Source: Haloarcula halobia
GTDB taxonomy: Archaea; Halobacteriota; Halobacteria; Halobacteriales; Haloarculaceae
Assembly: GCF_029338255.1 (NCBI RefSeq)
Contig: NZ_CP119787.1
Location: 1,488,001-1,552,000, forward strand
DNA length: 64,000 nucleotides
Reading direction: 5' to 3'
Part shown: positions 1 through 64,000 of the stretch, one piece after another
Numbering within the stretch: position 1 is the first letter of the stretch
Layout of the letters: every line of letters starts with the position of its first letter
Translations under genes and position numbers: made by a program
Notes under the pieces: model-generated
Database searches by the model: none
What the model was told of the DNA's origin: nothing
Seen by the model: only the letters and a program-made list of their open reading frames with translations

Positions 1-2
1 TC

Positions 3-305
3 GGCCACGCGGAGTCCGTCGTCCACGGCAAGTCCTCGCAGGTGACCCACCACGGCGAGGGTGTCTTCGAGGACGTCCCCGACCCCGTCGAGGTCGGGCG
101 GTACCACTCGCTGGCGGTCGAACGAGTCGACCTCCCCGACGAACTCGAGGAGACGGCCTCCACCGACGACGAGTCCGCTATCGTGATGGGCGTTCGCCAC
201 CGCCAGAAGCCCCACGTCGGCGTCCAGTTCCACCCCGAGAGCATCCTCACCGAACACGGCAAGACCATGGTCGAGAACTTCTGTCTCCGATGTACTACCA
301 CGTAG
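3..305 (+). CDS. pabA: Aminodeoxychorismate/anthranilate synthase glutamine amidotransferase subunit (3' part)
   Basis: Only the C-terminal ~100 residues lie in the window; the frame is open from base 3. The VQFHPES stretch near the end carries the catalytic His and Glu of class I glutamine amidotransferases, which release ammonia from glutamine for the chorismate-using partner subunit. The gene overlaps the next one, a class IV aminotransferase/lyase, by 16 bases, so the two are translationally coupled. That pairing favours a 4-amino-4-deoxychorismate (PabA) role over TrpG, but TrpG cannot be excluded without the upstream gene. Confidence 0.85.
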   Translation, partial: GHAESVVHGKSSQVTHHGEGVFEDVPDPVEVGRYHSLAVERVDLPDELEETASTDDESAIVMGVRHRQKPHVGVQFHPESILTEHGKTMVENFCLRCTTT

Positions 306-1162
306 ACGGCGACCTCGTCCCGGCCGACGAGGCGACGGTGTCGGTCCGCGACCGCGGGTTCATGTACGGCGACGCGGCCTTCGAGACGCTTCGCGTCTAC
401 GGCGGGACGCCCTTCGAGTGGGACGCCCACCGTATGCGCCTCCAGCATACCGCCGAGGCGCTGGGCTTTGCCGACGCCGTCCCCGACGACCTGCGCGAGC
501 GCGTCGACGCAACGCTCGCCGAGAACGACCTCTCGGAGGCCTCGGTCAAGGTCTCGGTCAGCCGGGGCGTCCAGCCCGGGAAGCTCACGCCCGGGGCCGA
601 CGTGGACCCGACTGTCGTCGTCACCTGTGTGTCGCTCCCGCGGGGCGGCCGCGACGGCCAGCGGGTGTGGGACGACCCCGCCGAGGTCCAGACGGTCCGG
701 ACGCGCAGGGTCCCGAGCGAGGCCGTGCCCGCGGACGTGAAGACCCACAACTACCTCAACGGCATCCTCGGCCGCCTCGAACTCCGCCGGGCGGCCGCTG
801 GCCGCGACGCCGCCGACGAGTGTCTCATGCGCGACCTCGACGGGAACGTCGTCGAGGGGGCCACGAGCAACCTCTTTTTCGTCACGGAGAACGGTCTGCG
901 CACCCCCAGCGACGACCTGGACCTGCTGCCGGGCGTGACCCGGTCGGTCGTCCTCGACCTGGCCCGCGAGGAGTCGTTCCCGGTCGAGACCGGCCACTAC
1001 TCGCTGGACGCCGTCCGGGACGCCGACGAGGCGTTTCTGACCAACTCGACGTGGGAACTGCGCCCCGTCGCGAGCGTCGACGGCATCGCGGTCGGTACCG
1101 GCCCGATGACGACGCTGCTGCAGCGCCTGTTCGACGAGCGGGTCGAGGCCCAGTACTACTGA
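290..1162 (+). CDS. pabC: Class IV aminotransferase, probable aminodeoxychorismate lyase
   Basis: This 290-residue PLP fold-type IV protein has the family features RDRGFMYGDAAFETLR near residues 20-36, the PLP lysine K151 in VKTHNYLNG, and GATSNLFFV in the C-terminal half. Fold-type IV enzymes include PabC lyase (4-amino-4-deoxychorismate to p-aminobenzoate and pyruvate), branched-chain aminotransferase and D-amino acid aminotransferase. Overlap with the pabA-like amidotransferase points to PabC. Haloarchaea use a modified pterin cofactor pathway, so p-aminobenzoate synthesis is plausible. Length is normal. Confidence 0.82.
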   Translation: MYYHVDGDLVPADEATVSVRDRGFMYGDAAFETLRVYGGTPFEWDAHRMRLQHTAEALGFADAVPDDLRERVDATLAENDLSEASVKVSVSRGVQPGKLTPGADVDPTVVVTCVSLPRGGRDGQRVWDDPAEVQTVRTRRVPSEAVPADVKTHNYLNGILGRLELRRAAAGRDAADECLMRDLDGNVVEGATSNLFFVTENGLRTPSDDLDLLPGVTRSVVLDLAREESFPVETGHYSLDAVRDADEAFLTNSTWELRPVASVDGIAVGTGPMTTLLQRLFDERVEAQYY

Positions 1163-1168
1163 CCCCCG

Positions 1169-1609
1169 TCAGTCGGCCATCTGGCCCTCGACGATGCCGT
1201 TGAGCTTCGTCACGCGCATCCGCAAGATGTCGAACTCGAGCTCGCTGACCGGGCGTTCGTGCACCTCGAAGTACGGGATGTCGAGGCGTCTGGTCACCTC
1301 CTCGATGGACGCGTCGACGTTCTCCTCGGCGAGGACCTCGAGTTCGCCCTCCGCGAGCACGCTCTTCCACCCCTCGTCGGTGTCGGCGTAGACGACGAAG
1401 GTCACGTACTCCGCGGCCTCGATGAACTTCCGCTTTTGACTCCCCGGTCCGTACCCCAGCCGGAAGTAAAAGCTCGTGTCGTCGTCGTCGAACCAGTACG
1501 CCAGCGGCACGCCGTAGCCGTCGTTCTCGCGCCCCATCGAGAGAACGCCGGTCCGCTGGCTATCGAGGAACTCCGCTATCTGGATGGCGTCCATGTCGAC
1601 TCGACTCAT
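1169..1609 (-). CDS. Pyridoxamine 5'-phosphate oxidase-like FMN-binding protein
   Basis: A 146-residue single-domain split-barrel protein of the pyridoxamine-phosphate-oxidase-like superfamily: an N-terminal helix (IAEFLDSQRTGVLSM), a substrate/flavin segment VPLAYWFDDD, then the strand TSFYFRLGYGPGSQKRK. The start at 1609 (MSRVDMDAIQ) is preferred over an upstream in-frame ATG because homologous proteins begin near this helix. It converges on pabC with 6 bases between them. A paralogue lies at 2525-2980 and shares the YFRL core. Such haloarchaeal proteins bind FMN or F420; the substrate is unknown. Confidence 0.78.
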   Translation of the reverse strand: MSRVDMDAIQIAEFLDSQRTGVLSMGRENDGYGVPLAYWFDDDDTSFYFRLGYGPGSQKRKFIEAAEYVTFVVYADTDEGWKSVLAEGELEVLAEENVDASIEEVTRRLDIPYFEVHERPVSELEFDILRMRVTKLNGIVEGQMAD

Positions 1610-1702
1610 ATCTGTTCCTACTGTTCGTGTGACAATAAGGCTACGTGCGCCCGGCAACGCTTCCGAACGTTGAAATCGGGGACCGTCCTACGGGGAGACG
1701 AG

Positions 1703-2119
1703 ATGGACGAGGACAGTCGTATCGCCCCCCTCGAGGCGGTGCCCGACGACGGGACGCTCCTGTTTACGGTCCGGGACGGGTTCGATACCGAGGAGGCGCT
1801 CCTGGTGTCGCTGTCTGACGGTGTCGTGGCCTTCGAGAACTACTGCCCCCACTGGCGGGACGTCCGCCTCGACAAGGGCAGCGGGGCGACGATGCGCGGG
1901 GACGAACTGGTGTGTGAGAAACACGGCGCGACGTTCGAATCCGACTCCGGGTACTGCAACTACGGCCCCTGTGAGGGGGCGGTACTCGAGGCGATCGCCG
2001 TCCGCGTCGAGGACGGAGCGGTGTACCTCACCGACGACCGCTACGAGTTCGAGAACCGTGGGCCGTCTGGCGACCACGACCGGTCCTCGCGGGGCCGGAT
2101 CGGGTTCTCCGGCCAGTAG
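1703..2119 (+). CDS. Rieske (2Fe-2S) domain protein
   Basis: A small soluble Rieske protein of 138 residues. The cluster ligands are visible as C48-x-H50 (YCPHW) and C71-xx-H74 (CEKHG), the usual CxH...CxxH pair, spaced 20 residues apart. There is no membrane anchor and no oxygenase domain, so it is probably a stand-alone ferredoxin-like electron carrier of the kind related to NirD or biphenyl-dioxygenase ferredoxins. Two extra Cys (85, 90) follow in NYGPC. The ATG at 1703 starts the domain cleanly; the frame is open upstream but without family sequence. Partner enzyme not evident. Confidence 0.85.
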   Translation: MDEDSRIAPLEAVPDDGTLLFTVRDGFDTEEALLVSLSDGVVAFENYCPHWRDVRLDKGSGATMRGDELVCEKHGATFESDSGYCNYGPCEGAVLEAIAVRVEDGAVYLTDDRYEFENRGPSGDHDRSSRGRIGFSGQ

Positions 2120-2149
2120 GCGGGCCACGCGACCGCCGACCCACACCGG

Positions 2150-2440
2150 CTACTGGATCCTGTAGGCCGGTTCCGAGACGCTCTCGTGTTTGCACTCCGG
2201 GCACCGACTGGGCCGGTTCGTCAGGTCGTCGAAGTCGGCGAACCCGCAGGCGTCACACTCCGGGGGCGCCACGAGCAGCTGTTCGTCGGTCGAGTCGAGC
2301 GACCGGGCGATGTGTTCGACGTGTGTGAGCGCGTCGCTGGTCTGTATCTCGAACGTCCGTGCAATCGTCCCGGCCGCCATCGGTTCCTCGCGCAATCGGT
2401 CCGCGATGCGCTGGCGCGTCGTCCGACTTGCCTCGCGCAT
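2150..2440 (-). CDS. Predicted transcriptional regulator, HTH plus zinc ribbon
   Basis: A 96-residue protein with a predicted winged-helix N-terminus (residues 1-50) and a C-terminal zinc ribbon with C62-xx-C65 and C80-xx-C83. This matches the archaeal predicted-regulator family of COG3357 type. The start at MREASRTTRQ was chosen because the upstream frame reads through promoter-like DNA and the family begins here. It converges on the Rieske gene. Targets are unknown; the divergently placed FMN-binding protein at 2525 is a candidate because the two genes share an 84-base intergenic region. Confidence 0.72.
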   Translation of the reverse strand: MREASRTTRQRIADRLREEPMAAGTIARTFEIQTSDALTHVEHIARSLDSTDEQLLVAPPECDACGFADFDDLTNRPSRCPECKHESVSEPAYRIQ

Positions 2441-2492
2441 GCCAGTAGTTGGCAACCAGCCGTTATAGACCTGTTCCTCAGGCGCCGGCGTG

Positions 2493-2501
2493 GCTTTATT
2501 A
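2493..2501 (+). promoter_or_regulatory. TATA box for the gene at 2525
   Basis: The AT-rich string GCTTTATTAC sits about 27 bases before the ATG at 2525, the spacing expected for a leaderless haloarchaeal transcript. Confidence 0.55.
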
Positions 2502-2524
2502 CTTCCGGTAGAGTTACATGACGT

Positions 2525-2980
2525 ATGGAAGACACACACCGCGCAGCGGTCGCCGCCGAGGAGCGCGACGAGTTCCTCGGGGTCGGCGGTACCGGCGTCG
2601 TCTCGTTCGAGACCGAGTCGGGCCGCTCGCCACACTCGGTCCCGGTCTCGTACGGCTACGACCCCGACCAGACGACGTTCTACTTCCGGCTGGCGACGGG
2701 CCTAGACAGCGAGAAAGGCGAGGTCCTCGACCGGCCGGTCACCTTCGTCACCTACGGTCGCGACGGGGAGACCGACCGCTGGGTGAGCGTCGTCGCGAAG
2801 GGTCGCCTGGAGGCCGTCGACGCCGAGGGCATCGAGACGGACACGCTCGCGGGCCTAGAGCAGGTCGACATCCCGCTCGTGGACGTCTTCGACGTGCCCG
2901 TCCGGGACATCTCCTTCGAGTTCCTCCGGCTCGTCCCCGAGGAGCTGACCGCCCGGAGGGAACTCCGGGCCGACGTCTGA
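2525..2980 (+). CDS. Pyridoxamine 5'-phosphate oxidase-like protein
   Basis: A 151-residue split-barrel FMN/F420-binding protein, paralogous to the one at 1169-1609: both have a strand with FYFRL followed by a loop, then VTFV and a conserved W-x-SV segment. GGTGVVSFETESG near residues 20-32 and HSVPVSYGYD follow the family order. The start is fixed by a TATA element 27 bases upstream. It may have an oxidoreductase or flavin-carrier role; no substrate can be assigned. Confidence 0.78.
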   Translation: MEDTHRAAVAAEERDEFLGVGGTGVVSFETESGRSPHSVPVSYGYDPDQTTFYFRLATGLDSEKGEVLDRPVTFVTYGRDGETDRWVSVVAKGRLEAVDAEGIETDTLAGLEQVDIPLVDVFDVPVRDISFEFLRLVPEELTARRELRADV

Positions 2981-3084
2981 CCGTGTTCCGGTCACCGGCG
3001 TCGAGGGCGGCCGGCGCGACGCCGGGCGTGCGCGCCGCGTCCGAGCGACACGCGGCCAGTGGGGGCTGAGCCCGCGGGCGACAG

Positions 3085-5664
3085 ATGGAGTGGCACGCAC
3101 GCTCGGCGTCGGACGTCCTGGCGGCGCTCGAGACGACCGAAGAGGGGCTCTCGAGCGACGAGGCCGCCGAACGACTCGCGTCCGTCGGTCACAACGAGAT
3201 ACGGACCGACGAGCGCCGGCACCCGGTCTGGGTCTTCCTCGACCAGTTCTCGAGTGCGCTCATCTGGGTCCTCCTCGCGGCCGCGGCCCTCTCCTTTGCC
3301 ATCGGGCACACGGTCGATGCCGTCCTGATAACGGTGATCCTGCTCGGCAACGGCGTCTTCGGGTTCGTCCAGGAGTACCGCGCCGAGCGAAGCCTCGAGG
3401 CGCTTCGCGAACTGGCCACGCCGGAGGTGCGGGTCCGCCGTGACGGCACCGACGCGACGGTAGCGGCGACAGATGTGGTCCCCGGAGACGTGGTCCGCCT
3501 GAAGCAGGGCGACGTCGTGCCGGCGGACTGTCGCCTGCTCGAGAGCCGGAACCTGGAGGTCGACGAGGCCGCGCTGACCGGCGAGAGCATGCCCGTCGAG
3601 AAAGCCGTCGAGGCCGTCGACGCGGACACACCGCTGGCCGAGCGCCCCAACGTGGTCTACAAGGGAACGAACGTCAGCCGCGGCCGGGCGCTCGCCGTCG
3701 TCGTCGAGACGGGGATGGAGACGGAGATGGGCGCTATCGCGACGGAACTGCTCGCCGCCGAGGATCCGGAGACGCCCCTGCAGCGTGACCTGCACAAGCT
3801 TGGGCGCCGACTGGGCCTCGCGGTCGTGGTCCTCTCTGCGATCATCGTCCCGTTGCTCGTCGCCGGCGGCACGGCGCTGGTCCAGGCGGCCCTGACGGCC
3901 GTCTCGCTCGCCGTCGCCGCGATTCCCGAGGGGCTGCCCGCCGTCGTCACGCTGACGCTGGCGCTGGGCGTCCGGCGGATGGCCGACGAGAACGCGCTGG
4001 TCCGGACCCTCCCGGCCGTCGAGGGGCTGGGCTCGGTCGACGTGGTCTGTACGGACAAGACCGGGACGCTGACCGAGGGCGAGATGCGGGTCCGGGTCGC
4101 CTGGGTCGACGACCAGTTGTTCCGCGTCGAGGGCGTGACGGACGAGACAGACGCCGAGCACGAGTCCGACGACCGGCTCCGTACCCTCCTCGAAATCGGT
4201 GCGGTCTGTAACGACGCGACCGACGACGAGGGCGACCCGACCGAACGGGCACTCGTCGCCGCCGCAGCGGAGCACGGCCTCGACGTGGGAACGCTCCGCG
4301 GGGAGCGCCCCCGCGAGGACGAGGTGCCCTTTACCTCGGAGCGAAAGCGCATGGCCACCGTTCACGAGGACGTCGTCTACGTCAAGGGCGCACCCGGGGT
4401 CGTCCTCGAGCGAGCGACCCGCGTGCTCCGCGAGGACGGCCCGGAACCGATGGACGAGGCGACCAGGGAGCGCATTCTGGCCCAGGTCGAGGGCTTTGCG
4501 AGCGACGCGCTGCGCGTGCTCGCGTTCGCCTACAAGGACCGCTCGGACGAGGGCGGTCCCGAGGAGAACCTCGTCTTCGTCGGCCTCCAGGGGCTCATCG
4601 ACCCGCCGCGTGACGCGGTCGCGCCGGCCATCGACGACACTCACCGGGCGGGTATCGACGTGAAGATGATCACCGGGGACAACGAGGTGACGGCCCGCGC
4701 CATCGCCGGGCAGGTCGGAATCGAGTCGGCGTCGCTGACCGGCGCGGACATCGAGGCCATGGACGACGAGACGCTCCGCCAGCGAGTCGAGGAGATCGAC
4801 GTCTTCGCCCGCGCCGAACCGGTCCACAAGGTCCGGATCCTCCGGGCGCTCCAGGCCAACGGCCACGCGGTGGCGATGACCGGCGACGGCGTCAACGACG
4901 CCCCGGCGCTGAAAAACGCCGACGTCGGCATCGCGATGGGCATCCGCGGTACCGACGTCGCGAAGGAGGCAAGTGACATCGTCCTGCTCGACGACAACTA
5001 CGCGACCATCCGGACTGCCATCGAGCGCGGACGGACCATCTTCGACAACATCTGGAAGTTCGTGGGCTACCTCCTCTCGGCGAACGCCGCCGAGGTGTTG
5101 CTGGTCTTCATCGCGTCGCTCTTTGGCTACCTCATCCTGCCGGCGGTCCAGCTGCTCTGGATAAACCTCCTGACCGACGGCCTGCCGGCGCTCGCGCTCG
5201 GTACGGACCCCTCCGGCGACGTGATGGACCGCCAGCCCAGGGAGCGGGGGTCGGGCATCATCGACCGGGAGATGGTGGCGTTCATCGTCGGCGCGGGACT
5301 CGTCGCCACCGCCGTCATGCTCGGACTGATGTTTTTCACGCTGGACGGGGCACCGGCGGTCACGCCCTACGCGATGACGATGGTGTTCACTGGGTTCGTC
5401 GTCTTCGAGTTCGCCAAGCTGTACGTGGTCCGCTGGACGAGAGACACGCCCGTACTGTCGAACCGGTGGCTCGGGGCCGCCGTCGCGCTGTCGAGCCTGC
5501 TCCACCTCGCGGTCCTGTACACGCCGCTGCGGACCTACTTCGGGACGGTGCCGCTCTCGCTCGCCGACTGGGGCCTGCTGGCGGGCGCACTCGCCATCGG
5601 TGGACCGCTGTTCGTCGTCGTCGGCTTTGTCGTCAAGCGGTACGTCGCCCGGCCGACCGCCTGA
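3085..5664 (+). CDS. Cation-transporting P-type ATPase (calcium/SPCA-PMR type)
   Basis: This 859-residue P2-type ATPase is full length. It shows the actuator TGES loop near residue 172, the phosphorylated aspartate D324 in [11 protein letters not shown], the KGAPG nucleotide-binding motif, TGD near residue 530, and [17 protein letters not shown] in the hinge. The M4 helix carries [10 protein letters not shown], the Ca2+/Mn2+-type ligand motif also seen in Na+/K+ pumps. The C-terminus has the expected six helices. It probably exports Ca2+ or another cation. It lies next to VIT1/CCC1 and DUF211 genes (convergent), which may make a metal-homeostasis neighbourhood. Ion specificity is inference. 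Confidence 0.93.
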
Positions 5665-5665
5665 C

Positions 5666-6247
5666 TCACCCCGGCAGGACGAGGTTCACCGCCGCGACGA
5701 CCAGTCCCGCGAGCCCCATCCGGGCGGCCGCGACGTACCACCGCTGCCCGGAGATAGAGCCCATGTAGGCCCCGAACGCGCCGAGGACGCCGACGCCGAG
5801 ACCGACGGCGACGACCGCCGCCTCGGCCATCGTGAAGACCGACCCCTCGAAGAGGAAGGCTGTCAGCGGCACGAGGATGCCGACCAGCGGCCCGAGGCCG
5901 CTCATCGTCGCGTGCAGGACGCGTGCACTGCGGTGGTCCCGCTGGATCCGCGTGTCGTCCAGGTCGGTGAGCATCGCGCGCTCGATGCGCCGTATCTCGG
6001 CTCTGGTCTCGGCGCGCTCGATCTCCCAGACGCTCCAGACCGCGGAGGTGCCCAGGCCGACGGCGGCGCCGAGCCCGATTCTGATGACCGTCAGCCCGTC
6101 GGGCACTCCCGACAGGACGGCCCCGACGACGATGCCGATGCTGGTCAGCGTCCCGTCGAAGCCGTTCGAGATGAAGTACCGGCGCGAGATAGCGCGGACG
6201 TCCTCCCGGGCGAGCAGCGCCCGGAGCCGACTGCGAACGGGGGGCAC
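5666..6247 (-). CDS. VIT1/CCC1 family transporter
   Basis: A 193-residue membrane protein of the VIT1/CCC1 family (archaeal TIGR00267-like branch). FISNGFDGTLTSIGIVVGA near residue 25 is the conserved first-helix signature; a charged cytoplasmic segment (residues 70-110) separates two helices from three C-terminal ones. Eukaryotic members import iron or manganese into vacuoles; archaeal substrates are not established. It is the downstream gene of a pair with DUF211 (3-base gap) and its stop abuts the P-type ATPase stop. Confidence 0.82.
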   Translation of the reverse strand: MPPVRSRLRALLAREDVRAISRRYFISNGFDGTLTSIGIVVGAVLSGVPDGLTVIRIGLGAAVGLGTSAVWSVWEIERAETRAEIRRIERAMLTDLDDTRIQRDHRSARVLHATMSGLGPLVGILVPLTAFLFEGSVFTMAEAAVVAVGLGVGVLGAFGAYMGSISGQRWYVAAARMGLAGLVVAAVNLVLPG

Positions 6248-6250
6248 GCC

Positions 6251-6541
6251 TCAGGCGTCCTGGAACGTCGCTCGTTCCTCGACGACGTACTCGCCACAGG
6301 ACACTTCGTCGATGGAGTGGACCGACGCGCCCAGCTCCTCGATCGTGCCCTCGACGTCGTCGTAGGCGACGCTCTCGCCTTCCAGCGTGACCTTGACCGT
6401 CTGTACCTCCTTGTCCTGTTCGACCAGCGAGACGGTGGTCCCCACGACGCTCTCGACCCCGGTGATCCGCTTGGTGAACGCGGGCAGCGGGGGCTCGTGG
6501 GGCTTCAACACGTCGAGGACGATACGGCGGACGGCGACCAT
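6251..6541 (-). CDS. DUF211 domain-containing protein
   Basis: A 96-residue ferredoxin-fold-like protein typical of DUF211: VRRIVLDVLKPHEPP at the N-terminus, then V-TVKVTLEG and a C-terminal segment SIDEVSCGEYVVEE. DUF211 proteins are small archaeal proteins of uncertain function, structurally resembling ACT/ferredoxin folds. The ATG at 6541 matches the family start. It is transcribed with the VIT1-like gene 3 bases downstream, which suggests a regulatory or accessory role in that transport, an inference from context only. Confidence 0.85.
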   Translation of the reverse strand: MVAVRRIVLDVLKPHEPPLPAFTKRITGVESVVGTTVSLVEQDKEVQTVKVTLEGESVAYDDVEGTIEELGASVHSIDEVSCGEYVVEERATFQDA

Positions 6542-6604
6542 GGCACGTCGTAGGGGTGCCCCGGCCCTAAAAGTACCTCTCCAAAAGTACTTTCGGACGA
6601 GCAA

Positions 6605-6613
6605 CAATTTAAG
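6605..6613 (+). promoter_or_regulatory. TATA box for tandem UspA gene
   Basis: CAATTTAAG centred about 32 bases upstream of the ATG at 6642, in otherwise GC-rich DNA. Confidence 0.55.
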
Positions 6614-6641
6614 GCCGCATCCCCCGAACTCTCGGGCACAG

Positions 6642-7508
6642 ATGTTCGACACCATCATCGTACCCACCGACGGTAGCGACCAGGCCCACCGGGCACTGGC
6701 GACGGCCGCCGAACTCGCGCGACAACACGACGCGACGGTCCACGTCCTGACGGTCGTCGACAGTCGCTTCCTCGGCAAGGCGACGGAGATAGACGACGCC
6801 GAGGCGACGGCCTCGGCCGACCTCGCGGAGTTTACCGCCGCCGTAGACACCGAGGGGCTGTCGGTGACCACGACGGTCCGCCACGGGATCCCCGACGAGG
6901 AGATCCGAACCTACGCGACCGACCACGATGCCGACCTGGTGGTGATGGGGACCCACGGCCGGACCGGCGTCCGCCGCTACGTCCTCGGGAGCGTCGCTGA
7001 GAAGGTGGTCCGTCTCTCCGACGTGCCGGTCCTGACGGTCCACGGGACGGACGGCGGCGCCGACGTCTCCTTCGAGAACATCCTCGTCCCGACCGACGGG
7101 AGCGAGGGGGCGCAAGCGGCGGCCCGTCCGGCCGCGGCCGTGGCGATGCCCACAGGCGCGACGGTCCACGCACTGTCCGTCGTCGACGTCCGCTCGATGG
7201 GCGTCGACGTCCGCTCGGACCTGATACTCGACGAGCTCCAGCACGTGGCCCAGGACGCCGTCGGCAGCATCGAGGACGACCTGGCGACCGAGGGCGTCCA
7301 GTCCATCCGCACCGAGATCGTCCACGGCGTGCCCTACCAGGCGATTCAGTCCTACGTCGAGGACAACGACGTCGACCTGGTGGTGATGGGGACCCACGGC
7401 CGGACCGGCCTCGAGCGCTACCTCCTCGGGAGCGTCACGGAGAAACTCGTCCGGACCGCGCCGGTGCCGGTGCTGACCATCCGGGCCCCGGAGGAAGGCG
7501 AGGAATGA
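6642..7508 (+). CDS. Tandem universal stress protein
   Basis: A 288-residue protein made of two UspA domains (about 1-143 and 145-285). Each begins with an IIVPTDGS/ILVPTDGS strand-loop and ends with the ATP-binding G-xx-G-x9-GS motif (GTHGRTGVRRYVLGS and GTHGRTGLERYLLGS), so both are predicted to bind ATP. The start at 6642 follows a TATA box at leaderless distance; an open frame extends upstream but lacks family sequence. Monocistronic. The physiological trigger is unknown. Confidence 0.93.
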   Translation: MFDTIIVPTDGSDQAHRALATAAELARQHDATVHVLTVVDSRFLGKATEIDDAEATASADLAEFTAAVDTEGLSVTTTVRHGIPDEEIRTYATDHDADLVVMGTHGRTGVRRYVLGSVAEKVVRLSDVPVLTVHGTDGGADVSFENILVPTDGSEGAQAAARPAAAVAMPTGATVHALSVVDVRSMGVDVRSDLILDELQHVAQDAVGSIEDDLATEGVQSIRTEIVHGVPYQAIQSYVEDNDVDLVVMGTHGRTGLERYLLGSVTEKLVRTAPVPVLTIRAPEEGEE

Positions 7509-7594
7509 GCACGGCGTGACGCGGGTTGTGCCGATGCCGGGACCAGGCCCTTGTTCGGTGAACGGGTAGTGGAGGGACACGCACCGCCAGACCG

Positions 7595-7960
7595 ATGATA
7601 CGCTATCGAACGCAACCGGAGCGGGAGGCCGGCCTCGAGCGCGCCCGCCGCGTCGCCCACGTCATGGACGGCGCGGTCAGGGTTCCGGGCACGGACGTCA
7701 GGGTCGGACTCGACCCGATCCTCGGCGTCGTCCCGGTCTCGGGCGACGCCGTCGCCGCGCTCGTGTCCCTGTACGTCGTCTTCGAGGGCCTCCGCGTCGG
7801 CCTCCCGAAGCGAACGCTTGCGGCCATGCTCTGCTGGGTCGCACTCGACTTCCTCGTCGGGTCGATTCCGCTCGTCGGCCCGCTGTTCGACGCCCGGATG
7901 CGAGTCAACGAGCGGAACGCGGGGACCATCGATCGGTACGTCGACCGACGGCGACAGTGA
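7595..7960 (+). CDS. DUF4112 domain-containing membrane protein
   Basis: A 121-residue protein matching DUF4112: an N-terminal arginine-rich helix, then VGLDPILGVVPVSGDAVAAL, a short hydrophobic segment, and the second GSIPLVGPLFDARMR motif that gives the family its pseudo-repeat. DUF4112 proteins are small, widespread membrane proteins with no proven function. The ATG at 7595 is the only start compatible with the domain. It precedes coaBC by about 40 bases but the latter seems to have its own TATA box. Confidence 0.85.
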   Translation: MIRYRTQPEREAGLERARRVAHVMDGAVRVPGTDVRVGLDPILGVVPVSGDAVAALVSLYVVFEGLRVGLPKRTLAAMLCWVALDFLVGSIPLVGPLFDARMRVNERNAGTIDRYVDRRRQ

Positions 7961-7972
7961 GAGGGGCCGGGA

Positions 7973-7979
7973 CTTTTAG
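7973..7979 (+). promoter_or_regulatory. TATA box for coaBC
   Basis: CTTTTAG lies 24-30 bases before the ATG at 8003 and supports that start over the in-frame GTG at 7994. Confidence 0.5.
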
Positions 7980-8002
7980 CCGATGGGGGCGAAGTGGCGG
8001 CC

Positions 8003-9163
8003 ATGCTGACCGGAGTCAACGTCGTCCTCGGGGTGTCCGGGTCCATCGCCGCCGTCAAGACGGTGGAACTCGCCCACGAGTTGCGCCGCCAGGGGGCCAG
8101 CGTGCGGGCCGTGATGACCGACAGCGCGACGGGCATCGTCCACCCCTGGGCCCTCGAGTTCGCCACCGAGCACGACGTGGTGACAGAGATAACCGGCGCC
8201 GTCGAGCACGTCGACCTCTGTGGCACCGACGGGTGGGGCGACGTCCTCCTGCTGGCGCCCGCGACGGCCAACACCGTCGGGAAGGTCGCGGGCGCCATCG
8301 ACGACACGCCGGTGACGACGTGTGCGACGACGGCACTGGGGGCCGGGATTCCGGTCGTCGTCGCCCCGGCGATGCACGAACCGATGTACGACCATCCGGG
8401 CGTGCTGGACGCCATCGAGCGCGTCGAGTCCTGGGGTGTCGGATTCGTCGACCCCCGCGTCGAGGAGGGGAAGGCGAAGATCGCCACCGAGGAGGCCATC
8501 GTCACCGACGTCGCCAGGGCGGCCGGGGACCGCCCACTCGGGGACCGCCACGTCGTCGTGACGGCGGGGGCGACCACCGAGTCCATCGACCCGGTCCGGA
8601 CACTCTCGAACCGGGCGTCGGGCCGGACCGGCCGCGAGGTGGCCCGGGCGTGTTACGTCCGCGGGGCCGACGTGACGCTCCTCCACGACGGGCCCGACGT
8701 CCCGTACGCCACCGTCGAACGCGTCGAATCCGCCGCGGAGATGACCGCGGCGGCGACGGACCTGGCGCCGGCGTGCGACGCGCTCGTCTCGGCGGCCGCC
8801 ATCTCGGATTACACCGTCGACCGGGCCGACGAGAAGATCCGCAGCGGCCGGTCGGGGCTGACGCTCGCGCTCGAACCCACGCCGAAACTCATCGACACGG
8901 TCCGGGAGGCTGCCCCGGACCTCCCCATCGTCGGCTTCAAGGTCGAGACGGACGGCGACGACCCGGCCCTCGTCGAACAGGCCCGCGCGCTTCGCGACCG
9001 GGTCGGCCTCGCCTTCGTCGTCGCCAACGACGCCGGCGTCATGGGCGCCGACCGGACCCGCGCGCTGGTCGTCCGCGACGGCGACGCCACGGAGTACGCC
9101 GGTGACAAGCGGGGACTCGGAGCGCGCGTCGCCGACGAACTGGCGTCGGAACTTGACAGCTGA
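8003..9163 (+). CDS. coaBC: Bifunctional phosphopantothenoylcysteine decarboxylase/phosphopantothenate-cysteine ligase
   Basis: A 386-residue bifunctional CoaBC. The N-terminal flavodoxin-like CoaC domain (about 1-175) has the FMN-binding GVSGSIAA and a conserved HPWALEF with the likely catalytic His, plus the PAMHEPMY substrate segment. The CoaB ligase domain follows (VVTAGATTESIDPVR, SNRASGRTG, SAAISDY and KVETD). It makes 4'-phosphopantetheine in CoA synthesis. In archaea the phosphopantothenate supply differs from bacteria but CoaBC is retained. Usual length and domain order. Confidence 0.93.
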   Translation: MLTGVNVVLGVSGSIAAVKTVELAHELRRQGASVRAVMTDSATGIVHPWALEFATEHDVVTEITGAVEHVDLCGTDGWGDVLLLAPATANTVGKVAGAIDDTPVTTCATTALGAGIPVVVAPAMHEPMYDHPGVLDAIERVESWGVGFVDPRVEEGKAKIATEEAIVTDVARAAGDRPLGDRHVVVTAGATTESIDPVRTLSNRASGRTGREVARACYVRGADVTLLHDGPDVPYATVERVESAAEMTAAATDLAPACDALVSAAAISDYTVDRADEKIRSGRSGLTLALEPTPKLIDTVREAAPDLPIVGFKVETDGDDPALVEQARALRDRVGLAFVVANDAGVMGADRTRALVVRDGDATEYAGDKRGLGARVADELASELDS

Positions 9164-9271
9164 CACACGGCGGGTGACTCATTGCGAAATAGTTTTGCGT
9201 GTGCCGCAGTTTCTCACCGATAACGACAGTACAGCGCGCCAATCTACGATAGACAGGATTCTCAAACCACT

Positions 9272-10327
9272 GTGACTGTATCCAATTCACGCCGACTGCT
9301 GGTCCCTGTCGCCGATTCCGTGACGGTGCGAAACACCGTCGCCTACGCCATCGACCAGGCCGGGGTGCTCCGGCGGGACGGCGACGCACCGGTGGAGCTC
9401 CACTTCGTCGTCGTCCCGGGGACCCGTGCCGTCGATCCCGACGCCCCGGAAGAACTGGGCGCGGCGACCGACCTGCTCGACCGCGTCGCCGTCTGGACCG
9501 ACGAGGACCTCGGGGGCGACCCCCCCGAGGGGCTCTCGGTGACCCTCGAGGTGGTCGGCGCCGACCGCTACCTGTTCAGTCCGGGCGACTACGCCGACGT
9601 CCTCCTCGAGTACGCGGCCGAACACGACATCGGCCGGGCGATCCTGGACCCGGAGTACAACCCCGGTGGCGCCGCGCCGATGTTGCGCCCGCTCGAACTC
9701 GAACTCGCCAGAAACGGTCTCGAGATAGAGGAGGCCCCGGTCGAGCGCGAGGCCCGACAGACGGTGCTGGCCCGCGCGGCGACGCTCCCGAAGTACGTGA
9801 GCGTCTTCGCCGCCTCGTACCTGTTTTACCTGCTGTTGAGCCCGTGGAAACCCCTGGACTTCTTCACGGGCGCGATAACCGCCACGCTGGTCTCGGCGCT
9901 GCTGGCGCCAATCGCCTTCAGCAAGCAACCGTCCATCACGCGCCTGCCCGTCCAGCTGGCCCGGATGGTCGTCTACGTCCCCTACCTGCTGTGGGAGATC
10001 GCCCTGGCGAACCTCCACATCGCGAAGGTGGTCCTGCACCCGTCGCTGCCTATCGACCCCACCGTCGTCCGCTACCGGGCGGCCGTCTGGGGCGACGTCC
10101 CGGTCACGACGCTCGCGAACAGCATCACGCTCACGCCGGGGACGCTGACGATAGACGTCACTGACCGCGCCTTCGACGTCCACGCCCTGACCGACAGCTC
10201 CCGGGCGGACCTCCTGGACGGCAGCCTCGAGCGGGCGGTCCGGTTCGTCTTCTACGGGCGCGAGGCCGCCGCCATCGCCTCGCCCGAGGAGCGCGGCGAC
10301 GGCGAGGAGGTGACGTACGATGGTTGA
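9272..10327 (+). CDS. mnhE: Monovalent cation/H+ antiporter subunit E with N-terminal UspA-like domain
   Basis: A 351-residue fusion. Residues 1-150 form a UspA-like alpha/beta domain (RLLVPVADSVTVRNTVAYA..., EHDIGRAILDPEY), and residues 170-330 are a MrpE/MnhE domain with two membrane helices and VWGDVPVTTLANSITLTPGTLTIDV. MrpE is an accessory subunit of the multisubunit Na+/H+ antiporter. The GTG at 9272 begins the Usp strand. The Usp domain keeps no clear GxxGx9GS ATP motif. First gene of the nine-gene Mrp operon; the next gene overlaps by 8 bases, with GGAGGTG upstream of it. Confidence 0.88.
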   Translation: MTVSNSRRLLVPVADSVTVRNTVAYAIDQAGVLRRDGDAPVELHFVVVPGTRAVDPDAPEELGAATDLLDRVAVWTDEDLGGDPPEGLSVTLEVVGADRYLFSPGDYADVLLEYAAEHDIGRAILDPEYNPGGAAPMLRPLELELARNGLEIEEAPVEREARQTVLARAATLPKYVSVFAASYLFYLLLSPWKPLDFFTGAITATLVSALLAPIAFSKQPSITRLPVQLARMVVYVPYLLWEIALANLHIAKVVLHPSLPIDPTVVRYRAAVWGDVPVTTLANSITLTPGTLTIDVTDRAFDVHALTDSSRADLLDGSLERAVRFVFYGREAAAIASPEERGDGEEVTYDG

Positions 10328-10595
10328 GTTCGAGACGGCGCTGCTGGTCATCGCGGGGGCGTTCGTCGTCTTCGCCATCGTCTCGCTGTACCGGGTCTTC
10401 GCCGGCCCGACGCCGTTCGACCGCATCATCGCCGTCAACGTCGTCGGGACGAACACCGTCATCGCCATCTCGCTGGTCGCCGGCGCGTTCGACCAGTCGG
10501 TGTTCCTCGACGTGGCGCTGGTCTATGCCCTGCTGAACTTCCTGCTCTCTATCGCGTTCTCGAAGTTCACCGTCGAGCGGGGTGGTGTGCTGTGA
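10320..10595 (+). CDS. mnhF: Monovalent cation/H+ antiporter subunit F
   Basis: A 91-residue protein with three predicted membrane helices, matching MrpF: RVFAGPTPFDRIIAVNVVG between helices 1 and 2 is the family signature, and the last helix has YALLNFLLSIAFSKF. It is a membrane subunit of the Mrp Na+/H+ antiporter. A GAGGAGGTG ribosome site overlaps the end of mnhE and the start codon overlaps it by 8 bases, so translation is coupled. Confidence 0.9.
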   Translation: MVEFETALLVIAGAFVVFAIVSLYRVFAGPTPFDRIIAVNVVGTNTVIAISLVAGAFDQSVFLDVALVYALLNFLLSIAFSKFTVERGGVL

Positions 10596-10912
10596 CGCCG
10601 ACCGAGTGGGCCATCGTCGCGCTTGCGGCGCTGGGCGCCTTCTTCGGCGGTGTCGCGGCCATCGGCATCGTCCGTCTACCGGACGTGTACACACGCGCCC
10701 ACGCGGCCTCCAAGAGCGACACGCTGGGGGCGGTCCTCGCGCTCGCGGCCGTCGCGCTGGCCATCCAGACGAACCTCTCGACCGTCAAGGCCGTGTTCCT
10801 GCTCCTGTTTATGTTCCTGACGAACCCGACGGCCGCCCACGCCATCGCGCGTGCCGCGGCCGACCAGGGCATCCAGCCGTGGACCGTCGAGGACGGGGAG
10901 GGTGACCGATGA
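10592..10912 (+). CDS. mnhG: Monovalent cation/H+ antiporter subunit G
   Basis: A 106-residue, three-helix MrpG/PhaG protein. The signature GIVRLPDVYTRAHAASKSDTLG lies between helices 1 and 2, and the C-terminus has FMFLTNPTAAHAIARAA, both typical. A GTG start overlaps the mnhF stop by 4 bases. Subunit of the Mrp complex at the membrane. Confidence 0.92.
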   Translation: MTPTEWAIVALAALGAFFGGVAAIGIVRLPDVYTRAHAASKSDTLGAVLALAAVALAIQTNLSTVKAVFLLLFMFLTNPTAAHAIARAAADQGIQPWTVEDGEGDR

Positions 10913-11448
10913 CGCTGACGCTCGTCGAGGCGGCGCTCATCGTCTTCGTCGTCGCCTGTGCGCTGGGTGCGGCGCTGTTGCGGGACCTCCTCTCGTCGGT
11001 CATCGCCTTCGCGGCCTACAGCCTCGGGGTCTCTATCATCTGGGTCATCCTCCAGGCGCCCGACGTGGGGTTGACCGAGGCGGCCGTCGGCGCCGGCATC
11101 ATGACCATCCTGTTCCTGCTGGCGATGGCAAACACCGTTCGCCCGGACGAATCCCGGCGCTTCGAGTCGGTCCGGCTGCGGACGGTCGTCGGCGTCGGCG
11201 CGTTCGTCGTCGTCCTCGGTGCGACGATACCCTCGCTGCCGGCCATCGGCGACCCGACGGCCCCGGTGGTCGCCGGCGAGGTGACCCAGTACTACATCGC
11301 CAACGCCTACGAGGAGACGGGCGTACACAACGCCGTGACGGCGGTGCTCGCGGCCTACCGTGGGTTCGACACGCTCGGCGAGGCCGTGGTGGTCTTCGTC
11401 GCCGGCGTGGCCGCGCTGTCGGTCCTCCGGCAGGAGGTGTTCGCATGA
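10909..11448 (+). CDS. DUF4040 / MrpB-N-type subunit of cation/H+ antiporter
   Basis: A 179-residue membrane protein of COG1563 type (DUF4040, the module that in bacterial MrpA forms the region after the NuoL-like part). LLRDLLSSVIAFAAYSLGVSIIWVIL and QAPDVGLTEAAVGAGIMTILFL mark the conserved core. In archaea the long MrpA is split and this gene supplies one piece. Overlaps mnhG by 4 bases and mnhB by 4 bases. The periplasmic loop around residues 115-150 is family variable. Confidence 0.85.
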   Translation: MTLTLVEAALIVFVVACALGAALLRDLLSSVIAFAAYSLGVSIIWVILQAPDVGLTEAAVGAGIMTILFLLAMANTVRPDESRRFESVRLRTVVGVGAFVVVLGATIPSLPAIGDPTAPVVAGEVTQYYIANAYEETGVHNAVTAVLAAYRGFDTLGEAVVVFVAGVAALSVLRQEVFA

Positions 11449-11918
11449 GCGCCGACGACCAGCCCGGACTCTACGTCGAGAGCACCATCATCATGACGAC
11501 GGTGCGGGTCGTCTCGCCGTTCGTCCTCACCTTCGCCCTGTTCGTGATGTTCCACGGGGCCGATTCGCCCGGCGGCGGGTTCCAGGGCGGGGTCATCGCC
11601 GGCGCGACGGTGATGATGCTCGCGTTCGCCTACGGCATCGAAACCACTCGCGAGTGGGTCGACGTGCGTGTCATCGCGGCGCTGGCCTCCGGCGGCGTCC
11701 TCACGTTCGCCGCCATCGGCCTGGGTGCCATCGCGCTGGGCGGAAACTTCCTCCAGTACGACGAGTACCTGTTCATCTACAAGGAGGCCAGCAAGTACGG
11801 TATCGAACTTGTCGAACTGGGCATCGGCGCCATCGTCGCGAGCGTCGCCATCGGCCTGTTTTTCCTCCTGGCGGCTGGCTACGGCCACGTCGTCGACGGC
11901 GAGGGAGGTGAGGCATGA
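11445..11918 (+). CDS. mnhB: Monovalent cation/H+ antiporter subunit B (MnhB domain)
   Basis: A 157-residue MnhB-domain protein with four helices. FVMFHGADSPGGGFQGGVIAGATVMM is the diagnostic motif (HG...PGGGFQGG). The start at 11445 was picked because CAGGAGGTG stands 7-15 bases upstream and it overlaps the previous gene by 4 bases; an in-frame reading further upstream is only the shadow of the preceding genes. Membrane subunit of the Mrp complex. Confidence 0.9.
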   Translation: MSADDQPGLYVESTIIMTTVRVVSPFVLTFALFVMFHGADSPGGGFQGGVIAGATVMMLAFAYGIETTREWVDVRVIAALASGGVLTFAAIGLGAIALGGNFLQYDEYLFIYKEASKYGIELVELGIGAIVASVAIGLFFLLAAGYGHVVDGEGGEA

Positions 11919-12274
11919 TACTCGACCTGCTCCAGACCCACTACAACTACTACGCGGTGGTCGTCCTGCTGGGTATCGGCCTGTACATGCTCGTCGATTC
12001 GGACAACCTCGTCAAGAAGGTCATCGGGATGAACATCTTCCAGACGGGCATCTTCCTGTTTTTCATCACGCTGGCCTTCCGGGCCGGGGGCAATCCGCCG
12101 GTCATCACGGAGGGCGGGGGTCCCTATGTCAGCCCGCTGCCCCACGTCCTCATCCTGACCGCCATCGTCGTGGGGGTGAGCCTGACGGCGGTGGCGCTGG
12201 CGCTCATCATCCGCATCTACTCGGAGTACGGGACGCTGGACGAAGAGACCCTCAAACAGCTCTACTATGATTGA
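11915..12274 (+). CDS. mnhC: Monovalent cation/H+ antiporter subunit C (NuoK-like)
   Basis: A 119-residue, three-helix NuoK/MrpC-type protein: GIGLYMLVDSDNLVKKVIGMNIFQTGIFLFF and PLPHVLILTAIVVGVSLTAVALAL are family-specific, with the buried acidic residues expected for the antiporter core. GGGAGGTGAGGC directly precedes the ATG, which overlaps mnhB by 4 bases. It overlaps the next gene by 8 bases. Confidence 0.92.
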   Translation: MILDLLQTHYNYYAVVVLLGIGLYMLVDSDNLVKKVIGMNIFQTGIFLFFITLAFRAGGNPPVITEGGGPYVSPLPHVLILTAIVVGVSLTAVALALIIRIYSEYGTLDEETLKQLYYD

Positions 12275-13766
12275 ACAACTCCCCGTCTTACTGGTCGTCG
12301 TCCCCATCGTCGGCGGTGCGGTACCGCTGGTGGCGAGTCTCGTCTCCGACCGTGCTGGCTGGCCCATCGCGACCCTCACGCTCGCGGTCCACACCGCACT
12401 CGCGGGGTGGCTCGCGTGGTCGGTCGGGACCGGCGGGACGATCGACTACGCGGTCGGCGACTTCGCCATCCCCTACGGCATCGAACTCGTGGTCGACGGC
12501 CTCTCGGCGGCCGTCGTCCTGCTCATCAGCGTGGTCGCTCTCGGGCTACTCGCCTACGCGCGCAGGGCGGGTCCGCGCTCGAACGCCTTCTACAGCCAGT
12601 ATCTCCTGCTCGTGACCGGTCTCTCCGGGATGGCGGTCACCGGCGACGTGTTCAACCTCTATGTCTTCCTCGAGATCACCGGGCTTGCGGCCTACGGCCT
12701 GGTCGCCAGCGGCCGGGAAGCCAGCGCTGCCGTCGCCGCGCTGAAGTACCTCATCATCGGGACGGTCGGCGCGTCGCTGTACCTGCTGGGCGTCGGCTAC
12801 CTGCTGGCGGTGACGGGGACGCTGAACATGGCCGACCTCGCGGGCAAACTCGCGGCCATCGGCTACGGATCGCCGCTCGTCCTGACTGCCTTCGCGCTCA
12901 TGGTCGGCGGCCTGACGGTCAAGGTCGCGCTCTTCCCGCTGCACACCTGGCAACCCGACGCCTACGCCAACGCACCGGATACGGTGAGCGCGTTCATCTC
13001 GGCGCTGGTCTCTACCGTCGCGGCGTACGCGCTCGTTCGCGTGCTCTTTTCGGTGTTCACCGTCGACTTCCTCACGGCGGTGCCGGTGGCGCGCTGGACG
13101 CTCGTCGGCCTGGCCTGCGTGAGCATCGTCGCCGGCAGCGCCCTGGCCGTCTCCCAGACCAACGTCCAGCGGATGCTGGCGTACTCCTCGGTCTCCCAGT
13201 TCGGCCTCGTCGTCGCCGGGTTCGCCATCGCGACGCCCACCGCGGTCGTCGGTGCGACGATCCACCTGCTGGGCCACGCCGTGATGAAGGGGGGCCTCTT
13301 TGCCGCCACCGGCGTCATCGAGCGCGAGACGGGCGCGTCGACGGTCGGCGGGTACGCCGGACTGGGAAGTCGGGTGCCCGTCGGCGCGGCGAGTTTCGCC
13401 GGCCTCGCGCTGGCGATGGTCGGCGTCCCCCCGGCCATCGGCTTCGTCGGCAAGTGGTACATCGTCGTCGGCGCCGTCCGGGCGGAGATATGGCCCGTCG
13501 TCGTCGTCCTGCTGGCGAGCACGCTGCTGACGCTCGCGTACTTCGCGAAACTGGTCGAGCGGCTCTACTTCGCCGAACCGACGATCTACGAGGGCGACGA
13601 CGACGCCGGGGCCGCACCGGTCGCAGACGGCGGTGAGAGCCCTGTCTCGGCCGGGATGCTCGCCGTCGTCGTCGGCGCGGCCGTCCTCGCCGTCGCGCTC
13701 GTCGCCGCCGTCCCGACACTCGAACAGACGCTGCTCGAAACGCTCCCACCGCTCCTGGACCAATGA
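12267..13766 (+). CDS. mnhD: Proton-conducting antiporter-like subunit D (first copy)
   Basis: A 499-residue protein with about 14 membrane helices, of the NuoN/MrpD family. The channel motif GLTVKVALFPLHTWQPDAYANAP holds the conserved Lys and His, and an earlier helix has FNLYVFLEITGLAAYGL with the conserved Glu. It is one of three NuoL/M/N-like subunits in this operon; together they replace the long MrpA and MrpD of bacteria. Overlaps mnhC by 8 and the next gene by 4 bases. Confidence 0.9.
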   Translation: MIEQLPVLLVVVPIVGGAVPLVASLVSDRAGWPIATLTLAVHTALAGWLAWSVGTGGTIDYAVGDFAIPYGIELVVDGLSAAVVLLISVVALGLLAYARRAGPRSNAFYSQYLLLVTGLSGMAVTGDVFNLYVFLEITGLAAYGLVASGREASAAVAALKYLIIGTVGASLYLLGVGYLLAVTGTLNMADLAGKLAAIGYGSPLVLTAFALMVGGLTVKVALFPLHTWQPDAYANAPDTVSAFISALVSTVAAYALVRVLFSVFTVDFLTAVPVARWTLVGLACVSIVAGSALAVSQTNVQRMLAYSSVSQFGLVVAGFAIATPTAVVGATIHLLGHAVMKGGLFAATGVIERETGASTVGGYAGLGSRVPVGAASFAGLALAMVGVPPAIGFVGKWYIVVGAVRAEIWPVVVVLLASTLLTLAYFAKLVERLYFAEPTIYEGDDDAGAAPVADGGESPVSAGMLAVVVGAAVLAVALVAAVPTLEQTLLETLPPLLDQ

Positions 13767-15460
13767 CAGACGTCGCCTCACTCAGACCCCTGCTCGCCGT
13801 GCTCGTGTCGGCCGTAGCGATCCCAGTCATCCTCTCGTTCAAGGAGCGCCCGAACGTCCGCGAGGGCGTCACCATCGCCGTCGCGCTCGCGAAGTTCGGC
13901 GTCGTCGCGAGCATGGTCCCCGGCGTGCTCTCGGGCACCCGCTATGTCTTCTCGATCGGTCAGTTCGCGACCGGCATCGAACTCGCTCTCCGCGTGGACC
14001 CGCTTGGCCTCCTGTTTGGCCTGCTCGCGAGTCTGCTCTGGATCGTCACGAGCTTCTACTCCATCGGCTACATGCGTGGGCTGAACGAACACGCCCAGAC
14101 GCGCTACTTCGCGGCCTTCGCCGCGAGTCTCGCCTCCGCTATCGGCGTCGCGTTCTCCGCGAACCTCCTGACACTGTTTGTCTTCTACGAACTCCTGACC
14201 GTCTCGACGTACCCACTCGTGACCCACGACGAGACGCCACAGGCCCGCGCGGCCGGCCGGAAGTACCTCGCGTACACCTTCGGCGGCGGCGTCGCCGTCC
14301 TCGGTGGCACCGTCCTCGTGTTCTTCCTCACCGGGACCGGGGTGACCGGGGGCACGACGGCGTTCACGCCCGGGGGAATCGCCGCCCTCGCGACCGCCGA
14401 CCCGACGCTGGCCCGCGCGGCGTTCGCGCTCCTCGTCGCCGGCTTCGGCGTCAAGGCGGCGCTGATGCCGATGCACTCCTGGCTCCCCGACGCGATGGTC
14501 GCGCCGACGCCCGTCTCGGGCCTGCTGCACGCCGTCGCCGTCGTCAAGAGCGGCGTCTTCGGCATCGCACGCGTCGTGCTCGACGTCTTCGGCCCCGACG
14601 TGATGGCCGACCTCGGCGTCGACCTCCCGCTCGCCGCCGTCGCCGCGTTCACGCTGCTGACCGCGAGCGTCATCGCCCTCCGCAAGGACAACCTCAAGCG
14701 CCGCCTCGCCTACTCGACGATCAGCCAGCTGTCCTACATCGTGCTGGGGCTCGCCTTGCTCGAGGGGCCGGCGCTGGTCGGCGGCCTGCTCCACATCCCC
14801 GCCCACGCGTTCATGAAGCTCACCCTGTTCTTCTGTGCGGGGGCCATCCACGTCGAGACCCACACCGACGACATCAGCGACATGGCCGGCATCGGGAGAC
14901 GGATGCCGCTGACGATGGTCGCCTTCGGCGTCGCGGCGGCCGGGATGGCCGGCATCCCCCTGGTCGCCGGGTTCGTCAGCAAGTGGTACATCATCATCGG
15001 CGCGCTGGAGGGCGGTGGCCTCGTCTTCGCCGCCGCCCTGCTGGTCTCGGGCGTGCTGAACATCGCGTACTTCTGGCCCATCGTCTACCAGGCGTTCTTC
15101 GAGTCGCCCGACTCCTACGACGAGAAACCGCTCCTCGAGGAGGTGCTGGGCGGGCGGACCGCGGTTCGCGCCGACGGCGGCGACGAAGCCGCGACCGACG
15201 CAGAGGGCGAGGAGATTCCCCGGCCCGAACACGTCGACCACCTCGGCAAGCACCACGAGGACCACGATCACCACGGCGGTCCGCCCGCCGACGGCTGGGA
15301 CGACCGCGGCTGGCTCGGCGCCGAGAGCACCTGGTTCATGCTCGCCCCCATCCTGACGGCCGCCACGCTCTCGCTCCTGCTGGGCATCGTCCCCGACACG
15401 GCCGTCTTCCTGCGCATCGTCGAGGCCGTCGTCACCGGCCTCCCGGGGGTGGTGGCCTGA
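13763..15460 (+). CDS. Proton-conducting antiporter-like subunit D (second copy)
   Basis: A 565-residue NuoM/MrpD-like membrane protein. LFVFYELLTVSTYPLVTHDETPQA and GFGVKAALMPMHSWLPDAM carry the conserved Glu, Lys and His of the proton channel. A long hydrophilic loop around residues 450-515 is rich in acidic residues and contains a His/Asp cluster (GKHHEDHDHHGG), possibly metal-binding, before the final helices. Cotranscribed: 4-base overlap upstream, and the stop overlaps the next ATG by one base. Confidence 0.9.
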   Translation: MTDVASLRPLLAVLVSAVAIPVILSFKERPNVREGVTIAVALAKFGVVASMVPGVLSGTRYVFSIGQFATGIELALRVDPLGLLFGLLASLLWIVTSFYSIGYMRGLNEHAQTRYFAAFAASLASAIGVAFSANLLTLFVFYELLTVSTYPLVTHDETPQARAAGRKYLAYTFGGGVAVLGGTVLVFFLTGTGVTGGTTAFTPGGIAALATADPTLARAAFALLVAGFGVKAALMPMHSWLPDAMVAPTPVSGLLHAVAVVKSGVFGIARVVLDVFGPDVMADLGVDLPLAAVAAFTLLTASVIALRKDNLKRRLAYSTISQLSYIVLGLALLEGPALVGGLLHIPAHAFMKLTLFFCAGAIHVETHTDDISDMAGIGRRMPLTMVAFGVAAAGMAGIPLVAGFVSKWYIIIGALEGGGLVFAAALLVSGVLNIAYFWPIVYQAFFESPDSYDEKPLLEEVLGGRTAVRADGGDEAATDAEGEEIPRPEHVDHLGKHHEDHDHHGGPPADGWDDRGWLGAESTWFMLAPILTAATLSLLLGIVPDTAVFLRIVEAVVTGLPGVVA

Positions 15461-17235
15461 TGTCGACGCTGACGCTCCTCCCGCCGGTGGTCGTCGTGCT
15501 GGCGACGGCGATCCTCGTCGGGGTGCTCCCCCGGAAACCTGCCCACGCGCTCGGTGCCGCCGTCCCCGCGCTGGCCGTCCCGTGGTCGCTTTCAGTTCCC
15601 GCCGGGACCCATCTCCAGACGACGTTCCTGGGCTTCCAGGTCGCCTTCCTCAACGTCGACGAGTTCTCGCGGCTGATGGGCCTCATCTTCGGCATCATCG
15701 GCACCGTGGCGGTACTGTACTCCTACGCGAGCGAGGCCGAGTCGGTCCAGACGGCGTTCGCGCTCTCGTACGTGGGGACGAGCTTCGGGGCCGTCTTCGC
15801 CGGCGACTGGCTCACGCTCCTCTTCTTCTGGGAGCTGATGGCCGTCACGAGCACGCTGCTGGTCTGGCACTACCGCGGCGTCGCCGTCCGCGCGGGCTTT
15901 CGCTACGCCCTGCTGCACGGCATCGGCGGGACGCTCCTGATGGCCGCCATCCTCCAGCACTACGTCGTCCAGGGGACCTTCATGTTCACCGGCGACGGGA
16001 TCACGGCGGGGCTCCCCGCGGCGCTGGCGGCCGTCGGCATCGGCGTCAACGTCGGGTTCATCGGCCTGCACGCCTGGCTGCCCGACACCTACCCGCGCCC
16101 GCACATCGCCGCCAGCGTGTTCCTCTGTGTCTTCACCACGAAGACCGGCGTCTACGGGATGTACCGGGCGTTCCCCGAGGGCAACGTCGCCATCGCGTAC
16201 ATGGGCGGCGGGATGGCCGTCTTCGGCGCGATGTTCGCGCTGTTCCAGAACGACATGCGCCGCCTGCTCTCCTATCACATCCAGTCCCAGGTCGGCTACA
16301 TGGTCGCCGGCGTCGGCATCGGGACGACGCTGGCCCAGGCCGGCGCGTTCGCCCACGTCTACAACCACATCCTCTACAAGGCGCTGCTCTTCATGACCGC
16401 CGGCGTCGTCATCTACCGCACCGGGAACGAGAACCTGAAGAAACTCGGCGGCCTCGCCCGCGAGATGCCCATCACCGCCGTCGCGTTCACCGTGGCGGCG
16501 CTCTCTATCGCCGGCTTCCCCGGCTTCAACGGCTTCGTCAGCAAGGGCATCGTCATCGCCGGCGCGCACTACGACTTCGTGACGGGCCCCATCACGCTCG
16601 GCACCGAGCGCACGACGCTCGAGTGGCTCCTCCTGCTCGGGGGCGTCGGCACGTTCATGTCGTTCATCAAGTTCGGCTACTACGCCTTCTTCCACGGCGA
16701 GTACGACGGCACCGTGAAGGACGCCAACCGCGGCCAGACCGTCGCGATGGTGGCCGTCGCGGTTCTGTGTGTCGGCTACGGCCTCCTCCCGGGGACGCTG
16801 TTCGGCATCCTCCCCTTCGACGTGACCAGCGAGAGCGTCGTCTCGCACGTCTACGTCACCTACACCACGGGCCACGTCGTCGAGGGACTCGCGCTCGCGA
16901 TCGCGGGCCTCGTCGGCTTCTATGTAACCAAGAAGCCACTCTCGAAACTCGGCCGGGTGCCCGACGTCGACTCGCTGTACAACCCGGCCGTGTTCTACGG
17001 CATGCGCGCGCTCGTCTACGCCACGACGGACCTCTATGCCGCCGTCGACCGGGCGGTGGTCCGGGGGACGGCGGTGACGACGCACGTCGTCTCCGAGCCA
17101 AACGAGGTGGTCCGCCGTCTGCGCGCGTCGGCACAGGACGACGAGTCCTTCGCCTACCCGCTTCGTGCCGGCATCGGGTTCAGCATCCTGGTGCTGGCGG
17201 TGTTCGTCGCGCTCGCGATGCTCGCCCTGTCGTGA
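15460..17235 (+). CDS. Proton-conducting antiporter-like subunit D (third copy)
   Basis: A 591-residue NuoL/M-like membrane protein and the last gene of the Mrp operon. LLFFWELMAVTSTLLVWHYRG has the conserved Glu, GFIGLHAWLPDTYPRPHIAA replaces the usual K-x-P-x-H-x-W channel motif with LHAWLPDTYP, and FTTKTGVYGMYRAF supplies the lysine helix. The start at 15460 overlaps the preceding stop (TGATG). The C-terminal part (residues 480-560) is an amphipathic extension like that of NuoL or MrpA. No terminator-like hairpin directly follows. Confidence 0.88.
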   Translation: MSTLTLLPPVVVVLATAILVGVLPRKPAHALGAAVPALAVPWSLSVPAGTHLQTTFLGFQVAFLNVDEFSRLMGLIFGIIGTVAVLYSYASEAESVQTAFALSYVGTSFGAVFAGDWLTLLFFWELMAVTSTLLVWHYRGVAVRAGFRYALLHGIGGTLLMAAILQHYVVQGTFMFTGDGITAGLPAALAAVGIGVNVGFIGLHAWLPDTYPRPHIAASVFLCVFTTKTGVYGMYRAFPEGNVAIAYMGGGMAVFGAMFALFQNDMRRLLSYHIQSQVGYMVAGVGIGTTLAQAGAFAHVYNHILYKALLFMTAGVVIYRTGNENLKKLGGLAREMPITAVAFTVAALSIAGFPGFNGFVSKGIVIAGAHYDFVTGPITLGTERTTLEWLLLLGGVGTFMSFIKFGYYAFFHGEYDGTVKDANRGQTVAMVAVAVLCVGYGLLPGTLFGILPFDVTSESVVSHVYVTYTTGHVVEGLALAIAGLVGFYVTKKPLSKLGRVPDVDSLYNPAVFYGMRALVYATTDLYAAVDRAVVRGTAVTTHVVSEPNEVVRRLRASAQDDESFAYPLRAGIGFSILVLAVFVALAMLALS

Positions 17236-17388
17236 CCCTTCCGCTCTCCGCTCCTGTCCGTCGGTCGATGGGACTGGCGCCCCACGTCGCGGCACCGTCC
17301 GCACGGATTCGGTGACTGGTAACCGACCCCGTCGTCGATGGGCCACGCTTACCGACGATTGGACAGTTATAGTGACTGTTTACTGAAG

Positions 17389-17411
17389 CCGAATTACTCA
17401 AGGTAATTCGG
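17389..17411. repeat. 9-bp perfect inverted repeat, candidate operator or terminator
   Basis: CCGAATTAC and GTAATTCGG flank a 5-base spacer TCAAG. It sits about 60 bases upstream of the pilin TATA box and 150 bases after the Mrp operon, so it could be a regulator site or an RNA hairpin at the operon end. No T-run follows directly, which favours an operator. Confidence 0.5.
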
Positions 17412-17470
17412 GCTCTTTGGGGCCTAAAAACTCATTTCAAGGCGTAATTGAATCGATGAAGGGTGAGAAG

Positions 17471-17479
17471 GGTATATAT
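17471..17479 (+). promoter_or_regulatory. TATA box of first pilin gene
   Basis: GGTATATAT is a strong TATA element. It lies about 120 bases before the ATG, so the transcript should have a leader of roughly 95 bases. Confidence 0.7.
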
Positions 17480-17497
17480 GCGCTGCAGTCCAAGTAC

Positions 17498-17594
17498 GAG
17501 TCAGCACACCTCCGCGAACAAGGCCCGACTTCCGAACAGTAGGGACTTGTTACCACCGTGCGATACGCACCGCCGGTGTGCGTGGACACAAGAC
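17498..17594 (+). promoter_or_regulatory. Long 5' leader of first pilin gene
   Basis: The predicted transcript begins near 17498. AGCACACCTCC at 17503-17513 lies at its 5' end and GGTGTG at 17575-17580 lies 14 bases before the ATG; CACACC (17505-17510) can pair with GGTGTG. The same arrangement occurs before the second pilin and, with shorter spacing, before two TasA-like genes. The CACCTCC-like string also resembles the anti-Shine-Dalgarno sequence. Confidence 0.45.
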
Positions 17595-18077
17595 ATGAAT
17601 CCGAAACAACTCCTCTCAGACGACGACGCTGTCTCGCCGGTCATCGGCGTCATCCTGATGGTCGCGATCACAGTTATCCTCGCCGCCGTCATCGCAACGT
17701 TCGTCCTCGGTCTCGGTGACCAGATCAGTAATACCGCGCCGCAAGCGAGTTTCTCGTTCGAGTATAACGAAGGTGCCGATGATAACTATGATAATGACGA
17801 CGACGGCGATGGGACGCTGAATATAACCCATGATGGCGGAGACACGATTGAAGCCCAGGACCTTTCGGTTTCAGGTTCTCAAGACGACGGTTCTTGGGGA
17901 GATGATATTTCAGAGATCGACTCCAGCACTGCTCAGTTCGCTGCCACCTCTAAAATTAGCGCCGGAAGCACGCTTACAGTGAACGTTAATTCCGACGATA
18001 CAGTCCGAGTCACCTACCAGGATCCCAGCGGCGGGAGCACGGCCACTCTCGGCAAGTGGGAAGGTCCCGACGCGTAA
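17595..18077 (+). CDS. Archaeal type IV pilin (first)
   Basis: A 160-residue pilin with a class III signal peptide: a short charged leader (MNPKQLLSDDDA), then VSPVIGVILMVAITVILAAVIATFVLG, the PF07790 Pilin_N hydrophobic helix. Prepilin peptidase PibD should cleave just before the hydrophobic stretch. The mature part has PQASFSFEY and a conserved NITHDGGDTIEAQDLSVSG segment shared with the pilin at 19070. Asp-rich insert near residues 60-72. Start fixed by homology with the paralogue. Probably forms adhesive surface pili. Confidence 0.93.
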   Translation: MNPKQLLSDDDAVSPVIGVILMVAITVILAAVIATFVLGLGDQISNTAPQASFSFEYNEGADDNYDNDDDGDGTLNITHDGGDTIEAQDLSVSGSQDDGSWGDDISEIDSSTAQFAATSKISAGSTLTVNVNSDDTVRVTYQDPSGGSTATLGKWEGPDA

Positions 18078-18209
18078 CCACTTCGGTTCCAGTTCTCTGC
18101 GGATTTTCACGAGAAATCTCGGCCACCGCTGGAGTTATTAGTGCGCATCGCGCACCTCCTGGTATCGGATGGTTTCCGGACGAACGGGACGACGGGGTCC
18201 TGCCCAGCA

Positions 18210-18788
18210 ATGAGTCAGGAGACGAAGGTGTCCGGGACCCGCACGTCGAGTGACCGGCTGTCGAAGGGCGAGATTTTCGACGTCCTCCAGAACGAACGCC
18301 GCCGCTACGTGCTCCAGTATCTACGCACAAACGGCGGCCCGGTCGAACTCGGCAATCTGGCGTCGGACGTCGCCGCGAAGGAATACGACTGCGTGCCTGC
18401 CGAAGTCTCGAGCGCACAGCGCAAGCGCGTGTACACGACACTCCAGCAGACGCATCTCCCGCGCATGCACGACGCGGGCATCGTCGAGTACGATTCCGAG
18501 AACGGCGTCATCGACACAACGTCACATACGAACGAGCTGACGGTGTATCTCGAGATCGTCCCGGGGGGCGAGTTCCCGTGGCGGGAGTACTACCTCTCGC
18601 TGGGCGCCATCAGCCTCGCCGTCGTCGCGATTCTCTGGGTCGGCATCTACCCGTTCACGCTCGTCCCACCGCTCGTATGGGCGACGGTGATGGCCCTCGT
18701 CCTCACGGGCTCGGCAGCGTACCACACGTACGTCGCACGCGAGGTCACGCTCAGCGAGTACGCCGAGGACCAGGAGAGCGACGAATAG
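18210..18788 (+). CDS. DUF7344-type winged-helix membrane regulator
   Basis: A 192-residue protein with an N-terminal HTH region (SKGEIFDVLQNERRRYVLQYLR, then LGNLASDVAAKE and RKRVYTTLQQTHLPRMHDAGIVEYD) and two C-terminal membrane helices after EIVPGGEFPWREYYLSLG. This layout is that of haloarchaeal DUF7344 proteins, presumed membrane-bound transcription regulators. Start at 18210 chosen because the sequence before it lacks family features. It sits between two pilin genes, and a paralogue (44403-44999) sits beside TasA-like genes, suggesting a role in surface-structure control. Confidence 0.8.
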   Translation: MSQETKVSGTRTSSDRLSKGEIFDVLQNERRRYVLQYLRTNGGPVELGNLASDVAAKEYDCVPAEVSSAQRKRVYTTLQQTHLPRMHDAGIVEYDSENGVIDTTSHTNELTVYLEIVPGGEFPWREYYLSLGAISLAVVAILWVGIYPFTLVPPLVWATVMALVLTGSAAYHTYVAREVTLSEYAEDQESDE

Positions 18789-18976
18789 CTGCGTTCGGTT
18801 TCGTGGGCGGCACTTTTCCTGTTACATTGCCGACCACTTTGTCGATTGGCCCCCTCGACCTATTACCTCACCAACTAGTCTCGGAATCCGGCTTCAACAG
18901 GCTCTTGACGCGTTTCAAGCCGGGGTTGAACGGGTGAAACGTGTTTCGGGTATAAGTCAGATCACGTGGATACACC
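18789..18976. other. Promoter region of second pilin gene
   Basis: No gene. Contains the second pilin TATA box (about 18950) and short complementary strings just upstream of it (GAAAC-GT-GTTTC near 18937-18948). Confidence 0.5.
18949..18956 (+). promoter_or_regulatory. TATA box of second pilin gene
   Basis: GGTATAAG, about 118 bases before the ATG at 19070, implying a leader of around 90 bases as for the first pilin gene. Confidence 0.6.
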
Positions 18977-19069
18977 AACCAAGCACACCTCCACGAGCAG
19001 CGAAATATCTCCTTACCGGAGATAGGTTCGAATTACTGCTCGGACAAAACCCGGTGTGTGGAGAACACA
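18977..19069 (+). promoter_or_regulatory. Long 5' leader of second pilin gene
   Basis: AGCACACCTCC at 18982-18992 and GGTGTG at 19053-19058 repeat the arrangement of the first pilin leader: TATA-to-motif distance 31 versus 30-32 bases, and arm-to-arm distance 69 versus 70 bases. The rest of the two leaders differs, so these strings appear selectively kept. Confidence 0.45.
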
Positions 19070-19504
19070 ATGGATATCAAACGACTCATCCACGACGACG
19101 ACGCTGTCTCGCCGGTCATCGGGGTCATCCTGATGGTCGCGATTACCGTCATCCTGGCGGCCGTCATCGCGTCGTTCGTCCTCGGACTCGGCGACCAGGC
19201 ACAGCAGACGACTCCACAGGCAAGTTTCTCGTTCGATTATACATCCGGTGGCCCGCTTGATGTCACTCATGATGGTGGTGACTCTATCGAAGCACAAGAG
19301 CTGTATATTCGCGGTAGTAATCTAAATAGTCAGACTGGAAGTTGGGACTCAATCGGCTCTTACAGTCCAACTAGTGAAATCACAGCTGGTAATTCTCTGA
19401 GCCTTAGCGGGGTTCCAAATAACTACGATGTGAGGGTTGTCTACGAAACTGTGGAGGGCGACAACTCTGCGACTCTCGCTCAGGACCAAGGGCCTAACGC
19501 ATAA
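19070..19504 (+). CDS. Archaeal type IV pilin (second)
   Basis: A 144-residue pilin paralogous to the one at 17595: charged leader MDIKRLIHDDDA, the same SPVIGVILMVAITVILAAVI helix, PQASFSFDYTSG, and DVTHDGGDSIEAQELYIRG. The mature region is more AT-rich than its neighbours (for example AATCTAAATAGTCAGACTGG), which suggests diversification or recent recombination of the exposed part. The ATG at 19070 aligns with the start of the first pilin. Expected substrate of PibD. Confidence 0.93.
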   Translation: MDIKRLIHDDDAVSPVIGVILMVAITVILAAVIASFVLGLGDQAQQTTPQASFSFDYTSGGPLDVTHDGGDSIEAQELYIRGSNLNSQTGSWDSIGSYSPTSEITAGNSLSLSGVPNNYDVRVVYETVEGDNSATLAQDQGPNA

Positions 19505-19591
19505 CTAACCCCGATTTTTCTCGTTTCTACCGTCCCACAGCGACCGCTCTCTACGATGCATTTATCTCCGGCTATCCAGTGGGTGCTAACG

Positions 19592-20080
19592 ATGGACTAT
19601 GCTCGTGGCGTCGTGTTCGGCGCGGTCGGCGTCATCCTCGTCACGACGCTCGTCTCCGGCCCCCTCGTTCCCGGTGTCGCGCTCACGTCCGAACCGGCCC
19701 AGCAGGCGCTGGGTCAGGGGACCGCCACCGTCGCCGACGCCACGCTTCCCGAAACCGCCACCTTCGAGCGTGCGTCCTTCGGGGCAGAGAACTACCATCT
19801 GACCGTGCCGGCGACGACGGTACGATTCAGCACGCTCGAGGGGAGTCCGACGCTCTCCTATCGGCTGACCATCGCCGGGCTCGATTACACACGGACGACG
19901 ACGCACTTCCTCGGGCCGTCGACGGGTGACCGGTACCGACTGACGATGCGGTCGGACACCTTCTCGCTCGAGGCTATCAACCAGTCGTCGTACGAGGGCC
20001 GACTCTCGGTCGTCAAACGCGACTCGAGCGGTGAGACCGTCGTCGCGTCGCGAACCGTCACCATCGGGGTGTCCGGATGA
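19592..20080 (+). CDS. Membrane-anchored hypothetical protein
   Basis: A 162-residue protein with one N-terminal hydrophobic helix (VVFGAVGVILVTTLVSGPLV) and an external, Ser/Thr-rich beta domain. No family recognised. The start at 19592 is favoured because TTTATCTCC about 30 bases upstream looks like a TATA box. The stop overlaps the next ATG by 4 bases, so it is coupled to the large membrane protein that follows, and the two may act as a pair at the cell surface. Could be a small secreted partner of the pili, but nothing in the sequence proves it. Confidence 0.65.
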   Translation: MDYARGVVFGAVGVILVTTLVSGPLVPGVALTSEPAQQALGQGTATVADATLPETATFERASFGAENYHLTVPATTVRFSTLEGSPTLSYRLTIAGLDYTRTTTHFLGPSTGDRYRLTMRSDTFSLEAINQSSYEGRLSVVKRDSSGETVVASRTVTIGVSG

Positions 20081-21975
20081 GCGTCGCCGAAGCGGTCGCC
20101 AACCTCCGGACCGAGAATCCGCTCGACCATCTCCGAGAGCGGAGCGTGGCCGTCCTCTTCGGTGACAGACCCGGCCTCGCAGTCTTCTTGGGCACGCTGT
20201 GCCTGTTCGGCCTCGTCTGGCGCACCGACTTTCTCATCACCGACTCCTATACCCTCGCCAACGGGCTCTACAGTCTCTCGAACGGCCAGCTCGTCCTCAC
20301 CGAAGCCGCCTACGGTCCGCGGCTGGATACCCCGGGTGCGGAACGGGTCGGCGACGCGCTCATCGCGCGGAACTACGGCGCCATCGTGCTCTCGCTCCCG
20401 GTCTGGCTCGCGCTGGAGGGGCTCGAACGCGCCGTCGACCTCCGCATCGCGCTCGTCGCGCTCTGGTCGCTGGCGCTGCTGGCGCTCGTCGTCACGGTCG
20501 GGCGCTACCTCGGGGACGACCGTATCACGGTCGCCGGTAGCCTCGGCGTGCTCGCGCTGTTCGCCCTGAACGTCACGCTCGCGCACCCGCTCGACGGCGA
20601 GATGACGCACCTCTACGCCCTGCAACTGTTCCACCTCGGGATCGCCGCGTTCACGCCGGTTCTCTTCTACCGCCTCCTTGCTCGCATGCACTCGGCGCGC
20701 GTGGGGCTGGCCGGCACCGTGGTGCTTGTCCTGGGCACGCCGCTGGCGCTCTGGGCCAGCGTGCCGAAACGCCACGCGCTCACGGCGACGGTCGTCGTCG
20801 CCGTCGCGTACTTCCTCTACCGGAGCCGGACCGATGCCGACGGCACGCTGGTGCGTCGCCCGGCGACGTTCCGCGGCCTCGGGTACGCGACAGTCGGCCT
20901 GTACGCCTGGGTCCACGCGCCCGAGGCGCTCCTGTTGCTCGTCGCGCTCGCCGTCGCCGACGTCCCGACAGCCCCGGACAACAGCGCGCGGACGCTCGCT
21001 ATCGTCGCGGCGGCGTTCGCCCTCTCGCTGGTTCCGTTCCTCGTGACGAACGCGCTCGTCGTCGGGTCGCCGCTCAAACCGCCGCGGCTGTTCGCCGTCT
21101 CGGGTGGTGACGCGGTGAGTTCGGCAGCCGGTGGCTCGAGTTCGGGTTGGACTTCGACCGGCCCGCTCGAGCCGCTGCTCCTCGCCCTCTCGCCGTTCCT
21201 GTCCGTCGTCTCGAAGTTCCTCCGTCCGCTCACGATCCTCGCCGGCGAACTCGTCGTCGGGTTCGAGTCGATACTGACAGGACCGTCCGAAATCTACCAC
21301 ACGCTCGTCCGGTCCGGCCACACCTCGGGCACGCTGAACCTCGACAACGAGGAGGCCGTCAACCTCTCGGTGCTCGAGTCGGCCCCCGTGTTGCTTGCCG
21401 CCGCGGGTGTGCTCCGAGCCGCACAGGCGCGAGCAGCTGATCTTTCGCTCCCCGCCCGCGTGCTCCCGGCGAGCCGCGTCGTGGACCTCTTTGCCCTCCT
21501 GGCCGTCGTCGGCCTCACGCTGCAGTACGCCAGCCGCCTCCCCATCCACGCCCAGATAACCGTCCGGTACCTGTTCCCGCTCTTCCCGCTGGGTGTCTAC
21601 CTGGTCGTTCGCCTCCGGGTCGTCCGGCAGACGCTCACCGACCACTGGCGACCGTTCGCCTGGACGGTCGCGGGGACGCTGCTGGTCGGCGGGCAACTCG
21701 TCGTCGTGGTCGTCTACCTCACCGCCGACGGCCTCGGCGAGGCGTTCCAGTTCCACGCGCTGCTCGCGCTCGCAGTCGGACTCCCGCTCGGGGTGTGGGC
21801 GCTCGCGGGTCGGTCCGACGGGTGGGGCGGCCGCGTCGGGGCCGTGCTGCTCGGCGTCGCCACGGCCGTCCCGACGCTGTTCGTCCTGCTGACCGCCCTC
21901 GAGTACTACCCGCTTGGCAACGCCCACGCGCTCCCGATGGTGCGGGAATTTGCCGATCTGCTGACACTGCTGTGA
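20077..21975 (+). CDS. Large polytopic membrane protein (GT-C glycosyltransferase-like?)
   Basis: A 632-residue protein with roughly 12-14 hydrophobic helices and a first external loop (residues 55-95: LITDSYTLANGLYSLSNGQLVLTE) containing an aspartate after the first helix, a layout seen in GT-C polyprenyl-phosphate-sugar transferases. A central external loop (residues 340-420) is Ser/Gly-rich. I do not recognise a named family. Coupled to the upstream anchored protein by a 4-base overlap. A role in glycan or lipid addition to surface proteins is a guess from topology. Confidence 0.65.
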   Translation: MSVAEAVANLRTENPLDHLRERSVAVLFGDRPGLAVFLGTLCLFGLVWRTDFLITDSYTLANGLYSLSNGQLVLTEAAYGPRLDTPGAERVGDALIARNYGAIVLSLPVWLALEGLERAVDLRIALVALWSLALLALVVTVGRYLGDDRITVAGSLGVLALFALNVTLAHPLDGEMTHLYALQLFHLGIAAFTPVLFYRLLARMHSARVGLAGTVVLVLGTPLALWASVPKRHALTATVVVAVAYFLYRSRTDADGTLVRRPATFRGLGYATVGLYAWVHAPEALLLLVALAVADVPTAPDNSARTLAIVAAAFALSLVPFLVTNALVVGSPLKPPRLFAVSGGDAVSSAAGGSSSGWTSTGPLEPLLLALSPFLSVVSKFLRPLTILAGELVVGFESILTGPSEIYHTLVRSGHTSGTLNLDNEEAVNLSVLESAPVLLAAAGVLRAAQARAADLSLPARVLPASRVVDLFALLAVVGLTLQYASRLPIHAQITVRYLFPLFPLGVYLVVRLRVVRQTLTDHWRPFAWTVAGTLLVGGQLVVVVVYLTADGLGEAFQFHALLALAVGLPLGVWALAGRSDGWGGRVGAVLLGVATAVPTLFVLLTALEYYPLGNAHALPMVREFADLLTLL

Positions 21976-22019
21976 GTCGCTGACGGAGAATTTTTGTACG
22001 GGCTTGCAGTACCGACGCC

Positions 22020-22589
22020 ATGGACCAGCTCAAGGAGTCGCTGCTCGAGGCGCCGATAATCGAGAAAGACGGATACCACTACTTCGTCCACCCCATCAGC
22101 GACGGCGTCCCGATGCTGCACCCGGAACTCCTCCGCGAGATCGTTATCAAGATCATCCGGAAGGCCGAACTCGACGACATCGACAAGATCGTCACGCCGG
22201 CCGCGATGGGCATCCACATCTCGACGGCCGTCTCGCTGATGACGGACATCCCGCTCGTCGTTGTCCGCAAGCGCAAGTACGGCCTCGACGGCGAGGTGTC
22301 GCTCTCGCAGGTCACAGGCTACTCCGAGAACGAGATGTACGTCAACGACGTCTACGAGGGCGACCGCGTCCTCGTCCTCGACGACGTCCTCTCGACCGGC
22401 GGCACGCTGGCCGCGCTCACCGGTGCCCTTGAGGACATCGGGGCCGAGATCTGTGACGTCGTCAGCGTCATCAAGAAGGACAACGGCACGAACGAACTCG
22501 ACGAGGCCGGCTACGACGCCAAGACGCTCATCAACGTCCAGGTCGTCGACGGCGAGGTCGTCATCACCGACGAACACGGCGACGGTTGA
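22020..22589 (+). CDS. hpt: Hypoxanthine/guanine phosphoribosyltransferase
   Basis: A 189-residue type I phosphoribosyltransferase. The PRPP-binding loop [14 protein letters not shown] (about residues 117-130) is clear, with a flexible-loop region [23 protein letters not shown] before it. It salvages hypoxanthine or guanine to IMP or GMP. Length and sequence match the archaeal Hpt group, which is closer to adenine/xanthine transferases than to eukaryotic HPRT. The GfcR-type regulator family is related but carries an N-terminal HTH that is absent here. Confidence 0.9.
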
Positions 22590-22709
22590 GGGTCGCGGCG
22601 TCGCTACTACGGTCCCTCGCCGGAAGTCCGTTGCCCGTGATAGATTCACTGTGGACGAGAGACGTGGGCGTGCGACGGCTCTCGGCACCGAGGACAGGTG
22701 GTCGTCGTC

Positions 22710-23531
22710 TTATCGCGAGTTCGAGACGAGCTCGGCGCTCTCGGTGTGCGTCGCGCTGCCGTCGCGGGAGCGGCCATCTTCGGCGGCCCGGTCGTCCTTC
22801 CAGAGGAGCCAGACACCCATCACGCCGACGACAAAGATGACGCCCAGCGTCGTGAGGGTGTACGCCTGTGGCTGGCTGGCGCTGAGAAGTCCCGTCACGT
22901 TGACGGCGAAGTGCCAGACGATCAGTGGCCAGATACTATCGAGTCGGAAGGCGACCGCGGCGAGCCCGATACCCAGCGGGATGATGAGAATCATGGACGG
23001 GAGCCACTCGGCGACCGAGCCCCCGAGGATGATCTTCGAGACGTGCGTGAGACCGAATGCGGTGGCGGTGACGACGCCGGCAAAGAGGTGGCCCCGCGAC
23101 TCGAGCGCCCGGAGCAAGACGCCCCGGTAGAGGATCTCCTCGAAGAGCGCCGCGCCGAGCGCAACGCCGACCACGATGACGAGGAGGGTCGCCCAGTCCT
23201 GGAGAATCACTCCCCGGACGAGGGATACCTCGGGGATAGCGAGTCCGAACACGACCGGTATCGCCACCGCTGCGCCGAACGGCAGGAGGTACACCAGCGC
23301 CCGGCGGTCGACCGGAGCGAGGAGACGGATCTCGTCCCACCACCCCAGCCACGCAACCAGTGCGATCGTGAGGCCGACGAACAGCCAGTTCAAGAGGAGT
23401 CCGACACCGTCGAGCGTGAGTTGCGGCAGGAGCGGCGCGAGGACGAACCGACCGCCGACGGCTACCCCGACAAGTACGACGGTCACCCCGAGGGTGAATG
23501 TGATCGGCCGACGTTCGATAATCGCGTTCAT
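22710..23531 (-). CDS. CPBP family intramembrane metalloprotease
   Basis: A 273-residue membrane protein with about 8 helices. The CAAX protease/CPBP motifs are present: EEILYRGVLLRALE (EExxxR), FGLTHVSKI and WPLIVWHFAVNVTG (HxxxN). These residues bind the catalytic metal in Rce1-type glutamyl proteases. The start at 23531 lies 27 bases from a TATA element on the same strand. The C-terminal cytoplasmic tail is charged. The substrate is unknown; haloarchaea have many paralogues. Confidence 0.9.
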   Translation of the reverse strand: MNAIIERRPITFTLGVTVVLVGVAVGGRFVLAPLLPQLTLDGVGLLLNWLFVGLTIALVAWLGWWDEIRLLAPVDRRALVYLLPFGAAVAIPVVFGLAIPEVSLVRGVILQDWATLLVIVVGVALGAALFEEILYRGVLLRALESRGHLFAGVVTATAFGLTHVSKIILGGSVAEWLPSMILIIPLGIGLAAVAFRLDSIWPLIVWHFAVNVTGLLSASQPQAYTLTTLGVIFVVGVMGVWLLWKDDRAAEDGRSRDGSATHTESAELVSNSR

Positions 23532-23554
23532 ACGATAGCAACGACGTCAGACTA

Positions 23555-23561
23555 CTTATAG
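23555..23561 (-). promoter_or_regulatory. TATA box for CPBP protease gene
   Basis: CTATAAG on the minus strand, centred 27 bases upstream of the start at 23531. Confidence 0.55.
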
Positions 23562-23670
23562 AGATATTGATATATACTGGCAAACGATACCCTGCCGGCT
23601 CTGTCGCTTCGTTACTGTCACCGTTCAAAGCGCGACGGGTGTCGGTCCCCGCGATGTGACCGCCAGCCGA

Positions 23671-23688
23671 CGGGAGGTAGATCTGAAC
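23671..23688. repeat. Partial duplicate of the tRNA-iMet 3' end
   Basis: This 18-base string matches 23782-23799, the 3' end of the initiator tRNA gene, at 17 of 18 positions and in the same orientation, 111 bases away. It covers acceptor-stem and T-arm sequence. Duplicated tRNA 3' ends are typical of integrase attachment sites, so it may be a leftover att site. Confidence 0.55.
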
Positions 23689-23715
23689 AACGCGAACCCC
23701 TCGCTACGCTCGGCG

Positions 23716-23774
23716 TTCTCTCGTTCAAATCGACTCCGAGAGAATTTGCTGCTCGCGTGTTGCTCGCAGCAAAA
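23716..23774. repeat. Two adjacent hairpins 3' of tRNA-iMet
   Basis: TTCTCTCG/CGAGAGAA (23716-23723 and 23737-23744) and TTTGCTGC/GCAGCAAA (23745-23752 and 23767-23774) are perfect 8-bp inverted repeats that lie back to back, immediately downstream of the tRNA 3' end on its strand. They could act in transcript termination or processing, or be part of the same mobile-element remnant. Confidence 0.5.
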
Positions 23775-23778
23775 TTAT

Positions 23779-23853
23779 AGCGGGAGGTAGATTTGAACTA
23801 CCGATCTGCGGGTTATGAGCCCGCCGGAATCTCCTGGCTATCCCATCCCGCTA
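23779..23853 (-). tRNA. Initiator tRNA-Met (anticodon CAT)
   Basis: Read on the minus strand, a 75-base cloverleaf starts AGCGGGA and ends TCCCGCT plus discriminator A, giving a perfect 7-bp acceptor stem. The anticodon stem-loop GCGGG-CTCATAA-CCCGC holds CAT and the three G-C pairs that mark initiator tRNAs. The A1-U72 end pair also fits archaeal initiators. CCA is not encoded. No intron is seen. This is the only tRNA I found in the window. Confidence 0.93.
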
Positions 23854-23926
23854 CCTCTCGCTAACCCCGGCCACTCATTAAGGGTTGTGATTCAGGCGCC
23901 GTCCGTGAATTAGTACCGCGGTCGGC

Positions 23927-24406
23927 TCAGTCGGGCTCGTGGACCTGCCAGGTAAAGAGGCTCTCGAAGACGTAGTTGACGAACATCCCGACGCCGATGC
24001 CGCTTCCCTTGGCCACGAGCAACCAGAGGTCGACGCCGACGAGCGACAGCGGGACGAAAAGGAGGCGGTAGACGACGACGAAGACGACGAACTGCGTGGT
24101 GCTGCCGCCGGCCCGAACCGCGTGGGACCGGAGGAGGCGGCGACCGAGCGAGCGGTGCTCCCCCTCGGCGTCGAACGTCCAGTTGTCGTTGATCGCGAAC
24201 ATCACGAGGATGGCCGTCTCGATGCCGAGGACGGTGGCGATCTCGGGCAGGACGCCGAACACCTCGGTCAGCACGACCAGCACCGTCGTATCACAGAGGG
24301 CGCCGACGACGCCGACGGAGACGAACTGGCCGAAGCGCACGCCCGAGACGAGCGCCTCGAAGCGGTCGGGGACGACCTCGCGGAGTCGTGCCAGCCGTCC
24401 CGTCAT
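23927..24406 (-). CDS. GtrA family membrane protein
   Basis: A 159-residue protein with four hydrophobic helices and the GtrA signatures RFGQFVSVGVVGALCDTTVLV and FAINDNWTF. GtrA-like proteins are thought to flip or help present polyprenyl-phosphate-linked sugars made by a GtrB-type GT2 enzyme. Such a GT2 gene lies directly upstream and overlaps by 4 bases, supporting that partnership. The start at 24406 (MTGRLARLRE) fits the family; the open frame further upstream is only a shadow of the GT2 gene. Confidence 0.88.
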   Translation of the reverse strand: MTGRLARLREVVPDRFEALVSGVRFGQFVSVGVVGALCDTTVLVVLTEVFGVLPEIATVLGIETAILVMFAINDNWTFDAEGEHRSLGRRLLRSHAVRAGGSTTQFVVFVVVYRLLFVPLSLVGVDLWLLVAKGSGIGVGMFVNYVFESLFTWQVHEPD

Positions 24407-25170
24407 CGCTCCTGTTCGACGAGTGCGGTCGGTTGCTCGCGCCGGGCGGCGATGGCGGTGTGGAGGCGACTGTCGCTGAGCCGTTTCGCCCGGTGACGGG
24501 CGGCCAGCAGGGCACGCATGAGCGCGACGGAGGTGCGGACCGGCGAGACGGTCGACCCCGGCCGGTCCTCCCACTCGATGGGGACCTCGACGACGTCGTG
24601 CTCCAGCGCGCCCGCGACGGCGATCAGTTCGACGTCCCAGGCGAAGCCGGGCTCGTAGATGTGCTGGCGGACGCGTTCCCAGGCCTCGGCGGTGAGGGCC
24701 TTCGCGCCACACTGGTAATCGTAGAGGTCGACGGCGAGCAGTCGGCCCGCCAGCCACGCGAACCCGTCGCCCAGGAAGCGGCGGGCGAACGTCTGGTGGC
24801 TGGTGACCGTTGCGTCGGGATGGCGGCGCGACCCGACGGCCAGGTCCGCGCCACGGTCGGTCACCTGCGCGACGACGCGCTCGAGCGAGTGGACCGGCGT
24901 GGATGCGTCTGCGTCGACGAAGGCGTAGACGTCGGTCTCGAGCCGTTCGAAGCCGGCGGTGATGGCCGCGCCCTTCCCCCGGCGGTACGGGACCGTCTCG
25001 ATTTCGGCTGACAGGTCGGCGAGGGTGGCGGGCACGCCCTCGCAAGGGTCGTCGAGTTCGACGACGACCCTCGCCGGCGAGAGGGCGTCCTCGATGGCGA
25101 CGACGTACGCTCGCAACTGGTCGACGTCGGGGCGAAAGGCGGGCACGACGACGCCGACGGAATCCGACAT
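24403..25170 (-). CDS. Family 2 glycosyltransferase (polyprenyl-phosphate sugar transferase-like)
   Basis: A 255-residue GT2 protein: VGVVVPAFRPDVDQLRAYV at the N-terminus, KGAAITAGFERLETD (nucleotide-sugar loop), the metal-binding DAD in YAFVDADASTP, and YDYQCGAKALTAEAWERV, as in dolichyl-phosphate mannose or glucose synthases. It lacks C-terminal membrane helices; the overlapping GtrA gene probably supplies the membrane part. Likely makes a lipid-linked sugar for S-layer or archaellin N-glycosylation. Start at 25170 fits the domain. Confidence 0.9.
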   Translation of the reverse strand: MSDSVGVVVPAFRPDVDQLRAYVVAIEDALSPARVVVELDDPCEGVPATLADLSAEIETVPYRRGKGAAITAGFERLETDVYAFVDADASTPVHSLERVVAQVTDRGADLAVGSRRHPDATVTSHQTFARRFLGDGFAWLAGRLLAVDLYDYQCGAKALTAEAWERVRQHIYEPGFAWDVELIAVAGALEHDVVEVPIEWEDRPGSTVSPVRTSVALMRALLAARHRAKRLSDSRLHTAIAARREQPTALVEQER

Positions 25171-25268
25171 GGGGAACAGTCCACTCCCGGTGAGTAAAAA
25201 CAGTTCGAATGTGCCAGTGCCGTCGCGGTGCAAAAGAGGTATAGGACAGGATTGCGCTCTATCTACCG

Positions 25269-27596
25269 ATGGAGTACGGCCTCGTCGGGCTCTGGCTCGC
25301 GCTCTACCTGTTGTTGCTCTACACCGGCGGGACCGTCGCGGCGTCGCTCTGCCCGCGCTTTGCCGACCGCGGCGCGGCGTTCGGCGTCCCGGTCGCAATC
25401 GGGATCCTGTGGCTCGCGACGTACTTCTTCGGTCGCCTCTCGCTCACGCTGGGCGTCTGGATCGGTCTCGTCGTGCTGGTCGCGACGGCCATCGGGCTCA
25501 CCTACCGGGGCGTCTCGGTGGACGAACGGGCGGCCGCCGAAGCGGCCGTCGTCTTCACGGTCGGGTTCCTGTTCGTCGTCTGGATTCGTGCGCTCGACCC
25601 CGCCATCGTCTCGCTCGGCGGCGAGAAGTTCCTCGACTTCGGGTTGCTCCAGTCGCTGCTGCGGGCCGACAGCCTCCCGCCCGAGGACATGTGGTTCGCC
25701 GGCGAACCGGTCGCGTACTACTACGGCGGCCACCTCGCCGCCTCGATACTGGCTCGGCTCACCGGGACGCCCGGCCAGTTCGCCTACAACCTCGCGCTCG
25801 CGGGGTTCTACGCGACGCTGGTGACGGCCGCCTACGGGCTCGCGGGGACCATCGCGGCCGACCGGGGCCTCCCGCGGCGACTCGCAGCGGGCCTGGGCGC
25901 GTTCTTCGTGGGCTTCGCGAGCAACCTCTCGACGCCCGCGCAGTTCGTCATCTGGCTGTTGCCCGGCGGCCTCCGACAGTCGGTGCTCGCGGCCACGGGC
26001 TACGAGCCACGGGGGCTGGCCGACGGCCCCGACGCGTTCAGTTACTGGGACGCGAGCCGGGTCATCACCGACGACGCCGGCGACTTTGTCACCTACGAAC
26101 CCTCGGCGGCGTTCGTCATCGACGAGTTCCCGCTGTTCGCCTGGCTCAACGGCGACCTCCACGCCCACATGATGAGCACGGGCTTCCTGTTGCTCGTCGC
26201 GGCGCTCTGTCTCAGTTACGTCCAGACGCCCGAGACGGAGCGGCGCCGACGCCTCGCCCTGTTGTTCGGCGCGATACCGGCGGTCGGTGGCGTCGTCGCG
26301 GTCACGAGCACCTGGTCGTTCCCGTCGGTCGGCGGCCTCGTCTTCCTGACTGTCGCGGTGGCACCGGCCGATCCGGCGTCGCTCCTGCCGGCCGGTCTCC
26401 GGGCCCGGATTCCCTCGGCGGGTGTCTCTCACGAACTGACTCGAGTCGGCCTCGCCCTTTCGGTCGCTGCCGCGGTCCTCCTCGTCGGCCTGCTCTGGTC
26501 GCTCCCCTTCTGGCTCGGGCCCGCCAGCGGCCGCGAGATCGCCGTCCTCCCGGACCGCATCTCGCTGGTGGAACTGCTCTCGGTCCACGGCCCCTTCGTC
26601 GTCCCGTTCGCGCTGTACCTGTACGCGCGACTCGGTCGCGGGGTCGGGACCGCCCGGGCCCGCCTCGTCGGCGCGGCGACGCTCGCCCTCGTCGCCGTCA
26701 CCGCCGTCCTCGACGCCGTCGCGGTCGGCGTCCTCGTTCCCCTGCTGGTGGGGACGTGGCTACTGGCGCGCTCGCCCGCGCTCGAACAGTCCGTCGCTGC
26801 CGTCCCCGCCCTGGCCGACGGCGGCGACCGCCCGGTGGGCTTCGAGGCGGTTCTCGTGCTCGCCGGCGCCGGCCTGGTCTTGCTCGTCGAGTTCGTCTTC
26901 GTCAGGGAGAACATCGGCCGGATGAACACCGTGTTCAAGACCTACATGCAGGTGTGGATCCTCTGGGGCGTCGCCGTCGGGCCGGTACTCGCGTGGCTCC
27001 TGACGCGCTGGCGACCCGAGCGGCCGGCGGCACTCGATGGGACACACTGGGTCCGCCCGGCGACGACGGTGTTCGTGACGCTACTGGTCCTCTCGACGTC
27101 GCTGTACGGCGCCTTCGCGCTCGCGAACCACGCCGAGCGGGGCGGGGACGCGACGCTGGACGGACTGGCACACCTGGAGCGGACCCAGCCAGTCGAAGCG
27201 GCGGCCATCCGGTGGCTCGACGCGACCGTCGAGGGCCGCCCGACGATGGTCACGGCAGCGCCGGCCGACTACGGGTGGGATCCGGCCGAGGGCGAGGGCG
27301 CGAGTGCGCCGGCGAGCCTGACGGGCATCCCCACCGTCGCCGGGTGGACCCACGAGGCCCAGTACCGCAACCAGTCGGTCTACGACGCCCGCGTCGAGGA
27401 CGTTCGCACTATCTACACCGGCAGCGCCGACGCACAGATTCGTCTCCTCCGGGCCTACGACGTCCGCTACGTCTACGTCGGCCCGGCCGAGCGCAACCGC
27501 TACGGGGAGATAACGGTCGACCATCTCTCGGGTATCACGCCAGTGAGGCGCGCGGGTGACGTCGTGATCTATCGGGTCCACCCCGAGCAGCTGTAG
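25269..27596 (+). CDS. DUF2298 domain-containing membrane protein
   Basis: A 775-residue polytopic protein of the DUF2298 (YYY-type) family, shared by archaea and Chloroflexi. The hallmark triple tyrosine is visible in FAGEPVAYYYGGHLAASIL, and DEFPLFAWLNGDLHAHMM gives a conserved acidic/His loop. About 14 helices are followed by a C-terminal soluble domain (residues 630-775). The fold is expected to be GT-C-like. It is divergent from the GT2-GtrA pair with 98 bases between starts, consistent with a shared role in lipid-linked glycan handling. Reaction unknown. Confidence 0.85.
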   Translation: MEYGLVGLWLALYLLLLYTGGTVAASLCPRFADRGAAFGVPVAIGILWLATYFFGRLSLTLGVWIGLVVLVATAIGLTYRGVSVDERAAAEAAVVFTVGFLFVVWIRALDPAIVSLGGEKFLDFGLLQSLLRADSLPPEDMWFAGEPVAYYYGGHLAASILARLTGTPGQFAYNLALAGFYATLVTAAYGLAGTIAADRGLPRRLAAGLGAFFVGFASNLSTPAQFVIWLLPGGLRQSVLAATGYEPRGLADGPDAFSYWDASRVITDDAGDFVTYEPSAAFVIDEFPLFAWLNGDLHAHMMSTGFLLLVAALCLSYVQTPETERRRRLALLFGAIPAVGGVVAVTSTWSFPSVGGLVFLTVAVAPADPASLLPAGLRARIPSAGVSHELTRVGLALSVAAAVLLVGLLWSLPFWLGPASGREIAVLPDRISLVELLSVHGPFVVPFALYLYARLGRGVGTARARLVGAATLALVAVTAVLDAVAVGVLVPLLVGTWLLARSPALEQSVAAVPALADGGDRPVGFEAVLVLAGAGLVLLVEFVFVRENIGRMNTVFKTYMQVWILWGVAVGPVLAWLLTRWRPERPAALDGTHWVRPATTVFVTLLVLSTSLYGAFALANHAERGGDATLDGLAHLERTQPVEAAAIRWLDATVEGRPTMVTAAPADYGWDPAEGEGASAPASLTGIPTVAGWTHEAQYRNQSVYDARVEDVRTIYTGSADAQIRLLRAYDVRYVYVGPAERNRYGEITVDHLSGITPVRRAGDVVIYRVHPEQL

Positions 27597-27628
27597 GTCG
27601 GGCCGCCAAAAACCGGGTGTCGGGCCGC

Positions 27629-27901
27629 TCAGGCTTCGCCGGCGGCCGCGCCGCGCTCGCGGAGCACGGTGACGCCCTCGGCTTCGATGTCCTCGGTGTC
27701 GAGGTGCATCGGGATGTAGTCTTGCTTCTCGAAGGTCTCCTGTTCGTCCTCGCTCCCGATGGTACACCACAGCTGGGGCCGGTCGGGGCCGTGCCAGTCG
27801 CCCTGGCGCGCGACGGCGAACACCTCGTACTCCTCCCCGTCGTACTCGATGCGGCCGCCCTTCCGGAGGCCGGGGTCCCCGTGAATGATGAGTTTCTTCA
27901 T
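27629..27901 (-). CDS. HAH_0734 family protein
   Basis: A 90-residue haloarchaeal protein with MKKLIIHGDPGLRKGGRIEYDG and WCTIGSEDEQETFEKQDYIP, which fits the HAH_0734 family of small conserved proteins of unknown function. The start at 27901 matches the family; an open frame runs upstream through the promoter. The upstream region contains three tandem CGATATC units. No operon partner. Confidence 0.8.
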   Translation of the reverse strand: MKKLIIHGDPGLRKGGRIEYDGEEYEVFAVARQGDWHGPDRPQLWCTIGSEDEQETFEKQDYIPMHLDTEDIEAEGVTVLRERGAAAGEA

Positions 27902-27968
27902 GCCCAGGGGTTCGGAAACGGCGTACTTAGGGATATCGAAGGCGAGTCCGGCACCCGTGGGGGACCGT

Positions 27969-27989
27969 CGATATCCGATATCCGATATC
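27969..27989. repeat. Three tandem CGATATC units
   Basis: A 7-base unit repeated three times exactly, each with the palindrome GATATC, about 70 bases upstream of the HAH_0734 start codon. Could be a helical-phased protein binding array or a slippage product. Confidence 0.6.
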
Positions 27990-28086
27990 CGAGGCGGTTC
28001 GTCCGAGCGGCCCGGTCCGCTTCGACAGAACGTGTGATACGCGTGCGCCACGAGACCGAGGCCACTGGTGGCTGTCATCGTCCCCA

Positions 28087-29073
28087 TCAGCAGCGGTCGC
28101 GACTACTCGGGGCAAGTTCCCGGACCGTTCGCTCCCGGAGGTCGCGGCTCGCACCGAGCGGGATCGTGACGATGACGTCGTCGACTACGTCACGCGCAGC
28201 GAGACTCTCGAACTGCATACGGGCCTCGCTCGGACGACCGACGATTGCCAGCTGTCCCATCATCTCGTCGGTGACAGCGTTCCGGGCCGCGTCGCGGTCA
28301 CCGTCGCGCCAGGCGGCAGCGATTCGAGCGGCCTGGTCGGGAAAGGAGAGCGCCACGGCGTTCTCGTAGCCCTCGCTGCTTCCCACGTAGTACGCGAGGT
28401 GGTTGCGAACCGTCGTGACTGCCTCGTCGGTGTCCTCGCTCACCGCACACGGGACGTACGGCACGACGGAAATCTCACTCCGGTCCCGGCCCGCGTCGCT
28501 GGCGGTCTCGGCTACTGTCTCGTAGGTCGCTGCTAACTTCTCGAAGGGGATGTTGTGTGGCAACCAGCCGTCGGCGACGCGACCGGTCGCACGTCGATTC
28601 GCCGCACCGAGGGCGGCCGCGTAGACCGGGATGGATTGGTCTAAGGGCGGGAAGTCCGCGACCTGAAACACCTGCCCGTCGTAGGTCACCCGGTCGTCGC
28701 CGTCCAGGAACAGCTTGACGAGTTCGACGGTCTCGTGGAGTCGACGCGGCGGATTGTCGAAGGCCATCCCGTGGAGGTCGGTCACGGCTTTGGCCGTGCT
28801 CGTCCCGAGACCGAGTCGGACCCGGCCGGACGCGGCGCCAGCGAGGGTCGCCGCGGCCTGCGCCAACGTGGCCGGCGAGCGGCCGTAGACGTTGACGATA
28901 GCGGTCCCGAGGTCGAGCGTCTCCGTCTGTTCTGCGGCCGTGGTGAGCGTGACGAACGCGTCTCGGCCCCACAGTTCGCTCGCCCACAGCGACTCGTACC
29001 CCAGCGATTCTGCCCGGGCGGCGAACGCCGTGACGTCGTCGTGCTCCGCCGGAAGCAAGAGGCCTGCTGCCAT
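28087..29073 (-). CDS. LLM-class flavin/F420-dependent oxidoreductase
   Basis: A 328-residue bacterial-luciferase-like TIM barrel. GLLLPAEHDDVTAFAARAESLGYESLWASE, the central GLGTSTAKAV and VYAAALGAANRRATGRVADGWLP follow the F420-dependent methylene-H4MPT reductase/LLM pattern. Haloarchaea possess F420, so it is the probable cofactor. The ATG at 29073 begins the first beta strand; an upstream GTG/ATG is unlikely. Substrate unknown. It is transcribed away from the ribosomal cluster. Confidence 0.88.
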   Translation of the reverse strand: MAAGLLLPAEHDDVTAFAARAESLGYESLWASELWGRDAFVTLTTAAEQTETLDLGTAIVNVYGRSPATLAQAAATLAGAASGRVRLGLGTSTAKAVTDLHGMAFDNPPRRLHETVELVKLFLDGDDRVTYDGQVFQVADFPPLDQSIPVYAAALGAANRRATGRVADGWLPHNIPFEKLAATYETVAETASDAGRDRSEISVVPYVPCAVSEDTDEAVTTVRNHLAYYVGSSEGYENAVALSFPDQAARIAAAWRDGDRDAARNAVTDEMMGQLAIVGRPSEARMQFESLAARDVVDDVIVTIPLGASRDLRERTVRELAPSSRDRC

Positions 29074-29353
29074 GGTGACTCCACCGCTCCGGCGACGTAA
29101 TAACACTCCGCCGGGTCTCGACCCGCCAGCGAACCCGGCCGGCTAGCGATACGTGATACCGAGCACGGACGCCCCTGCACGCGGGACGCTGTCGTCACGG
29201 CTTCCGCAACATATCACGGGCCGTGGTGTGAACACGTCGTCCGTGGACTCGTCTGGCGTCCAGACGGCGACACGACGGCCGTTCGGGAGAGCGCAGTCGA
29301 GTACGTGCACGTCCACCAAACCACGCACGGCGGCCCGACTCCGAACCAAACGG
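29074..29353. other. Intergenic region with possible gene remnant
   Basis: Between the LLM oxidoreductase and rpl44e. On the minus strand, 29143-29300 reads VHVLDCALPNGRRVAVWTP, then RPVICCGSRDDSVP and AGASVLGITYR before a stop. This vaguely resembles the N-terminus of an alpha/beta hydrolase or acyltransferase with the rest missing. It is either a decayed gene fragment or chance; no promoter or ribosome site is convincing. Confidence 0.25.
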
Positions 29354-29361
29354 GTTTTAAG
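29354..29361 (+). promoter_or_regulatory. TATA box of the rpl44e operon
   Basis: GTTTTAAG, 36-43 bases before the L44e start codon, in a GC-rich setting; heads the translation-gene operon. Confidence 0.55.
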
Positions 29362-29396
29362 CGGCCACGCCAAATCGCTCCGTAAGGTCGATATCT

Positions 29397-29675
29397 ATGG
29401 AGATGCCGCGACGCTTTAACACGTACTGTCCGCACTGTAACGAGCACCACGAACACGAGGTCGAGAAGGTCCGTTCCGGCCGCGAGACCGGGATGAAGTG
29501 GATCGACCGCCAGCGCAAGCGCAACTCCGGCATCGGGAACGACGGCAAGTTCTCGAAGGTCCCGGGTGGCGACAAGCCCACCAAGAAGACGGACCTGAAG
29601 TACCGCTGCTCGGAGTGTGGGAAGGCCCACCTCCGCGAGGGATGGCGCGCCGGCCGACTCACCTTCCAGGAGTAA
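29397..29675 (+). CDS. rpl44e: 50S ribosomal protein L44e
   Basis: A 92-residue L44e (eL42) protein. [21 protein letters not shown] supplies the first Cys pair and [14 protein letters not shown] the second, forming the zinc site near the ribosomal E site. Length equals the archaeal norm. First gene of an operon with S27e, aIF2-alpha and Nop10, an arrangement conserved across archaea. Confidence 0.97.
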
Positions 29676-29677
29676 GC

Positions 29678-29851
29678 ATGGCAGGGAGCTTCATCACCGT
29701 CGCCTGTCCGGACTGCGAGAACGAACAGACCATCTTCGAGAAGGCCGCAAGCGAGGTCTCGTGTGCCGTCTGTGGCCACACGCTCGCCCGCCCGACCGGC
29801 GGGAAGGCCGACATCGAGGGCGAAGTGACCGCCGTCGTCGAGGCACGATAG
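29678..29851 (+). CDS. rps27e: 30S ribosomal protein S27e
   Basis: A 57-residue S27e (eS27) zinc ribbon protein, with C10-PD-C13 and C29-AV-C32. The ATG follows the L44e stop by 2 bases and a GGAG site overlaps that stop. Located between L44e and aIF2-alpha as in most archaea. Confidence 0.96.
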
Positions 29852-29852
29852 G

Positions 29853-30653
29853 ATGAAATACAGCGGCTGGCCGGAGCCCAGCGAACTCGTCGTGGGCAAG
29901 ATCGACGAGATAGAGGACTTCGGCGTGTTCGTCGACCTGGAGGAGTACGAGGGCAAGCGCGGGCTCGTCCACGTCTCGGAGGTCGCCAGCGGGTGGATCA
30001 AGAACGTCCGCGACCACGTCAACGAGGGCCAGACGGTCGTCGCGAAGGTCCTGGACGTCGACGAGAGCGCCCAGCAGATCGACCTCTCGATCAAGGACGT
30101 CAACGACCACCAGCGAAAGGAGAAGATACAGGAGTGGAAAAACGAGCAGAAGGCCGACAACTGGATGGAACTGGCCTTCGGCGAGGACTTAGACGACGAG
30201 ACCTACGGCGCCATCGCCAACGAACTGCTCGCCGAGTTCGGCTCGCTGTACGACGGCTTCGAGGCGGCGGCCATCCACGGCGAGAGCGCGCTCGAGGACA
30301 CGGACCTCGACGACGACGAGGTCGAGGCCATCGTCGAGACGGCGCGCAACAACGTCTCGGTGCCCTACGTCAACGTCACCGGCTACGTCGACCTGCGCTG
30401 TTCGACCAGTGGCGGCGTGGACGTCATCAAGGAGTCGCTCAAGGCGGCCGAGGGCAACGGCGAGGTTCCCGACGAGATCGAACTCGAGGTGACCTACGTC
30501 GGCTCCCCCGAGTACCGGATCCAGGTGCGAGCGCCCGACTACAAGACGGCCGAGAGCGAGCTCGAAGCGAGCGCGGACCGCGCGCGGGCCGTCGTCGAGG
30601 CCGAGGGCGGCACCGCCGAGTTCCACCGCGAGCGCCACGAAGACGACGAGTAG
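29853..30653 (+). CDS. Translation initiation factor aIF2 subunit alpha
   Basis: A 266-residue aIF2-alpha. The N-terminal S1/OB domain (residues 8-85: [29 protein letters not shown]) is followed by a helical domain and a C-terminal alpha/beta domain ([25 protein letters not shown]) that binds aIF2-gamma. The factor delivers initiator tRNA to the small subunit. The gene begins one base after the S27e stop. Full length. Confidence 0.96.
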
Positions 30654-30657
30654 GGCG

Positions 30658-30840
30658 ATGAAATCCGACATCCGGGTGTGCTCGGACTGGGAGACGGCAC
30701 ACGAGCGCCCGGTGTACACGCTCTCGGCGACGTGTCCCGACTGCGGGGCCGAGGCGATAAACAGCGCCCCGGCGCCGTTCGATCCGACCGATCGGTACGG
30801 CGAGTATCGACGTTCTCTTAAGCGCCGCCGCCGGGAATAG
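30658..30840 (+). CDS. nop10: H/ACA ribonucleoprotein protein Nop10
   Basis: A 60-residue Nop10. The zinc ribbon in this archaeal group is partly reduced: C7 and C23-xx-C26 are visible, so one canonical Cys is replaced. The segment TLSATCPDCGAEAINSAPAPF, then DPTDRYGEYRR, is diagnostic of Nop10, which bridges Cbf5 in the pseudouridylation complex. It follows aIF2-alpha by 4 bases in the conserved archaeal order. Confidence 0.95.
   Translation: MKSDIRVCSDWETAHERPVYTLSATCPDCGAEAINSAPAPFDPTDRYGEYRRSLKRRRRE
30815..30822 (+). promoter_or_regulatory. TATA-like element upstream of PAC2 gene
   Basis: CTCTTAAG lies inside the end of nop10, 24-31 bases before the PAC2 start, so the PAC2 gene may be transcribed both from the operon and from this internal promoter. 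Confidence 0.45.
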
Positions 30841-30845
30841 CGGGT

Positions 30846-31604
30846 ATGGACGAATTCGACATCGAAGTGGCGGCGGACCCGACCCTCGAGGACCCGGTGC
30901 TCATCGAGGGACTTCCCGGGGTTGGCCACGTCGGCAAACTCGCTGCGGAGCACCTGCTCGAGGAACTGGACAGCGAACTGGTCCGGCGGGTCTACTCGAC
31001 GCACTTCCCGCCACAGGTCACCATCGACGAGGGGCGCGCACAGCTGGCCTCCGCGGAGTTCCACGCCGTCCGGACCGAGCAGGGCCCGGACCTGCTGGTC
31101 CTCTCGGGTGACCACCAGGCACAGGACAACCAGGGCCACTACGGCCTGACCGACACCTTCCTCGACGTCGCCGCGGACTTCGGCGTCCAGCGGGTGTACG
31201 CACTCGGTGGCGTGCCCACCGGCGAACTCATCGAGGAGTACGACGTGCTGGGCGCGACCACCACCGACGAGTTCGCCGACGAACTCGAAGCGGCCGGCGT
31301 CGAGTTCCGCGAGGACGAACCGGCCGGCGGTATCGTCGGCGTCTCGGGCCTGCTGCTGGGCCTCTCCGAGCGACGGGACCTCCCCGCGACCTGTCTCATG
31401 GGCGAGACCTCCGGGTACCTCGTCGACCCCAAGAGCGCCCAGGCCGTCCTCGAGGTCCTCCAGGAGATGATCGGCTTCGACGTCGACTACGCGTCGCTGG
31501 AGGAGCGCGCCGACGAGATGGAGGAGGTCGTCCGCAAGATACAGGAGATGGAGGGGCAGAACGCACCGGCCCCGTCCGACGAGGACCTCCGCTACATCGG
31601 CTGA
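30846..31604 (+). CDS. Proteasome assembly chaperone family protein (PAC2 family)
   Basis: A 252-residue PAC2-fold protein: LIEGLPGVGHVGKLAAEHLLEEL at residues 20-42, then PDLLVLSGDHQAQDNQGHYGLTD and YALGGVPTGE. Archaeal members are proposed proteasome-assembly chaperones, usually found as here beside nop10. The C-terminal 30 residues are an acidic coiled segment (MEEVVRKIQEMEG). It starts 5 bases after nop10. Confidence 0.9.
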   Translation: MDEFDIEVAADPTLEDPVLIEGLPGVGHVGKLAAEHLLEELDSELVRRVYSTHFPPQVTIDEGRAQLASAEFHAVRTEQGPDLLVLSGDHQAQDNQGHYGLTDTFLDVAADFGVQRVYALGGVPTGELIEEYDVLGATTTDEFADELEAAGVEFREDEPAGGIVGVSGLLLGLSERRDLPATCLMGETSGYLVDPKSAQAVLEVLQEMIGFDVDYASLEERADEMEEVVRKIQEMEGQNAPAPSDEDLRYIG

Positions 31605-31650
31605 GACGGGCAGCGAGCATTTCTTTACCGCTCGGTTCCAACGCTGGCGC

Positions 31651-32250
31651 GTGCAAAGCGCACTGGGGACGCTGCCGGACTGGCTGACCATGGGACTCCT
31701 GCTCGGGGGTGGGTTTAGCCTCGCCGTCGCGGTCGTCTTCGTGGCCGCAGACCGCCTGTTCCCGACCGAGCGACCGGCCCGACAGCTGTACGACGGCGGC
31801 GAGACCAAGCGCCGGACCGAGCTCCGCGAGTACCTGCGGGCGATCGACGAGCAGTTCGCCGAGAACCACTTCGTCGAGGGCCAGCACGTCGCCTTCTACC
31901 TGCCCGAACGCGACGTCGCCATCACGTTCGACGCCCGGGCGTACTACCGCATCGAGCGCTCGCCGACGATTCCGGTGCTGGTCGAACACGAGATGCCGGG
32001 CGTGCAACTGGGGGCGCGCCTCCCCTTCGACGTCCCGGAGGTCGACCTGGGGCCGGACCCGAAGACGCAGGTCCACCCGACGGTGCAGGCGTTCGCCGAA
32101 CTGGGCCTCCAGCAGACCGCCACCATCGACGAGGTGAAGTCGGCCTACCGGCGTCGCGTCAAGGAGGTCCACCCGGACCACGGGGGCGACGAGGCCGAAT
32201 TCAAGCGCGTCCGCGAGGCATACACGACGGCCAAGCAGCACGCGTCGTAG
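31651..32250 (+). CDS. Membrane-anchored J-domain protein
   Basis: A 199-residue protein with one N-terminal helix (WLTMGLLLGGGFSLAVAVVFVAA), a central domain unique to haloarchaea, and a C-terminal J-domain fragment (residues 140-197) with the HPD tripeptide in KEVHPDHGGDEAEFKRV. J domains stimulate DnaK ATPase; this one would do so at the membrane. The GTG start at 31651 is supported by TTTCTTTACC about 28 bases upstream. Single gene. Confidence 0.82.
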   Translation: MQSALGTLPDWLTMGLLLGGGFSLAVAVVFVAADRLFPTERPARQLYDGGETKRRTELREYLRAIDEQFAENHFVEGQHVAFYLPERDVAITFDARAYYRIERSPTIPVLVEHEMPGVQLGARLPFDVPEVDLGPDPKTQVHPTVQAFAELGLQQTATIDEVKSAYRRRVKEVHPDHGGDEAEFKRVREAYTTAKQHAS

Positions 32251-33072
32251 TCACGGCTCGGGCGACGGGTAGTTCCCTCGGCCGGTCTCGGTGTACCCCG
32301 ACGCCGTAATCCACCCGTCCTGTGGCCCGGTCGCCCGCGCGTGGACCCTGTCCTGATAGTCGTTGCCCGTCCACCCGCCGGTGAACCACTCGTTGGCCCC
32401 CGTGACAGACACTGTGCTCTCGACCAGCGCGTCGTCGCTCGTCTTGTAGTCGAGATACACCGGCGCGTCGTACCTGTAACAGACCGCCTCGTCGTGATAG
32501 GGGAGCGTACACTCGGTCAGGTCGCGCGCGACGCCCTCGCCGTAGAGCGTCGGCGAGACGCCGACCGGGTCGCGCGTCTCGATGGGGTAGGTCGCGTCGA
32601 CCGAGATCGTCCTCGCGACGGTCCGCCGGTCCCGTTTGGCGTGGTCCGGGTTCTCGGGGTCGTACTCCGCCTCGGAGATCTCCTCCTGGCGACCCAGCCC
32701 GTCTTCCTCCACGTACCGGAAGTAGCGAGTCTCGACGGTCAAGCGCTCGGTCGTGAGCTCGAGCATCGGTCCGCGCTCGGTCTCGACGACCGACGCGTCG
32801 AACGTCTCGCCTGCCCCCTGGCCCCCGGAGTCGAAGTCCGCGGCGAAGGTGCCGTTCGGGGCGACCTCACCCGCGTCGACCGGGGACTCACCGTCGACGA
32901 GCGGCAGTGGCACGCGGACGGTCACGTTCCGGAGGGTCTCGTTGGCGTCGACGCCGACGCTGTACTCGTAGGTGCTGGTGTAACTGTCCGGGTTCGGGCC
33001 GAAGAACGAACAGCCGGCGGTCACGGCGAGACAGGCGACGAGCAGGAGGGTGAGTGGGGGGCTGGCGGACAT
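32251..33072 (-). CDS. Secreted lipoprotein, function unknown
   Basis: A 273-residue protein with a lipobox signal (residues 1-21, ending LAVTAGC), so Cys21 is likely lipid-modified. The mature part is acidic and beta-rich, with two Cys near residue 190-200 (DLTECTLPYHDEAVCYRY) that could form a disulfide. I recognise no family. Its stop abuts the J-domain gene stop (convergent). Haloarchaeal lipoproteins are usually substrate binding or envelope proteins, but nothing here defines the role. Confidence 0.75.
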   Translation of the reverse strand: MSASPPLTLLLVACLAVTAGCSFFGPNPDSYTSTYEYSVGVDANETLRNVTVRVPLPLVDGESPVDAGEVAPNGTFAADFDSGGQGAGETFDASVVETERGPMLELTTERLTVETRYFRYVEEDGLGRQEEISEAEYDPENPDHAKRDRRTVARTISVDATYPIETRDPVGVSPTLYGEGVARDLTECTLPYHDEAVCYRYDAPVYLDYKTSDDALVESTVSVTGANEWFTGGWTGNDYQDRVHARATGPQDGWITASGYTETGRGNYPSPEP

Positions 33073-33289
33073 GGATGGCGAGTGGTTCGATGGGACGAAT
33101 TGACAGCCACCTCACAAAACTGTTCGGGGCTTTTACCCGCAGTGTTTCGTCAAGAGATTAAGATCGTAACCAGCCGGAAAACCCCGACTGACTGAACTCG
33201 GAGGCCTCGATGCGGTCCTAACCCACTACGTTCGTTGCGGTCCTTACGTCGGCCGCCGTCCTCAGAAATCGGAGATTGCTGCTGGGCTG

Positions 33290-33310
33290 CGCAAGAGCTG
33301 TGCTCTTGCG
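33290..33310. repeat. Perfect 9-bp hairpin
   Basis: CGCAAGAGC and GCTCTTGCG separated by TGT. It could be a terminator or processing site; lies about 65 bases upstream of the repeat element. Confidence 0.55.
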
Positions 33311-33374
33311 AACGTCGTTCAGCCTGCCGCTCTTTCCAGTCCCACCCAAGCCCGCTGGTCAGTTGGCATGGGCG

Positions 33375-33488
33375 GGAATGAAAGGGGCTGCGCTCTCAGC
33401 GAACCCCGGCGACGCAAGCACCGCAGTGAGGCAACGAACGAGGAGCGCAGCGAGTCCCGGCAGCTGAGAGCGCGGGGGATTTCTGGCT
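33375..33488 (+). repeat. Intergenic hairpin element, copy 1
   Basis: Order: GGGAATGAAAGGGGC, 11-bp arm GCGCTCTCAGC (33390-33400), central part with GAGCGCAGCGAGTC, arm GCTGAGAGCGC (33463-33473), then GGGGATTTCTGGCT. Copy 2 keeps the flanks and the centre but has a different pair of arms that still match each other, implying conserved structure. Confidence 0.6.
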
Positions 33489-33524
33489 CTACAACCCGAA
33501 TACGGCGAAAGTAAATACTGCTAG

Positions 33525-34685
33525 TCAGAGCCCGCGGCTCATCAGGTGCGAGCGCAGGAGGTCGGCCTCCTTGCTCCCGGCGACGGGGTTGACGAGCACC
33601 ACGACGTCCTCGGCGTCGAACGCACCGCGCGCCGCGAGCGTGCGGGCGCCGGCGACGGCCGTCCCGCCGGTCGCGCCGACCTCCGGCCCCAGTTCACAGC
33701 AGTCGACGGCGCCGCGGAGGGTGTCCTCGTCCTCGACGCCGACGGCGCCACCGTCGCTCTCGTCGATTGCGCCCAGCGCCGCCTCCCCGGCGGCGGGCTC
33801 CGGGACCTCCAGCGGGCCGACGATGGTGTCCGGGTGCTCGATTCGCGCCGGCTCCGACCGGCCGTCAGCCCACGCCCCGGCGACGGCGTCCGCGGTGGCC
33901 GGCTGGGCGGCGTAGAGGCGCGGGGCGGCCTCGCTCAGCCCGCTCTCGGCCGCCACGTCGAACCCGCGCTGGAGGCCGACGAGCGACTCGCCGTGGCCGG
34001 TCGGCTGGACGACGGCGTCCGGGGCAGTCCACGACAGCGCCTCCAGCACCTCGAGGGCGACCGACTTCGCCCCCTCGACGCGGAAGGGGTCGCCCGGGGC
34101 GACGGGGGTCCAGTCGCCGTCGGCCTCGCGGAAGGCGTCGACGGCGTCGGCGTAGCGCCCCTCGACGACGCGCATGTCGCCGCCGTGGACGTTGACCATC
34201 GCCTTGTTGAGGAACGGACAGCGCGAGGGGACGAATCCCTTCGAGTCGATGCCGGCGCGGGCGGCGTAGGCGGCGCTGGCCTGGGCGCCGTTGCCCGTCG
34301 ACGGCGTCGCGACTCGCTCGGCCCCGCGCTGGGTGGCCGCCGTCACGGCGAGCGAGAGCTTCCGGTCGGCCAGCGACCCGGTGGGGTTGCGGCCCTCGTC
34401 TTTCACGTAGACCGCGGCGACGCCCAGCTCGTCCGCGAGTTCCGGCACCGGGACCAGCGGCGTCGCCCCCTCGTCGAGGCTCACCGCCACGTCCCGCGGG
34501 AACGGGAGCAGCGGTTCGTATCGCTCCGGCCCGCTCACGTGGGGCAGGTCGTCGGGGTCGAGGGCCGGCACGTCGTAGTCGGCGACCAGCAGGCCCTGAC
34601 ACGCCGGACAGCGCCGGGTCCCGGGGTCGCTTCGCTCGCCGCACTCGGTGCATCGCAGGCCGCGGAAGGCCGCCGTCGTCTCCAT
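33525..34685 (-). CDS. Threonine synthase-like PLP-fold protein
   Basis: A 386-residue protein of the tryptophan-synthase-beta/threonine-synthase fold, with an N-terminal zinc ribbon (C12-xx-C15, C26-xx-C29). The phosphate loop [17 protein letters not shown] and the ATPLVP entry are present. At the PLP lysine position, however, the usual S-F-K-D-R reads S104-L-A106-D-R, with a Lys only three residues on (K109). Either K109 has taken over or it is a paralogue without normal catalysis. Start at 34685 fits the zinc ribbon. It is divergent from the FAD oxidoreductase. Confidence 0.8.
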
Positions 34686-34767
34686 GTCCGGTCCTCGGGG
34701 CGGGGGAACCAAGTGTCGTCCGGTCTCCTCCAGCACCCTCTTGACGGGTGCGGCCCAAGCCCCGCCC

Positions 34768-36027
34768 ATGACCGAAGTCGCCGTCGTCGGGAGCGGGCTC
34801 GCGGGGCTGGTCGCCGCCCGCCACCTGGCCGAGGCCGGTGTCGACGTGACCGTGTTCGAGGAACGCGACGAGGTGGGTGGCCGGGTCCGTACGGCCCACG
34901 AGGACGGCTACACGTACGACCGGGGGTTCCAGGTGCTGTTCTCGGCGTACCCGGCGGTCCAGCGGGAACTGGACGTGAACGCTCTCTCGCCGCGGCGGTT
35001 CTCGCCCGGGGCGACCATCGCCCGCCCGAACCACCGCTCGGTGCTGTCGGACCCGCTCCGGGTGCCCTCGGCGGCCGTCGAGACGCTGTTCAACCGCGAG
35101 GTGAGCACGGCCGACAAAGTGCGGCTCTTCCGGCTCCAGCGCGAGCTGGCCGGCGCGGACCCCGAGACGCTGCTCGACGGTGGCGGGTCGACGATTCAGG
35201 ACTACCTGGTCGACTACGGGTTCTCGACGCGGTTCGTCGAGCGATTCGCCGCCCCGTTCTACGGCGGCATCACGCTCGATCGCTCGCTGGGGACCGACTG
35301 CGCCGTCTTCGAGTACACCTACAAGATGCTGAGCGAGGGCGAGATCTTCGTGCCGGCCGCGGGGATGCAGGCGATGCCCGAGCAGCTGGCCCGGCGGGCC
35401 CGGGCCGCCGGCGCGACCATCGAGACCGGGCGCGCGGTGACGGGTGTCGACGGGGCCGACGACCTCGGCGAGACCACCGTGACGGTCGGCGGCGAGACGC
35501 TCGTCGTCGACGGGTGCGTCGTCGCGACGGACCCACAGGCGGCGCGGGACCTGACCGGCGTCGACGCCATCCCGACCGGGGGGCTTGGCTGTGTCACGCA
35601 GTACTTCTCCCTGCCGACGAACCGGGCGCCCGACACCGGCACGCGCATCGTGCTCAACGCCGCCGACGACCGGCCCAACACCGTGGCCCCGATGTCGGCC
35701 GTCGCGCCCGAGTACGCGCCCGAGGGCATGGAGCTGTACAGCGCGACGTTCCTGGGCGTGCCCGACGAGAGCGACGCCGACCTGGCCAGCGGGGTGCGGG
35801 AAACACTCCAGTCGTGGTATCCCGCGGCGGGGTTCGACGGACTGGAACTGCGACGGACCGACCGCGTCCCCTTCGCCCAGTTCGCCCAGCCGCCGGGGTT
35901 CCGCGCCGGCCGTCCCGCCCCCGACGCGCCCGACGGTAACGTCGTGCTGGCCGGGGACTACACCCGCTGGTCGTCGATACAGGGGGCCCTAGAGAGCGGC
36001 CGCGTGGCTGCGGGCCTGGTGCGATAG
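34768..36027 (+). CDS. NAD(P)/FAD-dependent oxidoreductase (amine oxidase/phytoene desaturase-like)
   Basis: A 419-residue flavoprotein. The N-terminal Rossmann motif [21 protein letters not shown] and [12 protein letters not shown] binds FAD; the C-terminal [24 protein letters not shown] is the matching FAD motif of flavin amine oxidases and carotenoid desaturases. [14 protein letters not shown] is typical of archaeal/cyanobacterial relatives of protoporphyrinogen or carotene desaturase. Substrate not assignable. Starts 82 bases from the divergent threonine-synthase-like gene. Confidence 0.85.
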
Positions 36028-36053
36028 CGACGGGTCGCAGAACGCGCGACGGC

Positions 36054-36212
36054 CTAGACGGGTCGACCGCCGCTATTCGGGTTTCCCTCGTGGTCCTCGC
36101 TCTCGTCGTCGAGGAGGACCGCGGAGACGTACTTGATCGTCGCGTAGTACAGCGCCAGGAGTGCGATGAGCGTGACTCCGATAAGCGCGAGTGCGGCAGT
36201 GGTCTGGACCAT
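36054..36212 (-). CDS. Small single-pass membrane protein
   Basis: A 52-residue protein with one or two hydrophobic segments (TTAALALIGVTLIALLALYYATIKYVSAVLL) and an acidic hydrophilic tail ending GGRPV. The start at 36212 (MVQTT) gives a compact protein; the upstream in-frame Met adds a segment overlapping the promoter. No family recognised. Lies 37 bases upstream of the metallophosphoesterase stop on the same strand. Confidence 0.55.
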   Translation of the reverse strand: MVQTTAALALIGVTLIALLALYYATIKYVSAVLLDDESEDHEGNPNSGGRPV

Positions 36213-36249
36213 GTTCGACGGTCCACCGCGATGGCTGAAATACCTACCG

Positions 36250-36930
36250 TTATAGCATCTCACGGAACTCCCCGAGGGCGGGGAACCGGAGCGCCTCGCG
36301 GCCGCTCTCGTCCCAGACGACGGGTTCGAGTCGGTCGCCGTCCGTCACGAGCGGCGACTGGAAGTCCTCGGCCCGCATCCGGTTGACCTCGACGCCCGCG
36401 TTGAGCGTGTTGAACGAGGGGAGCATCACGACCGTCGCGCCGCGCAGCTGGTCGCTGCCGACGAGGTAACAGGGCTGGCGCTGCCCCTCGATGGTGATGG
36501 TCGGGTGGTCGTGGCCGACGACGTACCGGTCGGCCTCGGCGTCGGGGACCTCGTGGCCGTGACAGACCACGGTGTCGCCGACGCGGTAGGACGGCGGCGC
36601 GGGGCCGTCCCAGACGGCATCGAGCATCGTATCGTGGTTGCCGGGGGTGACGACGAGGTCGGCACCGGCGTCCACACAGGCCGCCCGGAGGCCGGCGACC
36701 ACGTCCTCGACGGTCCGGGGAATCGTCTGGAAGGAGTGCAGCAGGTCGCCGGCCACGACGACGTCGCTCGGGCGGTGCCGGTCGACCAGCGCCTCGAACC
36801 GCCGGGCGACGTCGGCGCTCGACCCGACCGGGAGTTCCAGGGACCCACCGGTCCCGCGGCCGAGGTGGAGGTCGGCCACCACGAGCGTCTCCCCGAGCAG
36901 GACCGCCCGGTCGTCGTAGGTGGGCGTCAT
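36250..36930 (-). CDS. Metallophosphoesterase
   Basis: A 226-residue calcineurin-like phosphoesterase. Metal ligands are visible in order: DLHLGR, GDLLHS, GNHD, CHGHE and GHDHP. This is the archaeal/bacterial group related to ligase-associated or UDP-sugar phosphoesterases. The start at 36930 fits the domain; the open frame upstream runs against the divergent regulator. Substrate unknown, possibly nucleic-acid ends or nucleotides. Confidence 0.9.
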   Translation of the reverse strand: MTPTYDDRAVLLGETLVVADLHLGRGTGGSLELPVGSSADVARRFEALVDRHRPSDVVVAGDLLHSFQTIPRTVEDVVAGLRAACVDAGADLVVTPGNHDTMLDAVWDGPAPPSYRVGDTVVCHGHEVPDAEADRYVVGHDHPTITIEGQRQPCYLVGSDQLRGATVVMLPSFNTLNAGVEVNRMRAEDFQSPLVTDGDRLEPVVWDESGREALRFPALGEFREML

Positions 36931-37015
36931 CGCCTCCGGGTCGGGGCCGGCCACACAAAGCCGTGACGCCCGCGCCGTCGGTGGAGTTTTTACCGCCCAC
37001 ACCCGTGGACCCAGT

Positions 37016-37789
37016 ATGGTCGACGTCCTCGAGAACAAGCGAGCGGCGACGCGCTTTCGCGTCCTCGTCGAGATCGCCGAGCGCCAGCCCGCGGTGAGCC
37101 AGGGCGAGATAGCGGAGGCCGTCGGCGTGACCAGCCAGGCCGTCAGCGAGTACATCCGCGAGCTGGTCGACGACGGCTTCGTCGAGAAGGAGGGCCGATC
37201 GCGCTATCGGGTCACCAAGGAGGGCGTCGACTGGGTGTTCCAGGCCGCCACCGACCTCCGCCGGTTCACCGAGCGGGTGACCGAGGACGTCCTGGGCAGC
37301 GTCCAGGAGGACGCCGCCATCGCGTCGGCCGACCTGACCGAGGGCCAGACCGTCTCGCTCTCGCTCGCCGAGGGGCTCTTGCACGCGGCCCCGGACAGCG
37401 ACGACGGCGGCGCGACGGGCGTGACGACCACGAGCGCCGCGGCGGGCGACGTCGTCGGCGTCACCGGGTTCGAGGGGATCATCGACCTCGACCCGGGCCA
37501 CGTCACCGTCGTCCAGATCCCTCCCATCCGGTCGGGCCCGGTCGAGGACGCCGCCGGGGTCGCCGACGCCTGCGAGGGCGTCCCCATCGTCACTGCGGCG
37601 GGGGTCGAAGCCGTCGCCACACTCAGGGACGCCGGGGTCGAACCGACGACGTACTTCGCGGCGGGCGAGGTGGCCGCCGACGCGGCCTCCCGCGGCCTCG
37701 ATGCCGCCGTCGTGACGACGCGTGACGCCGTCGGGCGCGTCACCGACGCGCTCCGGGACGCCGGCGTCGACTACGACGTGACCCAGTGA
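37016..37789 (+). CDS. MarR/winged-helix regulator with C-terminal ligand-like domain
   Basis: A 257-residue protein. Residues 1-70 form a winged helix (VSQGEIAEAVGVTSQAVSEYIRELVDDGFVEKEGRSRYRVTKEG); residues 100-257 form an alpha/beta domain rich in Val-Gly-Val steps that resembles a small-molecule or redox sensing module. It is a haloarchaeal-type conserved regulator (often annotated MarR-like). The ATG at 37016 lies about 25 bases after a TTTTTACC TATA-like string. Divergent from the phosphoesterase. Confidence 0.82.
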   Translation: MVDVLENKRAATRFRVLVEIAERQPAVSQGEIAEAVGVTSQAVSEYIRELVDDGFVEKEGRSRYRVTKEGVDWVFQAATDLRRFTERVTEDVLGSVQEDAAIASADLTEGQTVSLSLAEGLLHAAPDSDDGGATGVTTTSAAAGDVVGVTGFEGIIDLDPGHVTVVQIPPIRSGPVEDAAGVADACEGVPIVTAAGVEAVATLRDAGVEPTTYFAAGEVAADAASRGLDAAVVTTRDAVGRVTDALRDAGVDYDVTQ

Positions 37790-37825
37790 GCAACCTTTTC
37801 GAGGCCACCACGCCTCTCTCCATAC

Positions 37826-37993
37826 ATGACTGACATCGACGCGGACTCGACCGACGAGGCCCTGGCGACGTTCTTCAGTGCAGCCGAGGACGCCTTCGAC
37901 GAGTACGAGCGCGGCTACACGGACGCTGACGCGACGCTGCGGCGCCTCGAGAGCGCCATCGACGACCTCAGGGCAGCGACCGGGTCGGAGTGA
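37826..37993 (+). CDS. Small acidic protein, 55 residues
   Basis: The reading frame from ATG 37826 to TGA 37991-37993 encodes a 55-residue, strongly acidic helical protein with DEALATFFSAAEDAFDEYERG and LRRLESAIDDLRAAT. The codon use and acidic composition match haloarchaeal genes. It looks like a short coiled coil similar in style to exonuclease VII small subunit, but I would not assign it. It starts 36 bases after the regulator stop and could be cotranscribed. Confidence 0.65.
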   Translation: MTDIDADSTDEALATFFSAAEDAFDEYERGYTDADATLRRLESAIDDLRAATGSE

Positions 37994-38036
37994 CCTGGGG
38001 CGAACAGTATTGTAGTCTCGGCGTCACGTCACTGGT

Positions 38037-39200
38037 ATGACCGACGTGGTCGTCGTCGACGGGGCACGAACCGCACACGGGTCGCTCCTGGGCGCGCTCT
38101 CCGAGCGGTCCGCGACCGAACTGGGACGCGCGGCAGTCGAGGGGTTGCTGGACCGGACCGGGGTCGACCACGACCTCGTGGACTGGGTCGCGATGGGCAA
38201 CGCCGTCCAGGCCGGGGTGGGGCAGGTCCCGGCGCGCCAGGTCGTCGTCGAGTCACCGCTGCCCGACGCCGTACCGGCGACGACCGTCAACGAGGCGTCC
38301 GGGTCGGGACTGCGGGCCATCACGTCGGCCGTCGACCGGATCGAGGCCGGCCGCGCGTCGCTGTGTCTCGCCGGCGGCATGGAGTCGATGTCGAACGCGC
38401 CCTACCTCGTCCCCGAGCTGCGCGGCGGGCGCCGCCACGGGAACACGACGCTCGTGGACGCGATGATACACGACTCGCTGTGGGACACCCACTACGACGC
38501 GCACGTGGGGACCCTGACCGACCGCATCGCCGACCGGTTCGACATCGGCCGGCAGGCACAGGACGAGTACGCCCGCCGGAGCAACCACCGGGCCAGCGAG
38601 GCCGTCGAGTCGGGCGTCTTCGACGAGGAGATCGTCCCCGTCGAGGCGGGCGAGTACCTCGTCACCGAGGACGAGGGCCCCCGGCCGGACACGACGGTGG
38701 AGGAACTCGCCCGCCTCCCGCCGGCCTTCGGCGAGGACGGCACCATCACCGCTGGCAACGCCTCGAAGCTCTCCGACGGCGCCGGCGCGGTGTTGCTCGC
38801 CGACGCCGAGACGGTCGACGAGGCGGGAATGGGGCCGATGGCCCACGTAGAGGACTATGCCGTCGCCTATCGCGACCCCGCGGAGTTCTCGCTTGCCGTC
38901 TGTGATGCCGTCTCGACACTCCTGGCGGCCAACGACCTCTCGGTCGCGGACGTCGACCACTTCGAACTCAACGAGGCCTTCTCGGCACAGATGGTCTACG
39001 TCGCCGAGGAACTCGGTCTGCCACCGGAGACACACAACCCGCTCGGCGGGGCGGTGGCGCTGGGCCACCCGATCGGTGCCTCGGGGGGCATCCTGACGAC
39101 GACGCTGCTGTACGCGATGGAGCGCGAGGACCACGACCGGGGCGTGGTGGGGATGAGTGTGGGTGGGGGCGGGGCTATCGCGATGTCGCTGGTGCGCTGA
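38037..39200 (+). CDS. Thiolase family protein with Ser at the nucleophile position
   Basis: A 387-residue thiolase. The family pattern is clear: VVVDGARTAHGS, GGMESMSNAPY, HFELNEAFSAQ and NPLGGAVALGHPIGASG. At the acyl-accepting Cys the sequence is TVNEA-S88-GSGLRA, and at the C-terminal Cys it reads GMS374VGGGG instead of C-x-GGG. The His of GHPIGASG is retained. Ser-His catalysis has been described for a haloarchaeal beta-ketothiolase, so it may still be active. It lacks a DUF35 neighbour, unlike the thiolase at 52446. Confidence 0.88.
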   Translation: MTDVVVVDGARTAHGSLLGALSERSATELGRAAVEGLLDRTGVDHDLVDWVAMGNAVQAGVGQVPARQVVVESPLPDAVPATTVNEASGSGLRAITSAVDRIEAGRASLCLAGGMESMSNAPYLVPELRGGRRHGNTTLVDAMIHDSLWDTHYDAHVGTLTDRIADRFDIGRQAQDEYARRSNHRASEAVESGVFDEEIVPVEAGEYLVTEDEGPRPDTTVEELARLPPAFGEDGTITAGNASKLSDGAGAVLLADAETVDEAGMGPMAHVEDYAVAYRDPAEFSLAVCDAVSTLLAANDLSVADVDHFELNEAFSAQMVYVAEELGLPPETHNPLGGAVALGHPIGASGGILTTTLLYAMEREDHDRGVVGMSVGGGGAIAMSLVR

Positions 39201-39529
39201 ACTGACCCAGGAACCCTGGCGCGCGCTGTCGCTCGCTCCGTCGAGCGACGGAACTGTGCGAGGGATGAGCGAGGGAGCCGGCGACCGAGCGAATCGGCTG
39301 GGGAGGGTGTGGCTGTCGGGTGGAACGAAAGGGGCCGACCGCTCGACGAGCGAGACGAAGCCAGCACTACAGCGAACGGAGTGAGCGAAGCGCGCAGCGA
39401 GTCGCAGCCGTCGAGCGGGAGGGGAATTTCTGGCTGTTGGTAACTCCCCGGATACCCAGATCCGAGGCGGCCTCTCCCGGACGTGGACGGGAAGAATTAT
39501 CGGCCCAGCACTCACCCACCCAGTATACG
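39201..39529. other. Intergenic region with repeat element copy 2
   Basis: No gene seen. Purine-rich, with short repeats of GAGCGA-type words (39225-39420) and the second hairpin element (39322-39435). The aminotransferase promoter probably lies near 39495-39505 (GAATTATCGG). Confidence 0.55.
39322..39435 (+). repeat. Intergenic hairpin element, copy 2
   Basis: Order: GGAACGAAAGGGGC, arm CCGCTCGACG (39339-39348), centre with GCGCAGCGAGTCGCAG, arm CGTCGAGCGG (39409-39418), then GGGGAATTTCTGGCT. Flanks and centre align with copy 1 at 33375-33488; the arms differ but pair perfectly within each copy. Confidence 0.6.
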
Positions 39530-40651
39530 ATGACCGAATTCTCTCACCGCGTCGAGCAGGTGTCGATCTCCGGAATCCGCGAGGTGTTCGAGGCCGCGGG
39601 CGAGGACGCCATCAACCTCGGCCTGGGCCAACCGGACTTCCCCACGCCGGAACACGCCCGCGAGGCGGCCGTCGAGGCCATTCGGGCCGGGAAGGCCGAC
39701 GCCTACACGTCGAACAAGGGCACGCTCGAGCTCCGGGAGGCCATCGCCGCGAAGCACGCCCGGGACAACCACCTTGAGGTCGACCCCGAAGACGTCATCG
39801 CCACCTCGGGCGGGAGCGAGGCGCTCCACATCGCCCTGGAGGCCCACGTCGACCAGGGCCAGGCGGTCGTCTTTCCCGACCCCGGGTTCGTCTCATACGA
39901 GGCGTTGACCCACCTCGCGGGCGGGGAACCAAGGCCCGTGGGGCTGCGCGAGGACCTGACGCTCGATCCGGAAACTGTCGAGGACGCCATCACCGAGGAC
40001 ACGGCGGCGTTCGTCGTCAACTCGCCGGCCAACCCGACGGGGGCGGTCCAGTCGCCCGAGGACATGCGCGAGTTCGCCCGCATCGCCGACGAGCACGACG
40101 TCCTGTGTATCTCCGACGAGGTGTACGAACACCAGGTGTTCGAGGGCGAGCACCGCTCGCCGGCGGAGTTCAGCACGGAGGGCAACGTCGTCGTCGTCAA
40201 CGCCTGCTCGAAGGCCTACTCGATGACCGGGTGGCGACTGGGCTGGGTCACCGGCCCGAACGACCGCATCGAGCGGATGCTGCGGGTCCACCAGTACGCC
40301 CAGGCATGTGCGTCGGCGCCGGCACAGTTCGCCGCGGAGGCCGCACTCACCGGCCCACAGGACGCCGTCGGCGAGATGCGCGAGGCCTTCGAGGAACGAC
40401 GGGACGTCCTGCTCGAGGGCCTCGCGGAGATGGGGCTGGAGTGCCCGACGCCGAAGGGCGCGTTCTACGCGATGCCGAAGGTGCCCGACGGGTGGGTCGA
40501 GGCGGTCATCGACCGCGGCGTGGTCGTCGTGCCCGGCGACGCGTTCGGCGAGCGCGGTGCGGGGTACGCGCGGATCTCCTACGCGACGGACATGGAGTCA
40601 CTCGAGGCGGCCATCGACGTCATGGCCGAGGCGACCGCGGCCGTCCGCTGA
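39530..40651 (+). CDS. PLP-dependent class I/II aminotransferase
   Basis: A 373-residue fold-type I aminotransferase. The PLP lysine is in NACSKAYSMTGWRLGW (about residue 226), with GQPDFPTPEH, SGGSEALH, NSPANPTGAV and SDEVYEHQVFEG at the expected places. It resembles archaeal aspartate/aromatic aminotransferases. The amino donor cannot be assigned from the sequence. Start at 39530 (MTEFSHRVEQVSISGIREV) matches the family; the frame is open further upstream through the repeat region. Confidence 0.9.
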   Translation: MTEFSHRVEQVSISGIREVFEAAGEDAINLGLGQPDFPTPEHAREAAVEAIRAGKADAYTSNKGTLELREAIAAKHARDNHLEVDPEDVIATSGGSEALHIALEAHVDQGQAVVFPDPGFVSYEALTHLAGGEPRPVGLREDLTLDPETVEDAITEDTAAFVVNSPANPTGAVQSPEDMREFARIADEHDVLCISDEVYEHQVFEGEHRSPAEFSTEGNVVVVNACSKAYSMTGWRLGWVTGPNDRIERMLRVHQYAQACASAPAQFAAEAALTGPQDAVGEMREAFEERRDVLLEGLAEMGLECPTPKGAFYAMPKVPDGWVEAVIDRGVVVVPGDAFGERGAGYARISYATDMESLEAAIDVMAEATAAVR

Positions 40652-40864
40652 GCGTCGCCCTGCCGGTGGCGCTCGCGGACGCTGCTGGCCCGACCTGAAT
40701 TTGGTAGAGCCTCGGTAGAGAGTGCGAAGAACGGTTATGTGTCTTCGACGTGTCGCTCCGGTGAGCGCTCCGTGTCGCCCACACACCACATCGGCAGTCC
40801 GTTCGCAGCCCGCGAGAGTCAGGCCTATAACCAGGGCACGAGCACACAGACACGGGAACGCGCG

Positions 40865-41143
40865 ATGGAGAAGGCGCTCTGGTACCTCCTGACGGCGACG
40901 CGCGGCGGGGCGAACAGAGCCCGCATCATCGACGCGCTGTCGGAGCGACCGATGAACGCCAACGAACTCGCCCAGGAACTCGACGTGGGCTACAAGACGA
41001 TTCGACATCACGTGGAACTGCTCGAGGAACACGACGTCGTCGAATCCGGCGACGAGAGCTACGCGAAGCTGTACTTCCTGACCGACCGGTTCGACAACTA
41101 CCGGGACACGTTCGAACAGATCGTGGCGCAGATGGACGAATGA
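40865..41143 (+). CDS. ArsR-type winged-helix regulator
   Basis: A 92-residue winged-helix protein: MEKALWYLLTATRGGANRARII, PMNANELAQELDVGYKTIRHHVELLEEHDVV and a wing GDESYAKLYFLTD. This is the haloarchaeal small ArsR/HTH_20 group, in which the gene is usually paired with a small membrane protein, as here (41202). The start at 40865 (MEKALWYLL) fits; an upstream in-frame ATG at 40739 would add unrelated sequence. Confidence 0.85.
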   Translation: MEKALWYLLTATRGGANRARIIDALSERPMNANELAQELDVGYKTIRHHVELLEEHDVVESGDESYAKLYFLTDRFDNYRDTFEQIVAQMDE

Positions 41144-41201
41144 CTGGGCGAACCGACGCCGTCGACGGTGGCAAGCGACGCTTCGCGGGGGTGGCTCGCT
41201 G

Positions 41202-41498
41202 ATGGCGATGGGGCCGCTCATCACGGCCGCCGCGGCGCTCGCGGGGTTGAACGTCCTCCTCTTGCTCCCGCTGGTGGGGGTCTGGGTGCGCAACTTCACG
41301 ACGTTCCGCTCGGGGCTGGTCGGCGGGTTGCTGACCTTCGCCGTCGCGATGCTGGTCGAGAACGCGCTCGCGCTGTACTTCTTCTTCTCGATGCAGAGCT
41401 TCTACGCCGGCGACCCGCACGTCCAGCAGGCCGTCCTCGTCCTCCGGACCGTCCAGTTCGTCGCCATCGCGGTGCTGAGTTACAGCACGCTCAGGTAG
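41202..41498 (+). CDS. Small membrane protein linked to ArsR regulator
   Basis: A 98-residue protein with three hydrophobic helices (LITAAAALAGLNVLLLLPLVGVWV, GLLTFAVAMLVENALALYFFF, VLRTVQFVAIAVLSY). No motif assigned. It follows the ArsR-type regulator by 58 bases, a pair commonly seen in haloarchaea, which suggests that it is the regulator's partner or target. ATG at 41202; a second Met at 41208 is equally possible. Confidence 0.7.
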   Translation: MAMGPLITAAAALAGLNVLLLLPLVGVWVRNFTTFRSGLVGGLLTFAVAMLVENALALYFFFSMQSFYAGDPHVQQAVLVLRTVQFVAIAVLSYSTLR

Positions 41499-41552
41499 CC
41501 TGGCTGACGCGACGCCGAAGGGTGGATATGGACCCGGCCCCTAACCCGGCCG

Positions 41553-41924
41553 ATGGATCACCTCGCACCCTCTAACGTACCGGTGTACACGACAGCGACG
41601 GAACATCGGGCCATCTGGGACCGCTGTGCGGACCGGGGCCATCCGGTTCTGGCCGTCCGCGTGGCCACCCGCGGCTACATCGTCAGGTACGACCTCCAGC
41701 ATCTCGACCGGGAACTCACACCGGCGGCTGTCCAGGCACTTCGTGACCGCGTCCGGGCGCGCAGACCCTATCCCACCGACACCGACCCCATCTCGGAGTC
41801 CGAAGGGGTCGGCGGCGAGGCCGGTGCCGTCTCCGGGGCGTTACACACCCGGACCGAACAGGCGGGGCGCGACCTCGCCTCGCACATCTCCGAGTTCGTC
41901 CTCGACCGGCGCAACTGGCGCTGA
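41553..41924 (+). CDS. Conserved hypothetical protein
   Basis: A 123-residue soluble protein with an N-terminal alpha/beta region (VPVYTTATEHRAIWDRCADRGHPVLAVRV) and an acidic, probably disordered middle (TDTDPISESEGVGGEAGA) before a helical end (SHISEFVLDRRNW). No recognised family. Located 55 bases after the small membrane protein and 60 bases before the UbiA-type gene, on the same strand. Confidence 0.6.
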   Translation: MDHLAPSNVPVYTTATEHRAIWDRCADRGHPVLAVRVATRGYIVRYDLQHLDRELTPAAVQALRDRVRARRPYPTDTDPISESEGVGGEAGAVSGALHTRTEQAGRDLASHISEFVLDRRNWR

Positions 41925-41983
41925 CCCCTCGCAAGAAACGGCACGCACGAGACTTTTTGCCGTCGGCGCCCGTGTATCGTCGT

Positions 41984-42838
41984 ATGGCAGTCGCCCGACA
42001 CGACACGGGGCCGCTCTCTGCCGGGCGCGCCCTCGCCTCCCAGGTCCACCCGGTCTTCATGCTCCCGCCGCTGGCGACGTCCCTGTTCGGTGGCTTGCTT
42101 GCAGTCGGTCTCTCCCTGCCGGTCGCTGCGCTCCACGCGGGGGCGATGTTCTTCGCGGTCTACACTGCCCACGTCAAGGACGGCTACGTCGACTTCCACG
42201 TCCGCGGCGAGGACGACGACCACCCGATGACCGTGACGGGATGTCGCCTCGCACTCGCCGCGGCGACAGCGGGATTCGCCGCCTGCACGGCCGGCATCGC
42301 GCTGGCCGTCGGCCCGTGGGCGGCCCTCCTGACAGCGCCGACGTGGCTCATCGGCTACGCCCACGCGCCACAGCTCGACCTCAACACCGTCGGCGCGACG
42401 GTGGGGTATCCGACCGGTATCGCGCTGGCGCTCGTCGGCGGGTACTACGTCCAGGCGACTTCGCTCTCGCCGCGCGTGCTGGGACTCGCCGCCGTCTTCC
42501 TGGTCCTGTTGACCGGTATCAAGATAATCGACGACGAGAAAGACCACGACTACGACCGGTCCATCCAGAAGCGGACCGTCGCCGTCGTCCTCGGCCCGCG
42601 GTACGCCCGCCACCTGGCGCTCGGCCTGCTGACTACTTCCCTCGCTGGTGTCGTCGCGCTGACGGTGACGCTTCCGGGGATACCCCCGAGCAGCGCCGGT
42701 GCCGCGCTGGTGTTCGGTGCCGTCGTGCTCGTCGCCCAGCGGGCCGAGTCGTCGCTGGCGACGAAACTCCTGATTCGCGGATCGTACCTCTTTCTCGCGG
42801 TGCTGGTGGCCGCGGTCTGGTTTCGTCCGCTGGGATAG
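41984..42838 (+). CDS. UbiA-like prenyltransferase
   Basis: A 284-residue membrane protein with about 8 helices of the UbiA superfamily. The two Asp-rich metal-binding motifs are altered but visible: AHVKDGYVDFHVRGEDDDHP and IKIIDDEKDHDYDRSIQKRTVAV. Haloarchaeal UbiA proteins make menaquinone precursors, archaeal lipids (geranylgeranylglyceryl transferase step) or C50 carotenoids (lycopene elongase). The substrate here is open. Start at 41984 follows GACTTTTTGCC, a likely TATA element; another Met 9 codons upstream is less likely. Confidence 0.8.
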   Translation: MAVARHDTGPLSAGRALASQVHPVFMLPPLATSLFGGLLAVGLSLPVAALHAGAMFFAVYTAHVKDGYVDFHVRGEDDDHPMTVTGCRLALAAATAGFAACTAGIALAVGPWAALLTAPTWLIGYAHAPQLDLNTVGATVGYPTGIALALVGGYYVQATSLSPRVLGLAAVFLVLLTGIKIIDDEKDHDYDRSIQKRTVAVVLGPRYARHLALGLLTTSLAGVVALTVTLPGIPPSSAGAALVFGAVVLVAQRAESSLATKLLIRGSYLFLAVLVAAVWFRPLG

Positions 42839-42861
42839 CCACCCGGACGCGGTCGCCGACC

Positions 42862-43628
42862 TCAGGCCGAGACGGTCGCCTGGTCCGAGACGGTGTTGCC
42901 GGCCTGGTCGGTCACCGCGATGCTGACCCGGTAGTCGACGCCGCCGCCCTTCTCGAATCAGAACTCGTCGGTGTCCGAGGCCGCGGCGATGCCGTCGTAG
43001 GTCCAGGGGTGCTCCGGAGGGGGGTCCCGCTGCTGTCGGCGACTGCAAGCGACACCGAGACGAGGTCGGCGTCGACGTCCGTGACCTCCCAGTTGACCGT
43101 GACCGCCGCGTGTGGGTCCTTCCGGCCGGCCTCGGAGACGTTGCAACGGGTGATGACCGGCGGCGACTCAGTGGTCTCCGTGACCGTGGTGAACGTCGCC
43201 GTGGTCCCGGCGGCCGACTCACCACTCGAGGAGAGTGTCGTCGTGCGGAACTCGTAGTCGATCCCGCTGGACAGTCCGGAGACCGACTGGGAGACGCTCC
43301 CCGCGGCAGTGACCGACTGCGATGCGGTCGTCGACCAGGACCCCCCGACCGGCCGGTACTCGAAGGCGGCGTCCACGGAGTCGGCGCCGCCGAGGTCGGT
43401 GACCGACCCGGTGAGCGTCGCCGACGTCGTCTGGACGTCCGTCGCCCCGTCTGTCGTCACGGCCAGTGAGGACGTCGTCTCCTCCGTCCCGTAGCCGTCC
43501 GCCCCGTAGCCGCCCTCGCCGAACCCGGCCGTGCTGTCGGCGGCGGCGACGTTGCCGACACCGAGCGAGGAGGCTGCGACCGTCCCGAGAGCGCCCGTCA
43601 GTTTCAGTACCGACCGTCTGCTGAACAC
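42862..43628 (-). pseudogene. Broken secreted fibronectin-III-like protein
   Basis: It starts with a Tat signal (SRRSVLKLTGALG... ending NVAAA) and carries a fibronectin-III-like domain (DVQTTSATLTGSVTDLGGAD...FEYRPVGG...SGIDYEFRTTT). Near 43021 the sensible frame shifts: the continuation EHPWTYDGIAAASDTDEF is in the next frame, then a TGA (42958-42960) interrupts before FEKGGGVDYRVSIAVTDQAG and the true end. So a frameshift and a nonsense codon are both needed to restore the protein. It lies beside the TasA-like cluster. Confidence 0.75.
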
Positions 43629-43716
43629 GCTTCCCTGACCCGACCCTGCGTGCTGGCGATCCGTCGTTCGACTCCGCTAGTCGTGTCTCGCTATCGAGTC
43701 GATGGGGCCAACCTAC

Positions 43717-44406
43717 TTAAAAAGGAATTCGTACCGAGGACCCATCCCTACTCCAGAGACAGTGATAGTTGCACCCCAGATACGTACGATAGTTACAGAC
43801 CTCGTCTGAATGACGTCTCTCGTGCAAACACTTCACAAACACGGGGCTGGAACTGGATATTATTTTTGGATTGACATTCGATATGCCCGCCGTGGACGAG
43901 GCACGCCCCTTGCCGCCGGCCGTCGTGGTCGTCTCGGCGGATTCCGTCTCGACTATCGACTCGCAGGTGACCGCGACCGACCGCGTCAACTCGACGCCGA
44001 CGTCGGGGCCCGTTCCCTCGACGACGACGTCGACCGACTCCACGGCCGTGCTGTCGCCACACGAGACGTCTGCGATGACGGCGCCGCTCTCGCCGGAGGA
44101 GAGCGTCTCCGGACCGCGCACGCTCGACAGTGTCGGTGGTGTATCCTCGTCCCCGGCGACGCTGACAGAGACCTCGAGGGTCGACCTGAAACGGTTCGTG
44201 ACCGTCGCGAGCGACGCCCGCGTGGTCGTGTTGCCCGGCACAGAGACGGAGTGCTCCTGGACGCCGAGATACGCGGCCTGGTCGTCGCCGATGACGACAT
44301 CGACCCCCCGTTCGGCTATCGTCGCGGTGAAGGCCCCGGTCTGTGCCACGGCGAGGACGAGCGCGAGACCCAGGCCGACAAGTGCGACCTGGCGGCCGGC
44401 GTTCAT
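43717..44406 (-). CDS. DUF1102/TasA-like exported protein, first paralogue
   Basis: A 229-residue protein with an N-terminal hydrophobic helix (ALVGLGLALVLAVAQTGAFTATIAERGV). The TGAFT...GDDQAAYLGV segment aligns with TGAFTFVEAGRGV...GDDSAYLKL and TGAFASVEATR...GDQAAYLGL of the two proteins at 45323 and 46220. The last ~50 residues (from ISNVNPK) are encoded by AT-richer DNA and look unlike the rest, so the end may be altered or read into former intergenic DNA. Start overlaps the upstream DUF7344 gene by 4 bases. Confidence 0.68.
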   Translation of the reverse strand: MNAGRQVALVGLGLALVLAVAQTGAFTATIAERGVDVVIGDDQAAYLGVQEHSVSVPGNTTTRASLATVTNRFRSTLEVSVSVAGDEDTPPTLSSVRGPETLSSGESGAVIADVSCGDSTAVESVDVVVEGTGPDVGVELTRSVAVTCESIVETESAETTTTAGGKGRASSTAGISNVNPKIISSSSPVFVKCLHERRHSDEVCNYRTYLGCNYHCLWSRDGSSVRIPF

Positions 44407-44999
44407 CGGTCGCCCACCTCCGGTGGGTCCGCGGTGGTGCCGAGCCGCAGGCGCGAGACGTTGAAGTACGTGTGGACGGCCGCCGAGACCAGCAGCACGA
44501 CAGCCAGGAAGACGGCCCCGGAGAGGTCGGGAATCGAGCCGAACGGCCCGAGGTCCATCCACGCGCACCCCAGCACGAGCAGTCCCAGCACCGACAGGCC
44601 GAGGTAGTAGAGGCTCCACGGGACGTCGCCACCCGGGACCACGTCGAGATAGACCTCCAGGTCCGCGACGGCGTCGGCGAGTTCGACCGTCTCCCTGTTA
44701 GAGTCGTACGCGACGAACCCGCTCTGGTCCATCTTCGGCAGGTGGTGCTGGTGGAGCGCCGTCTTGACGCGCTTGGTCTCCATCGAGGTGAGTTCAGCGA
44801 CCGGTTTGTCGTTCTCCCAGGCCGCCACGTGCTCGGCCAGCTCCCGCAGGTAGACCTCCCGTCGCTCCCGTTTGAGATAGTGGAAGACGAACCGTCGTCG
44901 CCTGTTGCTCAGGATCTCGAATACCTGGTCTTGCGACGGTGTCTGCTCGTCGTCTGATCCCCCGGTGCGCCTGGATAGCTCTGTCCGTGCCTGGCTCAT
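44403..44999 (-). CDS. DUF7344-type winged-helix membrane regulator, second paralogue
   Basis: A 198-residue paralogue of the protein at 18210: HTH region with DQVFEILSNRRRRFVFHYLKR and KRVKTALHQHHLPKMDQSGFVAYD, then LDVVPGGDVPWSLYYLGL and two membrane helices. It is the first gene of a pair with a TasA-like protein gene (4-base overlap). Start at 44999 (MSQARTELSRR). Likely regulates the surrounding exported-protein genes. Confidence 0.82.
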   Translation of the reverse strand: MSQARTELSRRTGGSDDEQTPSQDQVFEILSNRRRRFVFHYLKRERREVYLRELAEHVAAWENDKPVAELTSMETKRVKTALHQHHLPKMDQSGFVAYDSNRETVELADAVADLEVYLDVVPGGDVPWSLYYLGLSVLGLLVLGCAWMDLGPFGSIPDLSGAVFLAVVLLVSAAVHTYFNVSRLRLGTTADPPEVGDR

Positions 45000-45245
45000 T
45001 CCTCGTCTCCCCCGAACGTCGACGGATATCGACACCTCATTCCGGATTCATTTAGTTAGTAATATTACATTGGATGGTAATCCCGTTGTGATATCTCCAA
45101 GGTAACCCGAATACTGTGGGCAATCGAGATAAGCCCAAGTTACTCACCAGAACAGAGGTATTGCGCATCGAATACGCCGGTTTCTGTCGTGCAACCCCTC
45201 TCTTCGATGTGCCACTCGTGTATACAAAAGAGAGGACGAGTCGTT
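45000..45245. other. Divergent promoter region of the TasA-like cluster
   Basis: No gene seen. AT-rich near 45045-45075 on the side of the DUF7344 gene (promoter) and again at 45219-45230 (TATA of the gene at 45323). Between them there is no coding signal. Confidence 0.5.
45219..45227 (+). promoter_or_regulatory. TATA box of second TasA-like gene
   Basis: TGTATACAA, about 100 bases before the ATG at 45323. Implies a leader of about 75 bases. Confidence 0.5.
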
Positions 45246-45322
45246 GCTTCTCGCGCGCACACCGGTGCAGTCACGCCGTCTGGCACGACTGGCCGCCGGG
45301 TGTGTCCATGGGACATCCAACG
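45246..45322 (+). promoter_or_regulatory. 5' leader of second TasA-like gene
   Basis: CACACC (45258-45263) and GGTGTG (45299-45304) are complementary and 41 bases apart, the latter about 18 bases upstream of the ATG at 45323. The third TasA-like leader has the same layout and spacing, and the pilin leaders have it at ~70 bases. Confidence 0.4.
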
Positions 45323-45847
45323 ATGCAACGACGCAACTTCCTCGTCGGCATGGGTTCGCTGGCCGCCGGTTCGGCGGCGGCAGTGGGTACAGGCGCGTTC
45401 ACCTTCGTTGAGGCCGGCCGTGGCGTCACGGTCCAGACCACCGGCGACGACTCGGCGTATCTCAAACTCGACGGTGACAACGAGTACGTCACAGACAACA
45501 ACGGCGAACTGACGATCGACCTCGGGGGGACCTCGGGCAACGGCAACGGCGGGTCCGCGTTCAACTACGACGCCGCGACGCGCGTACAGGGCGTCGTGAC
45601 GGTGGTGAACCAGGGGCCCAACAGCCTGTCTGTCTCCCTGGAGGGAGACGGTGGAAACGTCTCGGTCGTCGGGGACGTCGATAACGTCGACATGGACTCC
45701 GGGGAAGGCATCTACTTCGCCGTTCGGAGTCCGACGGTCGCCCCCGGCGACGCCGCGTTCATCGACGTCGCTATCGTCGAAGGCCCGGACGGTGACACCG
45801 AGGTCGGCAACGGGGCAGGTGGCACCCTCACGATAGTCACGAATTGA
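45323..45847 (+). CDS. DUF1102/TasA-like exported protein, second paralogue
   Basis: A 174-residue protein. The signal (MQRRNFLVGMGSLAAGSAAAVGTGAFTF) has the GT-x-A-F after the hydrophobic core that marks SipW-processed TasA/camelysin-type signals. The mature part is beta-rich and Asn/Gly/Asp-rich (SGNGNGGSAF), as in fibre subunits. The in-frame ATG at 45308 is possible, but 45323 aligns with the paralogue at 46220. A signal peptidase gene lies 1 kb downstream. Predicted exported filament or coat subunit. Confidence 0.8.
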   Translation: MQRRNFLVGMGSLAAGSAAAVGTGAFTFVEAGRGVTVQTTGDDSAYLKLDGDNEYVTDNNGELTIDLGGTSGNGNGGSAFNYDAATRVQGVVTVVNQGPNSLSVSLEGDGGNVSVVGDVDNVDMDSGEGIYFAVRSPTVAPGDAAFIDVAIVEGPDGDTEVGNGAGGTLTIVTN

Positions 45848-46140
45848 ACAGCCTCGGGCCCTGTCGGTTCGGGGTTTGACGAATTCGGAACTCGGGAGTT
45901 GGTGACTCGATGGGTTAGCTCGGTTTCGATCTGCGGTCCGCACGGCAGCCCCCTTCTGGAAAACGTCTGCGGAGCGTCGTTCCCAGTCGTTCTTGGACGC
46001 TTGGTGTTCGATGGCGAAACTCACCAGGTAAACCTACCTTACACTTTGAAAACACTCACTTCAGCATGCAGAGGCACGTTCTCTGCACACAGGATATCTT
46101 TGCATTGGTGTCACTGTATATACACAAAGGGTGGTGGGAC
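45848..46140. other. Intergenic region between second and third TasA-like genes
   Basis: No gene seen. Contains a 7-bp inverted repeat (TGCAGAG 46067-46073 and CTCTGCA 46081-46087) and the TATA box GTATATACA (46115-46123) of the following gene. Confidence 0.5.
46115..46123 (+). promoter_or_regulatory. TATA box of third TasA-like gene
   Basis: GTATATACA about 100 bases upstream of the ATG at 46220, at the same distance as in the second paralogue. Confidence 0.55.
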
Positions 46141-46219
46141 CATGCAACGAACGAGCACACCCCTGACGGCGTGTCGGTGACGGGATCGGTCGTACGGGTG
46201 TGCGCACGGAGACCAAACA
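46141..46219 (+). promoter_or_regulatory. 5' leader of third TasA-like gene
   Basis: CACACCC (46156-46162) can pair with GGGTGTG (46196-46202), 40 bases apart; the second arm is 17 bases before the ATG. Same layout as 45246-45322 although the sequence between the arms differs. Confidence 0.4.
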
Positions 46220-46801
46220 ATGCAACGACGCAAATTCCTCGTCGGAATGGGATCGCTCGCCGCCGGCTCGGCGGCTGCAATGGGTACTGGTGCGTTTGCT
46301 AGTGTGGAGGCTACTCGTACCGTCGGTGTCAATGTGGCAGGTGACCAGGCTGCTTATCTCGGTTTGGAAGCGACGTCACCGTACGCCGAATACAGCGGGA
46401 AACAACTCGTCTTGGACTTCAGTGGCAACAATAACGGTGGCAGCGGTATCAACGCCGACTCGGTTACGACTTTTGATGGCGTTTTTCGGATGACCAATAA
46501 CGGTCCGAACAATCTCGACATCACTATCGATAAATCCGGTTTGGCTAACCCGGATCGATGGCATTTCGTCCCAAAAGAAGTGTACGAAGAGTACAGTGGT
46601 TCCTACCCCGAAGATAGCTTCTACCCGAGCTAGGACGACTTCGGCGGGTACGAGAGTACCAATGCAAGTGGAGGTGGTCTTGACTCGGGTACTTCTACGC
46701 TAGTTGGTGTGGCGATCGACGCGCGGGACATGGCCAGTGTTCCAGGGGGCGAAATTAGATTCGCCGTCACGGATGCGGATGGTCCGTACGGAAGCAGTTA
46801 A
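46220..46801 (+). pseudogene. DUF1102/TasA-like exported protein, third paralogue, interrupted by TAG
   Basis: The reading frame runs from ATG 46220 to TAG at 46631-46633 (137 residues), then continues in frame with DDFGGYESTNASGGG and VGVAIDARDMASVPGGEIRFAVTDADGPYGSS to TAA at 46799-46801, giving 192 amino-acid codons. The signal peptide is nearly identical to that at 45323, and the tail matches the expected C-terminal strand region. One base change (for example CAG or TGG to TAG) explains it. Likely a recent nonsense mutation or a sequence error; readthrough is less likely. Confidence 0.7.
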
Positions 46802-46852
46802 TTTGAAACAGCTTCGTAACTAAACTCTTGCAGTAATATTTTTTGTCCTGAC

Positions 46853-48016
46853 ATGGGACTGAAGAAGGCGGGGATTGTAATTCCACAACTTGCAATCCTT
46901 CTCATCGTGCTATTATTGGTTCTCGGATCAGTCCTCGGCCAACCAACCCTTCTCGGCTTCGTGACCTCTGGCAGCATGGAACCGACTCTTGACGAGGGCG
47001 ACGGCTTCTTCGCAATCCCGGCGGCTATCACCGACGGCCCGGGAGCGGGTGACGTCGTCGTCTTCCGTGCCGAGGAGATACAGGGCGGCGGCCTGACCAC
47101 CCACCGAATCGTCGAGGAAACCGACCGAGGCTACATCACGAAAGGCGACGCCAATCCGTTCACAGACCAGGACAGTGGTGAGCCACCGGTAAAATCAGAG
47201 CAGATCGTCGCCGTCGCCTGGCAACCCGGTGGCGAGGTGCTAGCGATACCCGGCGTCGGGAGCGTCGTCACCGGCACCCAGCGCGTCCTGCAGACAGTCC
47301 AGAGCACGCTCGCCTCGGCACTCGGCACCCGTTCCTTGCTCGGCGTCCAGGGACTCGCGTACCTCGTCTTCGCGCTCTCGCTCCTGTTCTACGGGATCGA
47401 CGTGTGGCGGGACAGCGGCCGGGAACGGACCTCGCGCGACCGGTCACGGGACACCGGCACCAGCGCACGGCTCGTCGTCGGCGTGCTCGCCGCCGTCGTC
47501 GTCGTGAGCGCCACCGCGGCGATGGTCGGGCCCGCGGGCCCACAGGAGTTCGGCGTCGTCAGCGCCGAGAGCGACTCGCCGGGGCCGCGCGTCATCGAGA
47601 AGGGGACCACCGAATCGACCACCTATCCCGTCGGCAACGGCGGGTTCGTCCCTGCCATCGTCTTCCTCGAACCGGGCGACGAGAACGTCGACGTCCAGCC
47701 GCGCGAACTCACCGTGCCGCGACAGTCGGTGGTCAACGCGACCCTGACGATTCACGCGCCGCCCGAGACGGGCTATTACCGCTACTTCGTCACGCAACAC
47801 CGGTACCTGGCGTTGCTGCCCCAGGCCCACGTCCGGGCGCTGTACGAGGTCCACCCGTGGGCGCCCATCGCCGTCATCGACGCGCTGCTCGGCGTGCCGT
47901 TCTACCTCGTCGGCGTTACGCTGGTCGGGACCGGGCGAGTACGCAGGCGGTCCCGCGACACGGGGCGCTCGACGGCGGCACGCGTCCGGCGTCGGGTGCG
48001 CCGGCTGTATCGCTAA
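46853..48016 (+). CDS. SipW-like signal peptidase I with extra external domain
   Basis: A 387-residue S26 peptidase. The first ~150 residues hold TSGSMEPTL (S41 nucleophile) and THRIVEE (H84), followed by GYITKGDANPFTDQDSG as in ER/archaeal/SipW Ser-His type peptidases, not Ser-Lys. After a helix (residues 160-185) and another (about 205-225) come some 130 residues outside the membrane (RVIEKGTTESTTYPVG ... QHRYLALLPQ), then a final helix and a basic tail. It follows the TasA-like genes directly, so it probably matures them. Confidence 0.85.
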   Translation: MGLKKAGIVIPQLAILLIVLLLVLGSVLGQPTLLGFVTSGSMEPTLDEGDGFFAIPAAITDGPGAGDVVVFRAEEIQGGGLTTHRIVEETDRGYITKGDANPFTDQDSGEPPVKSEQIVAVAWQPGGEVLAIPGVGSVVTGTQRVLQTVQSTLASALGTRSLLGVQGLAYLVFALSLLFYGIDVWRDSGRERTSRDRSRDTGTSARLVVGVLAAVVVVSATAAMVGPAGPQEFGVVSAESDSPGPRVIEKGTTESTTYPVGNGGFVPAIVFLEPGDENVDVQPRELTVPRQSVVNATLTIHAPPETGYYRYFVTQHRYLALLPQAHVRALYEVHPWAPIAVIDALLGVPFYLVGVTLVGTGRVRRRSRDTGRSTAARVRRRVRRLYR

Positions 48017-48077
48017 CCCGAGCCAACCGAAAATATTGATAGTATAACAATAGCGATCCCAGGCGGCCTTGCAGGTC

Positions 48078-49214
48078 ATGGGGGACCGCTGGTTGCAGAC
48101 GCGCGCAGCGCTCGAGTCGTGGTTCGAGGTCGTGGTCGTCGTCTTTCTCGTCCTGGCACTCGTCGGCGGCTGGGTGGCCTACGGGGCGCACGTCGACCCG
48201 GGCACGACCACGGAGGAACGGACCGTCTCGTCGTGGGCGACGACGGGGACCTACACCCACCAGGCGACGGTCACCGAACCGAACCCGGTGTACGACCGCG
48301 GGACGACGCTCGAGAACCGGTCCGTGTATCTGCTGGCCGCGACGCCGGACCTCGACGGGCAGTTCGCCTTCTCGTACAACGCCACCGACGGCGGCAGCCT
48401 CGACGTCGACGTGGAGGAGGCGCTCGTCGTGCGGGCCGTCGACGAACGACAGGAGCGGACGGCAGTGGTCTGGGAGCAGTCCCGGACGCTCGAGACGCGC
48501 ACCGAGTCCGACGTGGCGCCGGGGTCGCGGGTGACAGTCCCGTTCTCGCTGGACGTCAACCGGACGCAGAACCGGACCGAGCAGATTTCGGAGCGACTGG
48601 GGAACCCGCCCGGCGAGCCCCGCGTGCTCGTCGTCACGACGGTCCAGTTCTCGGGGACGGTCAACGGCCAGGCGGTCAACCGGACGGCGGCCTACGCCAT
48701 GCCGATAACGTTCTCGCAGAACGCCTACCGGGTGAACGCCTCGGCAGACACGACCCGCGACGAGACGACGGCCCTCGTCGAGGTGCCCCGTGAACCCGGG
48801 ATGCTCCGGACCGTCGGTGGGCCGCTGCTGTTCGGCGTCGGGTTCCTGGGCCTCGCGGCGCTCACTGTTGCTCGCTCGCGAAACGATTTCGAGTTGAGCC
48901 AGCGCGAACGGGACCTGCTGGCGTACCGGGGTGATAGAGCCGAGTTCGACGAGTGGGTCACGTCGTTCGACCTGCCGCCGGAGGCGCTCGACCTTCCTCG
49001 GGCGGAGGCGACGTCGCTCGCGGACCTCGTGGACTTCGCCATCGACACCGATAACAGCGTCGTCGAGAACCCGGGGAGCGAGACGTTCTACGTCCGGCAC
49101 GACGGCGTGCTGTACACCTACGAAGCACCACCGATGGACGCACCCGAAAACGCGCCGACGGTGGACGGCTCGCCACCGGAGGCCGAGCTGAGCGAAGACG
49201 AGGGCGCACAGTAG
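48078..49214 (+). CDS. DUF5305 domain-containing membrane protein
   Basis: A 378-residue protein: an N-terminal membrane helix (residues 15-37), a large external beta domain with NRTQNRTEQ-type Asn/Thr-rich strands (residues 40-235), a second helix (LLFGVGFLGLAALTVA) and a cytoplasmic tail (residues 260-378) with an acidic end. This fits DUF5305, found beside SipW-like peptidases in archaea. ATG at 48078 preferred over the TTG at 48069. It may anchor or assemble the exported TasA-like proteins; this is inference from context. Confidence 0.8.
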   Translation: MGDRWLQTRAALESWFEVVVVVFLVLALVGGWVAYGAHVDPGTTTEERTVSSWATTGTYTHQATVTEPNPVYDRGTTLENRSVYLLAATPDLDGQFAFSYNATDGGSLDVDVEEALVVRAVDERQERTAVVWEQSRTLETRTESDVAPGSRVTVPFSLDVNRTQNRTEQISERLGNPPGEPRVLVVTTVQFSGTVNGQAVNRTAAYAMPITFSQNAYRVNASADTTRDETTALVEVPREPGMLRTVGGPLLFGVGFLGLAALTVARSRNDFELSQRERDLLAYRGDRAEFDEWVTSFDLPPEALDLPRAEATSLADLVDFAIDTDNSVVENPGSETFYVRHDGVLYTYEAPPMDAPENAPTVDGSPPEAELSEDEGAQ

Positions 49215-49226
49215 CCCACCACCAGG

Positions 49227-50405
49227 TCAGTTCGAACTGACTATCTTGATGACGGCTCCCTCCTCCAGTTCCGTCTCGTCGGAGACCCGCCGCTCGGCGC
49301 GGGCGTCGACGGCGTGGATGTAGCCCTCGCCGATGTCCGAGTGGACGGCGTAGGCGAGGTCCTTCGGGGTCGACCCGCGGGGGAGCAGGTGGGCGTCCGG
49401 CAATACGTTCCCCTGGCCGTCGGTCCACTTCGTGTCGTTCTGGACGGGGTAGGCCGTGATGTGATCGAGCAGGTCGTAGACGGCGGTGTCGAGCGACCCC
49501 TGGACGCCGGTGCCGCCCCACTGCTCCATGACGTCGCGAATCTGATCGAGGCCGGCCCGCTGCTGGTCGCTCACGTCGCCGGTTATCTCGAAGTCGGGGT
49601 CGCCGGGGTCGTAGTCGACGACGCCGGCCTCGGCGGCGTTTCGCAGCGCGAGTTCCCCGTCGGCCGTCGCCGGGACGACGATGTCGGCCGCCTCGCGCAG
49701 GCGCTCGACGTTGCCCTCGGGCGCGACGTCGGCCTTGTTCGCGACGACGACGATGGGTTTCGTCCGCAGGCGGATCTCGCGAGCCAGCGACTCGCGGTGC
49801 TCGTCGGTCCAGGCGATTGGGTCCTCGGGGTACTCGAGTTCGCGCAGCGTGCGGGCGACGTCGAGTTCGCTCGCCCCGACGCCGGCCAGCATGTCCACGA
49901 GCGCCTCGTCCAGCGAGAAGTCCGGCGACCGGGACTGTCGCTCGATGGACTCCCAGTTGCGGTCGACGATGCTCGCCAGCCAGAGGTCCATCTCCGCTTC
50001 GACGAAGTCCACGTCCTCGACGGGGTCGTGTTCGCCCACCTCGACGGGGTCGCCCTCGGCGTTCGTCCCACCGGAGGCGTCGACGACGTTCAGGATGACG
50101 TCCGCGTTCGTCAGCTCGTCGAGGAACTGGTTGCCCAGGCCGCGACCCTCGTGTGCGCCGGGCACGAGTCCGGCGACGTCGATGAGTTCGACCGGGACGT
50201 AGCGCTTGCCGGCCCGGCAGTGCTCGTCGCCACACCGCTCTTCGCGGTCGAGACAGGGACAGTCGGTCCGGACGTGGCTCACCCCGCGGTTGGCGTCGAT
50301 GGTCGTGAACGGGTAGTTGCCGACGTCGACGTCGGCCATCGTCGCGGCCTTGTAGAAGGTAGACTTCCCGGCGTTCGGTTTGCCGGCGAGTGCGATAGAG
50401 AGCAT
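49227..50405 (-). CDS. ychF: Redox-regulated ATPase YchF
   Basis: A 392-residue Obg-family protein. The Walker A is in [13 protein letters not shown], switch II is in [24 protein letters not shown] follows, and a TGS domain ends the protein (residues 310-392). YchF prefers ATP over GTP. A Cys/His stretch ([15 protein letters not shown]) in the switch I area is characteristic of archaeal YchF. Convergent with the DUF5305 gene. Confidence 0.93.
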
Positions 50406-50501
50406 GGCAGGCCGTACCAGTGGCCGGGGAAAGGGGGTTTCGGTTCGACGGCAGTTTGACCGTCCCCAGCGGTTATTGTCGCTTCGCTGGTACGGTCGGG
50501 T

Positions 50502-50930
50502 ATGTCCCCGCCGTCTCGCTCGCGACGCTGGGTGCTCCGTCCCGCCGTCGCGTTGCTGGCCGGACTCGGCATCGCCACGCGACTCCTCGCGATAGACCTC
50601 GTCCCCGCGTGGCTCTACCTCGGCCCCGTCACGCTAGATACGATCAGTCTGCTGGCGTTCGTACTCGGGTGTGTCGTCGTCGTCGACTGGGTCCAGCGCC
50701 GGAGCGCCGGTGGGCCCGACAGCACGGCACGCGTCGGGACCGGTCTCCTCGGCGTCCTGACCGTCCTCGCGTCGGTGTTCGCGCTGGTGTCGCTGAACAC
50801 GTCCGCCGGCGGCGTCTTCTTCGCGGGCGTCCCGGCACTCCTACTCGGGAGTTGCCTGGTCGTGGTGGTACTCGTCCGGTCGGGATATCGGCTGGTACTC
50901 GGTGCGCACAGCGGCGACCACCCCACGTAA
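50502..50930 (+). CDS. Hypothetical four-helix membrane protein
   Basis: A 142-residue protein with four hydrophobic helices after a basic N-terminus (SPPSRSRRW). No motif recognised. A TATA-like GGTTATTG lies about 28 bases upstream of the ATG. It converges on the bactofilin-like gene with one base between stops and is divergent from ychF. Confidence 0.6.
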   Translation: MSPPSRSRRWVLRPAVALLAGLGIATRLLAIDLVPAWLYLGPVTLDTISLLAFVLGCVVVVDWVQRRSAGGPDSTARVGTGLLGVLTVLASVFALVSLNTSAGGVFFAGVPALLLGSCLVVVVLVRSGYRLVLGAHSGDHPT

Positions 50931-50931
50931 C

Positions 50932-51951
50932 TCAGTTCGAGGCTTCGGCCGATTCGTTCCCGTCGTCGGTGGTCGCCTCGGCTGCGCTATCCTCGGCGTC
51001 TTCGTCGCCGTCGGGAGCCTCAGGCTCGCTCGCGTCGTCGCCATCGTCGTCCCCTGCCTCGAGTTCCTCCGCCATCTCGGCCATCGCCGCGGCCGACTCG
51101 TCGGGCCGGTCCAGCACCTCGTCGGTGTGCATCCGCATCTCCTCGCGGGCGCGGATGGTCCCGTCGACGGTGGCGTTCTCGTGGAGGTGGACGGTTCTGG
51201 CCGAGATGTCGCCCCAGATCTTCGCGCCCGGGCCGATGCGGACGTCGCCGTTCCGCGTGGTCACGTCGCCTTTGATCTCGGTGCCTCGCCCGACGACGAT
51301 GTCCTGGCGCGTACGCAGACTGCCGAAGACGACGTTGTCGCGACCGACCTCCAGGGACTTCGCCCGGATGTTGCCGTGGAGACGGCAGTCGTCGCCGACC
51401 GTCGCCGGGGTCGAGACGCGCCAGGCGTCGTCGGAGACGGTCGCGCCCCGCGGGATACGGATCGGGTCGTGCTCGCTCTCGTCGCCCAGCATCTCGTCTA
51501 AGACGTCTTTCGCGGCCGCCTCCTCGCCGATGCGCAGCAGGTGCGAGAGGTAGACGAACAGGAAGACGATGGTCGGCATCGGGTTCCGGATGACGATCCA
51601 GCCGTTGGCCTCGAACCCCTCCTCGATGTCGACCTCGTCACCGATGTCGAGGTCGCCAGCGACACGGAGTTCGCCGCCGATGTGGACGCGCTCGCCGATG
51701 TAGGCGTCCTCGCCGACGAGGACGTTGTCCGCGACGTCACACCACATGTCGAGGCGGCAGTCGCCCTCGGCCTCGATGTGGCCGCCAAAGCGGACACGTT
51801 CGTCGGCGACGACCGACCGCCCGCGGACGCCGAACTCGACCGTGCTCTGCCCGCCGATCAGGACGTCACCCTCGGTCACCAGGTCGTGTTCCTCGACGGT
51901 GGTGCCGTCGGGAATCGCGAGTTCCGAGAGCGGGTCAGAACCGAGTTGCAC
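50932..51951 (-). CDS. Bactofilin-like polymer-forming protein
   Basis: A 339-residue protein. Two blocks of short repeats (about residues 25-100 and 165-265), each step with V/I-x-G-x-x patterns (for example VRGRSVVADERVRFGG and LHGNIRAKSLEVGRDNVVFGSL), should fold as beta-helices as in bactofilins or DUF342 proteins. A hydrophobic segment (PTIVFLFVYLSHLL) lies between the blocks. The C-terminal 60 residues are Glu/Asp/Ala-rich and disordered. Bactofilins form filaments in bacteria; archaeal roles are unproven. Confidence 0.82.
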   Translation of the reverse strand: MQLGSDPLSELAIPDGTTVEEHDLVTEGDVLIGGQSTVEFGVRGRSVVADERVRFGGHIEAEGDCRLDMWCDVADNVLVGEDAYIGERVHIGGELRVAGDLDIGDEVDIEEGFEANGWIVIRNPMPTIVFLFVYLSHLLRIGEEAAAKDVLDEMLGDESEHDPIRIPRGATVSDDAWRVSTPATVGDDCRLHGNIRAKSLEVGRDNVVFGSLRTRQDIVVGRGTEIKGDVTTRNGDVRIGPGAKIWGDISARTVHLHENATVDGTIRAREEMRMHTDEVLDRPDESAAAMAEMAEELEAGDDDGDDASEPEAPDGDEDAEDSAAEATTDDGNESAEASN

Positions 51952-52081
51952 GTCGCGTATGTGGGAATCAGGCGTATTAAACCCTCAGGACGCGCACGAC
52001 GGGCGTCTGACGGGCGTCTGACGTGCCCGTGGTGTCCCGCCAGAGGCTACACTTTTATCCGGCGGTCGCCTAGCCCGGTCC

Positions 52082-52279
52082 ATGACCGTCCTTTCGTTCG
52101 ACGAGCAGGGGGTCGACGTGGTCTACGAGGGAACCGAGTTCCGCCTCGAGAAGGCCCTCATCGAGGACGCCGTCCAGAAGTCCTACCCGGACGTCACCGA
52201 CCACGAGGTGTTACAGATCGTGGAACCCGAGCCGTCACTGTCGGGCGAACCCCGCCGAATCGCAGAAATCGTCCGGTGA
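52082..52279 (+). CDS. DUF5800-type small protein
   Basis: A 65-residue protein, TVLSFDEQGVDVVYEGTEFRLEKALIEDAV then YPDVTDHEVLQIVEPEP. It resembles the haloarchaeal DUF5800 family of unknown function. An AT-rich ACTTTTATCC lies about 30 bases upstream of the ATG. Single gene between the bactofilin-like gene (divergent) and the thiolase. Confidence 0.7.
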   Translation: MTVLSFDEQGVDVVYEGTEFRLEKALIEDAVQKSYPDVTDHEVLQIVEPEPSLSGEPRRIAEIVR

Positions 52280-52445
52280 GACTGGCCGCCGTCCTGTAGA
52301 CCCCACGAGGGAAATGTAACCTTCGACGGAAACACTCGAAAATTCAACTATTGTATCGCTGTCTTGCGAAACTGACGACCCGAAATCGTGGCAAAAACTC
52401 ACAATGGCGGCAAGCATTTACGTGCCAGCGGCCGAACGAAGATTA

Positions 52446-53612
52446 ATGTCAAACCCACGTGTCGCGGGGGCCGGTGTCACGAAGTTCGGGAAACACCCCG
52501 AACGCACCGGCCGTGACCTGTTTGCACAAGCGGGGCTCGAAGCACTCGACCAGTCCGGCGTCGACTCGGACGACGTCGACGCCCTGTTCTACGGCAACTT
52601 CATGGGCGAACTCGCGGAACACCAGGGGCACCAGGGCCCGCTGATGGCCGAGGCCATCGGTCTGGACGTACCGGCGACCCGTTTCGAGGCCGCCTGTGCG
52701 TCCGCGGGCGCGGCCATCCGGGCGGCGGTCAAGGACATCCGCAACGGCGAGGCGGACGTCATCGTCGTCGGTGGGGCCGAGCGGATGACGAACATCGGAA
52801 CGGCCGCCGCGACGGACGCGCTTGCGATCGCCGCCGACGACCTCTACGAGGTCCGTGCGGGGATGACCTTCCCCGGTGCCTACGCGCTGATGGCCCGCTC
52901 GTACTTCGAGGCCTACGGCGGTTCCCGCGAGGACCTGGCCCACATTGCAGTCAAGAACCACGAGCACGCGCTCGTCAACGAGCACGCCCAGATACAGAAG
53001 GAGATCTCCGTCCAGGACGCCCTCGAGGCCCCGACCATCGCCAGCCCCCTCGGCCTGTACGACTCGTGTCCTATCACCGACGGCGCCGCGGCGGCCGTCC
53101 TCACCAGCGAGGCCTACGCCGAGGAGCACGGACTCGAGGCCCCGGTGGCGGTCACCGGGACCGGCCAGGGCGGGGACAACCTCGCCCTGCAGGACCGCGC
53201 CCACTTCGCCCAGACGCCCGCGGCCGACGCGGCGGCCGAGGAGGCCTACGCGGACGCTGGCATCGGCCCGGCCGACGTCGACGTCGCCGAGGTCCACGAC
53301 TGTTTCACCATCGCCGAGGTGCTGGCCATCGAGTCGCTCGGGTTCTACGAGCGCGGCGAGGGCATCAGTGCGGCCACCGACGGGGAGACGACGCGTCACG
53401 GTGTCATGCCGGTCAATCTCTCCGGGGGCCTCAAGGCGAAGGGGCACCCGGTCGGTGCGACGGGCGTCGCCCAGCTCGCGACTATCGCGTGGGTGCTCGA
53501 CGGGTCGCATCCGCGGGCCGACGCCGTCGAGGACGGCCGGATCGGCGTCTGTCACAACGCCGGTGGGACCGTCGCCTCTACGACGGTCCACGTCCTGGAG
53601 GTGGCAGAATGA
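52446..53612 (+). CDS. Thiolase domain-containing protein (acetyl-CoA acetyltransferase, SCP2 type)
   Basis: A 388-residue thiolase of the archaeal/SCP2 kind. The nucleophile Cys is in FEAACASAGAAI, the His in EVHDCFTIAEV, and GGLKAKGHPVGATG plus GVCHNAGGTVAST complete the active site, so it is a canonical Cys enzyme. Start at 52446 (MSNPRVAGAGVTKFG) is favoured. Overlaps the DUF35 gene by 4 bases; in archaea such pairs act as a thiolase with an OB-fold/zinc partner that channels acetoacetyl-CoA, for example to mevalonate. Confidence 0.92.
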   Translation: MSNPRVAGAGVTKFGKHPERTGRDLFAQAGLEALDQSGVDSDDVDALFYGNFMGELAEHQGHQGPLMAEAIGLDVPATRFEAACASAGAAIRAAVKDIRNGEADVIVVGGAERMTNIGTAAATDALAIAADDLYEVRAGMTFPGAYALMARSYFEAYGGSREDLAHIAVKNHEHALVNEHAQIQKEISVQDALEAPTIASPLGLYDSCPITDGAAAAVLTSEAYAEEHGLEAPVAVTGTGQGGDNLALQDRAHFAQTPAADAAAEEAYADAGIGPADVDVAEVHDCFTIAEVLAIESLGFYERGEGISAATDGETTRHGVMPVNLSGGLKAKGHPVGATGVAQLATIAWVLDGSHPRADAVEDGRIGVCHNAGGTVASTTVHVLEVAE

Positions 53613-53995
53613 CCGAGGCGGCCCCCGACGGGCAGTACGACGCCTGGCTGGACGCTATCGAGGCCGGCGAGGGCTACTACCTGGAGTGTGCGAACGGGCA
53701 CGGCTGGCTCCCGCCCCGGCGCATCTGTCCCGAGTGTCGGTCCCGCGACCTCGGGGAGGAGCGGCTACCCGATTCCGGCAAGGTGACCACGCACACGACC
53801 ATCACGGTCCCGACGCCGCAGTTCGAGGACGACGCCCCGTACGTGACCGCCGTGGCGGACTTCGGATCCGTCTCTATCACCGGGATGGTCCGTGGCATCG
53901 ATCCGGAAGACGTCGAGATCGGCACGGTCGTCGGCGTCGAGGTCGGCGAGCGGGTGACGACGGGCGACCGGGCCGTCGTCTTCCGGCCGCGCTGA
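53609..53995 (+). CDS. DUF35 OB-fold/zinc-ribbon protein, thiolase partner
   Basis: A 128-residue protein with an N-terminal rubredoxin-like zinc ribbon (C27, C40 and C43 visible in LECANGHGWLPPRRICPECRS, with H31) and an OB fold (residues 55-125). DUF35 proteins bridge thiolase and HMG-CoA synthase in archaea. GGAGGTGGCAGA precedes its ATG, which overlaps the thiolase end by 4 bases. A partner role is strongly suggested. Confidence 0.9.
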   Translation: MTEAAPDGQYDAWLDAIEAGEGYYLECANGHGWLPPRRICPECRSRDLGEERLPDSGKVTTHTTITVPTPQFEDDAPYVTAVADFGSVSITGMVRGIDPEDVEIGTVVGVEVGERVTTGDRAVVFRPR

Positions 53996-54009
53996 GACCG
54001 ACCCGCCGC

Positions 54010-54948
54010 TCACTCGACGGTGATAGAGGCCGTCTCGCCGCGGACGACGGCGACGAACTGGGCGGGGTGCTCGACGTGTGGCAACAGGAGCGAGTCGCCG
54101 AAGACGACGAGTCGCACGTCGGCCTGCTCGGCCAGTCCGCGCCCGTCCGAGAGTGGCGTGATGTCGGCGTCCTCGCCCCAGACGAGCGTCGTCGGGACGT
54201 CGACCGATTCGAGCACGTCCCCGAGGTCCGCCTGTGGGTCGAGGAACCCCGAGACGAACGACGCCGGCGCGAACCTGGCGCCCGGCTGGTGGCCGGACTG
54301 CCACTCGTAGTCGACCACCTCGTCGGTGAGGTTGTCCATGTCGTAGTAGCCGTGGTCGGCGTGGAAGTGCCGGATGGAGGGCTTCGAGACGATGAGGTTG
54401 TAGATGGCCTGGCCGACCACGGGCGCGCGAAGCAGCGACCGGAGCCAGACGTTCCCGCCCCCCATCGACGAGTCCGTCGGACAGACCAAGATCAGCTCCG
54501 CGACGTCGACGTCCCGGGCGGCCGACGCGGCGTAGGCCCCGGTCAGCGACGAGGCGACGACCGTCGGGTCCGTGGCCTCGTCGGCGAGGAAGTCACGGAC
54601 GAACGTCGTCAGCAGCGACGCCGAGTACAGCAGCGGCGGTCGGTCGGAGTGACCGAACCCCGGGAGGTCGGGGGCGAGGACGTGGTAGTCCGCTGCCAGC
54701 TCGTCGACGACGGTGTGGAACTCGTGACTGGACCCAGCGGCGTTGATGCCGTGCAACAGCACCAGGTCCGGGGCCCCGGGGTCGCCGGCCTCGGTGTAGG
54801 CGACGTCGAACCCCCGCCAGCGGTACGTCCGCTGGGTTCCCGGCAGGAATGGGTCGAACTCGTCGGGCGAGGCCCGGAGGAGTCGGTTGGCCAGCGCCGT
54901 CGCGCCGACGGTTCCCGCCGCGAGTCCGAGCACGTTGCGGAGTTTCAT
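54010..54948 (-). CDS. Alpha/beta hydrolase
   Basis: A 312-residue hydrolase. VLLHGINAAGSSHEF gives the oxyanion-hole HG, VVASSLTGAYAASAA is the nucleophile elbow (A-S-S-L-T in place of G-x-S-x-G), VWGEDADITP contains the acid and LLPHVEHP the His. A short hydrophobic N-terminus (VLGLAAGTVGATALANRLL) may be a membrane anchor or signal. Start at 54948 was preferred because the upstream Met adds an unrelated segment. Substrate unknown. Confidence 0.87.
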   Translation of the reverse strand: MKLRNVLGLAAGTVGATALANRLLRASPDEFDPFLPGTQRTYRWRGFDVAYTEAGDPGAPDLVLLHGINAAGSSHEFHTVVDELAADYHVLAPDLPGFGHSDRPPLLYSASLLTTFVRDFLADEATDPTVVASSLTGAYAASAARDVDVAELILVCPTDSSMGGGNVWLRSLLRAPVVGQAIYNLIVSKPSIRHFHADHGYYDMDNLTDEVVDYEWQSGHQPGARFAPASFVSGFLDPQADLGDVLESVDVPTTLVWGEDADITPLSDGRGLAEQADVRLVVFGDSLLLPHVEHPAQFVAVVRGETASITVE

Positions 54949-55030
54949 GCCCGACTGTAGGGGACAGAAGCTCTTAATACGTAAGGGCGGCGACACGTGC
55001 CGAACCGACCGACGACGGGCCGGCCCGCGC

Positions 55031-56089
55031 CTATGCCTCGCGGTCCAGACACTCCCGGAGCGGCGCCAGTACCTCGTCGACCACGGTATACGGGTCGGTC
55101 TCGCGGGCGACCACGTCGTCGACCAGTCGGTCGAGACCGCCCTGGCGGTCGAGCTCGCGGGTGACCAGGCCGTTGGCGTCCTCGCGGAGGAGCGTCCGTA
55201 TCTCGGCGGCGAAGCGCGCCCGTTCCTGTTCGTCGCGCCGGCCGGTCCGGTCGAGGAAGTCGCCGTGGTCGGCCAGCGCGTCGAGGAACGTCTCGACCCC
55301 CTCGCCGCGGTTGGCGACCGTCTCTACGATAGGCGGGGCCCACGTCCCCGGAGCTCGCTCCCCGTTCGTCGCCGGTCCATCCTCAGTCGTCCCCCCGGCG
55401 GTCTGGTCGGGGCCGTGGTGGCCGCTGCCTGCTCTTCCGTCTCGCTCCCCCTGGCCCCGGTGTTGCAACATCTCGCGCAGCTGCTGGACCGTCCGGTCGG
55501 CGCCGTCCAGGTCGGCCTTGTTGACGACGAAGACGTCCCCGATCTCGAGGATACCGGCCTTGAGCATCTGGACGTCGTCGCCGCTGCCGGGCGGGACCAG
55601 CACCGCGACGGTGTCGGCCGTCCGGACGATGTCGACCTCGTTCTGGCCGGCGCCGACCGTCTCGACGATGATCTTGTCCTTGCCGAAGGCGTCGAGCGCG
55701 GTGACCGCGTCGGTGGTCGCCGTCGAGAGGCCGCCCAGCGACCCGCGGGCGGACATCGACCGGAAGAAGACGTCCATGTCGCCGGCGTTCGAGGCCATGC
55801 GGATGCGGTCGCCGAGCACCGCGCCCCCGGAGTACGGCGAGGAGGGGTCGATGGCGATGACGCCCACGGTCAACCCGCGCTCGCGGTAGGCCGCGGCCAC
55901 CTTGTCGACGAGCGTCGACTTGCCGGCCCCGGGGCTGCCGGTGACGCCGACGACGTCCGCGTGCCCGGTGTGCTGGTGGAGCGTCGAGACGACGTCGCGA
56001 TAGCCGGGCGCCCGGTTCTCTATCTTCGTGATGACCCGGGCCAGCGCGCTGTGCTTGCCCGCGAGCAGGTCCGCGACGAGGTCGTTCAT
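55031..56089 (-). CDS. meaB: Methylmalonyl-CoA mutase-associated GTPase MeaB
   Basis: A 352-residue MeaB/ArgK-type G protein: GVTGSPGAGKSTLVDKV (residues 49-65), DPSSPYSGGAVLGDRIRM, ETVGAGQNEVDIV and NKADLDGADR. It gates B12 loading and protects methylmalonyl-CoA mutase. A low-complexity insertion of about 35 residues (GQGERDGRAGSG... TTEDGPAT) sits before WAPPIVETVAN, common in haloarchaea but variable. Its start overlaps the stop of the B12-binding mutase subunit gene by 4 bases. Confidence 0.93.
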   Translation of the reverse strand: MNDLVADLLAGKHSALARVITKIENRAPGYRDVVSTLHQHTGHADVVGVTGSPGAGKSTLVDKVAAAYRERGLTVGVIAIDPSSPYSGGAVLGDRIRMASNAGDMDVFFRSMSARGSLGGLSTATTDAVTALDAFGKDKIIVETVGAGQNEVDIVRTADTVAVLVPPGSGDDVQMLKAGILEIGDVFVVNKADLDGADRTVQQLREMLQHRGQGERDGRAGSGHHGPDQTAGGTTEDGPATNGERAPGTWAPPIVETVANRGEGVETFLDALADHGDFLDRTGRRDEQERARFAAEIRTLLREDANGLVTRELDRQGGLDRLVDDVVARETDPYTVVDEVLAPLRECLDREA

Positions 56090-56508
56090 CGCTCGGGCGC
56101 GTGCTCGCGGATGTAGGCTATCATCTCGTCCATCGACGCGCCGGGCCCGAATATCTCGTCGACGCCCTGGGCGCGCAGCTCCGCCTTGTCGTCGTCCGGC
56201 ACGATGCCCCCGACGAGCACGAGGCGGTCGTCGAAGGCGTCGTACTGCTTGAGGCCGTCGAGGATCTTCGGGACCAGGGTGTTGTGCGCGCCCGAGAGAA
56301 TCGAGATGCCGACGACGTCGACGTCCTCCTGGACGGCGGCCTGGACCACTTCCTCGGGCGAGCGGTGCAGGCCGGAGTAGATGACCTCGAACCCGGCGTC
56401 ACGCAGGGCACGGGCGATGACGTGTGCGCCCCGGTCGTGGCCGTCGAGGCCCACCTTCGCGACCAGGCAGCGAATGGTCCGCTCGCTCTGTTCGTGCTCG
56501 ACGCTCAT
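56086..56508 (-). CDS. Methylmalonyl-CoA mutase, cobalamin-binding subunit
   Basis: A 140-residue stand-alone B12-binding domain. The DxHxxG motif is LDGHDRG (residues 20-26), followed by GISILSGAH and GGIVPDDDK. In archaea the mutase is split into catalytic and cobalamin-binding chains; the large subunit is not in the window. Forms an operon with meaB (4-base overlap). Acts in propionyl-CoA or methylaspartate-cycle carbon flow. Confidence 0.92.
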   Translation of the reverse strand: MSVEHEQSERTIRCLVAKVGLDGHDRGAHVIARALRDAGFEVIYSGLHRSPEEVVQAAVQEDVDVVGISILSGAHNTLVPKILDGLKQYDAFDDRLVLVGGIVPDDDKAELRAQGVDEIFGPGASMDEMIAYIREHAPER

Positions 56509-56560
56509 GGCAACGTCTACCACGTCCGGTGGTTTCACTCTTGCCCACACGGGGTCGCGC

Positions 56561-56698
56561 TCAGGACAGCGAGAGGGCCAGGTAGGGGACGACGAACAGC
56601 ACGACGAACATGAACAGTAGAATCAGCCCGTAGCCCGCGAGGGTGCTGGCCGCGGTGAGCCAGGCCGGGTGATCGAACTGCTCGAGACGAGTCACCAT
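56561..56698 (-). CDS. Small membrane protein, 45 residues
   Basis: A 45-residue protein with one long hydrophobic helix (LILLFMFVVLFVVPYLAL) after MVTRLEQFDHPAWLTAASTLAG. The ATG at 56698 gives a sensible small membrane protein; the frame continues upstream but only as a shadow of the DUF5820-like gene. No family assigned. Confidence 0.5.
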   Translation of the reverse strand: MVTRLEQFDHPAWLTAASTLAGYGLILLFMFVVLFVVPYLALSLS

Positions 56699-56745
56699 AC
56701 TCGTAGTTGGGGGTGGGTCGCCAAAGCGTTGGGGGACGACCCCCC

Positions 56746-57177
56746 TCAGGCGTGTCCCTGCTCGCGAGCGCCGTCGCGAATCTGCGTGGCTCGCTTGCGG
56801 ACGCGGTTGGCGTACCGCTGGACTTTCTCGGGCTTGTGGCCGTAGAACGAGGCCACCCAGTGGACGTCGATGCCCGGCATGGTCAGGAAGTACGCGGCCA
56901 GCGTGTCCCGGCCGGCCGCGATGACGACCGGCGGGACGCCGCGCTCGCCGGTCCCGGCCTCCTCGAACCCGTTGACGTCGAAGTAGACGTCGGCATATAG
57001 CGTCGCCGTCTCCGGGTCCGCGAACTCGATACCCCCGTGCTCGGGGGCCTCGAACCGGTAGCACCTCCCCCCGCCGGGCGTCTCGCGCTCGACGATGCGG
57101 ACCCCGAGGATGTACTCGCGGTACGTCGCGCCGGTCTCCTGGTCGGACGTCGACGTCTGGTCGTCGGTCTGGGACAT
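56746..57177 (-). CDS. DUF5820-type haloarchaeal protein
   Basis: A 143-residue protein with an unstructured Thr/Ser/Asp-rich N-terminus and a compact C-terminal part (YREYILGVRIVERETPGGG, FADPETATLYADVYFDVNGF, DVHWVASFYGHKPEKVQRYANRV). It fits the haloarchaeal DUF5820 family as I recall it; function unknown. It is 6 bases downstream of the PhoX gene and may be cotranscribed with it. Confidence 0.6.
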   Translation of the reverse strand: MSQTDDQTSTSDQETGATYREYILGVRIVERETPGGGRCYRFEAPEHGGIEFADPETATLYADVYFDVNGFEEAGTGERGVPPVVIAAGRDTLAAYFLTMPGIDVHWVASFYGHKPEKVQRYANRVRKRATQIRDGAREQGHA

Positions 57178-57183
57178 GGCTGG

Positions 57184-59308
57184 TCAGTTCCCGTTGCCGT
57201 TGCCGTTGCCGTTGCCGTTCGGACTGCCGTTGCCGTTGCCGTTACCATTCCCGTTACCGGGGGTCGACTCCGGTTCGTAGACGTAGAGACAGTCGTTGGG
57301 GTAGGAGCGCTTGGACTCGGCGAAGCCGTCCTCACAGCAGAGGACGCGGCCGTCGTCCATCGCGTAGACGTTGTCGATATTTCGCAGAGCGTCGTTGGCG
57401 TCCTCGGCGGGGTCGGTGAAGTCCGGACCGACGATGACCGGTTCGAGCGTCGAGACGTTGTAGTCGTCTCCGAGCTCGGCGCGGTAGACCACGCCGCCGT
57501 CGACGCGATCCATCTGGATGTCGCCGGTGTCGTCGGCCATGTCGTCGTTGAACTCCGAGATACCGAAGTAGACGTAGTCGCCGGGCCCAGCGCCCGCGAC
57601 GCTGTCGACGCCCTCGGCCTTGTTGAACTCGATGGAAGCGCCGACCTCCTTTGCGGCCGCGCGGGTCTCGAGGAAGGGTACCTTGCGGAGCTCCTCGTCG
57701 ACGTTGTCGGGGCCCTCGGCGGTGTACTGGTCGGCCCACTCGAGGATCATCTCGTTCGTGATGTAGTTCTGGTTCCCGTTCGCGACGACTTCGCGGTCGG
57801 CTTCCTCGAGGGCGGCTTCGAGGTCGTCTTCCCAGTCATTCTCCTCGGTGTGGGCTTCGAGGTAGTCGACCTGGTTCACGTCGTCGTACTCTGCAATCCA
57901 CTCCGCACACTCCGCGTTGGAGGCGTGGCCGAGCGGGACCCACCCGACCTCGAGTGGGTACTCCGCGGGCGATTTCCGGGTTCCAGTCTCGGACGCGTTC
58001 GCCTGGTCGTTCGTGATCTTGGGCGCGTAGAGCGTCCCGGCGATCTCCATCGGGTCGACGGTCGTCATGTCCTCGTCGGCGACGAACTTGTAGATGCCCT
58101 TCGAGTCGCCGTCCGAGCAGCCGTAGACGGTCCGGTTGTCGCTCTGGAAGTCGGGCGCTTCCCACGACGCTCGGCCCATCACGTAGTGCTTGATGGCGGT
58201 CGGCGGCTCGTCGTCACCCTGCTCGCGGAATTCGACGTGGTAGCCGTAGCGGTAGGGGTTCGGGTAGACGTCGCTGATCGGCTCTACGGTGTTCCCGCTC
58301 GCGCCCTGGTCGACCTGCTCCGCGCCGAGGTAGTACGCGAGGAACTCGACCCCGGTGAGCGCCCAGTAGCCCTGGACGTACCAGGACTCGTCATCGTAAT
58401 AGTCGTCGACGGCGTCCTGGATGCCGTTGGGGTTCGGCCGGTTCCAGAACTGCGCGCCCCCGACGAAGCCCTTGCCGGCCCCTGCCTCGACGATATCGCC
58501 GACGGACGCCGTCAGCGAGACGCGCGGGTGTGCGTAATTCTCCTCCGAAGAGACCATCGTCCCCCAGGGGGTCTTATCGCCGTAGCAGTTGATGCGCGTG
58601 CCACCGAGGCTGCGGAGCGACTCGGTGTTCGCGAGGTTGATCGCGTGCTCGAGGTCAGACTCCCACTCGCCGTCGTCCGTCTGTGTGAGGGGGATCCGTG
58701 AGACGTTGCCCGGGCTGTTCTCCCAGTTGGTGTAGAGGAACCCGTCGTACTCGGAGTCCTCGCCGGCTTCGACGACCTGGTTGCAGTCGGGGTTCGTCGC
58801 GGCCGCACCGTACTGGGTCCCCTCGAAGTTGCCGAGCGTGATGTCGGTGCCGTCGGGCGTCTGTGCCACGCCGAGCAGTTCGGCGCCCCCGTTGATGACG
58901 TCGCGGCCCTGACCGAGGTACGTATACTCGCCGGCACTGCTGCGGATCTGCGTCTGTTTCTCCTTCGTGTCGGGGATGCTCAGCTCCTCGAAATCGTCGT
59001 TGTCTCCGTCCAGCTCGAACTGGAACCCGCTGAAGTAGCCGACACCGGGGTTCTTGAACTCGCCCTGGTTGTTCTCCTCGGGGTGCTGGTTGCTGAAGAG
59101 GAGTGTCCCGTCGCCGAAGACGTACGGACCCGTGACCTCCGCACCGAACGCAGTGTTCGCGAACCGCTTGAGTTCACCCTTGACGCTCGGGGCGTCCGGG
59201 GGTGTCCGTCTCTGCCACTTCTTCGCCACTCGCAACGCCGATGACGCTCGCGCCGAGCGCCGCAGCGACTGAGGTCTGGAGCAAATTCCGCCGGGTAAAG
59301 TCGGGCAT
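57184..59308 (-). pseudogene. PhoX family phosphatase, frameshifted after the Tat signal
   Basis: A PhoX/DUF839-like protein of about 707 residues. The true N-terminus (MPDFTRRNLLQTSVAAALG, a Tat signal) begins at 59308 but shifts frame in a run of five C/G near 59206; the mature domain (VKGELKRFANTAFGAEVTGPYVF onward) continues in the next frame. Removing one base of the run restores a continuous protein. Motifs seen are SSEENYAHPR, GRASWEAPDF and CSDGDSKGIYKF. The end is a Gly-Asn repeat tail. It may be a sequencing slip rather than a dead gene. Confidence 0.8.
57187..57259. repeat. Hexanucleotide repeat encoding a Gly-Asn tail
   Basis: The plus strand reads CGTTGC over and over with small interruptions, which on the minus strand encodes repeated Gly-Asn at the PhoX C-terminus. 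Unit length is a multiple of three, so copy changes alter tail length only. Confidence 0.8.
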
Positions 59309-59580
59309 GCGGGTGAAGCGCCGGCCGGTAAATTTAAATTCATTTATATTTCTCGAATAGGGGTAGATGTTTGGAACATAGTCGACCCGGGTGCTACCGG
59401 CAGACGGTATCCGTCGGGTATGTCTCAGTAGACTATTTTTGTCAGATACGTACCAGATCCACCGCCGCACCCGTCTCGGTACTCTCGCTCCCGCATCGCT
59501 ATTCGCTGAACCGCTTCTCACCGGCACACTCCGTCACCGAAAACGCATCTGCACCTTGAGCCGCTGGATGGCTCGTCCTG
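59309..59580. other. Promoter region of PhoX gene
   Basis: No gene seen. A strongly AT-rich stretch at 59330-59352 contains, on the minus strand, AATATAAAT about 35 bases before the start codon. Further upstream there are scattered direct and inverted short words but no clear structure. Confidence 0.5.
59340..59350 (-). promoter_or_regulatory. TATA box of PhoX gene
   Basis: AAATATAAATG on the minus strand, about 35 bases from the start at 59308. Haloarchaeal phosphatase genes are typically induced by phosphate starvation; I could not identify a specific phosphate box. Confidence 0.5.
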
Positions 59581-59892
59581 TCACATCCCCATGTCGTCGG
59601 CCGCCCCCGGAACCGGCAGCGAGTGGGGGTCGGCCCCCAGCAACTCGGCGGCGTGGTCCAGGGCCATGTCGAACCCGTAGTACCGCTCGAGTTCGTCGCC
59701 GTCGGCCGTCGGGCGGACCTTGAGCATCGCGTAGCCCTCGCGGTTCTGTGCGACAGCCGCCGTCCCGGACTCGCTCTCGAAGGTCAGCACGCGCTCGGCC
59801 TCCGTCTCGTAGTAGCGGGCGGTGACACCGCCGGCGGACGCCTCGGTCGCTGGCTCGGAGTCGGTCATCGCCGCGGTGTTGGGACCGCTCAT
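59581..59892 (-). CDS. Conserved hypothetical haloarchaeal protein
   Basis: A 103-residue protein: GGVTARYYETEAERVLTFESESGTAAVAQNREGYAMLKVRPTADG, then ERYYGFDMALDHAAELLG. It is compact and acidic with no membrane segment. No family recognised with certainty. Start could be 59892 (MSGPNTAAM) or 59868 (MTDSEP). It is divergent from the HTTM gene with 70 bases between. Confidence 0.65.
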   Translation of the reverse strand: MSGPNTAAMTDSEPATEASAGGVTARYYETEAERVLTFESESGTAAVAQNREGYAMLKVRPTADGDELERYYGFDMALDHAAELLGADPHSLPVPGAADDMGM

Positions 59893-59927
59893 AGTGAAAG
59901 CTGTCGATAGCCCGGACGGGACTGGAA

Positions 59928-59935
59928 GATTTATG
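59928..59935 (+). promoter_or_regulatory. TATA box for HTTM gene
   Basis: GATTTATG about 31 bases before the ATG at 59963. Confidence 0.55.
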
Positions 59936-59962
59936 CGACGCTCCCCGCACCCTACAGGCAGG

Positions 59963-61393
59963 ATGGCCCGACGCGCCGGCACGGCATGGCTCTGCCGCGC
60001 CCTCGCTTCGCGGTTCGCCGTCGACACGCGAGCGCTGGCGGTCTTTCGCGTCGCGCTGGCGACGCTCCTGCTCGTCGACCTGGCGCGGCGGGCGACGGAC
60101 CTCGTGGCCTTCTACACCGACCACGGCGTGTTTCCGCGGGCGCTGCTGCCCGTGGTCGAACCGGGCTACCAGTACCTCTCGCTGCACGTCCTCTCCGGGG
60201 CCGCGTGGGTCCAGTGGACGCTCTTTGCTGTCGCGGCGCTCGCGGCCGTCTCCCTGCTCGTCGGCTACCGGACCCGCCTGGCACTCCTCGTCTCGCTTGT
60301 CCTGCTGGTCTCGATACAGGCCCGTAACCCCGCGATTCTGAACAGCGGCGACACGCTCTTTCGCCGCCTGCTGTTCTGGAGTCTGTTCCTCCCGCTGGGC
60401 GAGCGGTGGGCCGTCGACGCTACGGGCGAGGACTGGCGGCCGGCGGTCGTCGGCCCGGCGACGGCGGGCCTCCTGCTCCAGGTCGTCGCCGTCTACGCGA
60501 CCAACGCCGTCGTGAAGTTCCGCGCCGACGTCTGGCTCCGGGGCGACGCGGTCCGCTACGCCTTCCAGCTGGACCATTTCACGGTACTGCTGGGCGACGT
60601 GCTGGCCGGCCACGCGACGCTCCTGACGCTGGCCGACTGGGGGTGGGTAACGCTCCTGGTCGCGTCGCCGCTGCTCGTCGCCCTGACGGGTTACCCGCGG
60701 GCCGCGCTGGCGGCCGCCTTCGCCCCGGTGCACCTCGGGATGGTGCTGACACTCTCGCTGGGCATCTTCCCGCTGGTGTCGGTGACCGCGCTCGTCCCGT
60801 TCGTCCCGCCGGTCGTCTGGGACCGCCTCCAGCGACGCGGGCCGACCGGACTGGGGGCGCTCGCCGGGACACTGCCCGACCGGCGGGACTCTTTTCAGGT
60901 GCCAGGGGGGGTCCGCTCGCTCGCCCGCGCGGCCGCGGTGGTCTGTCTCGTCGCCCTCCTGGCCGTCAACGCCGTCGGCCTGGGGCTGGTTGCACCGCCC
61001 GCGGGGACGCCCGACGCCGTCGCCGACCGGTCGTGGGACATGTTCGCGCCGTCGCCGCCACTGGGGACGTGGTGGTACGCCGCACCGGCGACGCTCGCGT
61101 CGGGCCAGCGAGTCGACGCGCTGCGCCGCGGGCCGGTCGACCTCTCGCGACCGCCGGACGCCGCGGGGACCTACCCCAACGAGCGCTGGCGGAAGTTCCT
61201 CGACGACGCGAGACGCGAACCGGCGCTCCAGCGGTCGCTGGTCGCTCACCTGTGCTGGCGGTGGAACCGGGCCCACGAGGACGAGATGGTCGCAGTCCGC
61301 CTGGTCCAGCTGCGCGAACCGACGGACCTCGACGGCCCCGAGACGGTCGAACGCGAGCAGTTCGCGGCGTTCGAGTGTGCGGACGTCTCCTGA
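59963..61393 (+). CDS. HTTM domain-containing membrane protein
   Basis: A 476-residue protein with six to eight hydrophobic helices of the HTTM (vitamin K-dependent gamma-carboxylase-related) family: FAVDTRALAVFRVALATLLLVDLARRATDLVAFYTDHGVFPRALL is the typical N-terminal block, with ILNSGDTLFRRLLFWSLFLPLGERW and AVVKFRADVWLRGDAVRYAFQ further on. The large external loop (residues 355-476) is hydrophilic and replaces the carboxylase's C-terminal part. Bacterial and archaeal HTTM proteins are mostly of unknown function. Start at 59963 follows a TATA box. Confidence 0.85.
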   Translation: MARRAGTAWLCRALASRFAVDTRALAVFRVALATLLLVDLARRATDLVAFYTDHGVFPRALLPVVEPGYQYLSLHVLSGAAWVQWTLFAVAALAAVSLLVGYRTRLALLVSLVLLVSIQARNPAILNSGDTLFRRLLFWSLFLPLGERWAVDATGEDWRPAVVGPATAGLLLQVVAVYATNAVVKFRADVWLRGDAVRYAFQLDHFTVLLGDVLAGHATLLTLADWGWVTLLVASPLLVALTGYPRAALAAAFAPVHLGMVLTLSLGIFPLVSVTALVPFVPPVVWDRLQRRGPTGLGALAGTLPDRRDSFQVPGGVRSLARAAAVVCLVALLAVNAVGLGLVAPPAGTPDAVADRSWDMFAPSPPLGTWWYAAPATLASGQRVDALRRGPVDLSRPPDAAGTYPNERWRKFLDDARREPALQRSLVAHLCWRWNRAHEDEMVAVRLVQLREPTDLDGPETVEREQFAAFECADVS

Positions 61394-61472
61394 TACTGCC
61401 GGCTGTAACATTTAGAAAATATTCGTCATCCCGGGGTGCCGAGAATCGTTACGAACTTACAGCCGGCAGTAT
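61393..61472. repeat. 16-bp perfect inverted repeat (80 bp overall)
   Basis: ATACTGCCGGCTGTAA (61393-61408) and TTACAGCCGGCAGTAT (61457-61472) are exact reverse complements with 48 bases between. The left arm overlaps the HTTM stop codon. AT-rich TTTAGAAAATATT lies just inside the left arm and could be the PadR promoter. Candidate operator pair, MITE-like inverted termini, or transcript hairpin. Confidence 0.75.
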
Positions 61473-61514
61473 GCGGACCGCAACGCAGAAGGGGGTCTCC
61501 CGCCCGGTCACGGT

Positions 61515-61796
61515 ATGAGCAAGTGGTTACAGAGCGGGCGCCGACGGGACATGTGTATCCTCCTCGCCGGCGCCGAGGACGGGGAACTGTCCGGCCAGCG
61601 GCTCAAGACCCGGCTGGAGGACCGCTACGACACGCGCATCGAGCCCCGGAGTTTCTACGGGGCGCTGGAGGCGATGGCGGACGCGGGGTTCGTCGAGAAG
61701 CGCGTCGACGGCATCGCCGAGAAGTACGCCCTGACCGAGGCCGGCGAGCGACGCCTCCGCGAGCAGTACGAGTGGATGGGAGACCACCTGGACTAG
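61515..61796 (+). CDS. PadR family transcription regulator
   Basis: A 93-residue PadR-type winged helix: RRRDMCILLAGAEDGELSGQRLKTRLEDRYDTRIEPRSFYGALEAMADAGFVEKRVDGIAEKYALTEAGERRLREQ contains the recognition and wing elements, and it lacks the C-terminal dimer helix of larger PadR proteins. Downstream of the 16-bp inverted repeat, which may be its operator. It overlaps the stop of the convergent lipoprotein gene by 4 bases. Ligand unknown. Confidence 0.88.
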   Translation: MSKWLQSGRRRDMCILLAGAEDGELSGQRLKTRLEDRYDTRIEPRSFYGALEAMADAGFVEKRVDGIAEKYALTEAGERRLREQYEWMGDHLD

Positions 61797-62782
61797 ACGA
61801 CCCACTCCAGCGTCTCGACGAGGTAGCTGTCGCCCTCGAGGCCCACGAGCCACGAGTACTCGAACGGCGGCGGGAGCCTCGCGTCGTCGGTCAACGTCTC
61901 CCGGAGCGACGTGAGCGGCCGGGAGACGGGCACGCACTCCCGGTACTGGTCGGCCCTCGCCGCTCGAAGGACGTCGCGCTCTGCGGCCGAGAATCGCTCC
62001 CCCGGGATGCGGTACTGTTCGCGGACGAGGGTCCCGAAGGCGTCGCGGTCCGGCGCGACCGCCGTGGCGCCCACCTCGTGTGTGAATCGCTCCGTCGACG
62101 GCCGGCCCCCGCTCCACACACGGAACCAGCGGTCCCGCCAGCGTACCCACAGCACGTCGCCGGTACCGGCGAACCGCGAGTTCTCGAGTCCATCCGGGTA
62201 GGGGACCGGCGACTTCCGGACGGAGAGACCCTGCGCCGGGAGTTCGTCGCGACGTTCGGACCCGGCGCCGAAGACGAGCGTATCCAGCGCCCGCTGGTCG
62301 ACCTGTGGGAGAGCCCCGAACTGGACGGTGGTCGCGTCGTCCGGGGGTGACTGTCCCTTCTGCCACTCGACGTTCAGGACGAGCGCGGTGACGGCCGTCG
62401 TGTTGGTCGTGGTCGCATCCAGTCGGTAATAGCGGCCGCGGTGGGCGACGAACGCCCCGGACGGGACGGGCGGCCGGTGGGTGTACGACTCGACTGTCGT
62501 CGTGCCGTCTTCGACGGCGCGCTCCACGAGCGCGAGGCGATCGCCCTCGAGGGACAGCGGCAGCTGCTCGACCGGGTCGAACCGCTCGGCGGAGACGTTC
62601 ACCCCCTCGTCGCAGTCGGGCGTCTCCGTGTGGGTGTGCGTATCGGTGAGGCCCGCCGTCTCGCTCGGTTCGGACTCGGGAGGCGGAGCCGGCGACGTCT
62701 CGGTGTCCCGACCGGCCGGTGCGACGCACCCGGCACCTACCGCCGAAGCGACCGTCGCGAGCAGCGCGCGCCTGTGGGGCAT
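61793..62782 (-). CDS. Putative lipoprotein, function unknown
   Basis: A 329-residue protein with a short signal ending in a lipobox (VASAVGAGC, Cys19), followed by a Pro/Glu/Thr-rich linker (residues 25-55) and a larger alpha/beta domain. Apart from the signal I recognise nothing. Thr/His-rich TDTHTHTETPDCDEG near residue 50 could bind metal. It overlaps the convergent PadR gene by 4 bases. Likely anchored outside the cell. Confidence 0.7.
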   Translation of the reverse strand: MPHRRALLATVASAVGAGCVAPAGRDTETSPAPPPESEPSETAGLTDTHTHTETPDCDEGVNVSAERFDPVEQLPLSLEGDRLALVERAVEDGTTTVESYTHRPPVPSGAFVAHRGRYYRLDATTTNTTAVTALVLNVEWQKGQSPPDDATTVQFGALPQVDQRALDTLVFGAGSERRDELPAQGLSVRKSPVPYPDGLENSRFAGTGDVLWVRWRDRWFRVWSGGRPSTERFTHEVGATAVAPDRDAFGTLVREQYRIPGERFSAAERDVLRAARADQYRECVPVSRPLTSLRETLTDDARLPPPFEYSWLVGLEGDSYLVETLEWVV

Positions 62783-62840
62783 ATCCGGAGCGTGCGTCCG
62801 GGACGGAAAAGGCCTTCTGGACGCTCAAAACGCCGCCGAG

Positions 62841-63983
62841 CTACTCGAGCAGCTGGTCGGCGATGGTGTTCCGGAGCACTTCGCTGGTCCCCTCGTATAT
62901 CTCGTTGAGCTTGGCGTCCCGGAAGAACCGTTCGACGGGGAAGTCCTGGGTGTAGCCGTAGCCGCCGTGAATCTGGATGCCCTCGTTCGCGACCTCGCGG
63001 GAGACCTCGGAGGCGTAGAGCTTGGCCTGGGCGGCTTCCTTGACGAACCGCTCGCCGCGCATCTTCTTGTCCGCCGCGCGGTGCATCAGCATTCGCGCGG
63101 CCGTCGTCTTCGTGTCCATGTCGGCCAGCTTGTGCTGGATGGCCTGGAACTCCGCGATGGGCTGGTCGAACTGCTCGCGCTCCTGCGCGTACTCGATGGC
63201 CGCGTCGAGCGCGGCCTGTGCGATGCCGACCCCGCGGGCGGCGATGGTGATGCGCCCGCCGTTGAGCGTCTTCAGCGCGTGGACGAAGCCCCGTCCCTCC
63301 TCGCCGAGCCGTCGCGATTCGGGCAGTCGCAGGTCGTCGAAGCGCAGTTCCGCCGTCGGGCAGCCCTTGTCACCGAGTTTGTGCTCGGTCCCCTCGACGA
63401 CGAACCCGTCGTCGGTCTCGGGGCGGACGACGAACGAGGAGATGCCCCTGTTGCCCGCGTCGGGGTCCGTCTTCGCGAAGAGGACGACCGTATCGGCGAC
63501 CGACCCGTTCGAGATCCACAGTTTCCCGCCGTTGACGACGTACTCGTCGCCCTCGCGGCGCGCCGTCGTCTCCATCGCTGGCACGTCGCTGCCCGCGCCG
63601 GCCTCCGAGAGGGCGAAGGCACCGACGTCCTCGCCCTCGGCGAGCGGGACGAGGTACGCCTCCTTCTGGGCCTCGTCGCCGAACTCGTATATCATGTTGC
63701 AGGCCAGCGAGACGTGGGCGGCGACGATGGTCCCGAGGCCGCCGCTCCCGCGCGAGATCTCCTCTAAGGCCATCGCGTAACTGTGGTAGTCCAGGCCGGC
63801 GCCGCCGTACTCCTCGGGGATGGGCATCCCCAGCAGGCCGAGGTCGGCCATCTCCGAGACGAGGTCGGCGGGGAACTCGTCGTTCGCGTCGATGTCGCCG
63901 GCCCGGGGGACCACTTCCTCGTCGACGAACTCCGCGACCATCGCCCGTATCTGGCGCTGCTCCTGGGTCGGACTGAAATCCAT
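62841..63983 (-). CDS. Acyl-CoA dehydrogenase
   Basis: A 380-residue acyl-CoA dehydrogenase. FALSEAGAGSDVPAMETTA (FAD-binding), WISNGSVADTVVLFAKTD, and the C-terminal RDAKLNEIYEGTSEVLRN with the probable catalytic Glu are all present. It is full length and resembles short/branched-chain acyl-CoA dehydrogenases, which start beta-oxidation or branched amino acid breakdown. The ATG at 63983 opens the domain (MDFSPTQEQRQIR). The plus-strand window end holds only its promoter side. Confidence 0.95.
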   Translation of the reverse strand: MDFSPTQEQRQIRAMVAEFVDEEVVPRAGDIDANDEFPADLVSEMADLGLLGMPIPEEYGGAGLDYHSYAMALEEISRGSGGLGTIVAAHVSLACNMIYEFGDEAQKEAYLVPLAEGEDVGAFALSEAGAGSDVPAMETTARREGDEYVVNGGKLWISNGSVADTVVLFAKTDPDAGNRGISSFVVRPETDDGFVVEGTEHKLGDKGCPTAELRFDDLRLPESRRLGEEGRGFVHALKTLNGGRITIAARGVGIAQAALDAAIEYAQEREQFDQPIAEFQAIQHKLADMDTKTTAARMLMHRAADKKMRGERFVKEAAQAKLYASEVSREVANEGIQIHGGYGYTQDFPVERFFRDAKLNEIYEGTSEVLRNTIADQLLE

Positions 63984-64000
63984 GCGATCAAGTACCGACT

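Follow-up and report, generated by a model that had tools for sequence, protein, structure and literature searches.

The gene island studied here raises the question of whether a set of exported haloarchaeal proteins, encoded beside a Ser-His signal peptidase, builds a surface fibre and, if so, whether that fibre belongs with the TasA/SipW system of Bacillus, as a first-pass annotation had proposed, or with another fibre family. The window, the whole 64 kb stretch of DNA analysed, spans positions 1488001-1552000 of contig C1 in a genome of 3.48 Mb, and the named genome closest to it, that of Halomicroarcula sp. SYNS111 (L034/L095), is syntenic with it at 88-92% DNA identity. Taken together, our results make it likely that the island is a compact variant of the haloarchaeal Tat-fimbria (tafi) locus, Tat-exported and equipped with its own SipW-like peptidase, with one subunit broken. 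What the sequence shows directly is the family membership, the signal motif, the catalytic residues of the peptidase, the order of the genes and the stop codon; the steps by which these parts would form a fibre are put forward more cautiously below.

Table 1. Features of the fibre island, in window coordinates
Feature	Position	Strand	Evidence or remark
P1, TafC-like protein	43717..44406	-	NCBIfam TafC 61.5 bits; hhalign vs subunit family prob. 98.8%
DUF7344 putative winged-helix regulator, C-terminal membrane segments	44403..44999	-	PF24035 E 6.1e-30
P2 promoter-like box (TGTATACA at -104) and putatively folded leader, stem CACACC...GGGTGTG	45213..45322	+	
P2, fibre subunit of the TafE/TafA superfamily with a Tat signal, 174 aa, putative cleavage-site motif GTGAF	45323..45847	+	
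P3 promoter-like box (TGTATATACA at -105) and putatively folded leader, stem GCACACC...GGGTGTGC	46111..46219	+	
P3, second subunit with a Tat signal, TafE/TafA superfamily, DUF1102, 137 aa	46220..46633	+	TAG-ended
Archaeal/ER-type signal peptidase (Ser41, His84), 387 aa, window-type clade	46853..48016	+	TIGR02228 above cut-off
DUF5305 membrane protein, presumed assembly/anchoring partner	48078..49214	+	PF17231 E 3.5e-52

P1, P2, the Ser-His signal peptidase, the DUF5305 protein and the DUF7344 protein were all recovered where the first-pass annotation had placed them, the last three with the family matches that it had named (Table 1). The DUF7344 gene overlaps P1 by 4 bp and is divergent from the subunit genes, and DUF5305 is present as a single copy in this genome. 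Next to the island, a secreted Tat-signal protein (42912-43628, minus strand) matches its SYNS111 counterpart up to residue ~207, past which similarity is lost and the protein ends in an Arg-rich stretch, as if frameshifted. Our searches of viral contigs and plasmids found no relatives and hence no sign of a viral or plasmid source. One candidate locus from Micromonospora (L036) contained no subunit ORF and was discounted as a chance hit.

Subunit signature and family membership

The TGAF motif said to be common to the three exported proteins occurs three times in the six frames of the window, once in each protein. The downstream GD(D/-)xAYLxL block, also described as shared by all three, holds less well for P1, whose version (GDDQAAYLGV) is weaker. 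P2 and P3 are paralogues (48% identity over 110 aa, E 6e-17), and both begin with a twin-arginine signal of the form MQRRxFLVG...GTGAF, a feature missing from the earlier description; among the subunits that we collected, the spacing from the RR pair to the G(T/S)GAF site is almost fixed, at 19 residues in 33 sequences. The dN/dS of P2 and P3 is 0.05, a sign of strong purifying selection. P1 is a more distant member: BLAST relates it to P3 (E 4e-4) and returned no match in a direct comparison with P2, so that profiles were needed to link it, and profile comparison with the subunit family (hhalign) did so at E 4.6e-17. Its N-terminal part (residues 7-149) comprises the TGAF module and a conserved Cys pair and matches the N-terminal half of TafC. 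P1 has no RR in the window, and its SYNS111 counterpart has one. The last ~79 residues of P1 (43717-43956) are encoded by low-GC sequence (0.53) and have no equivalent in the copy from SYNS111, where a Thr/Ser-rich tail closes the protein.

Haloarchaeal Tat-fimbriae ("tafi") were described in 2025, as cited in PMC12687288. Against the NCBIfam equivalog cut-offs for these fimbriae (TafE 155, TafA 190, TafC 410), P2 scores 56.8 bits with TafE, P3 scores 63.5 with TafE and 46 with TafA, and P1 scores 61.5 with TafC, all below threshold; the TafA and TafE models are nonetheless matched by all 34 aligned subunits, and TafA is found above its cut-off in 12 of the 32 genomes of the genus. A profile of the subunits searched against PDB chains gave a single significant match, the "Pilin" 9p0a (three chains), at E 1.1e-30 over 177 of 186 positions, and P2 by itself matched 9p0a at E 1.6e-10. 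Gene order points the same way. At loci where TafA, TafE, TafC and TafF all exceed their cut-offs, a homologous peptidase, DUF7344 and DUF5305 are also found; one of these loci (L090), with TafA, TafE, a TafC bearing a LamG domain, TafF, DUF5305 (PF17231) and the homologous peptidase, even has the 4 bp overlap between DUF7344 and TafC that is seen between DUF7344 and P1 in the window. Throughout the loci examined in the genus, DUF7344, one or more Tat subunits and the peptidase are clustered, with DUF5305 at 18 of 21 and P1-like proteins at most. We found no LamG domain match on P1, no match to TafF, and no TafF-like gene between 43.7 and 49.2 kb of the window.

SipW itself is a peptidase of the archaeal/ER Ser-His type (PMC10269814), and the window peptidase has the corresponding conserved residues, Ser41 in SGSMEPT and His84 in TTHR, together with a match of 38.5 bits to the SipW model, below the cut-off of 190. 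In a peptidase tree, the 13 window-type sequences form one group apart from the 5 tafi sequences (support 100/100), and one genome (G047) has peptidases of both types. At E 1e-25, relatives, tafi peptidases included, occur in 116 of 195 Halobacteriales genomes. The window and tafi peptidases are also alike in extending at the C terminus by an additional ~200 aa, a region with predicted membrane segments and possibly a beta-rich part. A second, distant signal-peptidase-like gene lies elsewhere in the genome (26 bits), consistent with the window peptidase being dedicated.

These parts suggest how the island could work. The P2 and P3 precursors would be exported by the Tat route through their N-terminal RR signals and then cut by the neighbouring Ser-His peptidase, presumably at the invariant (T/S)-G-A/F site between Ala and Phe, and the freed subunits, whose mature N-terminal strand F-x-x-V-x-A-x-R is conserved, may polymerise into a thin surface fibre. 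Donor-strand complementation would be the most likely mode of assembly, by extension from TasA and from archaeal threads and bundling pili (PMC9674648, PMC9715654). Position and family suggest that P1 could be a minor subunit, placed as an adapter or at the fibre end, that the DUF5305 protein could assist assembly or anchoring at the membrane, and that the DUF7344 protein could regulate the divergent subunit genes. With P3 cut short in this strain, P2 and P1 would be left to make up any fibre.

The interrupted subunit gene and the conserved leaders

The first-pass annotation ran the third gene to 46801, but an in-frame TAG at 46631-46633 ends P3 at 137 aa, and the remnant then stays in frame to 46801. 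The TAG stands at the position of a Trp that is invariant in six intact relatives, from SYNS111 and five other genomes (three of the five belonging to two other families of the order), all of which continue beyond it for about 55-70 further conserved residues. Because the 165 bases past the stop have a dN/dS of 0.13, the break is either very recent or a sequencing error. The composition of the gene is also unusual, with GC of 0.55 and GC3 of 0.58 against 0.65-0.70 around it, and it sits in a low-GC stretch (45848-47032; 0.52-0.57 against the same surroundings) that takes in P3 and runs into the beginning of the peptidase gene. Relatives of P3 were found at E 1e-30 in just 6 of the 392 genomes of the order sample, and P3 is 82% identical to copies in two other families; the low GC, patchy occurrence and high identity across families suggest that it has probably been exchanged between lineages.

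Most mRNAs of the haloarchaeal group are regarded as leaderless. A promoter-like box of the form GTATA..CAAA precedes P2, P3 and the relatives of window type at about -103 to -105 from the ATG (in L077 as the variant GCATATACCAAA), and a covariance model of the leader (R1) found further copies, six of which (L104-L109) lie directly before Tat subunit genes of further species and genera, with the motif GTGAF or GSGAF, or GTSAF in L106. Every counted cell of the 7-bp closing stem is paired across 11 aligned leaders, and four of the seven pairs have changed on both sides. The overall covariation score was reached by 0 of 500 shuffles, in an alignment that was itself fitted to the model and with a model that spans start codons. 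G-U intermediates in the stem argue for an RNA and against a DNA operator. Single leaders did not fold better than their shuffles by a clear margin, and no Rfam family matches the leader. On this comparative evidence, we consider the prospects evenly balanced that subunit mRNAs of this tafi variant begin with a conserved, structured 5' leader that would control or protect them. A second type of leader, seen upstream of the first subunit genes at L078-L086, consists of a TCAAAGAG..ACTACAAT box and a GC-rich hairpin directly before the ATG. Since the consensus fold of this second group is weak, we restrict the RNA claim to leaders of the window type and to the matches to R1.

Alternative readings and known systems

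The proposal of a TasA/SipW-like fibre thus stands in part: Taf homology, the match to 9p0a and gene order all favour fibre subunits with a SipW-like peptidase, and the likeness to TasA is one of analogy. A true TasA/camelysin-family system, in which SipW would release jelly-roll subunits homologous to TasA and AbpA that assemble by donor-strand exchange, would fit the T-x-A/(A)F type of site, comparable to the GTWA/AF of TasA, the sub-threshold SipW match of the peptidase, and the report of archaeal fibres structurally related to TasA (PMC9674648). Peptidase_M73 (PF12389), the family of TasA and camelysin, has however no match in the whole genome or among the 34 subunits, the signals are of the Tat and not the Sec type, and the profile search of the PDB retrieved no TasA or AbpA chain. 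A direct profile comparison of the subunits with B. subtilis TasA gave a probability of 1.6% in hhalign, using a TasA sequence checked against PDB 8aur, the chain of which starts AFND. AlphaFold models of P2 and of the peptidase, made from few input sequences, had pLDDT values of about 36 (35.7 for P2), too low for judging the fold. At the level of sequence, homology of the window proteins to TasA or camelysin is unsupported, and we regard a genuine TasA system as rather doubtful.

A different concern is whether the locus still functions. Since P3 is broken and the DUF5305 gene of SYNS111 (L034:8979-10101) is split into two reading frames, the fibre system may be decaying or dispensable. The stronger form of this reading, a degenerating locus that makes no working fibre in this strain, would draw on the P3 TAG at an invariant Trp, the altered P1 tail that is missing from the sister genome, a shortened intergenic stretch, and the two-frame DUF5305 of SYNS111. 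It is unlikely given that P2, the peptidase, DUF5305 and DUF7344 are intact in the window, that P2 is so strongly constrained, and that P3 remains conserved past its stop. Finally, the Tat proteins might be individually secreted or surface-anchored, with the peptidase serving only to mature them, as the location of some members away from the window-type peptidase of their genome (for example L104 from G015, ~0.8 Mb) might suggest; the full-length profile match to 9p0a and the matches to the Taf fimbrial families make this highly improbable. A compact tafi-like locus with one broken subunit gene remains our favoured reading.

That reading places widespread haloarchaeal loci, as gauged by the 116 of 195 genomes with peptidase relatives, beside the few Tat-fimbriae that have been described experimentally, and indicates a fibre repertoire of at least two clades within one genus. 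It also offers a testable rule, that of one peptidase paired with an unvarying cleavage motif in its Tat substrates, and the conserved leader provides a concrete handle for studying how fimbrial expression is controlled.

Among known systems, the window peptidase falls within archaeal signal peptidase I (TIGR02228, 61.8 bits against a family cut-off of 51.85) and differs from it by its extra C-terminal region. TasA/CalY and SipW of Bacillus resemble the island in having a T-x-A/(A)F site beside a Ser-His peptidase, the T-G-A/F of the window subunits recalling T-W-A/A-F in TasA, whereas the Bacillus proteins have a Sec signal, PF12389 and a TapA partner and no detectable sequence homology to those of the window. 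The bundling pili AbpA of Pyrobaculum calidifontis are an archaeal case of a fibre reported to be TasA-like and donor-strand complemented. The 9p0a pilin has a Tat signal and GTGAF motif as in P2, and is a full-length relative and no near-copy. Haloarchaeal Tat-fimbriae, reportedly the subject of work by Galeva et al. in 2025 (iScience 28:111793), share with the window, and in the same genus, Tat-signal subunits with a G(T/S)GAF site, a homologous Ser-His peptidase, a TafC-like gene overlapped by DUF7344, and DUF5305; the window differs in Taf scores that lie far under the equivalog cut-offs and in a peptidase of a separate clade. Of these systems, the Tat-fimbria, already published, is closer to the island than TasA is.
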